Both the position numbers and the translations under genes were made by a program. 64,000 nucleotides of DNA, taken from Sphagnum magellanicum. Its lineage: Eukaryota > Streptophyta > Sphagnopsida > Sphagnales > Sphagnaceae. The notes beneath the pieces are model-generated. The model was not told the origin of the DNA. It made no database searches and worked only from the letters and a program-made list of their open reading frames with translations. Location of the stretch: NCBI GenBank assembly GCA_021904315.1, contig CM038915.1, forward strand, positions 15,562,001 through 15,626,000. Reading direction: 5' to 3'. Below, one piece after another: positions 1-64,000 of this stretch. Within the stretch, counting starts at the first letter, position 1; each line of letters begins with the position of its first letter.

Positions 1-1363
1 CATATATTTAGGAAAAAAAAAAAAATACAAAATTTTATATAAGAATATAATACAAGTATATTACTGGAAATTTGAATTTCTTTCAAATTTAGAAAGAGTT
101 TTCTAAAAAGATCGGGCAAAGTTTTTTTAATCACACTCGGGCTTCACATTGCTATGCACTACTAATGTCCAAGGTTTTTTTTTTCAAATTCCTTAAGTAA
201 GTCAATTAGCAACGATCCTCAACATTAATTAGCAATAAATGGCAATTGTCTTAGGTGAGTTGTAGCATTTTTACAAGAGTGTTGCTACATGTTTTGACCT
301 TACAAATGCCTAGATCTAGATGTGGCTAATTTAATTACATTAAATTTCAAAAAATGATGACAAAATCTCTAAAATCACAAAAAAAAATTTGTGTTTGTAT
401 GTGTCTTTTTTAAAAAAAAATTCCGAAAAAAAATTCTCCAAGTTGCAAAATTTTGTCACACAAAAAATAAATAAATGCTAGTGACAATGAAATGATGAAA
501 AAAATTAAAAATTAAGTTTCATTCGAATGAAAATATTGAATGACATTGCATGCAACTTGAAATGAATTGAAATTCAATCAAAACTCAACTTAAATTGAAT
601 GAAAATTCCAATTAACTGAATTCAATTGGATTCAGGTGCGATTACATTGAATTCAAATTCAATGTAAAAAAGAAACAAGCTACAAATTGTTACATAAAAT
701 ATCAAAAAATTCTAATCATTTTCATCATTTGTGATGGGGGAAAAAAAAAAGTTTTGAAAAAACTCAAATTTGAAAAATGACCCTTTTCCTTTCCATTCCA
801 TTCCATTTAAAGAAAAAATCCAAATCAAAATCTATTTTGGGTTTTAAATGGAATTTATTAACTCCAAAAATTGTCCCCTTATACCAGCTCCAATGTTACC
901 ATTTTGACTAGAGTAATAATAAGAACAAAAATGGTGCCTGGGTTTGTCACCTGTGGTTAGGGGAAAGTTAGTTTGGTGTTGGTTTTTTTACTTTTTACTT
1001 TTTACGTGACTGGGAAGGTAGATAATGGCTACGGGTGGGGGGGGGGGGGGGAGAACAAGCCCGATGCTTTTTAGGGTTGGCTACACAAGGCGCAATCGCG
1101 AGAAGCCACGGTCGCGAGACTTGCGACTTCCGACTCGCGACACAAAATTGCAGATAGGAAAACGTGCCAATTCTTGAGCGTAAAGCTATGGCGATGCGAT
1201 TCGCGACCACCCATCTGCTCATTCTCATGTTTAATGTCGAAATCTTGTGTTGGGTCTTTCGCGGATTTCTGCATTGCGAACCGCAAATTTAGGGTTTGAG
1301 GAACCTTGGACTCCGAGAAAGAAAGAGAAAGTGAGAGAGGAGGAGGAGGAGGAGGAGGAGGAG
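1..1363. other. AT-rich upstream region and 5' leader of the HRD3A-like gene
   Basis: The first 1000 bases are AT-rich with many short A and T runs and no coding signal I can support. A run of 15 G occurs at 1037-1051. A GGA tract (about 1337-1363) abuts the start codon of the next gene. The open frame extends upstream of that start through this tract and would add a run of glutamates, but that extension looks like leader sequence, because a signal peptide begins just after 1364. Confidence 0.5.
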
Positions 1364-4300
1364 ATGATGGGACCAAGTTTGCAGCGAGATTTGCGTGCTG
1401 TGATGCGGTTTATGGTGTTGCTGGTGGTATTTGTGCTATTGCCAGTAGTTTCGGCCACTAAGAATTTTGTGATATTGTTGGAAGATGATGATTCCAGAGA
1501 GCCCGTGGACTCAGTAAGTAACTCTGGTGAGGAGTTGGAAGGCTTGTCGGAGGAGAAGAAGATGGGGCGAATGGGATTCGCTTCTGATGCGGAAGAGCCC
1601 GTCGTAGAGTGGGATGAATTTGGAGATTCAGAGGACAAGACAGACGACGATCTGGATCCGGGTTCTTGGAAGCAGATGCTGGAGAATCCGGAAAGCTCCA
1701 GACAAGGCAGTGAGGTAGATACCTATATTGAGATTTTGGGTCGGACATTTTCGACAGAGTTTTGTTGGACTCCTTCTTGCCTCGAATTCATGTGCAATTT
1801 TGGTTTTGGGGGTTTTTTTTCCTTCGTTTGCTTTTTGTTTGTTTTTTTCCCCCTGATTTTGATAACATACATGTATTGCAGTATGCAGTGGGTGTAAGAA
1901 AGATGTTTGAAGGCATCATCAGTGAGGGAGAGCCAGTGATGCTGCTCAAGGAAGCCATCAGACATCTCCAAGCAGATGCAGATCATGGAAATGCTCATTC
2001 ACAATCCACTCTTGCATTTCTGCTTGCAACTGGTATCGGTGTACAACAGAGTGATTCAAAAGCATTTCTGTACCACCATTTTGCAGCCAAAGGAGGCAAC
2101 TTCCAATCCAAAATGGCTCTTGCATACACATACTCTCGGCAGCAGGTAGATATCAAACTCTCCTTCGAGCTCTCTCTGTCTCTGTCTCTGTCTCCCTCTC
2201 TGGCTCTGTTTCTCTGTCTCTCTCCCTCTGTGTCTCTGTCTCTTGGAGAGACCATCTAATTAGTCCATGAGGATTTTATGAACCTCAAAGGGCTACAAAA
2301 AAATTTGCAAGCGATTTGGAACTGGTTCGTAATCTGGGATTTTCTCTCTGGCAGATGCATGAGGAGGCTGTGAAATTGTACGCAGAACTGGCTGCAACAG
2401 CAGTGGCAAGCTTCATAAGCTCCAAAGATGCTCCTCTTATGGAACCAGTACAACTGAATGTTGGATTCGAAGAGAGCAGAGAAACATTGAAGAAATTCCG
2501 TGGAGAAGATGATGATGATTTTCAGTTCCTGGAGTATCAGGTATATATGGGAGGGATTGTTTTTCATTCTTTTAAACCTACAGTTGGTTTTTGAGCAAAA
2601 ACAATCACCTGCACGATTGATTGGCACTTTTGGCTGTGGCAATTTTTTTTGCTTAAGCCAGGATTCTCTTCATATGTTGCTGGATTGATTCTTCCTCATT
2701 GAAATTTTCAGTCTCTGGTTTTTCAATGCTGAAAACACAGACTGAAGAGGTTTGTAATGACTTTGGGCAGGCTCACAAGGGATATACAGAGGCGATGTAC
2801 CGATTGGGAGTATTTTACTATTTTGGGTTGCGAGGAGTGCATCGTGATCACAGTAAAGCGCTCACCTGGTTACTCAAAGCAGTAGAGAAATCTGATCCAC
2901 GATCAATGGAACTTCTTGGTGAGATTTATGCACGTGGATATGGTGTTGAGCGCAACTACTCGAGGGCATATGAATGGTTTCTGGAAGCTGCTCGTAAGAA
3001 ACACTATTCAGCTTTAAATGGAATTGGGTATCTTTACGTGAAGGGACAAGGTGTGGCAGATGGCAAGAACCATACCATGGTAAAATTATTGACAAATGTT
3101 ACTGAAAATTGTGAGATATGAGGATTCCCACACATTAGTGCAAAGGCATTATGTAGAGCACAGCAGCAGGATGTAGCTGGTGTGTGTACCCACAATCAAC
3201 CGGCAAGACTTTTGTGAAACAGAAAAACAAACAGCTTTCTCTAACCTGCAGTTTGTTCCTTTTCTGTGTTTGGTTGATCAGGCTAAGGAGTACTTTAAGA
3301 GGGCGGCAGAGGCAGGTGATTCACATGGCCATTACAACTTGGGTGTCCTCTACTTGGAAGGGATGGGTGTGAAGAAAGATGTGAAGGAGGCTTGCAAACT
3401 CTTCTTGATAGCAGCTAATAAGGGCCACCCAAAAGCCTTTTACCAGCTTGCCAAGATGCAACAAACAGGGATTCCAGGCATGAAGAAGGATGTAGCGACG
3501 GTAAGTAAGTAACAAAAAAAGGATTGATCTTTTTGTACGAGAATGTGCAATTTTCTTTGCTGGAGAAATTGCTATTCCACATGCGCCGCTGATTTGATTC
3601 CAAATTTTGGATCATTTGTGTAGGCAGCAGCACTCTACAAGATAGTGGCAGAGAGAGGCCCATGGGGTTCATTGATGTGGTGGGCACTAGAATGCTATCT
3701 TAAAGGGCAAATTGGTAAAGCTCTTCTCCTCTACATGCGAGCTGCTGAGCTGGGCTATGAAGCAGCCCAGAGCAATGCAGCCTGGATTCTGGAGAAGTAC
3801 CATAGTGAAGGGATCTGCCTTGGGAAAGCAGGTCTCTGCACAGATGTGGAGCGCCACCAACGTGCACATACCTTGTGGCGCTATGCTGCAGAGCAAGGGA
3901 ACGAGCATGCAGCACTGCTCATTGGGGATGCCTATTTCTATGGGCGGGTGAGTTGCACACCTCTGGAGCAACCTTGCTGTGTTTCCATTATGGATAGATT
4001 TGTCCAGTGGCCGTTCTATCCAAATGTTTTAGCTGCAAAGAAAAATTTGTGATTCAGTTGCAGTTTTCAACTGCCAAATTGTATACAGGGAACTGAGAAA
4101 GATCTTGATCGAGCAGCAGAAGCATACATGAGAACACAATTGCAACAGAATCCACAAGCTATGTTCAATCTGGGCTATATGTATGAACATGGATTAGGTC
4201 TGCCCAAGGACCTTCATCTGGCTAAGCGCCACTATGATCAAGCTCTTGACACTGAACCAGCTGCTGCCTTACCTGTCACTCTTGCTCTTATGGGCCTTTG

Positions 4301-4640
4301 GCTTCGGCAGCATTATGATGATAGCATTGTTGTAAGTTTTCCTGAACATCCATCAAACAAACAGGGATTATGGTTAAGTATTTTTTCATCTACAAGCTGG
4401 TTTTTCAAGTCTCTTACTTCTGACACTAACTCTCCACAAGCTTCTGATTGACTGCAGGTGAAAGCCATGGATTCACTGCCACAGATTATAGTGAGGGTTG
4501 GAGACTCATTTACGGGGTTCTTTATGGATGAGGGAAATGTTACACTCGTCACCCTCTTTGTTTGTTTGCTTACTGTGTTGTATCTACGACAAAGACAAAG
4601 GCGGGTGGTGGCTGTTAACATACAACCACCACCTCAATAA
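1364..4640 (+). CDS. HRD3A: HRD3/SEL1L-type ERAD adaptor (HRD3A, EBS5-like), 8 exons
   Basis: Exons 1364-1714, 1882-2145, 2355-2540, 2771-3079, 3282-3500, 3624-3947, 4089-4331 and 4458-4640 join into 692 residues; every intron is GT-AG and phase 0. Residues 1-31 form a signal peptide (hydrophobic [14 protein letters not shown]). Residues 32-117 are acidic. About 130-640 are Sel1-type TPR repeats with motifs such as [25 protein letters not shown] and [11 protein letters not shown]. Residues 659-675 form a transmembrane helix, followed by a short basic tail (RQRQRR). HRD3/SEL1L proteins are ER-membrane partners of the HRD1 ubiquitin ligase and select misfolded luminal glycoproteins for degradation; Arabidopsis HRD3A/EBS5 has about the same length and the same ending. 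The start at 1364 is followed at once by a second ATG (1367); either gives the signal peptide. The gene looks intact. The family call is secure; A versus B paralogue is not testable here. Confidence 0.95.
2165..2240. repeat. CT-rich microsatellite in HRD3A intron 2
   Basis: A run of degenerate CTCTGT and CTCTCC units fills the first half of intron 2 (2146-2354). It is intronic polypyrimidine sequence well upstream of the acceptor. Confidence 0.8.
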
Positions 4641-5886
4641 CCCCCCTTGTGTCTCTCTCTGCTCTGCTGTAATAGGTTTTGATACTGGATAAGGTTGAGG
4701 CAGTGATTTTTGTCTCTGTGCTCTGTCTCCATTTGTACCAGTAAGATCCACTGACAAGATCTGAAGTTGGAGAAAAGACACAAGACATCAATGTCACATG
4801 CACGACAGCATAGGTAATCTTGTCACATGCTCACTTCTGCAACCTGAGACCGCAATTTGGTCTTAGGGAATCTGCTATTTCCACCCCCATTAAAAGTGAT
4901 CACAATGATATACCCATGAGCTTTCATGCAAGCTATTCAACATGGAGCTGGAGATTATTGTCTCCTATACAAAATGGAGGTACCTCAAGATACATAGAAG
5001 TGGGTGCTACATGGGTCCGATTTTTATCGATACCTCAACAGATTTGTGCTTCTTGGCTGGCTCCAGGAGATTCTGGAAGCAGCAATGAAGTTAACCCAGA
5101 GCTTGGAAAACAGGGAAGATCAGGATGCTGCTGACCTCAAGGCTCATGCCTTGACAAGGAGATATTCCTGGAGTTGCTTCTTGTCTTGCTCTTAGGTGCA
5201 AAGGACTCAAACATCCTCCTCTTAATCTGAGTTTGCTTGAGAAATGGAGATGTATTTGCAAAGCAGACCACCCAATGTATTGAGATTGTGCAGAGTAATC
5301 AATCCTCTTGAGATTGTTTGTCATTTATACCCAATTCCATCCTGTTCTGCTGCACCTCTCAGGTGTCTTGAATCATCTTCATCAGCATCTGGGGATCAGA
5401 GTCTTGGGTGCATCAAATCCTCCATAATCTCCAAGCAGTGTGTGCGATTGTACTCCACAGTAACCTCCATCACTGTCAAGCATTTTTCTAGTCCCAACAG
5501 AGAGCTTGTGCCTGGTTTATATATCCTGTTTTCAAAAATGGCAATCTCAGCAAAAAGACACTCCTTTTCTTGAAAAGAGCATGACACAACCTGTGTTCAT
5601 TACTGCTCATGTTTGCAACTCTTCTTCCCATTTCTTGAATCTTGAGACAGAAAGAAGAACAAGCAGACTGCCTTACTGTGATGCAAAGATCTACTCCTTA
5701 CTTAAAAGCTTCTCCACATTATTAGATGCCAGGAAGCGTACTGCAATGATGTATTGTTTTACAAGAGACGATCTTCCTTGGATCGATCTCCAACATAGTT
5801 TCTGCATGAAATTATTTCTGAACCCTGTCGTCATCCATCGGAGAATCTGTGAAAGACCATGCAAGCAAGAAGAGAGCAAGGGAGAG

Positions 5887-5917
<31 letters not shown>

Positions 5918-6612
5918 TGTTCGTTTGCCTGCGGTTGGAGATGATGCCAGATCATGCATGCGTCATCGAGAGAAGATTCTTTGCTAACGGCTCGTTGCTG
6001 AAATGCCGTCGCAGCAGCAGCAGTCGTGGATGCTTTGCGCGTCTGAGCATGCATAGAGTTTTCTCCACAGAGCTCTCCATCGCACTGACGGATGCTGACG
6101 ATTTCTTCAAATGCATACAAGCAGCAGTCTCGTGGGAGATCGATCGATCGATCGACCGAGAGAGAGAGAGAGAGCTCTTTCTTGGAAAGACTGTACAGCT
6201 TCTAGAACACGTATCGAGGCCACCTGTTGTCTTCTCGCGGCTTCTTGAATACGTATGCAGAAAAAATCTTTGGTCGGCTTCTTGCAGCTTCCTTCGGTCA
6301 CTACTGTTCAAAATGCTGCAAGAATCCGCAGCTCTGCAAGAATCTGGGAACTTGGAAGTTGATCGGAAGCTCCCATCGACTTTGCAAACTCAGCATGAAC
6401 TCCGCGCTTGCACGCTGGCTGGCTCCGTTGCGAAGAACAAAGTCCAAGCAGAAGCTAGAAAGAAGAAGCAGAAGAAGGAAGAAGAAGAAGAATCAGAAGA
6501 AGCAGAAGCAAGAAGAAGAAGAAGAGGAGGAGTATCTTCTTCGCAGAAACAAAGGTGGATTCACAACGTCTTCGCCGTCATTCTTGACCAAAATTGTCGA
6601 TCAGAATGCCTA
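4641..6612. other. Spacer: HRD3A 3' region and GA-rich upstream region of the phosphorylase
   Basis: No conserved protein is recognisable. The first part is probably the HRD3A 3' UTR. An AG microsatellite lies at about 5894-5917 and a second GA run at about 6160-6174. TCGA repeats (6140-6157) and an AAGAAG-rich purine tract (6458-6540) follow. A 232-codon open frame at 5917-6615 owes its length to these simple repeats (ER, KKK, EEE and RRR runs), and I do not call it a gene. Part of this stretch may be transcribed leader of the next gene. Confidence 0.5.
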
Positions 6613-6993
6613 TAGAAGAAATCGGATACCAGAAGAACAATTGAGCGTAGAAGAAGCAGCAATCGATCGATCGAGATCGCAATTCCTGTAGAAGAAATCG
6701 GATACCAGACGAACAAGTGCACATACAAGAAGCAAGCAAGCAAGCAATCGAGATCGCAATTCCTATAGAAGAAATCGCATACCAGAAGAACAATGGCGTA
6801 TAGAAGAAGCGGCAAGCAATCGATCGAGATGGCGATTCCTAAAGAAGAAATCGCATACCAGAAGAACAATTACGCGTAGAAGAAGCGGCAAGCAATCGAT
6901 CGAGATCGCAATTCCAATAGAAGAAATCGGATACCAGAAGAACAAGTGCCGCATAGAAGAATCAAGCAAGCAATCGATCAAGATCGAGAGAGA
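6613..6993. repeat. 76-bp minisatellite, five units, just upstream of the phosphorylase start
   Basis: The phrase TAGAAGAAATCGGATACCAG recurs at 6613, 6689, 6766, 6842 (changed to AAGAAG) and 6918, a period of 76-77 bp. Units also carry AGAAGAACAA and a CAATCGATCGAGATCGCAATTCC block. The last unit runs into a GA microsatellite (about 6986-7003) ending about 30 bp before the ATG at 7036. The period is not a multiple of three, so the open frames across it are by-products. It probably lies in the promoter or 5' leader. Confidence 0.9.
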
Positions 6994-7035
6994 GAGAGAG
7001 AGAGCTTGGAGCAGAAGACTTGTCGTTTTGTGCGG

Positions 7036-7578
7036 ATGGCGGAGTTGAGGAAAGATCCGTTGGTGCAAAGGTGGGTGATCATCTCAGACAAGAGAGGGAA
7101 AAGGCCATCGGACTTCAAGGCCGCGAAGAGCACAGAGGATGTAAGACCAGGGCCGTGTGCATTCTGCCCAGGCTACGAGGAAGGAACAGGTCCAGAGACT
7201 TTTGCTATGCGAGATGGCGGAGAAGCAAATGCTTCAGACTGGCGAGTGCGCGTCATTGTGAACAAGTTTCCAGCCGTCGCACCAGACTTCCCTTGTGCTG
7301 ATTCCGCTGTTGGAGAAGGAACCGTGTTCGGAGAGTGTCGTCTTCCTGGGTTCGGCTCCCATGAGGTTGTGATCGAGACCCCCGACCACGACACTCCCTT
7401 TGTCGATCTGCCAGTCCCTCATATATGCGATGTAAGAAAGCTTTCTCTTCTTCTTCTTCAATAGATCACAATTGCAACAAAAATAAAATCTGCACATGCG
7501 TTGTTGCAATTCGCCTCCTGATGTCTGGATCCGTGTACATCTCTTTTCTCTCTCAGATCTGTGGAAGGATGAGGAAAA

Positions 7579-7619
<41 letters not shown>

Positions 7620-9634
7620 ACAGGTGTGTTGAAGACGGCATTCCTGTATCAAGTGGGCATGCATCAAGAAATCTAATAAGAAAAGGATACATGAATCAAG
7701 TTTGTTGTTTAGCTCTTATTGATCTTCTTGTTTCCTTTCTCCTCAATGATGTTGAAGAATTCTTTCTCTGTTGCAGATGTGCTGAAGAAGGCATACATTC
7801 CTATATGTATCAAGAAATTCTTTAAGAAGGGATGCACAAATGCACAACGTATCAAGTTTGTTGTTTTCTCTTCTTGATCTTCTTCCTTTCTCTGGCTTGA
7901 TGTTATAAGGAACTCTCTTTCCTTCTGTGTTGCAGGTGCTCAAGGCATATCAAGTGCGCATGAAATCTTTCAGAAAGGATGCACGCTTCAAGTACTGCCA
8001 GGTGATGATTTCAGACATCTCTTTTTCAAGTCTCTTCTTCTGAACTCACCCACTCACAGTGTGTGTGTGTGCACATCCTCTCTCCTCTTGCATCCTCTTG
8101 CTGATTTTTTTGGCTTTGTGTGTGTGTGTGTATGATGGCAGGTGTTTAAGAACAGGGGCAATAGGGCAGGAGCATCAATGACACATTCACATAGCCAGGT
8201 CCTTGCATTGCCCATTGCCACCCACAATATAGAGGATGAACTGCGGGGTGCAAAAGAGTACTACGACACACATGGACGCTGCATTTTCTGTGATGTTGTG
8301 GCACATGAATCTGCCATCAAGACCCGACTCATTGATGAGAACGAGCATTTTGTAACTGCGGCTCCATATGCACCACGGTTTCCATATGAGACTTGGTTGG
8401 TCCCAAAACGACATTCTTCCAATTATGAAACAGTTGGTGATGATGAGGTGAGCTCTCCACAAAATATGTCTGCCTCAGGACACTCTCTGCTCCTACTTGG
8501 TGATGGCTCAAAGATATGCATCAACATGTTTGCTTTGTTTTGTGTCTTTTTGTTTCATGGCTTAGGCTTAGATGCTTGCTTGTGCACAGGGACAAGCTAA
8601 AATGAAATGGAGCTTACCCTCCTCACAAGCTTGTTTTTGCAGCTTGTAAGAGGATACTATGAAAACTTTTTCTGATTACCTATGTCTCTTGAGTGCTGTT
8701 GCTAACATCATGATTGAGTCTTCCTGTTGCTTCCAAAAATGCAAGAGGAACTCATGATGCAGATTTAGCCAACATCATGACTGGGTCTTCCTGTCACTTC
8801 CAGAAATACAACAGAAACTCAGAACACGGATTTTGTAGAATGGTTTCCTCAGATCTTTGGGTAGATAATTCTTTGTATACTTATCTACACCTGCTGCCAT
8901 CATGATCTGATGAAGTCAATGGGTAGTCATGGCAGTTTGACACTGCTATTGGGCAACTAGTTGTGTATATGTATCTACACCCACTGCTGTCAGGATCTAA
9001 TGAAGTCGGTAGGTAGTCATGGCAGCTCTTCACTGCCATTCATGATGAAGGTGATGGTCTGACACTTTCTGAGCAACTCCCATAAGATTATGACCACACT
9101 CATTGTCATGTTACCTTCAAAATCTTCATTGTGGAGATTTCTTTGCAATCTCATAGATGTAGAAAGGTTGGCTATGATGGGGAGCATGTACCATGACTCC
9201 CCAGTAGTGATTTGTACCCATGACAACTTGGAAAGGTTTGCCATGAATCCTAGTCCCTTAAGCTCTTTTACACTTGATGCTTTTTGCTGCAACCAATCCT
9301 TGGGTCACAAGTTGATTTAGAGTACCGAATAATTCTGTATCTCACCTGGGTGGAGTGTAATCTCAACTGTGTGCAGCTACAAAGTTTGGCAGCGCTATTG
9401 AAGTTTATGTTGCAGAAGATGGACGTTGCATTTTCTCAACCACCTTACAATTTCATGATTCAGACTGCTCCTCTTGATCCTGACAATTGGGATCTACCAT
9501 ATTATCACTGGTATGTTCGACTTGTGCCCCAGCTTATTACTCTTGGTGGATTTGAACTTGGTAGTGGCTGCCACATAAATGCCGTTGCACCTGAGAAAGC
9601 AGCCGAATTCCTTCGAAATGTCAAAATCAACTAG
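7036..9634 (+). CDS. ADP-glucose phosphorylase, GalT/HIT family, 4 exons
   Basis: Exons 7036-7431, 7936-8001, 8142-8447 and 9377-9634 join in phase 0 into 341 residues, close to the Arabidopsis At5g18200 enzyme. Members of this branch are galactose-1-phosphate uridylyltransferase-like proteins; the plant one has ADP-glucose phosphorylase activity, passing AMP between ADP-glucose and phosphate through an AMP-histidine intermediate. Visible here: zinc cysteines Cys41 and Cys44 (CAFCPGYE), His118 in TPDHD (third ligand position), and THSHSQ with His169 (zinc) and nucleophile His171. A second CxxC (GRCIFCDVV) and the C-terminal HIT-like half (HWYVRLVPQL, GFELGSGCHINAV) follow. No plastid transit peptide is obvious. 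A UDP-sugar role cannot be excluded from sequence, but the motif context favours the ADP-glucose enzyme. Introns 1 and 3 contain duplicated sequence (see separate entries). Confidence 0.92.
7580..7616. repeat. CT microsatellite in phosphorylase intron 1
   Basis: A run of about 16 CT units lies just upstream of the first ghost acceptor. It resembles a polypyrimidine tract expanded by slippage. Confidence 0.85.
7622..7935 (+). pseudogene. Two decayed tandem copies of phosphorylase exon 2 within intron 1
   Basis: Real exon 2 starts at 7936 after a TGTTGCAG acceptor. Similar sequence follows two earlier acceptor-like sites: CTTACAG ending at 7623 and CTGTTGCAG ending at 7776. Each is followed, two bases later, by a frame beginning Val-Leu-Lys as in the exon; copy 1 then has a Gln-Val-x-Met stretch and copy 2 a KKFFKKGC stretch. 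The following intron flanks also match (TCAAGTTTGTTGTTT after both ghosts; a TTGATCTTCTT block in both). Spacing is 153 and 159 bp. Copy 1 runs into a stop, and the two-base offset would break the frame in both, so they look dead. Confidence 0.75.
8698..9025. repeat. Two short tandem duplications in phosphorylase intron 3
   Basis: Intron 3 (8448-9376, 929 bp) carries two diverged tandem pairs. The first is a block at about 8701-8760 (AACATCATGATTGAGTCTTC) repeated at about 8770-8830 (AACATCATGACTGGGTCTTC). The second is a block at about 8881-8935 ending GGTAGTCATGGCAG, repeated at about 8971-9025 with the same ending. No coding content is visible. Confidence 0.75.
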
Positions 9635-9829
9635 AACTGCGTCAAATTGGTAACCTCCACTCCCTCGTAGGTTATCTACCCATTGTTTCAAACCCATCAC
9701 AATTCAAAGCACCAATTCATAATCATTTAATATATTTTTAAAAATGACACTGCTAGCTTAGGCAACAATGGCTCTTGAGCACCTATTCCCATGCTTTTTT
9801 ATATTAATGTTTTGTAATCCAAATGTAAT

Positions 9830-9869
9830 ACACTTTGGATATACCCTCATTAAGGTATATCCAAAGTGT
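9830..9869. other. Perfect 16-bp hairpin downstream of the phosphorylase gene
   Basis: ACACTTTGGATATACC at 9830-9845 is followed by an 8-base loop and its exact reverse complement at 9854-9869. It lies about 200 bp past the stop codon, perhaps in the 3' UTR or just beyond. It could be a MITE remnant or a structured 3' element. Confidence 0.8.
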
Positions 9870-11786
9870 GATCCCCGTTGATTGTGATCACCAATTTTTG
9901 GTGCTAGCAAATTCACAGTTTGGACATCACAGTCTTTGTCTTTTTCAATTTTTACTTGTTTCCTTGTCATTGTTATTGTTATAGAGACTTTTTTGCAATA
10001 AATTTCAGCAGGAATTTTTCTTACATTTTCAAAATGCAAGTTGTTTGTGACCATTATGAATGAAATTTTGTAATGCTTTCTTATAACAGAGCACCTTTGA
10101 ATTGGGTGTGTTGGGGAGGGGGACCAGCACATGTTGCTGATGTGGCACTGATGTGGCAGTTCTTTGATCTTGTCACAACTGACCCTTTGATAGGGGGTGC
10201 TGATTTGGCAGTTCTTTTGTACTAGCCTAAACCCTAAACCTTGAACCAATCAAGAGCCAGGTCAATATAGCTCTTGATTGGCAGACTTATATAATAAATA
10301 ATCACTTGGAACCAATCAATATATCTAGCCAATCAAGAGCAGGTGTTAAGGTCTCTTTCCAATAGGCTGTTGTGATCACAGATCCACGGTGTGCTGTTGT
10401 GATTGCAGCAGCCTAATGGAAAGCCATTATGATTGACATAGAGCTTTGTTTCTTGTTGCATGGACAGGCACTGGCCATTGGATAGTTCAACTCTGTTGAA
10501 AATATGTTGCTAATCAATGTTAGGATTAGAGTGCCAGTTTGCATCCCCCTAAGACAGGAGTTTTCGCCAGATTTCTATTAATTTTCTACTGATTTTGCAG
10601 TTTCCTTGACATTTTTCGCCATTAATGCTAAAATCGAAGGTGGGAATCATCGCCACTCATGCTAAATCCCTTATGGGAATGGTCACCACCCATGCCTCAT
10701 CATAAAAATGGAAAAAAAAGAAACGCTGGTGGTGAGCCACAGTTTGATTCCTAGTTTGCACAACTTTTGCATTTGATCAATGCTTGACTAATCGTCCTAG
10801 TTTGCACAACTTTTGCATTCGATCAATGCTTGACTAATCGACCTGTGGGTTTACTTTGAGAACAAAGGAACTGACCAAAAAAAAATTAAAGAAAATTCAA
10901 CAGCGTAATGAAAATATGTCCTGAGACTGGGCAGTGGATTTATTTTTTGCCAACTAGAGCATTCTGAGGAAAACTGCTGGTCTAAAGTCAAACCTGCAAG
11001 TTTTCACTATTCTTCATCCAAAACATGATGTGCAATGTACCCATGGAGATGTTCTTTAGTCTTTAACTTTGGAAGAACCATGATGCATGCAATTTTTTTG
11101 CACCATCATGTTCAAGTAGAAGTCATTTGGTATTGTTAGAATAGCCTTTCATTCACTTCCAAGGAAAAAGGATTTTGGGTTTGAACTTTTCATGTTGAAG
11201 AAAAGAATGGGCAAGCCCTTGATCATTGTGTTAGGCAAGCTTGTAGCTGCACATGACGCAACGAACAAGGATTTTTTCTCACCTTACTAGTTAGTACTTG
11301 GGCCAGTTCAACAGTCCAACCATTGTTGAATATTTGATTCATTTTCAAAATCTCAATTCAACACTAATTTATAAAAATCATTTACAAATTCAACATACAT
11401 TTGAGTTATGTACAAATGACCTTGTTCGACCTTCTTCTTCTTCAAGAGAAGTGTTTGGATACTTAACTTCGATCCTAAAAAGCATGCCAAATTGCAAAGG
11501 GCTAAACCCAGCCAAAATGGCTTCGCCATCATCCTTAGGTCGTCAACAACAACAACAACGGCAATACAAAACATTATGTTAAGTACCATCTCTGAAAAAG
11601 CATGATCAACAAGTTCCCAAAAAAAGCAATGTAGTCATATACCATCAATGACTTGCAAGTTCAAGAAAAGATTTCTAGAACTTTTGACTTAATTACTTTG
11701 ACATAGTTATTAAGTAATTATCAAAAATTTCACAATTTAATAATAATAATATATTGAATGTTGAATTGAGCCATTTAATTGACACA
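9870..11786. other. Intergenic region, no gene seen
   Basis: No supported coding region. A 12-bp inverted repeat CCAATCAAGAGC / GCTCTTGATTGG lies at 10246-10257 and 10270-10281, with a third copy of the first arm at 10329-10340; this may be part of a small transposon. A short telomere-type motif CCTAAACCCTAAACC lies at 10226-10240. A near-perfect duplication of about 40 bp (CCTAGTTTGCACAACTTTTG) occurs at about 10751 and 10797. Confidence 0.6.
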
Positions 11787-12215
11787 TTGTCTTGTAATTA
11801 TGTCAAGATTGATTGATGTCACAACAAATTTGTTGCTCCTATTCAATGTTTTACACTAAATAAGAACAACGAATTCAATACGACATTAATCTCAATGCAA
11901 TTGCAAGAGTAGTAAGTAAACACTAAATGAAACAACGAATTCAATGCGACATCAATCTCAACATAGTTACAAGAGTAACATGCGAGCACAAAGTAGGAGT
12001 AACAAATTCAATGTGACATTGATCTCAACATAGTTGCAAAAGTAATAGACAAACACTAAATAAAAACAACGAATTCGATGCAACAATGATGTTACTCTTG
12101 CAATTGTGTTGAGATTGATATTGGATTGAATTTGTTGCTCTTATTTAATGTTTGCCTATAATCTCAATGATATCGTATTGAATTCATTGCTCCTCTTTAG
12201 TGTTTGCCTATTATT
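11787..12215. repeat. About 67-bp repeat in direct and inverted orientation (about seven copies)
   Basis: Four diverged direct units begin at about 11853, 11920, 11985 and 12053, each with ACACTAAA, AACAACGAATTCAAT and ATCTCAACATAGTTGCAA-type blocks. Inverted copies lie before (about 11787-11852) and after (about 12092-12156 and 12157-12215), recognisable by TTGCTCCTATTCAATGTTT and TTGCTCTTATTTAATGTTTG. A transcript through the block could fold into a long imperfect duplex. Confidence 0.8.
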
Positions 12216-12401
12216 ATAAAACATTTCATTGGATCATGTTATTTCCAAATTGCAAAAAATCAATAATGTTATAAGGTGTGTGGTGGCATTGCAAAATTGA
12301 AACTCAAGAATCAAGCAACATTCAAGGTTTTCCTTAGCAGGTCCATTTAGGGTAAGATTTACAAAAAATACTATGGCCCAAGGATTAGGGTTTTAGGAGG
12401 A

Positions 12402-12416
12402 TTAGGGTTTAGGGTT
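12402..12416. repeat. Short telomere-like motif
   Basis: TTAGGGTTTAGGGTT, about two units of the plant telomere repeat, lies about 950 bp upstream of the YCF20-like start. A related telo-box-like AAACCCTAG occurs in that gene's intron at about 13740. Too short to be an interstitial telomere. Confidence 0.6.
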
Positions 12417-12498
12417 AACACACACATACCACCCCCCAAAAAGAAAATGGAGGAAATTTTGGGCTAAGATTTTGATGACGATTGCATCACTCTTTTCC

Positions 12499-12850
12499 AA
12501 AACACATATGGAGAAATTTTTTGCTTGTTGAAGATTTGATGAGATTTGCATCAATTTACAAAACACATGGGGGAACAAAAATTGCTTGAAGATTTGATGA
12601 GAGTTGCATCAATTTACAAAACACATGGAGAAAAAAATTGCTTGAAGATTTGATGAGAGTTGCATCAATTTACAAAACACATGGAGAAAACAATTGCTTG
12701 AAGATATGATGAGAGTTGCATCAATTTACAAAACACATGGAGAGAATATTTTGCTTGAAGATCTGTGATGAGATTTGCATCTATATTTTGCAAAACACAA
12801 ATATGGAGAAAAATTTTGCTTGGAGATTTGATGATAATATTGCAGCAAAT
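12499..12850. repeat. 56-62 bp tandem repeat, six units
   Basis: The anchor AAAACACAT recurs at 12499, 12560, 12618, 12674, 12730 and, as AAAACACAA, at 12792. Between anchors each unit carries TTGCTTGAAGATTTGATGAG and TTGCATCAATTTAC. The two middle units are nearly identical and the outer ones are diverged, so expansion was probably from the centre. It lies 0.5-0.85 kb upstream of the YCF20-like gene and may be in its promoter region. Confidence 0.9.
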
Positions 12851-12889
12851 CATTCTTGACTGTTTGTAGGAAGAGCAGAATTTGGATTG

Positions 12890-13255
12890 AAGCAAAAAAA
12901 AAAAAAAAAAAGCTTGTTGAAAGTGTTGCAATCAGAAGATTTGTTTGGAGCAGTTGAAGCAGCAGAGCCATGACAAGTTGAAGGAGTTGTTGAAGCAAAA
13001 AATGCATTTCAGGAGTTGCAAGCAGAAGCTTGTTGAAGCAAAAATTTAAAAAAATCCTTGAATCATAGAATCACAAATTTGTTTGTAGCAGTTGAAGCAA
13101 AAAGAATAACACATTTTTGAAGAATAATCTTGTTGTTGCAAGCAGAGATTTGTTGAAGCAGTTGAAGCAAAACAAATCTATTTCTATTCACAAATCTGCA
13201 GAGCTTCTCTTCCTCCTCCTCCTCCTCCTCCTCCTCTTCTTCTTCTTCTTCTTTG
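12890..13255. repeat. Low-complexity leader upstream of the YCF20-like gene
   Basis: A poly-A run (about 12895-12911) and repeated GCAGTTGAAGCA / TTGTTGAAGCA phrases (12950-13165) are followed by a TCC/TTC microsatellite (about 13208-13252). It is probably promoter or 5' UTR of the gene starting at 13350. Confidence 0.6.
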
Positions 13256-13349
13256 GCAACAGAAAAAGCTCTGCAACTGATGTTTGCTCTTCTTTCGGCG
13301 GGCTTCTTTCCGCTTTTCTCCTTGTTCTTTGCATCAGCAGGAAGAAGTG

Positions 13350-14423
13350 ATGACGACGTTCTGTAGAGCTCCTCTTTGCCACAGTTTTGCAACGACACTA
13401 GTAGTCCCCTCTTCTGCCGCCGCCGCCGCGGCGTCGTCGTCACCAGTACTACAACATAGAGCGCGCAACTGGGCAGTCTTGTTATCTCCGGTCTTCCGGA
13501 TCAAGAGGTAAGTGTTTTGCTGCCAGTTTCTGATTTGCTCCTGCTGCTTGAGATGGCAGTTTCTAATCGATGCAACAGTTGCAACAGGATCTGGAGAATG
13601 ATGGATTTGGAAAGGGGAAAAAAATAAATAAAAAAATAGCACCCTTTTGTACATTGAGAATCCATTACAATTTGGCTGTGCTTTTCTTTCTTCCTCCTCT
13701 TCATTCTCACAGATGCTCCTCCATTGGAACCTAACCCTAAAACCCTAGCTCAAATTCTGTAGAATGTGAGGAGATTGAGATTTGAAAAAAGGCATGTCAG
13801 TTCCATTCTGATGAGATCAAAAAGCTCAAGAAAATCTTGTTCATCCCCACTAGATTGCTGGTGTAATTCTTGTGTTTCTGTTTTCTACATTGCTTGTTGG
13901 GTCTTGGTAGAGTAGAGTTTTTCTGGGTTCTGGGAGGTTTTGCTGCAACTACATGATATGGTTCTTCAGTTCATGTTGTAGATTGGAAAGGAGGAGGCGC
14001 TTGAACATTGTGAGAAGCACACTGGACTCAACTGGAACTCCAGGTGGTGGGGACAGTGGTAGTACTGACTCCTCAAGGATTAATTTAGGAAGCACTCGCA
14101 TAGGAAGGCTGGTATCTGGTCGTCGCCAAGAGCTTCTGAAGAGGTGGAACACTGTTCGTCGCAACTTTCCAGCCAAAGTCTTTCTCCTTCTTCTTGGATT
14201 CTTTTCTGCAAATGCATTAGCTACAATTCTAGGGCAGACAGGTGACTGGGATGTATTGGCAGCTGGCGTATTGGTTGCGCTTATCGAGGGCATAGGCTAC
14301 TTGATGTATCGTATGCCTCTGTTTCTTGGCGACAGGGGGAAGATGGTGGTTGAGTTTGTTAACTACTGGAAAGCAGGGTTTTCATTCGGTTTGTTTGTAG
14401 ATGCATTCAAAGTTGGAAGTTGA
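13350..14423 (+). CDS. YCF20-like (DUF565) chloroplast membrane protein, 2 exons
   Basis: Exons 13350-13507 and 13982-14423 join in phase 2 (split Arg codon AG|A) into 199 residues. The first 50 or so residues are rich in Ser, Ala and Thr with few acids (a PSSAAAAAASSSP stretch), typical of a plastid transit peptide. The mature part carries the YCF20 signature: a hydrophobic helix FPAKVFLLLLGFFSANALAT, then ILGQTGDWDVLAAGVLVALI, EGIGYLMYR, and the C-terminal NYWKAGFSFGLFVDAFKVGS. Algal plastid ycf20 and nuclear YCF20-like genes encode small thylakoid or plastid membrane proteins; Arabidopsis members have been tied to thermal dissipation of excess light. The start at 13350 is the first in-frame ATG that gives a transit peptide. 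Nothing appears broken. Confidence 0.92.
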
Positions 14424-16985
14424 ATCTATCAACTCTATCATCAGCTTGAGAGCTTGGACCACAATGAGAGTCTTTGTACATGTAACAATTTACTGGAGGG
14501 CACAAAAATGTCAATCCAAATGTTCTGATGGCACATGTCTATTCTGCCATGTTTGTGGTATGTGTAGATTATCTTGCTCCAAAGAGTTATTCTGGTTTTC
14601 ATCTAATTGGGGGGTTTGAAGGGTTTGGGACGTTCAAAGGATGCTACTCTTTCTTCTTGGTGGGAACTAGAGCTCTGCAAGAATAGGGATGAGTGCAAAG
14701 CTTTGAGTTCTCATTACCTTGTCCAAGCTCGGAAATATATATGGTTTCTTTCATGAAGATGCTTATGGATTTTGTCATCAATTGGTGGTGGAAGTGATAA
14801 GTCATTTGTGGGTTGTGGCAACCTGCTTGACATACTTGTCTTGAATCCTGTTGACTTTGTGTTTTCTTCATTCATAAAAGCACGGTTGTCAGGTTTTTTT
14901 AGAGTCTTGTGGCATCAATTTCTAGGCTTATGGATTATGGACCTTCAACATTGGGAGCATTTGGATGGTTGAATGCATTGTAAGGTATCGTGCCCTACTA
15001 TCATGTAATAAGCATTGCCAATTTTTCTTGAGCCATATTTTAAGTCATAGCAAATAGTATTAGGGCAATGTTTAGGGTTGGAAGCAAAACTATATATATG
15101 AAGCAAGTGTGTCTTTGTCTTATTTTTGGCAACAAAACAAATGATTAAGGAAAAAGCTTGAAGAATTACAAACAGAACTACCAACACCAATGTTGGTGAA
15201 CAAGACAACCATATTATCTTAAACACATTATGTGGTTTGTTGTAGATTAATTTTATCATTGGACAAAAGCTGAAATTTTTCATTGTCTATTAGTGTCACA
15301 TTGAAAGGTTTTGTTAAATGCCAAAAAAAAGAATTTGTCTATTCGTATCATCTCGGAAGATCTTTGATCATGATCTTGAATATCAAGTTGATGAATTAAC
15401 ATTCTTTCTAAACAAGTTCTTGTGATCGCCCTTGAGGCTAGTACAATAGTTCACATCTACTTTGAATGTCCTCTAATTTATGTTTTTGGTGCAAGATCAT
15501 CTCTATGTTGTTAAGTTTGTATTTGAGCTTAAACCCTATGGGCAATGAGTGCATGTATTATTTCATCTCATCTAAAGCTTTTTTTGATGTCCATGAATGC
15601 ATAGAAAATTGTGCTCACAATAGCAAAAGCAATTCCTTTTTGCTTGTAATGATGTCAAAACAAGAGCCCCAACTTAGTTTCATGTCGCCTCTTCTTGCCA
15701 CTTGCAAGTTCATAAACCTTTGCATCAAATATGCCATCATATTTTAGGCTTTTTTTTCTTCTCACAATTGTACCCTAGTTTGTCTCATTCAATGAAAAAA
15801 CATCATTGAACTATGTAGTGAAAAAAGTTTTTGGTGCCCAAAAGTTGCATGCATGGGTAGAGCAAGAAAACAAGATGCATATGAACCCTAACATGGTTCA
15901 TAGTTTTAGAACATTTTTTTATTATTATTGCAAACAAGTTGTATGTCGTTGGTCCCTTAATTTACATATCCCCTTATGAATTCTAGTTGCATATGCAACA
16001 ATAGGAATCCATTTTTTGTGAAATTTGGAATTTCATGCTCAAACCATGGTTTAAACCATGTTTTTGAAATGGCACCAAGTTTGAACCAAACAAGTCTTAA
16101 ATTGATAACATGATTCAATGTATGGGTGGGTGCATGTAGGGTGACCAAGTATGCATAATTGGAACCATCATATGCAACTATTCCACATGAGTTTTGTGGA
16201 AAACTTAGAAATGCTTATGGATGGCATATATGTTTGGTATTTGGTTAATTGTTTTTTTCAATGTGAATAATGATGACTTCAAGACAAAGATGTGTTGTTT
16301 GATTTGTAATAGGTTTCCAAATTGTTCATTATTCACATTATTCTAAATTGTTTCAAATTGAACAATATAAACATTCTTGAAAGGTTTTTCTAAAAGCTTC
16401 AAACCAATTGGTATTTACAGGTCTTGAAAGGTATGTGAATTTAAGGTTTTTTTGTAGTCTATATGTAGATTGATTAATTCAATCTTGTAAATGATGTCAA
16501 ATTGGTTTCACATTGACAAGTCTCATTGTCAAGTTTTCACATACTATTTTTATGTTGAATTTTTTGCATTGCAATAGACGAAAAAAATTCCAAGTTGTAT
16601 TTGGAAATTCCAATATCAACATAGTACATATTGCAAAGTTAAATTTGTTCAAGTGGACAAACATACTAAAAGGTTGAAATGCAAATCACAATCTGAAAAT
16701 GAACTCCTTTCATAAACTTGAAGTGGCCATTACAAACAAGGTATTTTTCTCACATGTAGTTGAGTTTGCAAAATTGATAAGAACATAGCAAAACTTATTT
16801 CTTAATGTTAACCAAGGACATTCATGCTTACAAAAGAAATATTAGTTTCAAAAGGTTCAATCAAAAGGTTGACTAATGCTTCAAAATGGGTGCCAAAATT
16901 TAGGCACATAACATGCAACAATAGGTTCAGCAAAACTATAGTGTTTTGGGTATGGCTTACACAAACATTGTTTTGAGATGCAAAC
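14424..16985. other. Intergenic region, no gene seen
   Basis: The YCF20-like 3' UTR probably occupies the first few hundred bases. After that I see AT-rich sequence without a supportable frame, repeat array or RNA gene. Confidence 0.5.
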
Positions 16986-17770
16986 ATGCATAGAAGTCTA
17001 TTGCCCCATCAAATTGTGTCCTATTGGAATAGAAATATTGATTTCATCATGAACATTTCGAAGTGTTTTCATATGTGGTGGAAAACAATTCTACCACAAT
17101 CACATAGGATTGGGTTATTGACTTCAATAATGGTATGGAAACACTTGATTTTCGTATGGCTAATCATAGTTATGCATCTCACATTTTTAATATGTTGATT
17201 AGGGCTCAATAGCATGTATGCAAAGCCATTTTTGAAACATCCATCATGCAAATGAGAGGTCAGTGTTGTATTGTAGCTAACATGCTCATCACTAAGTTGG
17301 ATTAACACTTTGTGGATTCTGAGTTGATCAATGCCTTTGGCATTGTATATCCATAGTTTTGGATGTAGGTTGATGCGGATTTCTCTTTTTCTTTGCATAT
17401 GGCTATCATAAAGAAGCATTATTGTGAAGTAAAGAGGGTGAAACCTTCACTACTACAAGTTGCAAAACCTTTCGATGCTAACCTCTTGGATTTGCAGATG
17501 TGCATATTTAAGTACACCATGAAAATGCAAGTTCCAAAGGTTATGGCTAAGCCTTTTGATACTAATCCAATGACCAAGTTGTGGGTCACAATCAGCAATA
17601 ATGCCTTGCTCACTTAGCGGCTAAATAAGTATTTGAAGTTGCTTGAGATTGCAGTGGTGTTAGTGCTTGAATTTATAGAATATGAACAAACTTTCTCCAC
17701 TCTTACACTCATGAAAGATCACAAATGTCCTCTTATTTCTCTTCATGTTTTCTTCCCCGTTCCTTTGCTT
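16986..17770 (+). mobile_element. hAT-like transposase remnant, C-terminal part
   Basis: Broken + strand frames carry HYCEVKRVKPSLLQ, then MAKPFDTNPMTKLWVTISNN, an in-frame stop, and then LNKYLKLLEIAVVLVLEF followed by EYEQTFSTLTLMKDH. The last block matches the hAT C-terminal dimerisation region, where an acidic residue precedes a Phe-Ser-x-Leu and a Met-Lys-Asp. Stops interrupt it, so it is dead. The HYCE...VKPS block recurs in the copy at 24950-26530 on the other strand, so both belong to one family. Confidence 0.7.
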
Positions 17771-18980
17771 TTGGTGTTTTAAAAAAAATTATAATCCTTC
17801 AATTTGCATTTCTAATGACATAAAGATCATTATTGATTTGGTTAAAGAATGAAAAAAATATTAAAATTTGCAATGGTTTTTAGGCTTGTGTTCAATGTTG
17901 GATGGTTATGGATATTTAATATCCAATTAATAACTAGACTAAAACAACAATTACCTATAATAATTAGCTATTTTAATTTGCCTACTAATTATTGTAGATA
18001 ATATTAATTAATAGGGAATAATTTTCATTAAAATATTCAATTTATTTTAATGAAATTAATAAAAATTTATTAATATTAATTATTTAAGTTTTACATTAAC
18101 CATAAAGATTGGTACAAATACATACATTAATATAATATTATTTTCAAATGTTAAATTGTAATTAGTTCTAAGTTAGGTACATTTTTATAATTATTATAAT
18201 ATGATCCTAATTTAGGCGAATAATTATTAGTTAATTCCTATTAATTAATTTAACATACATGGTGCCTAAGCTTGGTTAAACTAAGGCTAACCATCTAAGG
18301 TAATTAAATGTTTAATGTGACACCTAAAATTCACTTAAGGCTAAACCATGAAGCACCTAGGCTAAACCTAGCTAGACCATGCCTAAACCTTTGGTGCATG
18401 GCATGTGTGCAAGTACCTAGTATTTCAAGAAATAATTATTTAATATTTAATTAATTATAAATTCACAAATCGAATTAATTAGTAAAAAAATTAATGTATT
18501 TAATTATTTGGTAATTACTTATAAAATATTATAATTATCTATTTATTAAAATTTCAAATAAAACTATTGGTTTTGTTTTTTTTTTAAACCTTTCAAAATT
18601 ATAGTGATCAACCAATTAAATAAAAAACAATTAGGTTTTAAATTGACTATCTAACAAAATAAATTATTAATTAGTTAGTAATTCCTAAATATTAACTATA
18701 AAGTATGAAATTTCTAACTTATTAAATTAATTTGTAGATATTAAATTATTTTTAATTAATCATTAATATTAACTAAATAATTTAACTCATGAATAGTTAT
18801 TTTTTCAATAGTTAATTACTAACTAATTAATATTTATTAGTTATCAACCATAATCATATAGTTGGGGTAATCCAACTTCTAAATTAAATGAGGCCAGATT
18901 TTTAACGGCCAACTTTCGGCATATGTTGGTGCAATGAACCATTTATCTTCCCATCACAAGTCCAACAAGTTTTCTATTAT

Positions 18981-19021
<41 letters not shown>

Positions 19022-20159
19022 ATGCACTTTGCACATTAGGGATTTATGGCTTAATTGTTTTGTGGTTTGACAATTGGTGAAAATTATGATATTCATTATC
19101 CTTTACACATTTTTTGAAATGCCAAGGTATACTAACTTTGTGACATGTTATTGCAATTTTTTGTGGTGCTTCTTGGTAGTGGATAAGTTTTTGAAGAGTT
19201 AATAAATGTATGTTGAATTCACACAATTAAAAAATAAATTCCAAGGCAATTGTTAGAAAACCCACCTAATACATTTAGATGGGCTTTGCACATAAATTTA
19301 CAACTTATTAAATTCAACCCCTTGTGCAATATGACTTTGCCTTATGCCTTATTGGATGTACATACTACTTTCAGCTTCATATTGACTACATAACAAGAAT
19401 ATGACTATGATATTCAGCATCGATTATTCTTTCAAATTGGGGCTGAATGGAAAAATGATGGAGTGATTAAAGCCTAAATGGGAAGTGGGGTCACTACAAA
19501 TCACCAAAATTTGAATATTTTTTTCTTTGATATTTGGTACACTTTGTAATTCATATCTTGCTCAAGGTACGTATGCATGTGCTCATATTTCTAAGTTTAT
19601 TATTGCATTTCAAGTGTTCCATACATTTTGAGAACTTGAGTTACAATCTTCTAACCTTTCTTACTATTGATAATCTTATAACCTATTAAAAAGTTTCAAT
19701 AAGGAATACAAAACCAACCAAATCATGTGTTGAAATTTAAAGGTATTTATGCATGGGTTCATCTCAAGTGAATTTCCCATAGCCATCTCTAACTTATTAT
19801 AAAATAATATATTGAGATTATATGTATCTACAATTTTAGATATTTGAATTTTCAAAACACTTCACAATTAGTTCAACATTGTGGACATTTTAAATGAAAG
19901 TTGATATGACATGTTCCATCTTCATCAACAAAAGTTGAAGTCCACATGATTTTTGCAACTAACTTTGAAAAAATAAATTCAACTAAATTGGAAAAAATCA
20001 CCAAAGTTTCAAGAACATGAAAATTCCAAAAATAAATCACATACACATGAACTTGATTGTCTTGTTCACTATTGTACACAATAATTCCTACTCTAAAATA
20101 AAATAAGACAATTCACAACATAGTTGTAACACTCAAAATTGCATTAGTTCTAACAAGTT
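17771..20159. other. Very AT-rich intergenic region
   Basis: About 17780-18880 is dominated by TTAATTAAT-like sequence, with a few degenerate CTAAACC/AACCATG phrases (18260-18400) that recall the repeats at 29400-30060. No gene is visible. Confidence 0.5.
18984..19018. repeat. GT microsatellite
   Basis: An uninterrupted run of about 17 GT units. Confidence 0.95.
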
Positions 20160-20520
20160 TCCTATAGGGTATTAGCCAACTCAATATCTACTATTTTGAA
20201 AACAAATTAAATTCTTCTCCCCATACACCATGTTGTTTGTGCAAGCTACATGTAGTTCTTCATAAATCTTTGACACAAAACCCACAAAACCATATGTTAT
20301 GTCATATCTTGTTTTCACTATGCCTTAAACACCATTGAATGCATAGTCAACTTTGTCAAATGCCTCTTTCATACTACTCCCATCACTTAGAAACTCTTAC
20401 AATTTTGATAAGTGTAACTACAACCTGTTTGCACCGTTCTTCAATATTAATATAAAGTTCTTCCGTTCATCCTAATTTGCCTATATCATGGCAACCTTTT
20501 CAAGTTGGTTACCAAGGATC
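20160..20520 (-). pseudogene. Decayed minus-strand ORF of unknown family
   Basis: Read on the minus strand from 20520, one frame gives protein-like sequence with several TAG/TAA stops: pieces such as GNQLEKVAMI, DERKNFILILKNGANRL, DGSSMKEAFDKVDYAFNGV and KTRYDITYGFVGFVSKIYEEL. The composition is that of a folded protein and the frame is kept across the stops, so it is a mutated coding region. Position among other dead elements suggests a transposon protein, but I recognise no family. Confidence 0.5.
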
Positions 20521-22652
20521 CATTAAACATGATTGCCATTACAAATTGATGGAGTTTTGACATTGGCAACTAATCTGACAACATTAGTAAGTACTTTTAG
20601 TGTTACAGTTAATGATGTCAAGTTTTGACCTTTTTAATTCATTAACATCCTTCTTATGGGGACCACAGTAGCTCCAAGTTTTTCCTTATGCACTTTACCT
20701 CCCCATCCTTGGGATTGGGTTGCAAAATGAACTTAATTCACTTTAACACCATTGTGTTCTACCAAGATTCCAAGGCATTCACCATAACACCTATAAGGCA
20801 TACACCCATGATTATTATTAGTAACAAGTCCATTACTAGCCCTAGGTCAAAAGATGTTGACATTTTTAGGGTAGTAAATGATGTTATTCTTTTCAAGCTA
20901 GCCAAAGGAAAAACAAATTACATCACAAACAAACGACAATTTAAGGCACAAAATAGAAACATGTGACTTGGAACTTCCATATTTAGGAAATGGTTCAAAC
21001 CTCTTAGTTCCGAAAAATGAACTCACACTTGACACAAACACTTGGCGTGAAATTCTTCCAACCTTAGTAACTTAATCTAAATAAACCTTGACTCAAAAGC
21101 TTGACATAAATATTTGGTGAGTAAAATCAAGTAGGCACAATAATAAGGTTTACTTGCTTCAACTAGATTTCGCATGCCAAAAGCATCCTTGGGATGTGCC
21201 ATTAAGAACCACCCACCCAAAAATTTCAAGACAATTGGTTCTTTTAAAATTTTAAAAAGGATATTTTTAAAAAAAAATCCTTGTTTTTATTAGCTCCAAG
21301 ACCCATCACCTTTTTTATTCCTTGGGTTTCAAGTTTCATTGCAAGCCATCTAGGTTGTTTTTGCTTCATTGTATTATTTCTTTCTCAAGTTCAAAGTTGC
21401 CCTGGAATTGCTATAGGTTTTGGAAATGAATGCTTAAACATTTCTCACACGTTGAACAATGAAATTTCACACATAAAGCATCTTCTATCCATGTTTCAAT
21501 CTAGTTTTTTTTTTTTTACTAATTTATTCCTTCTTACAATTCTAATCCAACATTTCTATGCTCGTATCTACCACGACTGAAATCACATTTGAGAGCTCAA
21601 TATTTACAATAGCTTGCAAGTATGACAGAGGTAAGGAAGTACATGGTTTTGCTCTATGGATTTACCAACCTTCTTATTCAAATTTGGGATTTCCCAAAAT
21701 TTCTAGGTTGGTGCTTCATTCTTGTAGGTTAAGGTTGAAGACCTAGATCTAAAGTACTTCATCAATGTTCGAGGGTTACAAGGGACAAGGCAAGATTTGA
21801 AATATTTGTTAAACAAATATGTGTTTATTGACAAAATTACTTCTATATTTGGACTTCGATTTGATAAAAATGGTTGGAAATTCAAGGCACAGATAGACAT
21901 TTGGAGACACAAGAAAACATCAAAAACATTTACAAACGTGTTTTTAAAAGACCGCAAGTTTTGAATGACACATTATCATTGGATTTTGCCCACATGCAGT
22001 AATGGAAGAAAGAAAGGATATTTAGGTGAACCAGGTTGCTTATGCATATTCAACATACAAAAGACAAAGGTCACTTGAAAGACATTTAAGGAAGGCTAGA
22101 GTCTAGACAAGACAATTTGGTGTAATTTCAAAAACATTCCTTGCATTCACAACAAACAAATGTTCTTGTTAGGCCTCTTATGAGCCCAAATTTAAGTTTT
22201 CTAAGCCAGTCTACAGTTACTATGAGTTTAAGTAGTGGTGTTGCCTTTCATTCTAGGGTGCAATCACACTAACACAAGCCACAACAAGTGTAATTGGTGC
22301 TTAATTTTTCACATTTAGAAGTGGTAATTTATTTTGGTGTTGAAAGTATGAGATTTTTTTATATAATAAGGTTCATTATATATCATTGGAACATGTGAAT
22401 TAATTTGAATAATATCCGATGAATAATAAATTCCCAAAAAACATTCATTAAACACTATAACGCGTGTTTTTTAACATTAAAAGGACTTATAACTAAATTT
22501 CAAAACTTTTGACAATTACATATATTTTGAAATCTTTTACATAAAACCTTGACATAATAATATAAAAAAATTTATAAGGATTTTGAAAAAAAACTGAAAA
22601 CATTTTTAAAAATATTCTAAAAATATTCCACCAAAAGTAGTCCCAAAAACAA
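20521..22652. other. Intergenic region, no supportable feature
   Basis: Short open frames on both strands without recognisable motifs. Some may be further debris of neighbouring decayed ORFs. Confidence 0.4.
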
Positions 22653-23600
22653 GTGAGTGTAGCTTGTTTTATCCCATTTGCACCCTTTGGCACTCCAAGT
22701 TGTAACAATGGTGGTGGTCATGTTACTTCCAACGTTTCCAATTTGTTGAAAGTTCCACAATTGCCATTGAGTTATGCACCTAGTTCTTTACCCACAATGC
22801 GGCCATCATCAAAGTTGAAGGTGGATGGCTCAACGTAAAAAAGAATTGCTACACGAACCAAGAGTGCAGCTTTGCATGCCACACCACAACCTTTTATTAG
22901 TCATTATGTCATTAACAATGTGCATGGCTTGTTGGTCACAAAACAAACTATCTTTTTAAAAATGAAATAGAGCTTGCAAAAGATTACTAACAATGAGTCT
23001 CAGAAAGAGGTTGAACATCAAAGTTTGCTAAAAAAGAATTGCTACACCAACCAAGAGTGCAACTCTGCATGCCACACCAGAACCTTTTATTAGTCATTAT
23101 GTCATTAACAATGGGCATGGCTTGTTGGTCAAAACAAACTATTTTTTAAAAAATGAAATAGAGCTTGCAAAAGATTGCTAACAATGAGTCTCAGAAAGAG
23201 GTTGAACATCAGAGCACAAAACTCATGCTTGAGGATTAGCAAACAATGTATGTCCATGTTAAGGCAAAGTTTGAAAAGGCCAAGGAAGTGTTTGATGTGG
23301 TGTAACAATTTAAGGAAGATTTTAACAATTTTGTTATTGCTTCTTCAAGTGATGTGTTTACAGTAAAGCTTATTGAGATAGAAGAGAAGCATAAGTAAAC
23401 TTCAAAAGTTTTTGGTTTGCATCAACAACTTCGAATTGAGGAGGGTAATTTCATGTAAGTGGAATTAAAATTAATTTCAATAGAATCATACTATCAAGCA
23501 TATGAGGATAAGTTCCTAACTTTTTGTGAGAGTGCATACAATAAACATAACCAAAATCAAATTGTGCTTGAGAACCTATAGACATTGTTTGTAGGGTGTT
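22653..23600 (+). pseudogene. Decayed coiled-coil ORF containing an internal duplication
   Basis: A + strand frame begins MSVACFIPFAPFGTPS and, after the duplicated segment, continues as NESQKEVEHQSTKLMLED, then VKAKFEKAKEVFDVV, FKEDFNNFVIASSSDVFTV and SYYQAYEDKFLTFCESAYN. It is interrupted by TAG and TAA codons, each of which could be a Gln codon with one C-to-T change. The charged, Lys/Glu-rich stretches suggest a coiled coil. Family unknown; a transposon accessory protein is the likeliest origin. Confidence 0.5.
22837..23213. repeat. 193-bp tandem duplication
   Basis: A segment from 22837 to about 23021 (start AAAAAAGAATTGCTACACGA, end GAGGTTGAACATCA) is repeated at 23030-23213 with few differences. 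The period of 193 bp is not a multiple of three, so the duplication itself shifts the frame of the host ORF. Confidence 0.92.
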
Positions 23601-24949
23601 AGTTTAAATTGAAATTTTGTTTTTTTAATGTGTTAACATGTCCAACTCCTATAACTGGGCCTTTATATTTTGTAAAAAAGGTTGTAATTTATGTTCATTA
23701 CATACAACTTTCATGGTAATGACATTTGCGTGGTTTCGTGCGGTCATTACTACCATCCTTGGTGCTTAATTGCACAATGCACCTCCTCACCAAAGTGTAA
23801 GGCACAAGGATGCAAGGAGGAATGTGCAATTGATTAGCGAAAGTCATTTGGTTTCTTCAACAAAGCTCAAGAGAATACAAATTCACCTTTGTGATTTGAA
23901 AGAGCTTTATCTACAAAAGTGTATGGTAAAGATTCATTGCCTTTGGTTCCTTTGAATTGGCATTCTTACATTTTTGATGAATTTGCTACTTTGGATAGTT
24001 AAGTTTGTAGTGTAAAGATTTGGACACTTGTTAATTTATTCATGTGATAATCTTGAAGGAAATTTGATGTTGGAACTTCCCTTTCCATAGGTCTAGTGGT
24101 TCCTTTAATCTAGGTTTTTAATTTATTTTCCAAATTAGGATGTCATTTGATAGTTTTAGTACCTTGAATTGTTGCAATCCAATGAGTACCCTTCAAAGGA
24201 ATTGTAATCATATATTGTTGTATTGAGATATCCAATATAAAAAGAAGATCAAAGAACCATTAAATTGAGCTTCATGATGGAGGAATACATGTCCAAAAAA
24301 GGCAACATATTTCCTTACCTATGGGATTCAACATAAGATTCCTTTCCTGTGATGTATTCATTGTCTTGAATTCAAAGAAATTAGTGTCTTCCTTGTTCCA
24401 TGTGTTTATTCCTTGTCCTAAGTTCTAGGAAGTCAATGTCACCATTTCTTGTGTTTAAAGGAAATGTGTCATTTAATTTTGTTGTGAAATGGAAGTTGAA
24501 AAGAACCAGTATCTTGAGCTAAGAACTAACCTTGAGCTTCTTAAAAGTGGTGTTTGTTCTTGAAACCAAAAAAAAAAAAGACATTCCAGGAACTCCTTGA
24601 ATTTTAATTTATTCAAATTCCTTTCATGTCATTTTAATCCTTGTCCTAAGTTCCACTTCCTTCAAATTGTTCAATGGATACATGATTCTTGTAGTATTAT
24701 TATGAGGGTGAAACCACACTGCAATAGTACAATTTTTGGGCAAGAAAATGTATTCTTTCTTGGGTACATTTTGCATTATTTTAGGGGTATATTTTCTTTC
24801 ATTTCATCTAGCATTTTGATAAACATATAAAATGGATTTTTGAGACAAAGCCTCCAACACAATTATTGTTACCTTTCAAATGATATTGTTTTTTCAACAA
24901 TATTTTGTGTATTCACTTTTATGTAATTCACCTTTGATTAATATTCAAA
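23601..24949. other. Intergenic, probable transposon debris
   Basis: No intact frame. On position it may include the 3' (C-terminal) portion of the minus-strand hAT copy that follows, but I could not trace the frame. Confidence 0.35.
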
Positions 24950-26530
24950 GGTTCACAACCTAGTCTAATGAGGGTTTCACCCTCTTCAATTCACAATAAT
25001 GTCTTTTGATGACATTAATATGTAAGGAGAAAGAGAAATCAACATTAGGTTGCATCCAAAATTGTGTCAAGGACATTCATCAATTCAAAATCTACAAACT
25101 ACCTATCCAATTATTCGATAATCATGTTAAAGTAATAGTAGAACATTAGGCCTTCATTTATGTAATGGATGCCAAGAAAACATCATTGCACATTAACTAA
25201 TTAGCCCCAACAATTACAATGAAAATGCAAGCCTAATATGAATGACCAACCATGTGAAATGTAAGGTTTTTTACACTGAGGTTGAGGTCGTTAACCCAAT
25301 TTGGGTAATGGTGGTAGAATTGTTATCCATAACATCACAAAAGACATTTATATTGACATTGGAAACCATTCATAGGATTAGAATATATCATGAAAAGATC
25401 AACTTGACACATTTTGATAGCTACCACAAAATTACAAGTGAAGACATGATTTCCTTGAACAAATTTTCCAACAATGGTAACAAATAAAACAAGGCTAACA
25501 TTATGTGAATATTACAAAGAAGGTTAAGATTCTACCTTGCTTGGGCAATTGAAGGGTTGTCCTATGACATTTTCACAATCAAAGCCTTGTATTATGCCAT
25601 GACTTGCTTCAAAGGCTCCAATATTGATATCCATTGAGTTTTGACATTTTTCAAGATCTTAAGTCTTATTATTTTCACAATTTTATCAAGCTTATTACAA
25701 AATGTCACTTAGGGGAACTTGAAAAGTAAGAGTATAATGATTGGTGTAAATTTTCCAACTTAACCACCATTAGCAAATTAGACATAGCTTGCACAACAAG
25801 GTTTGCCCTATGGGCCTTACAATATTGCCCCATCTTGTAGGGAACATGTTTTCCCTTAGTTTTGATGTCATTATAGTGCAACAAACCTAAATAAAGAAGT
25901 TCCATTTGCTCCAAAACAAATGAGCCTCTCCCCTACCTCTTTCTAGTTAACTTTCCTTGTTGCATTTAAGGGATTGGGTAATGATAAGGCTTAAGTTGTT
26001 TACATTGCCACCTTCAACAACATGCTAAAAAGTGAGGACATGCACTTTTCTCCATGCATACATCACATATACATGAATTGATATCCATATTGATTATCAA
26101 TATTAATCACTTTTTCTACACTTAAAGAAATAAACCTACTTCTAGCCACAACATTTTCAGTTCTTTTCAAAACTTGCTTACACATACAATCTAACACCAT
26201 CTCCCAACTTGCCCCATCAAACCAATGATGCATGGGATTGTTAAGAACATTCAATTGCATAAACAATTTTTGCAAGGTTCTATTTTTTCATGGGGTGACC
26301 ATGACCAAGCAAATGAAAAATCAAAGCAAATTGAACAAGGTTTTTTTTCATGTTAATCTAAATTGCACCATGAGTGACTTGTTACAACACTATTTTAAAA
26401 CCTTTAGCAAAATGCAACTTTTCATTGATAGCATGAATGTTATTTTTCAAGAAATAATGTTTTCCTTTTTTCACCCATGGCATTGGTACCAAAGTCTTGT
26501 AATGATCTACATGATTCCATAAATAATTTA
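24950..26530 (-). mobile_element. hAT-like transposase remnant, minus strand
   Basis: Minus-strand fragments occur in the expected order. NPMHHWFDGASWEMV and RSRFISLSVEKVINIDNQ lie at 26063-26275. YCKAHRANLVVQAMSNLLMV with a KLENLHQSLYSYFSSSPK stretch lies at 25705-25914. LLPLLENLFKEIM lies near 25450, and a HYCE-like block followed by EEGET lies near 24985. The CxAHRxNLxVQ block and the order of pieces are those of hAT-superfamily transposases common in plants. Frames shift several times and stops are frequent. The last block matches the remnant at 16986-17770. Confidence 0.65.
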
Positions 26531-27201
26531 GTTTGGGAACAAAAAGCTTATATTTGCCTTTAATCCAAATGCAAATTTTGCATCAAACTTGAATGACTTT
26601 GTCATTAGAACTTAAGACAAATTTTGCATATGGTAGTTTTACTGCCCATGTATCCTAGAAATGCCTTTTCAATTCATATGTCTTTTTTTTCATTTTAAAA
26701 ATCTCAATGTTTTTTTTACCACAACAAGGTCCAAGAACATTGAATCAAATTACGTAATAAAAGGAACATCCATGGGAACTACATACATTAGAAGAATCAA
26801 CAATAAAAACAACAGTCATTAGGATAGATGTACCAGAAGAAGTAAGATCAGACTAGGGGATTTTGTCCTTGGGTAGAAATTTAAACTTAAAGTTTTTAAG
26901 GGGTTGAATTTTTTGCATGAACTCAAGAGGTTAGGAACCAAGAATGAATAAACATTAAGATAATCAAGTAGCAATGCCTCAAAGAAAATGGACACAATTT
27001 GAAATAAAAATTATTGGCCCCATTACTACAAAATGTGGGTGTAGTTCACTAGTCCTTGTTCACTAGACTAGTGAATTCATTGCTTCCCCACTAGGTCCTA
27101 TTCACTATAACCAATGAATTCACTCATAATCCAATGAAATCACTTGACGTAGAGGGTCACCTTTTGTTGTAGTGGGCCCCTCAATGGTCACATAAACACA
27201 T
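26531..27201. other. Intergenic, no gene seen
   Basis: AT-rich sequence. A short palindrome TTCACTAGACTAGTGAA lies at about 27058-27075, near several TCACT/AGTGA phrases that may be the edge of an element. Confidence 0.35.
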
Positions 27202-27320
27202 ACACAATATGAAAATAACTAAAGGCATACACAATGTGAAAAAAATTAAATGCACACATAATGTGAAAATAACTTAAGGCATACACAATGTGATAAAAAC
27301 TAAAGGCAATGTGAAACAAA
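27202..27320. repeat. 27-bp minisatellite, about five units
   Basis: ACACAATGTGAAAA-type units begin at 27202, 27229, 27256 and 27283, with a shorter one near 27305. The 27-bp period explains the repetitive minus-strand frame over it. Confidence 0.85.
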
Positions 27321-28876
27321 TTAAGGGTTTTGAAGATAATTAAATCTCGCCTTGTTCGCATCACATGGTGTAATCTTAGTTGTAGATAACAACCTTTTGT
27401 TATGTGAAAATCACAAAATCTTAATGCCACAAAATTGTGAAAAGAAAAGAAATCAACACTCCCAGAAGTTGCTAATGAACATTTTGTAAGTGGTAATGGA
27501 GTTTTGATGTTTATAAATGCTCACATGTAAAACATCACAAATTTTAAAAAATAAAAATCACAAATTGAATTACCAAATCAACATGAATGCAATGACATCT
27601 TTTGTCAACATGACTTGCACGAATAATTATGGGAATCGAATTGCAACTATCACTCCCACTTACAAATCAAGATTGATTGATTCCAAAGGCATCTAAGAGT
27701 TTTGAGAATAATCTATAGATCGTGCAATGTCAACAATCACAACAACACATCTTGGGTTTTGTGACCGGTTTAAAAAATGACTATTGTCTTTTTTGATTAT
27801 GTTTATAACTACTTGGTCACAAAAATTATTATGTAGTTGAAAAGGACATCAAGATGCCACATGGCATCATAGTTTTGTGACTATAGTTGGGTGCAATCAT
27901 AATCAAATGTATCAAAAAACATGTCAAACGACTGCCAAAACTCAATAAAAATGTAATCTTGTAATGTATATTTTTGTGATGCCATTTTAATGCCATGTTA
28001 ATCATGGAATGTTGTGTTAAATGACTAATATGAGTGTTGAAGAATTCAAAATGAAAATTCAAAAAATATTATTTTGGGTTTTGGTTTTAGTAAAGGACCT
28101 TTGAATTTGAATAACAATTGCATCAAAAGTAGTCAATTTTGTAAATTATTAAGTTAAAGACTTTATTTATAAAGGAATTTTGATGAGAAAAAAATTGAAA
28201 TGATGTTATTGATTATCCACATTCAAAAAATGCTCACAATTTGAAAGTTGTGAAATTTGAGTTTTAAAAATTAAAAATCTATTGAACATAATTTTAAAAT
28301 TTCAAGAGTCTTTTACCACATGTAAATGGGGTGTAATGTACATGATATCTAAAAAAATAATTTAATTTATGAAAAATTAAATAAAAAATTAAACAAGTAA
28401 CATATTTTCATACAATTTGAAATTAAGATAATTTTTCAAAATGAAATGTAGAATTTGTCCATTTAAAAAAAAATCTTAGTTATTCATGAAAAGTTAATAA
28501 AAAAAATGTGATGTATAGAAAAAATTATATGTATTTTTAGTAACATATTGCAAAGGATTTCATCTTGAAAATCCTTTCCATGAGAAAGTGAAAATGACCA
28601 CAAAAAGGGTTACAATCCTTGGGTCCTTCGTCGCTCTTGGCTCATTTGATTGTGATCACACCCAATCAATATGATAACTTGTTCAATTTTTGGGTAAATA
28701 TATTACCATTTTTGAATTTACATTAACATATTTGAATGATTTAAAATTAAAAATTCAAAAATACCATTTGCTTTTGTAACTAATATTAACTAATAACAAC
28801 TCATTTTTTATGATGATGATGTGGCATGCCATGTGTCAACAAGGTGTTACAGCTACTAGTCAATTTCATGTTTTGT
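27321..28876. other. AT-rich intergenic region, no gene seen
   Basis: Long A/T runs with no supportable frame or array. Confidence 0.45.
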
Positions 28877-29380
28877 GACATTAATTTCAATAAGATTACA
28901 TTTCTTGATTAATAAAAAATGTTCATAATCCCAAAACATGTTTTTAATGACTTGTCGTATGCAACTACAATGTCTAATTCACGATCAAGGAAATGACTAA
29001 AAATGTATTAGCACTAGTAATTGACCTTATGATTCATGACATTAATTGCAATAAAATTACATTTGTTGATTGGTCAAAAATGTTCATAATGCCAAAACAT
29101 GTTTTTTATGACTTGTCCTATGTAATTATATAATGTCCAACATGATTAAAGAAACGACTAAAAATGTTTTTAACAACTAGTTGTCAACCTAATGACTTAT
29201 GACATTAATTTCAATAAAATTGCATTTATTGAATGATCAAAAGTGTTCATAATGACAAAACATGTATTTTACAACTTGTTTTGTGCAACTACAATGTGTA
29301 ACACACCTAAGAAAATAACTAATAATATAATTAACAACTAATAATCAACCTTATGACTCATGCAACTTAAAAAAACGACC
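28877..29380. repeat. About 162-bp tandem repeat, three units and a partial fourth
   Basis: GACATTAAT recurs at 28877, 29038 and 29201. Each copy is followed by a CAATAAAATTACATT block, ATGTTCATAATGCCAAAACA, an ACTTGTC-type block and GACTAAAAATGT. A degraded fourth start lies near 29360. No coding potential. Confidence 0.88.
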
Positions 29381-29399
29381 AAAAAATAAATTACAATCA

Positions 29400-30060
29400 C
29401 ATTGGGCCAATCATTTTATTAGCTAAGTTTAGTTAAAATAACCTAATTTAGTTTCTAATTTTATGACAATTTAGCTAGATTTAGTTACATATTGTTTCAA
29501 TAGTGAAATTTATTTTTAAAATTTAAAATTTAGCCAAATATAATTTAAGTATTCAATAACTTAATTTATCATTGTTTAACTATGTTTAACATAAAAATTA
29601 TGTTTAATTTTATATATGTTAGTTTAACCATGTTTAGCCTAAATTATTATTTTAAATATAAATTATATAAATTTAGTTATACATTAATAATTTTAGACCA
29701 TGTTTGGCCTAAATAATTGTGTTTAAAGGTGTTTAACCATGTTTAATTTAAATAATTATGTTTAATTGTTTATAAGGGCCATATTTAGCCATGTTTAACC
29801 AAAGTAATTATGTGTAACCATGTTTAATTTAAGTAATTTTTTTTAGCCTTATTTATGTTTGTTTAGCCATGTTTAGTTTAAATAGTTGTGTTTAATTTAA
29901 TTTTTATATTAATTTAACTATGTTTAGCCTAGGTGATTATTTTTAGCCAAATTATTTAAAGCAGTTATGTTTAGCCATGTTTAAACTAACTTAGTCTATG
30001 TCTAACCTAAATTAGCTTAATTTATTCTAAGTCTACTTTAGATTAGCCTAGCTTTAAAAC
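29400..30060. repeat. Degenerate short-period repeat rich in CCATGTTTAG/A
   Basis: The phrase CCATGTTTA with AACCTAAATAATTATG-like spacers recurs many times with irregular spacing. Similar wording occurs in shorter form at 18240-18420. It looks like an old AT-rich satellite. Confidence 0.6.
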
Positions 30061-33000
30061 CTAGCTTCGTATAGGTCTAACCAAGAGCTAGGTCTAGAGG
30101 AGCAAACCGAAATAGCCAGTTAGAACTATGCATGCAGCCCAAATTGGGGTGATTACTAGGGTTAAATTGGTACACTGACTTTAGGATACTCCTTGGGGAA
30201 TGGGGCATTACCAAAATACCAAACTCCACCCCCCAAAACCAAGCCAAAGGCCTTTAAATATTATAACCTTAGGCCCAAATGTTATATAACTATATATCAT
30301 CCTCAAACCATAGATATATTCTTCCACATTTTGGCTTATGGTTTGAGGATGTTGGCAAGTGGTCCAAGCATTTTTTACCTTGCTAAAGCCCAAGCTCACT
30401 AGTGTTCTATCTTGGAACCACAATATGTTCCTCAGATATTATTGTTAAAATATGTTTGACATTATCACATATTAGATAAATGTATTTACCTTAAGCCAAA
30501 ACAGATATCCCAAGCTTTTGGATTGTTGTTTTACCCTTTTAATATTTTGTATTAGCGCCCTTTGCATAGGAACAATACATATTGTAAGGAGGCCAATGCA
30601 TACATGACACAACTGTCACAGGTGACCAGTACAAGATCTTTGTATTTGGGTTCACAGTTTCTTATATTTTGATTGTTAAACCTATGTGTGTTTGGTTGTG
30701 GAAGAAGACCCATTTGGTTGATCGAAGAAGGGAAATGGGATTTTTGTAAACTAGTGTATGTGCTAGGTCTGCACATTTTTTAATTATGTGGGGTCATTGT
30801 ATGTACATTGAATTGAGTTTGCATTATTGTATTGGTAGTGGGTACCCCACTTTCGGCGGCGCCAGTCTACGACGATAAAGCATACAATAATGCCCAAAGA
30901 GCACGTAACTCCCTTGCTTTGAGGGCGTTATCAAACATAAAAATCAATATGGTTCTTCTTCTTTTTTGAGTTTTTCTCGTGATACCTAACAAGTACCCAC
31001 TGGATATCATAGGAAAAATGTTTAAAAACAACACAGGCATTTCAGAAAACAAAATGACCAGTAGGATTTTACAGTAGGTGTAAATGTACCTCCACATACA
31101 CCAAGAAAACTCTTAGAGGGTTTTATGTGAACTTGAGTGAACAGTGAACGGATAGTGTAGAGCACACCATGATGGATGGTGGGTGGACAAGAAATATTTT
31201 TCCATTGGGGCTATGATTGCCAAAGCCAAGAACCAATGACAACAAGGTCATCCAAATGGATGTCATTTCGTTCACATGTAAAGTTTGACAACTTAAAATT
31301 TGAAGAGGAAATAGTTTTAAAGCTTGGGCAACATAAGTTTAGGAGAAACCCAATGAAGGAATCCTCCCTCACATCGAAAACATCTCTAGTAAGTCACATT
31401 TATCTATGAAGCAAGGTTGTTTGTTTGTCTTGTTTTGTTTGTACTAATGAGATCCACCCAACCAAGATGCTTCAGATCACATTCTTGGTCTCTTTGGAAA
31501 GCTCTTGAGGAGGAGGGGTGCATCATCTTGGTTTCATAATGTCTAGACTTGAGGTGCAAAAGTTCTTGAATATTGAATGATTTCTTCAGTAAAAAATAAA
31601 TTAAATCATAGCTGAAAATTTTGGAGGAATTGGAATATGCCTTTGGTGTTGTTGGAAAGATCTTGATGAGCAAGATTTAATGGAATTTATGTGGTAAAAT
31701 TTGGATTCAAGATGTGGGAGATATTGATTTTTAAGTGATTTCTACCGGTGAAAATTCAAATAAATTCCAAAAAACTAGGTTTTGGAAGGAAAAATCAATT
31801 GAAAACATGGTAACACATGGGCCAACAACATAGGCCACACTAGTTTTGATGAAATCATCTTCAATTTTTGTTGAACAGTTGAAAGCTAGGAATCCTTATC
31901 ACAGAGCCATAGCAACCGTGGAAGTCTAGGCCATGTCAAGGATGTGTTTGTGAGACTAATGGGCTCTGAACTTCAAAGCACATCTCTCAACCCCAAAGGT
32001 AGAAAAGAATAAAGCTACCAAGGATGATGTTCATAGGTTGGTTGTCAAAAGTAAAGGTGTTTTTTTTGGGAGTCAGAGGGCAACATAAATTTAAAATATG
32101 TTTGATTGTGTAGGGTAAAGCCCTGGGTAAAAGAGGGGGCCATTTCTATGAATGAGGGTTTGTAAGTCACAAGCGGGTTTAAGACCAAAACTATGTATGT
32201 TTATTACATAGCTATGGAAATCTATGTTCTTGTTACATAAATATTTTTTCACCTTTCTATTATCCATGCATAACTAATTTGCCACACCATTTTCCTACCA
32301 TGAACTTCACATAAACTACACCAAAACCTTTCAAAACCAAAATCTCGATTCTCTTCATAATTCATGAAACTTTACATTGATACAACAACTCATTTCTATC
32401 AAGTGAAGGTGTTTCCAAAGGTCACAAACACCCACTTATATACTAACCAAAAGGAAACAAAATAAGAAATTACCTAAAGTTTACACATTACATGGTTCCC
32501 CATGACTCCCCATGTGATTTCACATGCATAATAAAGTGGCAAAGACTTTTCACATGACTTTTCACATAAATTACTATGTGAAAGTCAAACACCATGACCA
32601 AATCATAATTAAACTATGAAACCATACCAACAAGTAAATCACCAAACTTACCCGCTAAATAATTACATAAGTAATAATTTAACTACATCAAGTTACAGGT
32701 CCACATGAAGTTGGAGCTAAAAGTGAGACTTGAATTCCCAAAACCATTTTGTTTCATGTTTTTGCTAGCATTAAGAACTAGCAGCATTGAACATTTGAAA
32801 TGGATAGTTGTGATTGAATTTCAAAGGAGAGGACGCACCTTGCTTGTAAAGTTCCTAAAATGAATAACCTTGGGTTCATCATTGGGTTAAACCCCAACCC
32901 ACTTACTTTGGGTCTGCTCTTTTTGTTCTCCCTTTCCCCCTTGGCTAGATGTTTTGTTTTATAACGCTTGCCAAGGTTTCATCAATAGGTTTTCAAGGCA

Positions 33001-33870
33001 CCTCCTTTCACTTTTAGGAAGTTTATAAGTAAGTTGCCTCCTCTAATTTTATGGAACCATCTGTGTAAGGTAGTTCCTCTGTGGCAAAGACTTTAATGAT
33101 GATAAGGTGCCATATACATGCATAGGGAAATTTTCTAAAGGTTCTTCACCATGCTTGAAGTCCTAGGTCAAAAAACAATTAGGGATAATTTAGGCACAAA
33201 AGTTTATCCTTTCTTGTAAAATTTTCATATTCTTATCCATTTGGTTTCCTTTTCATATATTCAATGAATTTTTTTTTTCTTGTTCTTTATGTCTTAATGC
33301 ACTAGGTGGATTTTCCCCAACATTATTTCAATGAAAATCGTAAATGTGTTGTTCGCTTCAAAATGACCCAATGCAGGTTTCCACACACAGGCAGTGGGGG
33401 CCTTGGAAAAAACCAACACGAAAACATATTGTGTTTCAGTGGTGGCCCAATGTTCATTTCTGCTAGTCAAAAACTGTGTGCCCTGAAACATGAACCTCAA
33501 AACAAGAACCTTAAAATCTACCACCCACCAAAACATGTCAAGTTTCTACGAGTGGTTCGGCACAAGTTTCGATGCTCGAATAGCCCAAGCCCCCGAAACA
33601 TATCCCATCAAAACATGTAACATTTTGGGAGCTATGTTTCAGCCCCATCCACCCATCTTCCATGTTCCCCCATGTAATCTTCATCCATGCCCCATGACCT
33701 ATCCATGACACTTTAGACCTTTTTTAACTTTCCCACACTTTGTCTAACTTTCGCCAAACTATTCTGTTAGGACAATTATTGAAAGTAATCAAATAAATTT
33801 TGAAGTTTAGGTAGGAATTTATTACAACCAGGATGTGTCACATGATAATTGTCACAACGAACAAACAAGT
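30061..33870. other. Intergenic region, no gene seen
   Basis: Several 60-100 codon frames on both strands show no recognisable motif. GAAACATG-type phrases begin near 33485 and continue into the transposon that follows. The left end of that element may lie in 33300-33900, but I see no clear terminal repeat. Confidence 0.4.
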
Positions 33871-34026
33871 GCACCCAAGTTTTGGTTCAATTAAGGTTTT
33901 GTTTCATTGTAGAATTCTTACAACTGCAAATTTTTTTTTCTTCCACCAACTCAAGCATAAGCCAATCCAGATCTTCCATTGTTCTTAACACAAAAGCCGA
34001 ATTAGTCCTGATAGAAGAAAGGAAAC

Positions 34027-37000
34027 ATGGAGAGTGAAACAACAAACATGGTAATAGAAAATGTGAAAATAAACAAAAAAAAATTCATGGAAACCTACAT
34101 TCATGAAGAGTGGCTGCGATTACTACAAGAATGCCATAGTCATTGTCGAAAGGACAATAAGGGATTTATTTGTGTTTATTGTCATTGTAAGAACTTGACA
34201 ATGTGGATCAATGAATATTGAAAGAAAGGGTGTGACAAAGTTGTGGATTCCGGAAGGAATCCTCTCAAACTGATGTTATACCCACCATTAAAAAATGCAA
34301 CAGAAGTGTGTGTCTTATGAAGGGTGGAAACATTATCAAATATAGGGTGAAGGCAAATGCATTGTCGAAGCCAAGGAGCAATTGCCCTTCAACTACATTA
34401 GTTTTACAACTAATACAAAAGTTTAAACACAAGCACGAAAAGGAGAAAACCCTGCCTTGGTTCGTGATGAAGTTTAATAGGATTTTGTTTTTGTTTGCAA
34501 AAAACGCCTCACGAAACATGGAGGCTAAGCAGTCAAACAAGTTTTGAAGCCAGAAAGGATTTTCGAGCACACCACTTTGCCGAAATCCATCACTCGGAAG
34601 AAATCACAACACAATGGTATTGGATCACACCTTTTTTATTTGAATCTCCAACATTGCAATATTTCCATAAGTTTTGACAAAATCCAATAACAATTGTAAA
34701 GCGCTCGCACAATATTAGTCTAATTTTTCATGTGCATTTGAAAAGCAGCTTGTATCAATTCATGTGGAACATGTTTCAATTTACATCTAACCGTCCCCAA
34801 AATTCTAAAAATTTCAAACCTTTCCAACAAAAAATCATGTTTCGATCATGTTTCAATAATATCATTCCATGTTTCAACATTCTATCAGTTCCAAAGAAAC
34901 ATGTTACGATACCAGTGGGTAAGGTTATGGCATTTTACACTTCTATATGTGCTTACAAGTCCATGAATGCCTATTACAAGTCCAATGTTATCTACATTTC
35001 ATAGTTTTATATGTGCTGACAGGTCCATAAATGTTTGTAACAAGTCCAATGTTTGTTATTCCTTGGATCAAATGACTAGCGCAATATCTAATTGGTCTAC
35101 ACAACTCATAAATTTCTCAGAACTCATGTACATGGATTCATGATAATTGTACATGTCAATGTAAATGAATTTTCATATTTTTGTGTTGCTCGTATGTTAT
35201 TGTAAACTAAATTTTATTTGAGATTCAAGAAAGCAAATCCAAATGCAATAATGGGAAAACAAACATTTCAAGGGCTCAAACCATTCTTTGTGAAGTCAAT
35301 GAAGGAACAAAATACATGCTATTGCATATATCATGTTGAGTTGGATGAATTGCCGCTAGGGCTAAATAATTTGAGGGTAAAATTTGAACTTCACCATAGT
35401 GGTGAGTGTGAATGTAGATGTTCATATGTGTGTTTTCATGCTAGTCATTTTAGATGTGGTGCCTCATCTAAGGTGTTTGAAAGCATTACAAAGATGTGGT
35501 AGTTGATTGTGTGTGAAAAAGGGGAAGAGGAAGAATGGCATAAGAAAAAATGTTTGTATTGTCAATGTGGTGAGTGTGGTGTGGAGAATTTCCCATTCTC
35601 TCCAGAAGAAGTCACTAGTTCTAGTGAAGCCCTAGTAGAATGGAAGAGATTTGCCATGGAAACAACCATGATTAGGTCTGGTAAAACCTTGGAAAAGCTC
35701 ACATTAGTTTACAAGAAAACAAGCAGTGATGAATTTGTTCATTACTTTAAGCCAAAGTTATAAACCTTTATAAGGCACAACTTTGTGTCTAGATGGCAGG
35801 ACAAGCAATTCAAAAGTAATATCAAGTCTTTCCCGCATCAAATTGTGGTATCTATTGTAGACTTTGATGAAAACTACACTTTTGAGACTAGAATGAAGTT
35901 TAATCTATGCATTGGCATAGTTATTAGATTAACATACTAGTGCACATAACCTATCTTCATAACCCCCATCCTGATCCTTATGACAAAAAATCATGAATTT
36001 TAACATAATACCACTTTTACATTTTTAACGATCAAAAACATGATTATGAGTTTGTTCAACACTACTTCAAGCTTCATTGGCAGCACATGGTGGCCAATGG
36101 TTATGCACCGAAATGGCATTGGGTTTGGAGTGATAGTTATGTTTCACAATTCAAGAGTTCCAAGCCATGGTTCTTTGTAAGCAAGTATCCCAATTTGACT
36201 TGGGGGTGTAAGATGTTATGGAATTTCTTTAAAAACGAATGTGGCAAAGGCCCACACGATGGTGCAGGAGCAGTGATCAAAAGGTTTTTGTGCAGAGAAC
36301 AACTTGATGCTCATGGTGCAAAGCTCCAAAATGTAAAGGAGGTGGTGGGTTTTCTACACAAGCATTTATCTAAGAGGCTTGAAACATCATTTACTGGTGT
36401 GAGGAAGCCTTTACAACGAGTATTTTGGCTTGTGAAGGTAGATGAGGTTTGGCAAAACTCAAGTTCCTTCAACTGTGACCTTATAAAAGGAACTATGAAA
36501 TTACATTCAATATGTGTTACTAACAAGAACAATCTAACCACCTTGATGGTAATGGACCTAGCTTTCTTTCGTTCCTACTACCTAGAAAGGCAATGGTCAA
36601 AATGTAAAAACATACGCTGGACTAGCAAATGGGTTCCTAAGTGATTGCAACCTACTAACATTAGAGCAATCAAGAATGCCATGTTTGATGAGTGGGATCG
36701 ACAGTGGGACTATGATGTACATGGAGATGTTTTGGCTGCTACCTTGGACATTGGTGATAATTTTGCAATTAATGCGAAGGTTGGAAATTTGGAGGATGTA
36801 GACTTTTGGTTAGTATGTTGCACCAAACCTCTTCACCAAGTCAAAAAATCTTTCACAGATAAGTGGGGGACATCATTTGCTGAAGGAGATGATGTGGTAG
36901 TTGGTTTATACTACCAAAAGTGGGGTAGTAGCAAATTGTCATATGTGTTGTTGAAGGATTCACATTTGGTTTGCATGCATGTTCATCTTATACGAGTCGC

Positions 37001-37103
37001 GAAGTTTTTAATGCCACCTAAAGATCATAGGGTTAGTGGCAATGATGGGGTGTATGAATTAACTATTGATACTCTTACATGCATAAGATCTATAATTGCC
37101 TAG
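34027..37103 (+). mobile_element. Degenerate DDE-type DNA transposon, superfamily not assigned
   Basis: Consecutive + strand fragments read as one decayed protein. The first (34027-34221) has a Cys/His cluster (HSHCRKDNKGFICVYCHCK). A second (34308-34547) has TLPWFVMKFNRILFLFAKNA. A cysteine-rich part (35218-35763) has CYCIYHVELDELPLGL and CLYCQCGECG. The core has IVDFDENYTF (Asp codon 35860), VWSDSYVSQFKSSKPW (Asp codon 36132) and ECGKGPHDGAGAVIKR (Asp codon 36258), spaced like a DDE/DDD triad. A final domain (36645-37103) has DVDFWLVCCTKP and GLYYQKWG. In-frame stops at 35500, 35761 and 36642 and a frame change between 35930 and 36087 show it is dead. I know similar unnamed proteins in land-plant and animal genomes but cannot place the superfamily. 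Confidence 0.7.
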
Positions 37104-37659
37104 TTAAAGGATGATTTAGGTGTGGTTGGCTTTTCCATCATCATTATTATGATTGTTTATAGTTGATGTTGTTGGACAAATTTTGTAAATTCAAGTGCTT
37201 ATATTTAATACACGTTTTATTCCAAATAAATTAAACAACCAACTTCTAGGTCTTAATTAATTATGACCCTTGTTAGTAATATAATTTGGATTTATCTTGT
37301 ATGGTGACCAAGTGTTCAACATGATGATCAAAAGTAGTTTTGGAGAAGGCCTTCAATTGAGTACTTGCTTTAGGTGTAGATTAAACGGACTACTTTTTGG
37401 TGTGATTTCCACTTTGTATTGATTGGGCGTCTTTATTTTTTGCTTACACATTAATGTTGAATGTGTAGAAAGAAGAGTTAATGCAATGGTCATTCTTTGT
37501 TGTTCATGTAGTGTACTTAGTTGTTAGGTGTGCATTCATTTTTCCCATCTTGAAGGTTGATTTTAAGCTACACATGGAGCCTTTGTGGTTAGTGTTTGAT
37601 CTATGCAAGGATCCATTCATAGGGGAGGAGACTTGAGATAAAAAGGCAATTTTCATATG
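37104..37659. other. Spacer between transposon and satellite array
   Basis: AT-rich sequence without a frame. It may be the 3' untranslated or subterminal part of the preceding element. Confidence 0.4.
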
Positions 37660-38610
37660 GCAGATTCAAACATGAAAGTTGCCACCAAAAAAAATTGGTA
37701 TGGTGGAATTTCATAATGTTTTTTATTTGGTAATTGATAATGCTTGGGTTTTGGTGACGAATTTAGAAGTGAAAGTTGCCACAAAAAAAAAATGGTGTTA
37801 GAAGTTCACAATGTTTTCGATGTGGCAATCGACATTGGTTAAGTTTCTGGTGACAAATTCAGAAATGAAAATTGCCACAAAAAACAAATTAGTATGTTGG
37901 ACTTTCATAATGAACTTTTGATGTGGTAATTGATAGTGCTTGGGTTTTTTGTGATGGACTCAAAAGTGAAAGTTGCCATAAAAAACAAAATTTGGTATGT
38001 TGGAAGTTCATAATGTTTTTAATGTGGTAATTTGTAATGCTAGGGTTTCTAGTGATAGATTTAGAAGTGAAAGTTGCCACAAAAACAAATTGGTATGTTG
38101 GAAATTAATAATGTTTTTAATGTGGCAATGGAAAGTGCTTGGGTTTCTGGTGACAGATTCAAAAGTGAAAGTTTCCACAAAAAACAAATTGGTATGTTTG
38201 GAATTTCATAAAGATCTTCTAATTTGGTAATTGAAAGTGCTTGGGTTTTTGGTGACAAATTCCTAAGTGAAAAGTTGCCACAAAAAACAAAATTTGGTAT
38301 GTTGGAAGTTCATAATGTTTCTAATGTGGTAATCTACAATGCTTGGGTTTCTGATGATAGATGTAGAAATGAAAATTGCCACAAAAAGCAAACTTTGGTA
38401 TGTTGGAAGTTCAAAATGTTCCTAATTTGGTAATTGACAATGCTTGGGTTTCTTGTGAAAAATGTAGAAGTGAAAGTTGCCACAAAAATGAAATAAATGT
38501 TTGGATTAATTTCAAATTAAGTTTACTCCTTATCTTATATCTGATAAATGCATGAGTTTCTAATGACAAATGCAGAAGTCAAAGTTGCCACCAAAAATAA
38601 AGTTAGTTTG
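37660..38610. repeat. About 100-bp satellite array, ten anchors
   Basis: The anchor GAAAGTTGCCAC, or a one-base variant, recurs at 37674, 37771, 37867, 37968, 38069, 38167, 38269, 38371, 38472 and 38580 (periods 96-108). Each unit also has TTGGTATGTTGGAAGTTCAT, AATGTGGTAATTGACAATGC and TTGGGTTTCTGGTGACA. It starts about 550 bp after the last transposase domain. Confidence 0.93.
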
Positions 38611-40527
38611 TTATGTGCATATGTGTTATAGGTTTAATTGATTTGTCATGTGGTAATTGATGGGTACTTGAAATTTTGTGACATGCAAAGATGTAGATCA
38701 AGTGAAAGTGGAATAGGTTGACATGGGGAATACATTCCTTGTAGAATTTTAGTTTAATTACCAGTGGGCTATTACCTTGATGAATTTGTTACATGACATT
38801 TGCCATGTTTAGCTTGTTTTGGAACATGGACTTGGTTATGGATAGAACTTCATAATGGATTTTAGACCCTTTAAACATAAGTCCCACCTGGTGAAGATTT
38901 ACTCTATTGACTATAACCAAATGAGAGCTTGTGTTTGAAGGTTCTAGAATTCATGTTTTCTAGTTGGTGAATACATATATTATTTTTGGAGGTTTAAGTT
39001 GGTAAAACTTACAAAATGTATAGATTATGGAGGACATAAATGCATGATATACATAGATATCAAAACATTCAATTGTGGTAAGTGCCTTGTCATTTTAACA
39101 AGGATATTTATATTCAGTGATTATTACAATGGATGAATGCATGTAAAGTGCATGTATTATGTAGGAACATGAATAACTATAATTGAAAAAAAATATTGAG
39201 TAAAAAACTAGTCCTATAATGCATAGATATAGTTTAAATTAGTATTGATACAATGCCATACACTACACCAAATATGGATCTCATTCAGTCAATTTGTTTA
39301 CATTCAAAAGTTGAAACAATTGTAAAATATATCTTTATACATCCATAACAATAGTCTAATAATGGTAATAACATAATATGTTTGATATGAAACAAGTTCT
39401 GATCAATGGGTGCTTCCACCAAATTCATGAAACATATGAGAAAGTTATATACACTTCTCTCCCCTATAGACTCACCAAACAAAATTTTCAAAAATGGTAA
39501 CTCTAAAACTATAATATGAAAGTATAACATGTTTTATTTTTCTCAAAGGCCTGGATAGTGAGTTAAATACTTTTTCTTAAGCAATTGTAATTTTATTAAT
39601 AGATGGATTTGTCTATAATTCTGCACTCAATTGATGTACCATACTAAAACCAACAATAATGTTTAATGAAAAATACTACTTGGGGCAATATGTAGGGGCA
39701 ATTTTTAAAGGCAATTTGTTCAATTGAAAGAAGAATACATGTAGCTCAAAATCTGTTAAAAAAGGTTAGCCTTTAAAATTAATGCTTAATAGATTTGTTC
39801 ATAATAAGAAATTATTCTCATCAATAGGCAGTACTTTAACTTTGAAAACTTAAAAACCTAGCAACAAAGAAAAATTATGCAAGTTAGTTACATTACACAT
39901 GTAATTTGTGAATATTTGAAACTTATGTAATAGACATCAAGAATTTTGCTAATAATACCTCATGCTAAGTTATAATTTTAATCTAAATTATAAATTAAGT
40001 TTGAAAAACAACAAAAAATGAAAAGGAAAAAACTCACATGTATAGTTGTCCATCATGACACCAATGCTTCAATGGATCAACGTTGCACACGCCTATCAAA
40101 AATCCCTTGCCACAAAGTTGACCAAAAAACCTTCAAGTAGAAAATTGAGCCAAAAAAAACCCCACAAATAACACCCAAACAAAATAAGCTTGGAGAATGT
40201 GTATATTGTGTCAAAATTTTGGATATGTTTCAAGGGTTCAAAATACAAATGTAACATGAAATGTATGTTTCAATTGTTTGTCAAAACCATAACAAAAGAA
40301 TAAAATGAAACATATATCTACATACAAGACATTTGTACAATTTTGAAATTACACCTATGTAATTCATGTATTGTAGACAACTTACTAATACACCACATTC
40401 ACTTACTCTTGAGTGCTTTGGGTTGCTTCATAGACTTAGAAGCTGCTTGTTGGGTTGTCTTTGCAATTGAGATTTTGTCTACAATTGTTGTTTTTTTCAA
40501 CTTCTTATTTGTATTGGCATCAAGTTT
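38611..40527. other. Intergenic region, no gene seen
   Basis: AT-rich, no supportable frame. Several ATGTTTCA/GAAACATA phrases at 40208-40312 resemble those near 33480-34900. Confidence 0.4.
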
Positions 40528-40809
40528 TTAAAGCTTATATTGGTGGCCTTGGGAATTGAACTTCTTCCTTTTTGCTTGTGGTTTTTGGAAGCCCTCATGG
40601 TGCTTGCTAGCTTCATCATCTTGGTCGGCAACTTTTCTTTTCTTGTTTGGAAGAGGATGCTCACCATCTTCACTTGATGCACCTTGGTTTTCTTCAACAT
40701 CTACATCATCTACCTCAGAAGTGTCCATGCTATTAGAATCACTACCATCATCCTCATTTGCAATTTCCATATGTAATTCTTTATTTGTTGCCAAAGGTTT
40801 CATTACCAC
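40528..40809 (-). pseudogene. Acidic ORF with a basic nuclear-localisation-like motif, possible transposon fragment
   Basis: A 93-codon minus-strand frame is very acidic in its middle (Asp/Glu/Ser-rich) and then has PNKKRKVADQDDE, a basic cluster like a nuclear localisation signal, and a Lys-rich end. No domain is recognised. It lies downstream, on the same strand, of the RING-like fragment at 42210-42900, separated by a satellite array. The two could be pieces of one decayed gene. Confidence 0.4.
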
Positions 40810-41170
40810 TAGGTCACCTTTTTGTTGTCCATCAAGAACATGTGCTTGTGTAGCAACTTTTTAAAGTGCTTGACCTCTAGCCTTTAATGGGTTGGTGACC
40901 TCAGTTTCCACCACATGTGGACTAGTTTGATGCTTCATATGTATGTTGCCCTCACTTGGGTTGATGTCTTGAACCTTGTATACACTACCTAAAAGTAGTT
41001 GGGTATGAGTACCACACTTTAAAAAAATGGTTGGGCTTTTGACAAACTAATGAATGTAGGTTCAAGCTTCATTCGATTTGCCCCTATAAAAATATCACAC
41101 AACTAGGTAGATCAAAATTTACAAAAAGGTTACACACACCCAATGAATCAAATACTTCATAGGTCTAATT

Positions 41171-41720
41171 AAGGATTGTCCAAGTACTCTACCCCACAAA
41201 AATTCATCTTACTGTACATAAAGTATACACAACTTTTACATAAATATGAACCTCCATATAGACTTGAGGAATATCCAAGTATTGTCCCACACAAAAGTCA
41301 TCTTAATGTACACAAAATGCACATAAGTTGCCCATAAATCAAAACTTGCATATACATGTAAGGACTATCCAAATACTCTACCACATAAAAACATCTTAAT
41401 GTACATAAAAAATACACACAATTGTACATAAATCTAAACTTGCATATATAATTAAGGACTATTCAACTACTAAGAAGTCATTCTAAGTACACATTAAATT
41501 CACACAACTACATAAATTTCAACATTTGTAGACACATTTAAAGACTTTGCAAGTTCTTCCATCACAAAACTCACCTAATGTACATCCATCTTCACTAAAT
41601 TACACAAATTAAAACATGCATGGACATCCATACTTATACATCATAAGTCACCTACTGTATATCAAATTCAAGATCACACTACACAAATCAAACCTGCACA
41701 TACACATAAGGACTTTGAAA
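41171..41720. repeat. About 94-bp tandem repeat, five to seven units
   Basis: AAGGACTATCC or variants recur at 41171, 41265, 41360, 41454 and 41540, with a weak unit near 41620 and one at 41707. Units share CTACCACATAAAAACATCTTAATGTACATAAA-like content in short blocks such as CATCTTAATGTACA and CACACAA. Confidence 0.85.
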
Positions 41721-42209
41721 GTGTGTTAGGTTTCATAGAAATCACAAATTAATACATAATGTGTTCTTCCATAAACAAAACATCCAATTGTAAAGAAACA
41801 GATGGAAACTTAACCACCTAAGAATCATAAGGATTTATATTTGAATAGGCAATTAAACTACTATGGAATAAATGTTATGCAAGGAACATTTTGAAACAAG
41901 TTCTAGGTGTCAGATCACATAACACAAATGTGACTTTAAGCAAAGTTTCATGTACATTGGATTAGCACAAAAGACTTTGGTGTCAACCATGAACTTCATA
42001 ATTATTAACTTGGGATGGAAATTCAATTTAGCCACATGTGGACAGTTCTATTAGCTAATTGAAACCATGTTCAAAATGTTCTACCCAAAATGACACCAAA
42101 GAGCATTTTATAGCTAATTGTTTCTATACATAGATCCACATGACTACCAACAACAAATTTGAAACTGAATGAAATAAGTTTCTGTATTTTCACTTTTTTA
42201 TTACTAGTT
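41721..42209. other. Spacer, no gene seen
   Basis: No array unit or supportable frame between the satellite and the RING-like fragment. Confidence 0.4.
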
Positions 42210-42900
42210 TGTCTATAAGGCCCAACCATTGCTCCACTCCCAGGCTTGATGACTCTTGTAAATGCCACTAGCCCTTGTGCATTTCTTCCCCACATAACAC
42301 ATCAATGCATTTTGTGGACTGACTGAAGTGGACAAATGCACATTGACCATGGTAAACATGTTTACAAGATGCAATTTGTCCTGACCACACCAATTTAAAA
42401 CCCATCCCACTAAAAGGACAATGTTCAGCCCAAATGCATGTTGGTTCATTACTTTCCAAATTAGTTGATGGAAGGGGAAAACTAAAAAATGTAACCAACC
42501 GTTTTTGAAACCTTGTAAGGAGGGATCGCACAACATTGTCATTTCGTTGGGCATGTGCAAGTTGTCCTTCTAAGGCATACAAACCACCCCCAACACTATT
42601 TGAAACCTTATTCAATTTTTCATAAGCAGAGACCCAAGGGCCTTTGCAAGACCCATGAATAAATCAACAACACCTTTATGTGTGTCAATTTGCTGTTGCA
42701 AATCTTCTCATTTTTCTTTAATGTTACTTTCCATCTTAATAAGTAGGGTAGATAAGAGTTCTTTCGCTTTCCGGAGGTGATTATTACGATCTTCCATTTG
42801 GCTGCAGGCTTTTGCTGCCGCCATAACACCAACTTCTTTCTTTGTCTTGGTAATCGCCAAGCTCTCTTTTCCTGCTTTCAATTGAACTTCTACCAATGCG
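42210..42900 (-). pseudogene. Decayed coiled-coil and RING-like zinc-finger ORF
   Basis: Minus strand. 42896-42708 encodes a charged helical stretch (VEVQLKAGKESLAITKTKKE, RNNHLRKAKELLSTLL), then a stop, then more in the same frame (DLQQQIDTHKGVVDLFMGLA). After a one-base shift, 42615-42268 gives ALEGQLAHAQRNDNVVRSLL and a Cys/His cluster: WAEHC, about 17 residues, SCKHVYHGQC, about 10 residues, KCIDVLCGEEMH. The C-x-H-x2-H-x2-C core with flanking cysteines resembles a RING-type finger. The stop and frameshift mark it as broken. A decayed transposon-associated protein is my inference; I cannot name a family. Confidence 0.5.
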
Positions 42901-43499
42901 ATGTAACATTATTGTTCTTCAATGCCAGCACCTACCATCACAAAAACACCCTTAGTCAAACAAACCCTAAATAATCTACACTTTGACTTCACAAATAGTG
43001 AAAGTAACAAAGGATGTGGACAACATGTTATGACACCAGAAGTGACATTTAAGACCCTTAGTATATGGATAAACTTCATTTGTAAGAATGGAGAACCCAA
43101 AAATGCTCTAAATTTTTATGATCTTTGCTACATTTGATGCTAATATGAATGTTCCAAACATGATTTTGAAACTATAGAACCTTAATGGCTCAATGGCTCA
43201 AATTTGACACATTAACTTGAAGCTACAAGTCCAATAATGTAAAAATGCACAAAGTTTCTAGGGGAAGAAACACACCATGATGAAGATGATTATAAAAACT
43301 TGACCTTCTTTACTATTTTTGAAATGACCACAAAATTGTGTATAAATAGAAATAAAGGAAGAAAACATAGAAACAACAACAAAAAAGACTTGAAAATCGA
43401 AGGAAACCCTACATGGCAATCTTTAAGCTTTGTTGCCTCTTGGTTTTCGATTTTTTGAGTAGGCAATAAAGGAGATTTGAAATGCTACTATTATATTAT
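42901..43499. other. Spacer, no gene seen
   Basis: AT-rich, with no supported feature. One end of the PIF/Harbinger element that follows may lie here; I did not find terminal repeats. Confidence 0.35.
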
Positions 43500-44240
43500 G
43501 TTTGAACATTGTGAACACAAAAATAGATGTGTCCTATAACCACTTGTTAAGGATAGAATTGAATTGTCTTTGTTAGACAAACTAGATGGAAGTATTGGAC
43601 AGATAATTGTGTTGTCACTATTAAATAAGTTGGACAAAGGAAGTTTTAGTGATTGATAGGGTGGACATAAGTAGAAGATGATTGTGTAGGATTAAGATTG
43701 ATGTGGCTTAATTCAAACATGTTTTTTATATATGGTGGGAATTTGAATAGATCTTGAGAAAAACATTATGAGGAAGGAGGATTATTATATTAGTTTTTGG
43801 AAGAAAAATTAGGATTTGAAAGAAAAGTAATTTAGAAATGGAGAAGTTCAACTAAGGAGATTAGATAACACTTCAATTAATAATGTTGTGGAGTTTGTGG
43901 TTCCTAGCAACACTAGCACACCTGTAAAACATTGACAAGGTGCAAAGAGGGCAAAAAAAACAAAACACATGAATAGAAGCAATGACAATGCAATGCACGT
44001 TCAAGCACATGCAACCCAAAAGATGGCATCCACAACTTTAAAAAAAACAACGATTCTTGAAGATGCTCACATCTATGCACTTTGCTAGATGAACAACTAG
44101 CTTCATTAAAGGTGAAAGAATATTTCTAGTTGCATCAACATGAGGAGTTGCAAAAGTTCCAAACTTGTCTTGCATTTGCAGCAATTAATTTGTTAACTCC
44201 ACAACCTCTTGTGATAGTTAGCACAAAACTTTTTGTTGAA
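43500..44240 (+). mobile_element. PIF/Harbinger ORF1 (Myb/NAM-associated type), decayed
   Basis: A + strand frame, with many stops, reads LDKLDGSIGQIIVLSLLNKL, GAKRAKKTKH, HATQKMASTTLKKTTILEDA and HEELQKFQTCLAFAAINLLT. This resembles the C-terminal half of plant PIF/Harbinger ORF1 or NAM-associated proteins, where a conserved Gly-x-Lys-x-Ala-Lys is followed by a Leu/Glu-rich helix. It is convergent with the transposase remnant beginning at 44389, the usual two-ORF layout of PIF/Harbinger elements. ORF1 normally helps bring the transposase to DNA. Confidence 0.6.
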
Positions 44241-44388
44241 ACATCTAGCACATAACTTATTTGATTCTACAAACTTAACAGCCTAGAGCTTAAACAAAGA
44301 AAATAACTTCATAGAAAATAATGAGTAAATAAATAGTTCAAAAAATAGTAAGGAATTTTATTCATGTATGGTTGTTGTCTTTGATTGT

Positions 44389-46110
44389 TCACAAGTGCTC
44401 AATGAGGTCATTCTTCAATTGATAATGCAATTCGCTATTTTTTATGTGTTTGGTGCTTTGCTTGAGATCAACAAAACTCAAACCATGTCTAGTATGAATG
44501 TTTCTATGAGGTTCGAATGGTTTTAGTTCTTTTAAACTCTCATCCTCCAAAATCATATTATGAAGCACCACATTTGCCATCAAGATGTTCAAGATGATTT
44601 TTCAATCCGATTGTTAACAAGGATTGGCAATAATGTGAAAATGAGATTTTAACATTTCAAATGCGCATTCAAGATCCTTCTTACAAATTTCATGTATAGT
44701 AGAAAAATGAGCTCATTTTCCCCTTGCATTTCTTGAATTGTCTACACAAAAATTGACCAACATAGATAAAAGCCGTCAATCAACAAATAGTATTTAAAGT
44801 ATTGATTCCCATTGACCACACATTTCACATTAGACTTGACACCTTGCATGAAATCAATAACAAGAAGAGTATGATTAAAAAACATTCAAATCATTGTTAC
44901 CTTTTGGCAAACCAAAATGTCCATGCCAAAACCATAAGCTTTGATTTGCAATGGTTTCAAGGATAATGCTGTTATTTTTGTCGCAACCCTAACATCGAGC
45001 TCACGACTAAGTATGGAATGAAAAAACACATGAGGCTAAGAGAGTGTGTTTGGGAATGAAACACACTCTCACAAATGAAGGAGAGTACAAAAGAGTGAAC
45101 CCTAGTGACTCCCAAATGCACTCCCATTTTGGGAGTTACACTTGTGCGGGAGTTTTGAATATTTAAAGCCTTAATTGAAAATGCAAACAAACACTAATTT
45201 GGGCCCTCAAGACACCATTGAAAAGGTTTTTAAGTGTAGATACTTAAAATGCCATCACATTGTTTGTTTAGACTTGAAATGCAAGGGTTAAATGAGCTTT
45301 GATTGAGGAGTGCCATACACCATTGGAAATATTTTTTTGAGAATTATAAGATATTTCCCTCACATGCTTTAGATAAGCTTAATCTGAGGAAAATATTAAT
45401 GATCAAAATTTTAAGATATTAAAAGTTCTAACTTTGGGACTCCCATTTGGGAGTCTAAGAAAAAAATGTTGTTTGGATGTAACCCCCATAGAATCACAAA
45501 ATACACTACAGGGAGGGGAGTGGTGTTTCCTCCCAAAGGTTGTGAACCGTGTAAAGTTAGAGCTTGAGGTTGTCCCTATTAAGTTTGTTGCACCATTTGC
45601 GTTCAATTTGCACTAACTCCTTTTTTTGTTTGGTTATGTAAATTAATTTCATATTGAACTCTTGCTTGTGAATTCATTCTAGTCCTATTTTGAAGCTTTA
45701 GCACACCCTCCTACCCCAAAAGTGATGTGAGTTAAGGAACATGCCCCAACTCCTTTCTTTTTCCATTGTTTTTTTCTAGGACTTACATTTGGGCCTTTCC
45801 AGAAGTTTAGGGGTGCATCATAAGCTTTGATCTACAATGGTTTCAAGGATAATGTTATTATTCTTATCATTGTCATTGAATTGATATTACCACGACACTG
45901 GGCTGTTTTTCCACACATAGTGTATGTAATCCAAACTTATAAACATACTTAAGAAGCCCCAATCAACATTGATTTATAATTACTTGTAAAGGTGAGCTTT
46001 ATTTGGTTGCCAAAAAAACCTAGTTTCAAAACACTCCTTCACAACTTTGCAAAACCTCTTTAATGTTTCCATTATTGTTAACTTTTTCATCCTGAAATAT
46101 TCATTTCATG
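44389..46110 (-). mobile_element. PIF/Harbinger transposase (DDE_Tnp_4), decayed and interrupted
   Basis: Minus strand. The N-terminal part, 46110-45820, has VLKLGFFGNQIKLTFTSNYK and SLDYIHYVWKNSPVSW, the first catalytic Asp in the HARBI1-type SLDxxHxxWKN motif. The C-terminal part, 44986-44389, has LWFWHGHFGLPKGNNDLNVF (second Asp), VVNGNQYFKYYLLIDGFYL (the usual Ala-Asp-Gly-Ile-Tyr region) and MANVVLHNMILEDESL with an ELHYQLKNDLIEHL end. Stops and shifts abound. The two parts are separated by an insertion (44985-45818), and the 51 bp at the junction is present on both sides. Confidence 0.75.
44985..45818. mobile_element. Insertion of about 835 bp splitting the Harbinger transposase
   Basis: The flanks 44933-44983 and 45819-45868 are the same transposase segment (CATAAGCTTTGAT..CAATGG, GGTTTCAAGGATAATG). 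The inserted DNA has a perfect hairpin GAGAGTGTGTTT / AAACACACTCTC (45040-45051 and 45059-45070). It also has GGGAG/CTCCC phrases at both halves (CACTCCCATTTTGGGAG near 45120, GACTCCCATTTGGGAGTC near 45440). No ORF of note. It could be a non-autonomous DNA element. Confidence 0.65.
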
Positions 46111-47900
46111 CATTAGTAGTTAGATTATAAGCTAACATCTTGATTGCAATAATGCATTTTTGTATTGAAAATAAACCTAAAATACCACAAGAATTGTGTT
46201 TTTGTTAGAGATAAAGATTGTATGTAATAATAATATGCATAATGTGACAAAAAAAAGTATGTTGCATGTTATATTGTTGTTGGAACAAATAATCATCATA
46301 CATAGGCTCATTGCAAAAATAGTCACGCCACATGCACTCATGTGGCCAAGTTATCTTTCTCGTGAAACATTTGCATGGTGACCAACTTGATTGCCTCCAT
46401 GTTTGTTTCTATCTTTAGGTTGAAAATGAAACTACAATGCATCAAAGATCAATTATTCATTTTCATGAACTTCAAGTTCTACTTGCATCAAATCATGCAA
46501 ATTTTGTCACCACAATTCCATTGTTATAGCTTGTAAATTCACACAATGGCCAATCATGTTGTAAAAAATGTGCACCAAATCCCATGAAAAATTTTGCATT
46601 AAAAAAAAGTTGATGTTATTCATGAGAGGAATGGGCTTTCATGCCTTTTTCAAGGAGAAGACATGCAAGCCTCAATTGATGATAAATGGTGGGGGTAGAC
46701 GAAAGTTTTGTTGTCAAATCAAATGTCAATTCTACCAAATGTGTCGTCACTTTATACATACAAGGGTGAATGCCCAACAAATGATGGAGATGTTTTTATG
46801 CAGATGGCTTTAAGTTTTTGGCTTGGGGAAGTATTGTAGCCGAAGGTCAGTTTTGACATTGACAAAAACAATAAATTTTTTTTTCTTCAAAAGTTTAATT
46901 CATTTTAAAAATTAAAATTATGGAATTTTCCTGATCTATTATGATATTGTCACTTGAGTTAATGAAATTATTCAGATAGTAGCCTATGATAATTATGATG
47001 ATTTTTAGCATGTCAATTTCATATTTTCACAAAAATTCATTTCACTATTTTGAGGATTATTTAATGACGAAAATGACTTTAAAGTAAGGTATGCTTTTAA
47101 AATGGTTGAGGTGGCCTTTTAAGAGTCAAATTTCATGCCACATTTATAATATCCCCTCCATGTCACCTTCTAAGGTAGGTGGGCCTATTCTCTTGACAAA
47201 TAATCCTAGAGAACAAAAGAAGAATAAAGTCAATGTATGTTCAATTTTGATAAATAAAAAGAAAAATTATAATCTAGGCTCAAGTGATTCAATGATTTTT
47301 GGGTATGTCTTTTTATTTTTGAATTATTTTTGAAACTTTATTATAGGGGGCATGTTGATGTGGCTAGGCCTACTAGTTTCCAACACAAAGAGAACCTATA
47401 ATCATAGCATATGGAATCTAATTTTCAATATTTATTTTCTTATTCTTAAATTATTTTTACTATATCTCCACCCTCCATTTACTTATCATTACACTATGTT
47501 TTAATATATTTTCAATATCATGAAATATATAGTTATTTGCTAAAACAATATTCACAAATGATTGAGTATCACTAGTTGTCAAAAATTGAAACAACATTCC
47601 TCATGTTTTGTATCCAATATTGTTTTTAGTTGTATTCATCACTATCCACATGTGTGCATATTTTCAATAGTTAATGTGTTAGTATATTAATTTTATTTTG
47701 CATGTCTTCTACAATAGTGAATTTCCTCAATACCCAATATGGTCCCTCTACTAGGACACAAATATAAGATGGTGAACAAAAATAGGCCCACCCACCCTAG
47801 TCCAATTGGGATTTGATATATTGTAATACATGAGTAGCTTCAATGTGGCTATTGAATAATTAAATGAATTTGAAGATTCCATGTTGGGAATAGAATATTG
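46111..47900. other. Intergenic, possible remaining N-terminal Harbinger debris
   Basis: No readable transposase motif beyond 46110 and no gene. AT-rich from 46850 onward. Confidence 0.35.
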
Positions 47901-48511
47901 TTACTTTAAGTCCAAAAATTCTCTATTTTCCTTCACAATACTTTGTTCTTTGAACAAGTTATTTTCAAAATTTTCAACATTTCTTGAAATAACATGTTGT
48001 TGCCATAGCATACATCCTTTTGCCCATTGAAAATTAATTCCTTTTAAAGGCATTGCAGGATTACTATGTTTTGCAAAAGATGCCACCTTAAAAATCTTAA
48101 TCCAAGCCTGATGAAAATTGGAAAGCCGAAGAAAACATTGGGAATTAAGCATAAATTTGTAGGCATAAAATGGACATGCATGTGAAAGGTACAAAGACAT
48201 GGAATAACCATCTTTCAAATTTCACATGCAGTTGACAACTGTGAAAAATTCAGCAAACAGTCCTCCATATGACAACACTTTGGAATCCATTGAAATTTTG
48301 TAATTGAATCATACTTCAAATTTTCACACCCATTGACCAATGTGAAAAATGTGTCAAAATGCTTTTCAAAATCCATCAATGTGGGAATAAAAAAGTTTGC
48401 ACTAAAATTTTGCACACCATCCATTGTACAATACTTTAGCCTCTCAGTACCCGTTGCGATATATGAAACATGAAACATACCTTGCAAGGTGATGTAGAAG
48501 GTATGCATCAC
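47901..48511 (-). pseudogene. Unrecognised minus-strand ORF with one frame break
   Basis: Two abutting minus-strand frames (48511-48215 and 48218-47901) together give about 200 residues. They contain LMDFEKHFDTFFTLVNGCE, KFQWIPKCCHMEDCLLNFSQ and HQAWIKIFKVASFAKHSNPA. They are longer than expected by chance in such AT-rich DNA and are compositionally protein-like, with aromatic and Cys residues. One frameshift joins them. No family recognised; origin in a mobile element is the likeliest guess. Confidence 0.4.
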
Positions 48512-49080
48512 TTGTGAGGTGTAACATTAATCCATTTGAAGAAGGCAATGTTGAAAACTAAGTCCATTTGCATGCATGTTTTGCCTTTCCACTTCATTTG
48601 AAAAGGACAAGAACACATGTTTCACCTTGCCATTTCATTTGAAAAAGGACTAGAACACCCTCACCCTCCATTATGCCCCCAACACACCTTGGAAAAAAAA
48701 GTTTGTCATATGAAAAGGGAGGGCACAAAATGTGTGAAGGTGTACATGGTACATACCTACCTTGAAGACCGAAAGTGAAAAACTTTCTTCATACATATTT
48801 TACCCTCAAAAGGGTTATAACATGTTAGAACAATTCACAACAAGACACCAAAAAAACTCTCATTGGAAGGGTGAGCTCTACTCAAGGATGTGGCAGCCTT
48901 GGGAGGAGCCTTTTCAAATTCAAACAACCCTTTCAATCACCTTTTGAATGGCTGGCTGATAATGGTTTTTTTCGTGACTTGATGGCTATTGAAGCTTGAG
49001 ATGAGCCCTTTGAAAATAAAAAGTTGCTCCATCAAGTTTCACTATCTGTATCATCAGATTTTTTTTAGAAACAGATTCAG
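48512..49080. other. Intergenic, no gene seen
   Basis: Contains a partly duplicated phrase around TTGCCTTTCCACTTCATTTG / TTGCCATTTCATTTG (48580-48645) but no gene. Confidence 0.4.
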
Positions 49081-49089
49081 ACGTATTAA

Positions 49090-49440
49090 ACTGGCACCCA
49101 CAAGCGCACCATCCACTGGATGCCCGTTATTACTCAGTTGTGGATGAACCTCAACTGAGTTAATATTTGGTTCACCTTGGTAACCAATTCTGTAAGAAAT
49201 AGCTCTCATATATAGGTAGATAGGTATGAAAATAAGTAATTAGTAAATAAATATATATGGTTTGTACATATGTAAGGGTTGTTTTTACTACCCATCTTCT
49301 AACAACCTACCAACTGAGCTAACCACCATGGTTAGCTAGGGAAGTGGAACCCAACACAAAACTGTTTCTTGACCAATTATCATTCATAATTCATTGTGCA
49401 CCACCGGTGGGTGCTGGTTCATTGCGGCCCATTTTTCTGA
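49090..49440 (-). mobile_element. Possible tRNA-related SINE remnant or element with imperfect terminal repeats
   Basis: On the minus strand, GGTTAGCTCAGTTGGTAGG (about 49308-49326) matches the A box and D-arm region of a tRNA. I see no convincing B box downstream. The ends carry an imperfect inverted repeat: ACTGGCACCCACAAGCGCAC near 49091 and, reversed, ACCAGCACCCACCGGTGGTG near 49400. It may be a tRNA-derived retroelement or a small DNA element with tRNA-like sequence. Confidence 0.45.
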
Positions 49441-49559
49441 TGAAGAATCATATTGTTGTCAAGATGAAAGGGAAAACTTTAACTGTATGATAAGAACAGA
49501 GGATGGGGCTGTTCAGAGAATGAGGTGTGATGGTCCAAAGTTCTTATCTGACATAAAAA

Positions 49560-50490
49560 TCTTATAGAAGTTTAAACAATTGTTATTGAACCCTGACAAA
49601 CTTAATAAAAACAAAGCACCAAGCAAAGAGGGAAAGGAAGAACAAAGCCAGAGGACCCAAGTCCGAGTCAAAAACACAAAAATCTAAAAGGGGTAAAAAA
49701 GGGGCAAAGGAACAAATTATGTTCAAAAGCCCCCAACAGTAGCAAGAAGCATTCAGATAAGGGAAACTGAAAAAGCAGTAAGCCTAAAAGAGCCCTCACT
49801 GTGGTTCCTTTGAGAAGGAGAAAATGAGAAACTCAATGTGCAAGGTGCCAAATGTGTTGAGGCAAATTTTTTACTGAGGGTACAGAGTACAGAGCTCTTG
49901 ACATACACTAGAAAACATTCTACCAGTTGTAGAGCACTGGCAGAAAATTTCATCACCAAGCAAAACTTTTCATTACCAAGCAAAACTTTTCCTCCATGGC
50001 GGCCATAGCCTTTTGAAAAGGGAAAATGGCTGCTCCAATAGGCATTTCGTTTTATTTTTAATTTAAAACATTTTTGTCACTCCTTCAACTCCCTCAGAGT
50101 AGGGCATTCTCAAAAGAAGTGGCCCAAGCCAAAGGGCTCTTATTAGGGGAAGGCTTTGCTCCTTGGGCATTAGCCTAATCTTCGACTCTTTAGGTTGGTT
50201 GGGTTAATGAATCACACACAAGTTTAAACAAACATCATGAACCACAAGAGGCATTAATTGGGATGAAACCCAGCCAAACTTTTATGAAAGAAAGCACCCA
50301 AGAAAGGGAGAGAAAAGGAAACAAGGGGCAAGGATTGAAGTCCAGGCAAGCAAACAGCCCAACGAAGGCAAGCATCAAGGAGAAAATGGAACCACTATGA
50401 ACCGAACCTTCCACCAGTCACATGAAGCAAATCAGCTTAAAAAAAAGAAAGAAGAGATAAACCCAATAAAACTCTTAGCCTAGAAGAATC
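49560..50490. repeat. Two diverged copies of a purine-rich repeat
   Basis: About 49590-49800 and about 50260-50500 share phrases in the same order: AAAGCACCAAGCAAAGAGGGAAAGG versus AAAGCACCCAAGAAAGGGAG in short blocks, then AAGTCC..AAACA, then AGCCTAAAAGAG versus AGCCTAGAAGAA. No coding content. Confidence 0.45.
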
Positions 50491-53410
50491 CTCCCCTGCA
50501 GTAACAGCTGGTCTCAAGATGGAGGCGGCCTTAAGTAATGTGACGAGGTAACTGAAGTGAATCTCCATTAATAACACAAAATGAATGCATTCTCTTACTC
50601 ACAATATACACCCAAACTCCCCTTTCCTTCCACTAGCCCTGGTTAAAAACAGTGACAAACAAATGTACAAATAGAAATTTCACTCCACCAATGAGGTGAT
50701 GTAGCATGCACCCGATGGGCTGAGGGTTTTTTTCTGGTGGGGAGGGTGGGTTTTAGATTTTTTGGCATTTTTTTGGGTTGTTGTTCTCATCAAGTTCCAA
50801 AGTGATTCCACAAGATGTTACCTCTAACACCACACTTTTATCCCATTCGCTGCGGTCAAATTTGTCTCCTTTTCACCTATATAGGCAAATCAAAGGGGTA
50901 GGCCCTCCATCTTCAAATAAAAACTTCTATTTTGGGTGTCTCCAAAAAATTATTTGCTTTGTGTGATGGGCCAATCAAAATGACTCATTGCACCTAAAAA
51001 AGAAAAAAAAGTTGAACTTGGAAGCATCCCTATCTGATTAGTTGTCTATGGCATGATATGTACTCATGGGTTTCAGATTGCTATGTGTATCTTTCTTGCA
51101 ATGCCCTTTAGAATGATTATTTTCACCACACAAAAGTAAGTCCAATGTGTTTGCATCCTTTATTGTTTTCCTTTGCTGTCATTTCCAACAAACACGTGAC
51201 CCCCTCTTAGGGTACCATGCACATAGATGACAAAGGTGCATTTCTCCCCTTAAAATCAAAGTGCTTGAAGAAAAGTGACACTTACAAATGTTGTTTCTTA
51301 TGTTGTCTTTTAGTAAAAAAACACCTAGACAAGATGACTATACAATCAAACGAGATTAATTGTTTCGAATAATATTTATTAGCATCTTAATCGTATGAGA
51401 CATGATTAAGTTGTTAGTTATGTGCACATTTGTCATATTTGTTGTGTTTAGTTTATTTTTAATAAAAAATTAAAATTGTCAATTGACATGGTTTGTATTT
51501 TTGGACAAAAAACTAGCATATGTGCTAGTTGATGTTAATGCATAAGTGGCATGGGTCACATAATCATGATTTTAATTTTTTATTAATAAATTAAAATCCT
51601 TAAGGATGTGAAATTTTGGGCTTAGGCATGTAAACCCTCTGAGGCATGATGCCACAAGAGGGAATGAAACCTCTCACTTTCATGTTGACAAGACGTCATC
51701 CAACCACCATTTCATACGATAACAAATAATTATCATAGCAAAAACTACAAACACACATTCATTTTGAATTTCACACGATAATTTCAAGTCATGATATATT
51801 TATCAACACATAATTATATATAAGAATCAAGATTATTACTACATAAGTAGATGGTGAATATTTTGCTACACCTACCTATTACCTGGCCCAGCCTACTTAC
51901 TTGAGTATTATTACCAACCTTAACTTACCTATCTACTTGTCTACCTACATGGTTAAGAACCTAGACACTTACATGCATACACTTACACTTGATACATATG
52001 TACATAAGTAACATTCCCAATTATTAAAATGTAGCACATATAATATGTAGCAAACCATATTATAGAAAACCATGTCACCCATGGAGTGATTAAAATTAAC
52101 CACACCATAATAGGCATTGACATCATATAGACATGACTTGATCCATGTGTAACTTACATCATCCAATTTTAGTTTAAAAAAATTTGTTGACTTAGTCAAA
52201 TAAGATATGCTTACTTTTTGAAAAAGGTTAAATGGACCAAAAATACCCCTTCAATCATTTTAGACAAATAAACTTAGTCACATCAATTTTGTAGTCACAA
52301 TATTAGGGGCATGTTTTTGTATTAGTGTGATGTGCCCTATGTAGAACATGATTGGCCATGCCCATGCCATCTACTTTTGTTCAAAGGTTTCAAAGGCCAA
52401 TGATTCCAAGGTGAAGACATTATAAAATAAATAAATAATTACTTTGCTTAAAATGGAATAAAAAAATCTTGTTTCCAACATAAACATTAAAAAGTAGATT
52501 AAAAAATAAAAATAAAAGATAAAATCCAAGAAGATTGGGTTGCTGGTAAGTTGAATGTGAAAGTAGCCTCTTGTGTAATATATGCCCATGTAATATATTG
52601 GTGTATATGGCTTGATATGTATTTATGGGTATAATTGTACGCCCATAATCCCCCTTGTTAGTTTTGGGTAACCCATGTTGTTAGGCAAGGGCATTAGTTT
52701 AGGTTGAAAATGGTGAAAGACAATTTTAAGACCATAATTTTCATGGGACCTTGAATGAAAAGGCTTGACATGCATTCATGAGTGCCTAATTTTTTTAGTT
52801 CCTTTATGTTTGGACGGAGAGGGTAAATTTTTTATCCTATTCCCAATGGATCCAAATTTTTTAAGGTGTAATAAAATTTTGTCACAATATCACTCTTTTT
52901 TATATTTTGTGTTTAGTCTTTTTTTACTATGTAAAAACAAAAAATGAATGATAATGATGAAATTTAAAATTATATGATACTTATAAAATATTCAACACTT
53001 TTTGACTCATTAATATTGAGACTCAAAACATTAAAAAAAAGAAGACTGCATTAAGAAACAAGATTTTAAAATTTTAAAAAAAAATTGAAAAAGAAAAAAA
53101 GGACTCCATTAAAAAATAAGGCAGCGCTTGCAAATGCATTCAAAGATGAATAAGGCCACTAGAAATGCACCCGTACTCCCCCTTCGATTCAAAGATGAAC
53201 CAGTACCCTAGAAACATAGCAAAAGATGAATAACATTTCCATGATTTCCCACACCCATTATTTGCACTATTGCACTCAAATAGTTGAAATAGTTGCAGGA
53301 ATTTTCAGTACTTGCTGCCCTTTTCATGCAAATACACTGAATAAGTACCCTAGAAATATAACCAAAAGCCTTTTCAATTTAAGAATCAAATAAAAAAATG
53401 GTTGCAACTT
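50491..53410. other. AT-rich intergenic region, no gene seen
   Basis: No supportable frame, RNA gene or array. GC content rises only close to 53400, where the promoter of the next gene begins. Confidence 0.5.
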
Positions 53411-53543
53411 CCTACCCGCCCCCAAAGCGCCCTCCCCCAATCACTGAAATATAAAAAGCCTTGCTTCCCCATCCAATGATCAGATCAGAAGCCAATTGTG
53501 TTTCGAGTAAATTCCACTCCAGTCCACCAATTGCATTCCATCA
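53411..53543 (+). promoter_or_regulatory. Promoter and 5' leader of the polyketide synthase
   Basis: TATAAAAAG at 53450-53458 lies 86-94 bp before the ATG, which fits a TATA box with a leader of some 50-60 bases. CCTACC at 53411-53416 has the core of the MYB-type element found in many phenylpropanoid promoters, but one copy is weak evidence. Confidence 0.6.
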
Positions 53544-55568
53544 ATGGCACCTCCTACCGGAAACTCTGCTGCTGCTTCAGTACACAGTGCCGATGATCGT
53601 ACTTTAGGCGGTCAGGATGCGAACGTAGTGGTGCAGGGAGGAGCCGTCGCGGAGCATACGATTAGCTATCTGCGCGGCCGGCAGGTGGCGGCTGCGGAAG
53701 GAGTGGCCACTGTTCTGGCCATAGCTACCGCCGTCCCGCCAACGGAGTTTCTGCAGAGCGAATACCCGGACTTCCTCTTTCGTGTGTGCAATTGTGACGC
53801 CAAGATAGCGCTCAAGGACAAATTCAGGCGCATCTGTGAGTGGACAATATGCTTGAGAACTAGTAGCTAGTACCTTCTTGTTGACTGGCCAGCTTTTCTG
53901 GACACGCGGGAATGCTCAATGATCAGCTGCCATAGTTCTTTGTTTCCTAGCTGCTGCTGTTAGATCACGACAGTCAGTCCCGTTGGCAACACAATACTTA
54001 TGCAAGGAACGTTGCCATGATAATTTGCGTACCACTATAATAAGGACGTTGAGATCCACGAAAGAAAAATTTCTGTATAATTGAAGTAAAATTGTATGCT
54101 ACAGTTATAATATCGTTCGTTGTCCAAGCTGTTCATCTTAGATTCATCAATAATTGGATTTGTGGTTGGAGACTTGTTGTTGGTAACGTTGATCTCTAGT
54201 ACCTAGTGTCGTCAGTACGAGTGCACACTGCACATGACGACATCTTCTGAGGACGGTTAGAGTCTGGACTTTGATTTGCCGATCGCTGCATGTTGGACTC
54301 TACGTAACTGTTAACTAGAAACCACCATTGTAGAAGACGTGCTTATTCGTGGAGAGCAAGTTTAACAACGTTCTCCACGTGTGTGGTGCGAACTTTGCAC
54401 GAATTATATATTGGTAGTTATTCTTTCAACCTGTTATGCATGATTGCCAAGAGTGAAGATGGGCTGCTGCTGATCATGTAATGTTTTTCATACGTAAAAT
54501 GATCCATTTAATTGGGCAGGTGAAAAGACGGAGATCAGGAAACGCAACATTTTTCTGACGGAGGAGGTATTGAAGGCCAATCCCAGCATTTGCTTTCGGG
54601 ACGCCGGGCACTCTCTCCGGGACCGTCAGGAGATTGCTGCTGTCCAGGTTCCGAAACTGGCGCAGGAGGCGGCTGTAAAAGCAATCAAGGAATGGGGACG
54701 TCCAAAATCCGACATTACGCATGTGGTGTTCGGAACCACTTGCGGCATACATATGCCTGGAGCTGATCTGCAATTCTCCAAACTAATGGGTCTAGAGACC
54801 ACTGTGAAACGTGTGATGATGTACCAGATCGGTTGCAGCGGCGGCGGCGCTGTTGTGCGAGTCGCCAAGGACCTTGCCGAGAACAACAAGGGCGCAAGAG
54901 TCCTGGTCGTATGTAGCGAAGGCACGGCTTTGGGTTTTGTCCCACCAAACGAGAGCAAACCTGAGGAGCTGGTCGAAACCGCACTGTTCGGAGACGGGGC
55001 TGTGTGCGTCATCGTGGGTGCTGATCCGATACCCAAAGTGGAACGCTCTCTCTTCGAGCTGCTGTGGGCTGGCGAGTGTTTCGTCCCCGAAACCGACAAG
55101 GCAGTCTATGGCAACTTCACAGAAGTGGGAATGGAGTTCCACCTCACGCGAAAAGTTCCGTTTCTGATCTCCGACAACATCGCCAAGCTCCTCAACCAGG
55201 CCCGGAAGATCGTCAACAGCCCCAACTGGAACGACATGTTCTGGGCAATTCACGGCGGCGGCCCCGCCATCTTGAGGAAAATCGAAACCGCGCTCCAACT
55301 TGCGCCGCACAAACTGGCGGCCACCCGCGAGGTTCTGCGCGAATACGGCAATGTGTACAGCGGCTCCTGTTTGTTTGCGCTGGACCAGATTCGCCTGCGT
55401 TCTTTGGCCATGGATGCGTCCACAACAGGCGAGAGTTGTGAGTATGGCTTCCTGTGTGCATTCGGGCCTGGCGTCACAATTGACGCTCTGCTTCTTCGCA
55501 GCGTTCCCACCACTACTAATTTTGTTGATGACAAAGAAAATTACACACCCAATGCAGTTCTACCCTAA
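53544..55568 (+). CDS. Type III polyketide synthase (chalcone-synthase superfamily), 2 exons
   Basis: Exons 53544-53835 and 54520-55568 join across a phase-1 intron splitting a Cys codon (T|GT), the classic chalcone synthase intron site, into 446 residues. The N-terminus is about 38 residues longer than chalcone synthase and the C-terminus about 18. The catalytic triad is present: Cys203 (QIGCSGGG), His342 (AIHGGGPAIL) and Asn375 (EYGNVYSGS), with gatekeepers Phe254 (ALFGDG) and Phe304 (MEFHL) and the closing AFGPG. Such enzymes condense malonyl-CoA onto a CoA starter and cyclise the product. Against Medicago CHS2 numbering (by eye) pocket residues differ: 133 Ser to Cys, 197 Thr to Gly, 211 Gly to Glu, 338 Ser to Tyr, and Pro after the catalytic His to Gly. 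Plain chalcone synthase activity is therefore doubtful; product unknown. GC content is clearly above its surroundings. Confidence 0.96.
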
Positions 55569-56999
55569 TCATCATTATTACTAGCGTACTTCACCCTATT
55601 ATTATTGTGCACATATAACAACACGTTTTTTAATATAATTCAATTCTCATGATATAAAAAATTTATTTCTTGCTACCTGAAATTTGGCATATTGCACCTA
55701 TCCATGTTGGCCAGGAAACCCAGTTTCCAGGATGTGCCAAAAATGTGATTCAAACATGAAAATAACCAATTTTCACCATGTGCTGATTAAATATGATTCC
55801 TATATGAAAATAAGTACCCAATTTTCAAGATGTGCGACTATGATCCCCCAGTATGTGGAAACTTGTGCTCTAGAACTAATTGATATGATTTTAGTTCACC
55901 ATTTTCCATTTACCCCATGATTGTAGTGTGCACTCTTCCCTCCACACCTCATGGCACAGAAAAATCACTATTACTGCAAACACTTTTAAGTCCCTACCAT
56001 TGCACCACATTTAGGTGCTCAACATTACTATTTCTCATTCATTTACCAGAACTCCCAAGTGACTACTTAGTGATTTTGTTTTCAAGAGGTAGTCTTTGCA
56101 TGACAAACAATGTGTCACAAACAGGCTGCCACTGGCAATAGATAAGATGTTGTACATGGGCATATATATATATATATTTATTTATTTAATTGTGTGATTT
56201 ATTTGCATGTGTTTATGTGTATGTGCATATATATGTTTATAAATGTGTAATAACTCCTGACCTTATTTGAGTGACATATCATAAATACGTCACTCAGCCC
56301 AAGGCAGCCTGGCACAGATTCCTACACATGGGCAGGCGCATTAGAAATCTGCACCTTCGAAACATGCCAGGTTTCAGGATCATGTTTCAAATCCCCCCTT
56401 ACAAATTGTGTTGCACCTTCATACCTCTCTAACTTTATGCCTTTTGGTTTACATCCTGAACAATGTAACCTAGTCCTTCAAACTCGATGTTCAAAACAGC
56501 AAACTTAAAGTCCCAAAACTTAAAGTCTCGAAACTTGACGTCAAATTGTGAGGTTCGACCCTAAGCCCCAAACATGAGCCCAAAACTTCACCCCTGAAAG
56601 TAGTCTTGGAACTCAAAACCTAAACCCAATAAGCCAAGACCTCCCAATATGTGAAGGCATCAAAAGACCAAAAAAGACAAAACTTGCAAGAACTCGAAAC
56701 ATCAGCAAAACATAGCTTAAATGAAGGGTTTAACATTGTCATAATTGAAATATTCAAGTTTCAAAAAATGTGTATCAAATGCACGATGAGTCAAACATTA
56801 GTAACATATCATTTGAATAGTCTAATTTGGAAAGAATATTAAATCTAAATTTGTAATAAATAAAAAAATAGCTTGAATAATAATATAGATTGGGGATGAC
56901 CATATATGGTTTATTTAATATGGCTAGTACACCCCAGAATTTATAACATTGGTAAAAGGCCTAAAATTCAAAAATTCACAATCTATTTCCGCCTACTTT
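55569..56999. other. 3' region of the polyketide synthase and intergenic DNA
   Basis: The 3' UTR probably covers the first 100-200 bases. A short TA run lies at about 56164-56178. Duplicated phrases CCAATTTTCA..ATGTGC occur at 55767 and 55809, and GAAACATG-type words at 56340-56390. No gene. Confidence 0.45.
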
Positions 57000-58300
57000 T
57001 ACTTTTTGACCAAGGATCATCAATTGACATACTTTAACATGCTTGTGCCCTTGGATGAAATGGTAATGAAAGCTCAAACCTAGAATCCATTGCATGAAGA
57101 TTGAAAGGCCAAATCCTCGTTGTAAGAAAATTAACCTTTATATTGTGAGGAATAAAAGTTCATTTTAATGCTAAGGAAACCCATTGAGCAAGGTCTTCCT
57201 TTTCTGTAGGTTTGTGGTTGTTTGCCAACCCCCAAACATCTCGATATTTCTTCAATTTTTTTAAAAATGGTTTAAAATAGATAACATCCAATGGTTAAAG
57301 GGCATGGCTTGTGTGAGCTAGCAAAGTGAGCATGTCTAGCCCTAGAACTTAGGCTTCACATACTATTTCCAATGTCACATGGAATCCATGCCTTTGTAAA
57401 TTGAGTAGATGTTGATTGTTGGGTGTTATATTACCAATTGATTGAACAAAATGTGAAATCCAAGCATGAAATCTTTTTTTGGTCATCCATGTTTTGTGTT
57501 GCATAATCATAGTGCCCCTATATCACATTTTAAATGCAAATACGCATGTAACGGCGGCCTTTGAAAATGTAAAAGCTAGGACTGTATGGTCTAGCTACAT
57601 TGACACATGCAAGGATTGACATCCACTCACATGCTTTTAGAATTAACCCATACACATAATGTGAGCCTTTTTTTGCAAAAACCTTTCCTCCACCATTATG
57701 ACCATCTTGGACACTAGATTCATCACAATTCCATATGTGATTTCGAACATAATTGTATTTTTCATACAATTGTTGCAAGGTTTTGTAGAATGAAGCACAA
57801 TTGTCATGGTTCAAGGCTTTTGCACGACTAACCTCAAGTCCTTGGACCATGTGCAATGATAGATTTGGATGTTTTTTCTTGAACCAACGCCACCAACATG
57901 CACCAAGAATGTCATTAGTGAATGGAGTAGTCCATTCTCACACTATTTCAACAACTTTGAATTTTAATTGCTAAATGCTACTTGTGCATGACCGATTTCC
58001 TACATTTTGAAAACCAAATTCACAATTTCTTCTTCCTCAAATTTTGAAATAATGTTTGTTGAATTAGTTTTTTGCTTTTCAATTTGCCATTGAAACATTC
58101 TCTCAAATGAAAGAGGAATGCCATAGGACCTTGCATGCACATTGATTGGAGTTCAAAACTTTGTAGCATCCATGGCAACATGAAAAGCTTTATTAGTCCA
58201 TTGAACCCTTCCTTGTTGCCCTCCTTTCTTTGCATTTGTTGCCTTTGGGTTGTCTAGAAATAGAAGATCAAGGATGAGGTGAGAAATGGGTTGTGAATAG
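57000..58300 (-). mobile_element. pogo/Tigger-like transposase remnant
   Basis: Minus strand, in order. 58235-58020 has QWQIEKQKTNSTNIISKFEE, the start of the DNA-binding part. 57880-57856 leads into 57856-57530, with GLEVSRAKALNHDN, HIWNCDESSVQDGHNGGGKV (first catalytic Asp in an N-x-DE motif), VFAKKGSHYVYGLILKACEW and SFYIFKGRR. Near 57330-57245 is LTLLAHTSHAL, a stop, then PLDVIYFKPF, the diagnostic SHxLQPLDV block of pogo/Tigger and CENP-B-like transposases. Stops and shifts mean it is inactive. Confidence 0.75.
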
Positions 58301-59790
58301 GATTAAAACATTTCATTTGTTTGATTTTCAAATTATTTTTGGAGGGAAAAGGTTTAGGATGTAGTTCTGGAATTTAATGAAGATTGGGAGATTGTTTTGT
58401 TTTGACACAAATATATGGACTTCAAATCTTTGTACATCCATGCAAAAACATCCTTGTACTTTCAAAGAAGTTCCTCCAACTCCAACACCTTTTCTAGTTG
58501 TAACTTAGAATTCACCTTCACCATCTATGGTTATTCTTAACACCCCATATTAAGTTTTTTAAATTGTTGTGCTTCTAGTAATATCTAGTCGATTATATGC
58601 AACTCTTGAGCCTTGACCTTTGCTAGGGTTTCATCTATTTGGACATTCTTGGCTAGAGTTTGTAACACATTTCTAAATACCCATTTTCTTTTAGAGAAAC
58701 TACTAGTTCATATCTATGTGCAATTTCTCTTTCTACTAAAAACAAATTATGTACTACTTAGTTTTGTACTATGATTCTTGATTTTAGTACTTCTATGGTT
58801 GGACTTTATGATTCCTATAGATTGAAATGCATCTGGTAGACTAATGGTGCCTATGGAAAACAATTATAGTTCAATAGCAAATATGATATCATCCTCATTA
58901 GTGATACCATTTTGGTAATTGTAGCATAACAACACTTTTGGTGTTTTCACCTTTGTTCCCAAGTGCTTAGTCACTTGTAGATGCAAGCTATGGTGGCTCA
59001 TTTTTTGCATCCTTATGGACCTTCTATATAGTTTATTATATTCAAATGCCACAAATGCATTGTAAAATCGTTAATTTGACAAAAATATTTTTGGATTAAG
59101 ATTGTCAACTTCCATAAAATATTTATTAGGGGGTGAAATTCAATAAACATACATCAATTGTATAGTAATAGACTTTTAAAGTGGACATATGGACTATAAT
59201 CTAGGTTCTACATTAGCATTCAAATGCATTTTTTATTGTGATTTCATCTCAATATTTTTTATAAGGACTCAATATATGATACATGATGGAAAAACAAATA
59301 TGGATTGAAAAAAATTACAACAAAAATTTTAACCAACAAATAATTATGGACTTTTGAATGAACAAATTTCAAAAGTCCCAATTTTGGTAATTTTTTATTG
59401 GATTGATATATTTTTTCCCTTAACATGTGTAATAAAGAGTTTTCTAGATGGGCAACCTTTCATATGGACTTTATTAATTGATTAATCACCACATATAGGG
59501 CCCATTCAACATTTGTTTTAACGTTTTTTTCCATTGTAATGTTAATTTTTCCATTTATATGGACTTTTGGGACTCTTGTCTTTTTTGAACCACCATAACT
59601 TGCATCTACCCACCACTATGGTTTTGATTGTTCCATTCACTTGAATGGTCACTATTGTCATGCATGTACATGGCCTCATACATGATGGCCAGTTACGGGC
59701 ATGCCCATCATGCCTTGTAAGGTTAATGTGCATTTTTAGGGTTAATGTACGGTCTTAGGTGACTGTACGCTATTAGGTACTTAGGGTTTC
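58301..59790. other. Intergenic; the right part may be the U3 of a retrotransposon LTR
   Basis: No gene. The sequence from about 59500 on leads into a promoter-like motif at 59807 and may be LTR U3. The LTR boundary cannot be set because the other LTR is outside the window. Confidence 0.35.
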
Positions 59791-59806
59791 AGTTTGTTGG
59801 CGATTG

Positions 59807-59814
59807 TATAAAAG
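59807..59814 (+). promoter_or_regulatory. TATA box of the putative retrotransposon LTR
   Basis: TATAAAAG is followed by a pyrimidine-rich stretch and lies about 1.4 kb upstream of the gag reading frame, as expected for an LTR promoter. Confidence 0.5.
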
Positions 59815-60041
59815 GTCAAGCCCTTCTTTTCTTTTTTTAGTTTTTTTAGAATTCTTTAATCAAAAGAATTTCCTCCATAGTCAGATTGGATTTTTAAATG
59901 TTCACGGCAACCATTGCACGACCACCGTCTACATACAATACATGTTCATTCCTTCTTTGCAATTCAATTTTAGAAAAACTATATTATCTGTTGCTTCATG
60001 TTGAAAGTGACAGATTTTTTGTGCCTTTGAGTTTTTGAATT

Positions 60042-60101
60042 GTTGCTACTAGTGTTGTTGCTACTAGTGTTATTACTGCTAGTGTAGTTGTTGCTAGTGT
60101 T
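60042..60101. repeat. 15-bp tandem repeat, four units
   Basis: GTTGCTACTAGTGTT occurs twice exactly (60042 and 60057), followed by two diverged units (60072 and 60087). It is the first of three arrays in the putative retroelement leader. Confidence 0.9.
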
Positions 60102-60211
60102 GATATTGTCAGAGGGAGCATAAGTTGATGTTAGTGTTGCTGCTGGTGTTGTTGTTACTGAAGGGAGCTTGCGTTGTTACGTTTCTACCAAGTAAAGATA
60201 ATGCAATGTCA

Positions 60212-60477
60212 GCCATCGTTGGAGTGCCATGTGTTGCAGCATAGCGTTGGCCATCATTGGAGTGCCATGTGCTGCAGCATAGCGTTGGCCATCGTTGGAG
60301 TGCCATGTGCTGCAGCATAGCGTTGGCCATCGTTGGAGTGCCATGTGCTGCAGCATAGCGTTGGCCATCGTTGGAATGCCATGTGCTGCAGCATAACGTT
60401 GGCCATCGTTGGAGTGCCATGTGTTGCAGCATAGCGTCAGCCATCGTTGGACTACTACGAGCTGTAGCGCAGTGTTG
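60212..60477. repeat. 38-bp tandem repeat, seven units
   Basis: Units begin at 60212, 60250, 60288, 60326, 60364, 60402 and 60440, exactly 38 bp each. The core is GCCATCGTTGGAGTGCCATG then TGCTGCAGCATAGCGTTG. The seventh is diverged and the phrase starts again at 60478. Because 38 is not a multiple of three, all three frames stay open across it and the apparent 38-residue protein repeat is a by-product. Confidence 0.97.
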
Positions 60478-60527
60478 GCCATCGTCGTAGCGCCCGCCAT
60501 CGGTATAGCCCAACAAGTTGTAGTGAT

Positions 60528-60783
60528 GTTCAACCTCTGTTCGTTCGACTTTTGTTGGACATTTATTGGACATTTGTTCGACCTCTGTCGGACTTTTGTC
60601 AAACGTCCATCAGACTTTTGTTGAACATCCGTTGGACTTTTGTTCGACTTCCATCCGATATCCATTTGAGTTCTATGTAACTTTCATTTTGCATTGTGCA
60701 TCTTGCCGTTCTATCATCCTACCTTTCTGTTCGACATCCATTTGACTTCCATCCGACCTCCATCTGACGTCTATTTGTTGTTG
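60528..60783. repeat. 11-bp tandem repeat, two blocks
   Basis: Twelve consecutive 11-bp units run from 60543 to 60674 (consensus GTTCGACTTTT or ATCCGACATCC), with one more unit at 60528 offset by four bases. After 54 bp, four to five further units run from 60729 to 60783. The unit order alternates TTTT-ending and TCC-ending variants. Confidence 0.9.
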
Positions 60784-61189
60784 GTCATTCCCAATGACAC
60801 ACCATATTTTTGAAATTGTACGTTGTGTTAAAATTTTACAGTTAGTGCTTTGTATTGTTACAAAATTTTGGGGCATGGGACAACACCATGTCCTTGGATG
60901 ATGAGAGCACTACCGCTCAGCTAGAACCTAGGTATTAGCTACGAAGTAACACACAATCTTTTGAGCTAATTTTTTTAAGCTCACGATCTTCACAACAGTA
61001 CTATCAAACATTCATAACACCATCATCATCCAGTACAACTCCTACCAAAAATTCAAGTTTAGGTTACACTACATCGACGGTGTATCAAAGTCCATTTGGA
61101 GGGGTTAATAAATGGGGTACGCCTGCTGTCACACCTGCTTTCACATCATCACCTATATTTTACTGCAAGTCGTGACTTCTACACCCATA
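60784..61189. other. Leader between the repeat arrays and gag
   Basis: TTGTTACAAAATTTTGGGGC at about 60857-60876 recalls the junction of LTR end and primer-binding site in Ty3/gypsy elements, but does not match a tRNA 3' end well. No coding region until about 61190. Confidence 0.35.
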
Positions 61190-64000
61190 TATACCATGGA
61201 GGTCAATAGTTCTTCTGGGAAAATTGAGAAGTTTCGCAGAAGGCTAGGTACTATTTTTTTTGAGGGAGTTCAAGGCAACTTTCTCAGCTATGGTTTGTGA
61301 GTTGGAGCTCAAGTATAGCGCTAATTACACTGAGGTGTTCACATTCAAACAACTGGCCTGTTATGTGCACTATGACACATTGGATGTCTACAAATAACAT
61401 TCTTTGAGGATTTTGGGTGTCACCCAAATCCCCAACCCAACTTATGCCACAGCCATTGCCACTGCCTTTCAAGCTATATTATAAGCTGCCAGTGCACATC
61501 ATGGGACTATGCCCAATAATCTAGATTCGATACCTACTTCAGTAAACCTTTCTCCTCAACAACTCATTGCTGCTACCACAAACATTCCTCCCACCATCGA
61601 TGCACTAGCTTTTGTTGATTTAGTGGGAGAATTCTTGCGAGTTCTTGAGCTGGAATTTCCGATGAAGAGTTCTAAAAAAATTATGCAGCTCACCACCTTC
61701 TTTTGGTAGAAAGATGAAACCCTCAAAATGGTTTATAAGAGGCTTCTCAAGCTTAAAGAGGATATTCAAAGCATCACAGACCTGGAAGCTGCCCATCGGT
61801 ATCTTCATTCATTAGAAGGTACTCTGACACTCCATGCGCAGGTTTTACAACGAGTTTTTGCAAAATTTAGAGACTCGTACACTTTGTTAGATGTGTACAA
61901 CATTTCTAAAAAGCTGGAACTAGTTCATGCAAACTATGAGGTTAGTACTATGAGGCTTCCTTCACATTCAAGGCCTCAGCCTCCACCAGCTGCGCCAACC
62001 AAATCATCACATTCTTCTTCAAGGGCTAAAGTAGTGCACTCGGCTACACCCATCCTATTGTGGCAATCCTACCCACAAAGCTAGTGAGTGCAACATTCCT
62101 TCTAAGGATCTCTTTTGTGATTACTATGGGAAAGAGGGACATTAGGAAGTTGTTTGTTTTGCCAAGTTCTTGGAAAGGAAGCAACTTCAATTACTACGGC
62201 AAAATCTGTCAACATCTTTTGTTGTCCCTCAACCAAAAACCAAGGCACCTAAACCTTCCACTCAAGCTTTCCCCACCAAGGGTAATTCTAGAAAGAATAC
62301 TAAGAAGAAGGAACACAATGCTGACAAGAAGAAGGTGTTTCAAGCCCATGCCATTCAAGTTCAGACTTTGCAAAATGAACTCGAATCATTGAGGACCCAA
62401 CTTGCTAATCTAAAAGGCAAGTCTTTCTAACCAACTAATCATGCCCAACTTGTATAAGGTTCAGGATCACGGGAGGGACCTCCTAGGTCATTCTATTGCC
62501 TCCCACACGATGCCATGGTTGGGGAATATGTTCTTTCCAGTGCACACAATTCTAATCTCACTCTAAGATTTGCTATTTCTTTTTGCCTTTCCTATGTCGT
62601 GGCACAAGAGGCTAGTGTGGCACCCAAAGTTTCTACCACTAGGCAGGTGATTCAGACTAATGGATTCGCATCTGGTTTAAGTCCTATTACCAGGGCTAGA
62701 GGAGTTCGAGCAATCATGCCACAATTTTTTCGTCCTCTCAACATGGAAGAAGATTGCACCTTGTTGGTGAGGGGGGAGGAGACTACTACACCACAAGTTG
62801 TTAGAGCATCAAATTCTCGTGTCTTAGGAGTACATGTACATCAAGAAAACATACAATTTTCCATTGATCAGCTTATGAAGTGCTAACTTCAAATACGTGA
62901 AGTGGCGCAAAAGCTTGTGAGTACACTGTTGTTTAGTTTTCAAAATTTGAAGCTAAGCACCAGGGACATAATTACAGTATGAAGGGATACCTTGAACATT
63001 ACATCAGGTCTTTTACCAATCCCTGATCCACATGCTACAAGGGTCCCATCCAACACCCTGGAGAGACACTTGATTGGTTCATGTGTTGCAGATGGCATTC
63101 GTAATTTGGTCATTAGTTCTAGCATGGCTAAACTAATGGGCTTTCCTACCTCTAATTCTACATTCACATATAAAAAAGGAGTTAAGAACACCTCAATTGT
63201 GGATTTGTTACTTAGCAAAGGCGTTGTGCATAGCCATTCTCCTCACAAAGTTTCTCATTCATTTCCAAAGGTGGTGCCTAATGAAAAAACTTCCATCACC
63301 ACTGGAGTTGCCATTATCGACAATACTAATTCAACAATCCACGTGGGAGAACATACACCCAGGGTGGTACTTCTTGATATAGGTGCCCAACCAATGATTC
63401 TTGGAGTTCAAATTGTTAAGAAGATGGGCATGCTCAACTCCAAACTACAGAAATCTATGTGACAAATTTGCACCATTAGTGGGAGCGTAGAGGAAGTACT
63501 TGGGGAGAACTCAGATTTGATTGCACTTAATTTCAATAAAGGTACAGATTGGGAGTTTTGCCTACATATCAGATGTTTAATCACTAATGCCACTAGTTAC
63601 GATGTGCTCATTGGGCAAAAGGCCTTATTTCCACCAGGTTTCACAATTAACAACTAGTTCGAGCATGTGTACTATCGAGTGGATTGGGAGATTGATGGCC
63701 ACTACCTGGGATACATACCCCTTGATTTACATGGGAACCTTAATCCTATGGCTCACCATTATATGTTCAAGGAAGCACACATAATTTCCTACATTCAACA
63801 AGCTAGCCACGAGTGAATAGAAAGAGATGAGGAGGAGATAACTTACGCTCAAGCTACTGAAAGCTTGAAGATGGTTCCTATTAACATTCAACACGGACCA
63901 AAGGTTTTACAAAGGTTCAAAGTAACCCACGAGCCCTTGGTCAAAGCTCCATCTAATTTTGAGAACATGGAAAGCCATGGGGAATCGATTAAGCCAGTAC
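61190..64000 (+). mobile_element. Degenerate Ty3/gypsy-like retrotransposon: gag and protease, truncated by the window end
   Basis: The gag capsid-like part starts near 61190 (GKIEKFRRRLGTIFFEGVQG) with several stops. It is clear at 61509-62084 (LVGEFLRVLELEFPMKSSKK, a TAG at 61707, then YKRLLKLKEDIQSITDLEAA). After a frameshift near 62055 come two zinc-knuckle-like motifs, CGNPTHKASEC (first Cys lost) and CDYYGKEGH followed by a TAG at 62143 (second Cys is Tyr). A Lys-rich tail with a coiled coil ends at 62430. The protease region (62992-63462) has VVLLDIGAQPMILG, a retropepsin-type site in which the usual Thr after Asp is Ile. More frame follows with stops to 64000. Reverse transcriptase and integrase would lie beyond the window. 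Inactive. Confidence 0.75.

Follow-up and report, generated by a model that had tools for sequence, protein, structure and literature searches.

The window analysed here, a 64-kb stretch of Sphagnum magellanicum DNA at 15562001-15626000 of contig C9, contains on its forward strand a gene of four exons. Exon 1 (7036..7431) has 132 codons and ends in phase 0, exon 2 (7936..8001) has 22 codons (VLKAYQVRMKSFRKDARFKYCQ), exon 3 lies at 8142..8447 and exon 4, which includes the stop codon, at 9377..9634. The joined coding sequence is open over 341 aa, every junction falls in phase 0 and the introns are of the GT-AG type, including the 504-nt intron 1 (7432..7935) in which the features discussed below are found. 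Exons 1-3 match the PDB entry 1z84 (E 2.6e-57), which we take to be Arabidopsis At5g18200, and exon 2 aligns to it without gaps. ADP-glucose phosphorylase is presumably the name of this Arabidopsis relative. As judged from GalT models scoring above their curated cut-offs, the gene is a member of the GalT-like family: PF01087 gives 56.9 bits for exons 1-3 (cut-off 22.1) and TIGR00209 gives 137.2 for the full protein (cut-off 102.1). PF02744 (25.9 for exons 1-3) and NF008724 (146.6 for the full protein) stay under their cut-offs of 29.2 and 448, respectively. A 76-bp unit is present in about 5 tandem copies at 6605-6986, an array that ends 50 bp 5′ of the GalT-like start codon and is possibly part of the 5′ UTR or promoter. 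A chalcone synthase gene is also present within the window; two PDB entries tie as its best match, and one of them, 6dx7, is presumably the enzyme of the moss Physcomitrium.

The GalT-like gene adjoins a Sel1-repeat gene (1156-4659). A syntenic paralogue was found on contig C7, adjoined by a copy of the Sel1-repeat gene in the same order, the two genes forming a duplicated block. The GalT-like paralogues are identical at 275 of 340 aligned residues, with a dS of 0.61. The position and phase of intron 1 are the same in both, and their second exons are identical at 57 of 66 nt. Exon 2 of the gene in the window has an intact frame and is conserved in sequence with respect to both 1z84 and the paralogue.

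Intron 1 contains two decayed copies of the beginning of exon 2, here called ghosts, all parts of which lie on the forward strand. Acceptor-like AG dinucleotides end at 7623 and 7776, followed by the real one at 7935; the spacings of 153 and 159 bp given in a preliminary description of this DNA agree with these positions. Ghost 1 starts with a pyrimidine tract, (CT)18, and an acceptor-like site (7583..7623, TTTCTTACAG/GTGTGT, the slash marking the end of the AG), followed at 7624..7700 by decayed sequence copied from the 5′-most ~57 nt of exon 2. The acceptor-like site of ghost 2 (7763..7776, CTGTTGCAG/ATGTG) is likewise followed by a decayed copy of these ~57 nt (7777..7856). Two spacers resembling each other, D1 (7701..7762) and D2 (7857..7921), lie downstream of ghosts 1 and 2, respectively. 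Upstream of ghost 1, at 7547-7568, the sequence CTCTCAG/ATCTGTGGAAG, with an AG ending at 7556, resembles the acceptor starts of the ghosts (15/21 and 15/22 matches) and may be what is left of a fourth copy.

The match of the ghosts to exon 2 ends at about 7992-7993, corresponding to ~57 of its 66 nt. The last 8-9 nt of exon 2 and its donor were sought after each ghost and not found (p 0.54-0.93). On sequence grounds, each copy is thus made of an acceptor and ~57 of 66 nt of exon 2 and is donorless; being partial, the copies represent duplicated acceptors and not whole exons. Both ghosts contain stops and frame breaks. They significantly resemble an adjacent exon of their own gene and carry frameshifts and premature stops, as expected of pseudogenic exons, and they have neither the acceptor plus donor nor the phase-0 open frame that define full tandem or mutually exclusive exons. 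A full tandem exon duplication with donor was therefore rejected, the exon tail and donor being missing after the ghosts and the best downstream GTs matching the donor consensus at 5 of 8 positions, compared to 6-7 for the three real donors of the gene.

The similarity between these units was evaluated with dinucleotide shuffles (1000 per pair). As whole units, ghosts 1 and 2 score 67 when compared to each other, a value reached by 0/1000 shuffles (maximum 34), ghost 2 and exon 2 score 37 (0/1000) and ghost 1 and exon 2 score 30 (1/1000). Once the acceptor and pyrimidine tract are removed, the corresponding scores are 62 (0/1000), 32 (0/1000) and 30 (2/1000). The similarity therefore exceeds the pyrimidine tracts, and a chance likeness confined to such tracts, which the preliminary description had named as the outcome that would overturn its reading, was rejected. 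Self-comparison of the region produces diagonals at offsets of 146-159 and 292-312, running over both exon-like and spacer sequence. In one of three MAFFT settings the ghost starts are aligned to exon 2 differently. Drawing on 264 kb of C9 and 39 kb of C7, we also surveyed 28 coding blocks from two gene pairs (14 on C9, 14 on C7) for similar sequences within 600 nt on both sides, using 300 background draws; 14 of 18 merged blocks were used, and four at C9 15504347-15522392, outside those genes, were excluded. The upstream side of exon 2 alone beats 300/300 draws. The next lowest p values (0.017, 0.033 and 0.037) are at chance level for 56 tests.

The spacers help to delimit the duplicated unit. 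D1 and D2 resemble each other with a score of 65, reached by 0/2000 shuffles. Their comparison with the 3′ flank of exon 2, at the start of intron 2, gives p values of 0.53 and 0.33, and that with a longer stretch of intron 2 gives 0.95 for D1 and 0.025 for D2. The similar intron flank reported in the preliminary description is thus common to both ghosts, but it is not clearly the 3′ flank of exon 2 itself. D1 shows likeness to intron 1 of the paralogue (score 44, p 0.001; p 0.002 against its 3′ part alone, among 32 comparisons made), at positions 477-527 of this 586-nt intron, upstream of the acceptor. Among the same 32 comparisons, intron 2 and the paralogue intron 2 likewise give p 0.001. 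No likeness was found between D2 and the paralogue intron 1 (p 0.38). At its positions 224-369, the paralogue intron 1 can be aligned with the 5′ part of the present intron 1 (p 0.018), the order being the same in both. This moderate evidence suggests that the repeated flank is probably a spacer derived from the 3′ tail of intron 1. Given the extents of the ghosts, the sequence shared by D1 and D2 and the likeness of D1 to the tail of the paralogue intron 1, the duplicated unit most likely consisted of the intron-1 tail, the acceptor and most of exon 2. An equivalent spacer, D0, was sought upstream of ghost 1 and none was clearly recognisable: pieces of intron 1 compared to D1 or D2 give p values of 0.025-0.26, including 0.0505 and 0.0645 for 7530-7590, 0.10 and 0.059 for 7434-7582, and 0.025 for D2 against 7434-7530. 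The (CT)18 tract may have replaced a spacer at this place.

Ghosts were also sought in intron 1 of the C7 paralogue and are absent there (exon-2 scores of 22 and 25, against 47 here; p 0.313). Since this paralogue has exon 2 but no ghosts, they either arose later in the copy studied here or were lost on C7. Both ghosts score higher against their own exon 2 than against that of the paralogue in 4/4 scoring schemes. Nine sites at which the two second exons differ were used to polarise the ghosts. With the main scheme, ghost 1 shows 6 exon-like and 1 paralogue-like positions when aligned to exon 2, and 4 of each when aligned to the paralogue; the corresponding counts for ghost 2 are 4:1 and 2:3. 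These counts depend on the alignment, and we rejected them as proof of an origin of the ghosts after the paralogues had split. The distance between ghosts and exon 2 is 0.14-0.22, compared to a dS of 0.61 for the paralogues, and is no clean clock because exon 2 is constrained. The JC divergence between the two ghosts ranges from 0.08 to 0.42, varying with the gap cost. In view of the paralogue comparison, the duplication most likely took place after the split, loss on C7 being the alternative.

Altogether, intron 1 very probably carries two neutral pseudogenic partial exons that originated from short tandem duplications. The preliminary description had proposed that exon 2 was once duplicated in tandem within this intron and that the copies are fossils; this is the best reading of the shuffles, the window scan (see below), the survey and the paralogue without ghosts, with the correction that the copies are partial. 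Two rounds of short tandem duplication would have multiplied a unit of about 155 bp, made up of the intron-1 tail, the acceptor and ~57 nt from the start of exon 2, possibly by unequal exchange or replication slippage. Most alignments show, in both ghosts, an offset of 2 nt following the AG and additional bases before GGCAT, which are absent from exon 2 and from the paralogue. Because of these common features, the simplest history would be one in which the upstream product of a single duplication decayed early and was then itself duplicated in that state. As the exon end and donor were left uncopied, the ghosts cannot be normal cassette exons, and an exon-donor pair exists only in the last copy. 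The ghosts would now be decaying as intron sequence.

Other short tandem duplications occur in these genes. Intron 3 of the GalT-like gene contains two, of 67 and 90 bp, 79% alike (8701-8833 and 8874-9040), and intron 3 of the paralogue contains one, with copies 69 bp apart (74%). The ghosts thus look like ordinary lengthening of an intron that by chance took in an acceptor. Elsewhere in the window, a higher-order tandem array with units of 101, 302 and 403 bp is located at 37666-38488.

A YAG acceptor and the pyrimidine tract before it are retained in both ghosts. The fraction of pyrimidines is 1.00 for ghost 1 and 0.67 for ghost 2, compared to 0.81 at the real exon 2 acceptor, and ranges from 0.38 to 0.48 at five other acceptors of the GalT-like gene and its paralogue. 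By these features the ghost acceptors look usable. Since no good donor lies behind the ghosts, the simplest outcome of using their acceptors would be a longer exon 2 of 378 or 225 nt, each a multiple of three. As previously described, the Val-Leu-Lys frame of both ghosts starts 2 nt past the AG (the +2 frame); however, the frame shift expected from their inclusion would not follow, the problem being instead a TGA. With either extension, exon 1 is followed in phase 0 by two codons and then by TGA as the third. Unproductive transcripts would thus stem from this immediate stop and not from the length included. Occasional use of a ghost acceptor would lead to a transcript that is destroyed or non-functional.

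These properties raise the possibility that the ghosts are poison 3′ splice sites, retained so that the early TGA, third codon from both of them, would degrade some transcripts and tune the expression of this paralogue. We consider this improbable. The YAG and pyrimidine tracts of both ghosts speak in its favour, but survival of the AGs by chance is plausible at the divergence observed, and the paralogue does without ghosts. More generally, it is improbable that the ghost 1 and ghost 2 acceptors are in use at all as a paralogue-specific switch, be it by diverting transcripts to the immediate TGA or by ghost 1 acting as a recursive splicing point. A regulatory use of the ghosts would be unlikely.

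It is very unlikely that the ghosts are no exon copies at all and belong to an unrelated intronic tandem or dispersed repeat resembling exon 2 by chance. The score between ghosts (67) is indeed far above those between ghosts and exon (30 and 37), and the array ranks only tenth among the local tandem signals in a self-similarity scan of the window. We scanned the 64 kb on both strands in 3192 overlapping 160-nt windows. With exon 2 as query, the two ghosts come out on top (47 and 41, next 35), in agreement with the exon-2-like sequence that the preliminary description placed after each acceptor. With ghost 1 as query, exon 2 (52) and ghost 2 (51) come first (next 38). Ghost 2 as query retrieves ghost 1 (51) and then exon 2 (42); an unrelated place near 55761 reaches the same score (42), so that ghost 2 matches exon 2 no better than this one place. 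Against a chance resemblance, each ghost lies in register with exon 2 after its AG, and exon 2 has no better matches in 64 kb than these two. Furthermore, a search of the genome (438,994,042 bases, 31 contigs) with 7610-8000, skipping simple repeats and very common words, returned this locus and the paralogue exon 2 only.

The hypothesis that ghost 1 is a recursive splice site, by which intron 1 would be removed in two steps via a zero-length exon to give a normal mRNA, is extremely improbable: the strong pyrimidine tract and an AG directly before donor-like sequence (CAG/GTGTGT, 7/8 of the donor consensus, window 7614-7630) are found in ghost 1 alone, ghost 2 having no donor context (AG/AT), but intron 1 is a mere 504 nt long and an AG/GT context is also expected from copying the real acceptor, GCAG/GTGCTC.

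As neutral partial exons, the ghosts leave known biology unchanged. As genome fossils they are clear but of an ordinary kind, with a mild twist in that the pieces are donorless and combine acceptor and exon sequence. The locus preserves a clean natural example of introns growing longer, and acceptors more numerous, through short tandem duplication while the gene stays unbroken, with the syntenic paralogue without copies as a built-in control. It would also be a neat test case for why two acceptor-like sites upstream of the real one escape the spliceosome, if they do escape it; were they in use, a chance partial-exon duplication would have become a switch in one of two paralogues. Literature searched by gene family and genus does not name this locus in titles or abstract openings.

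Several known systems resemble the situation described here. Pseudogenic exons, as outlined by Morais and Harrison (2009, PMC2718932), have been reported in 0.4-1.0% of genes in four mammals; like the ghosts, these are copies of exons that lie close to the gene of origin and have been inactivated by stops and frameshifts. In contrast to that mammalian outline, the present case concerns a plant gene and a tandem array of two partial copies without exon end and donor. The duplications covered by PMC9013439 ('Tandem Exon Duplications Expanding the Alternative Splicing Repertoire') likewise place copies of exons within introns, where they are detected by matching each exon against the entire gene; that work treats them as sources of alternative exons in animals, whereas the copies described here are disabled. 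The tool presented in PMC12343006 names partial and intronic exon duplications and degenerate exons as classes, and genes with partial, intronic or degenerate classes are stated there to outnumber those with full-exon duplications; the ghosts would fall into its class of partial, intronic exon duplications. Finally, the Drosophila intron gain sketched in PMC2891723 also involves a tandem duplication that includes a splice motif, with one copy being intronised. In Drosophila this creates new introns, whereas in the Sphagnum gene an existing intron was lengthened.
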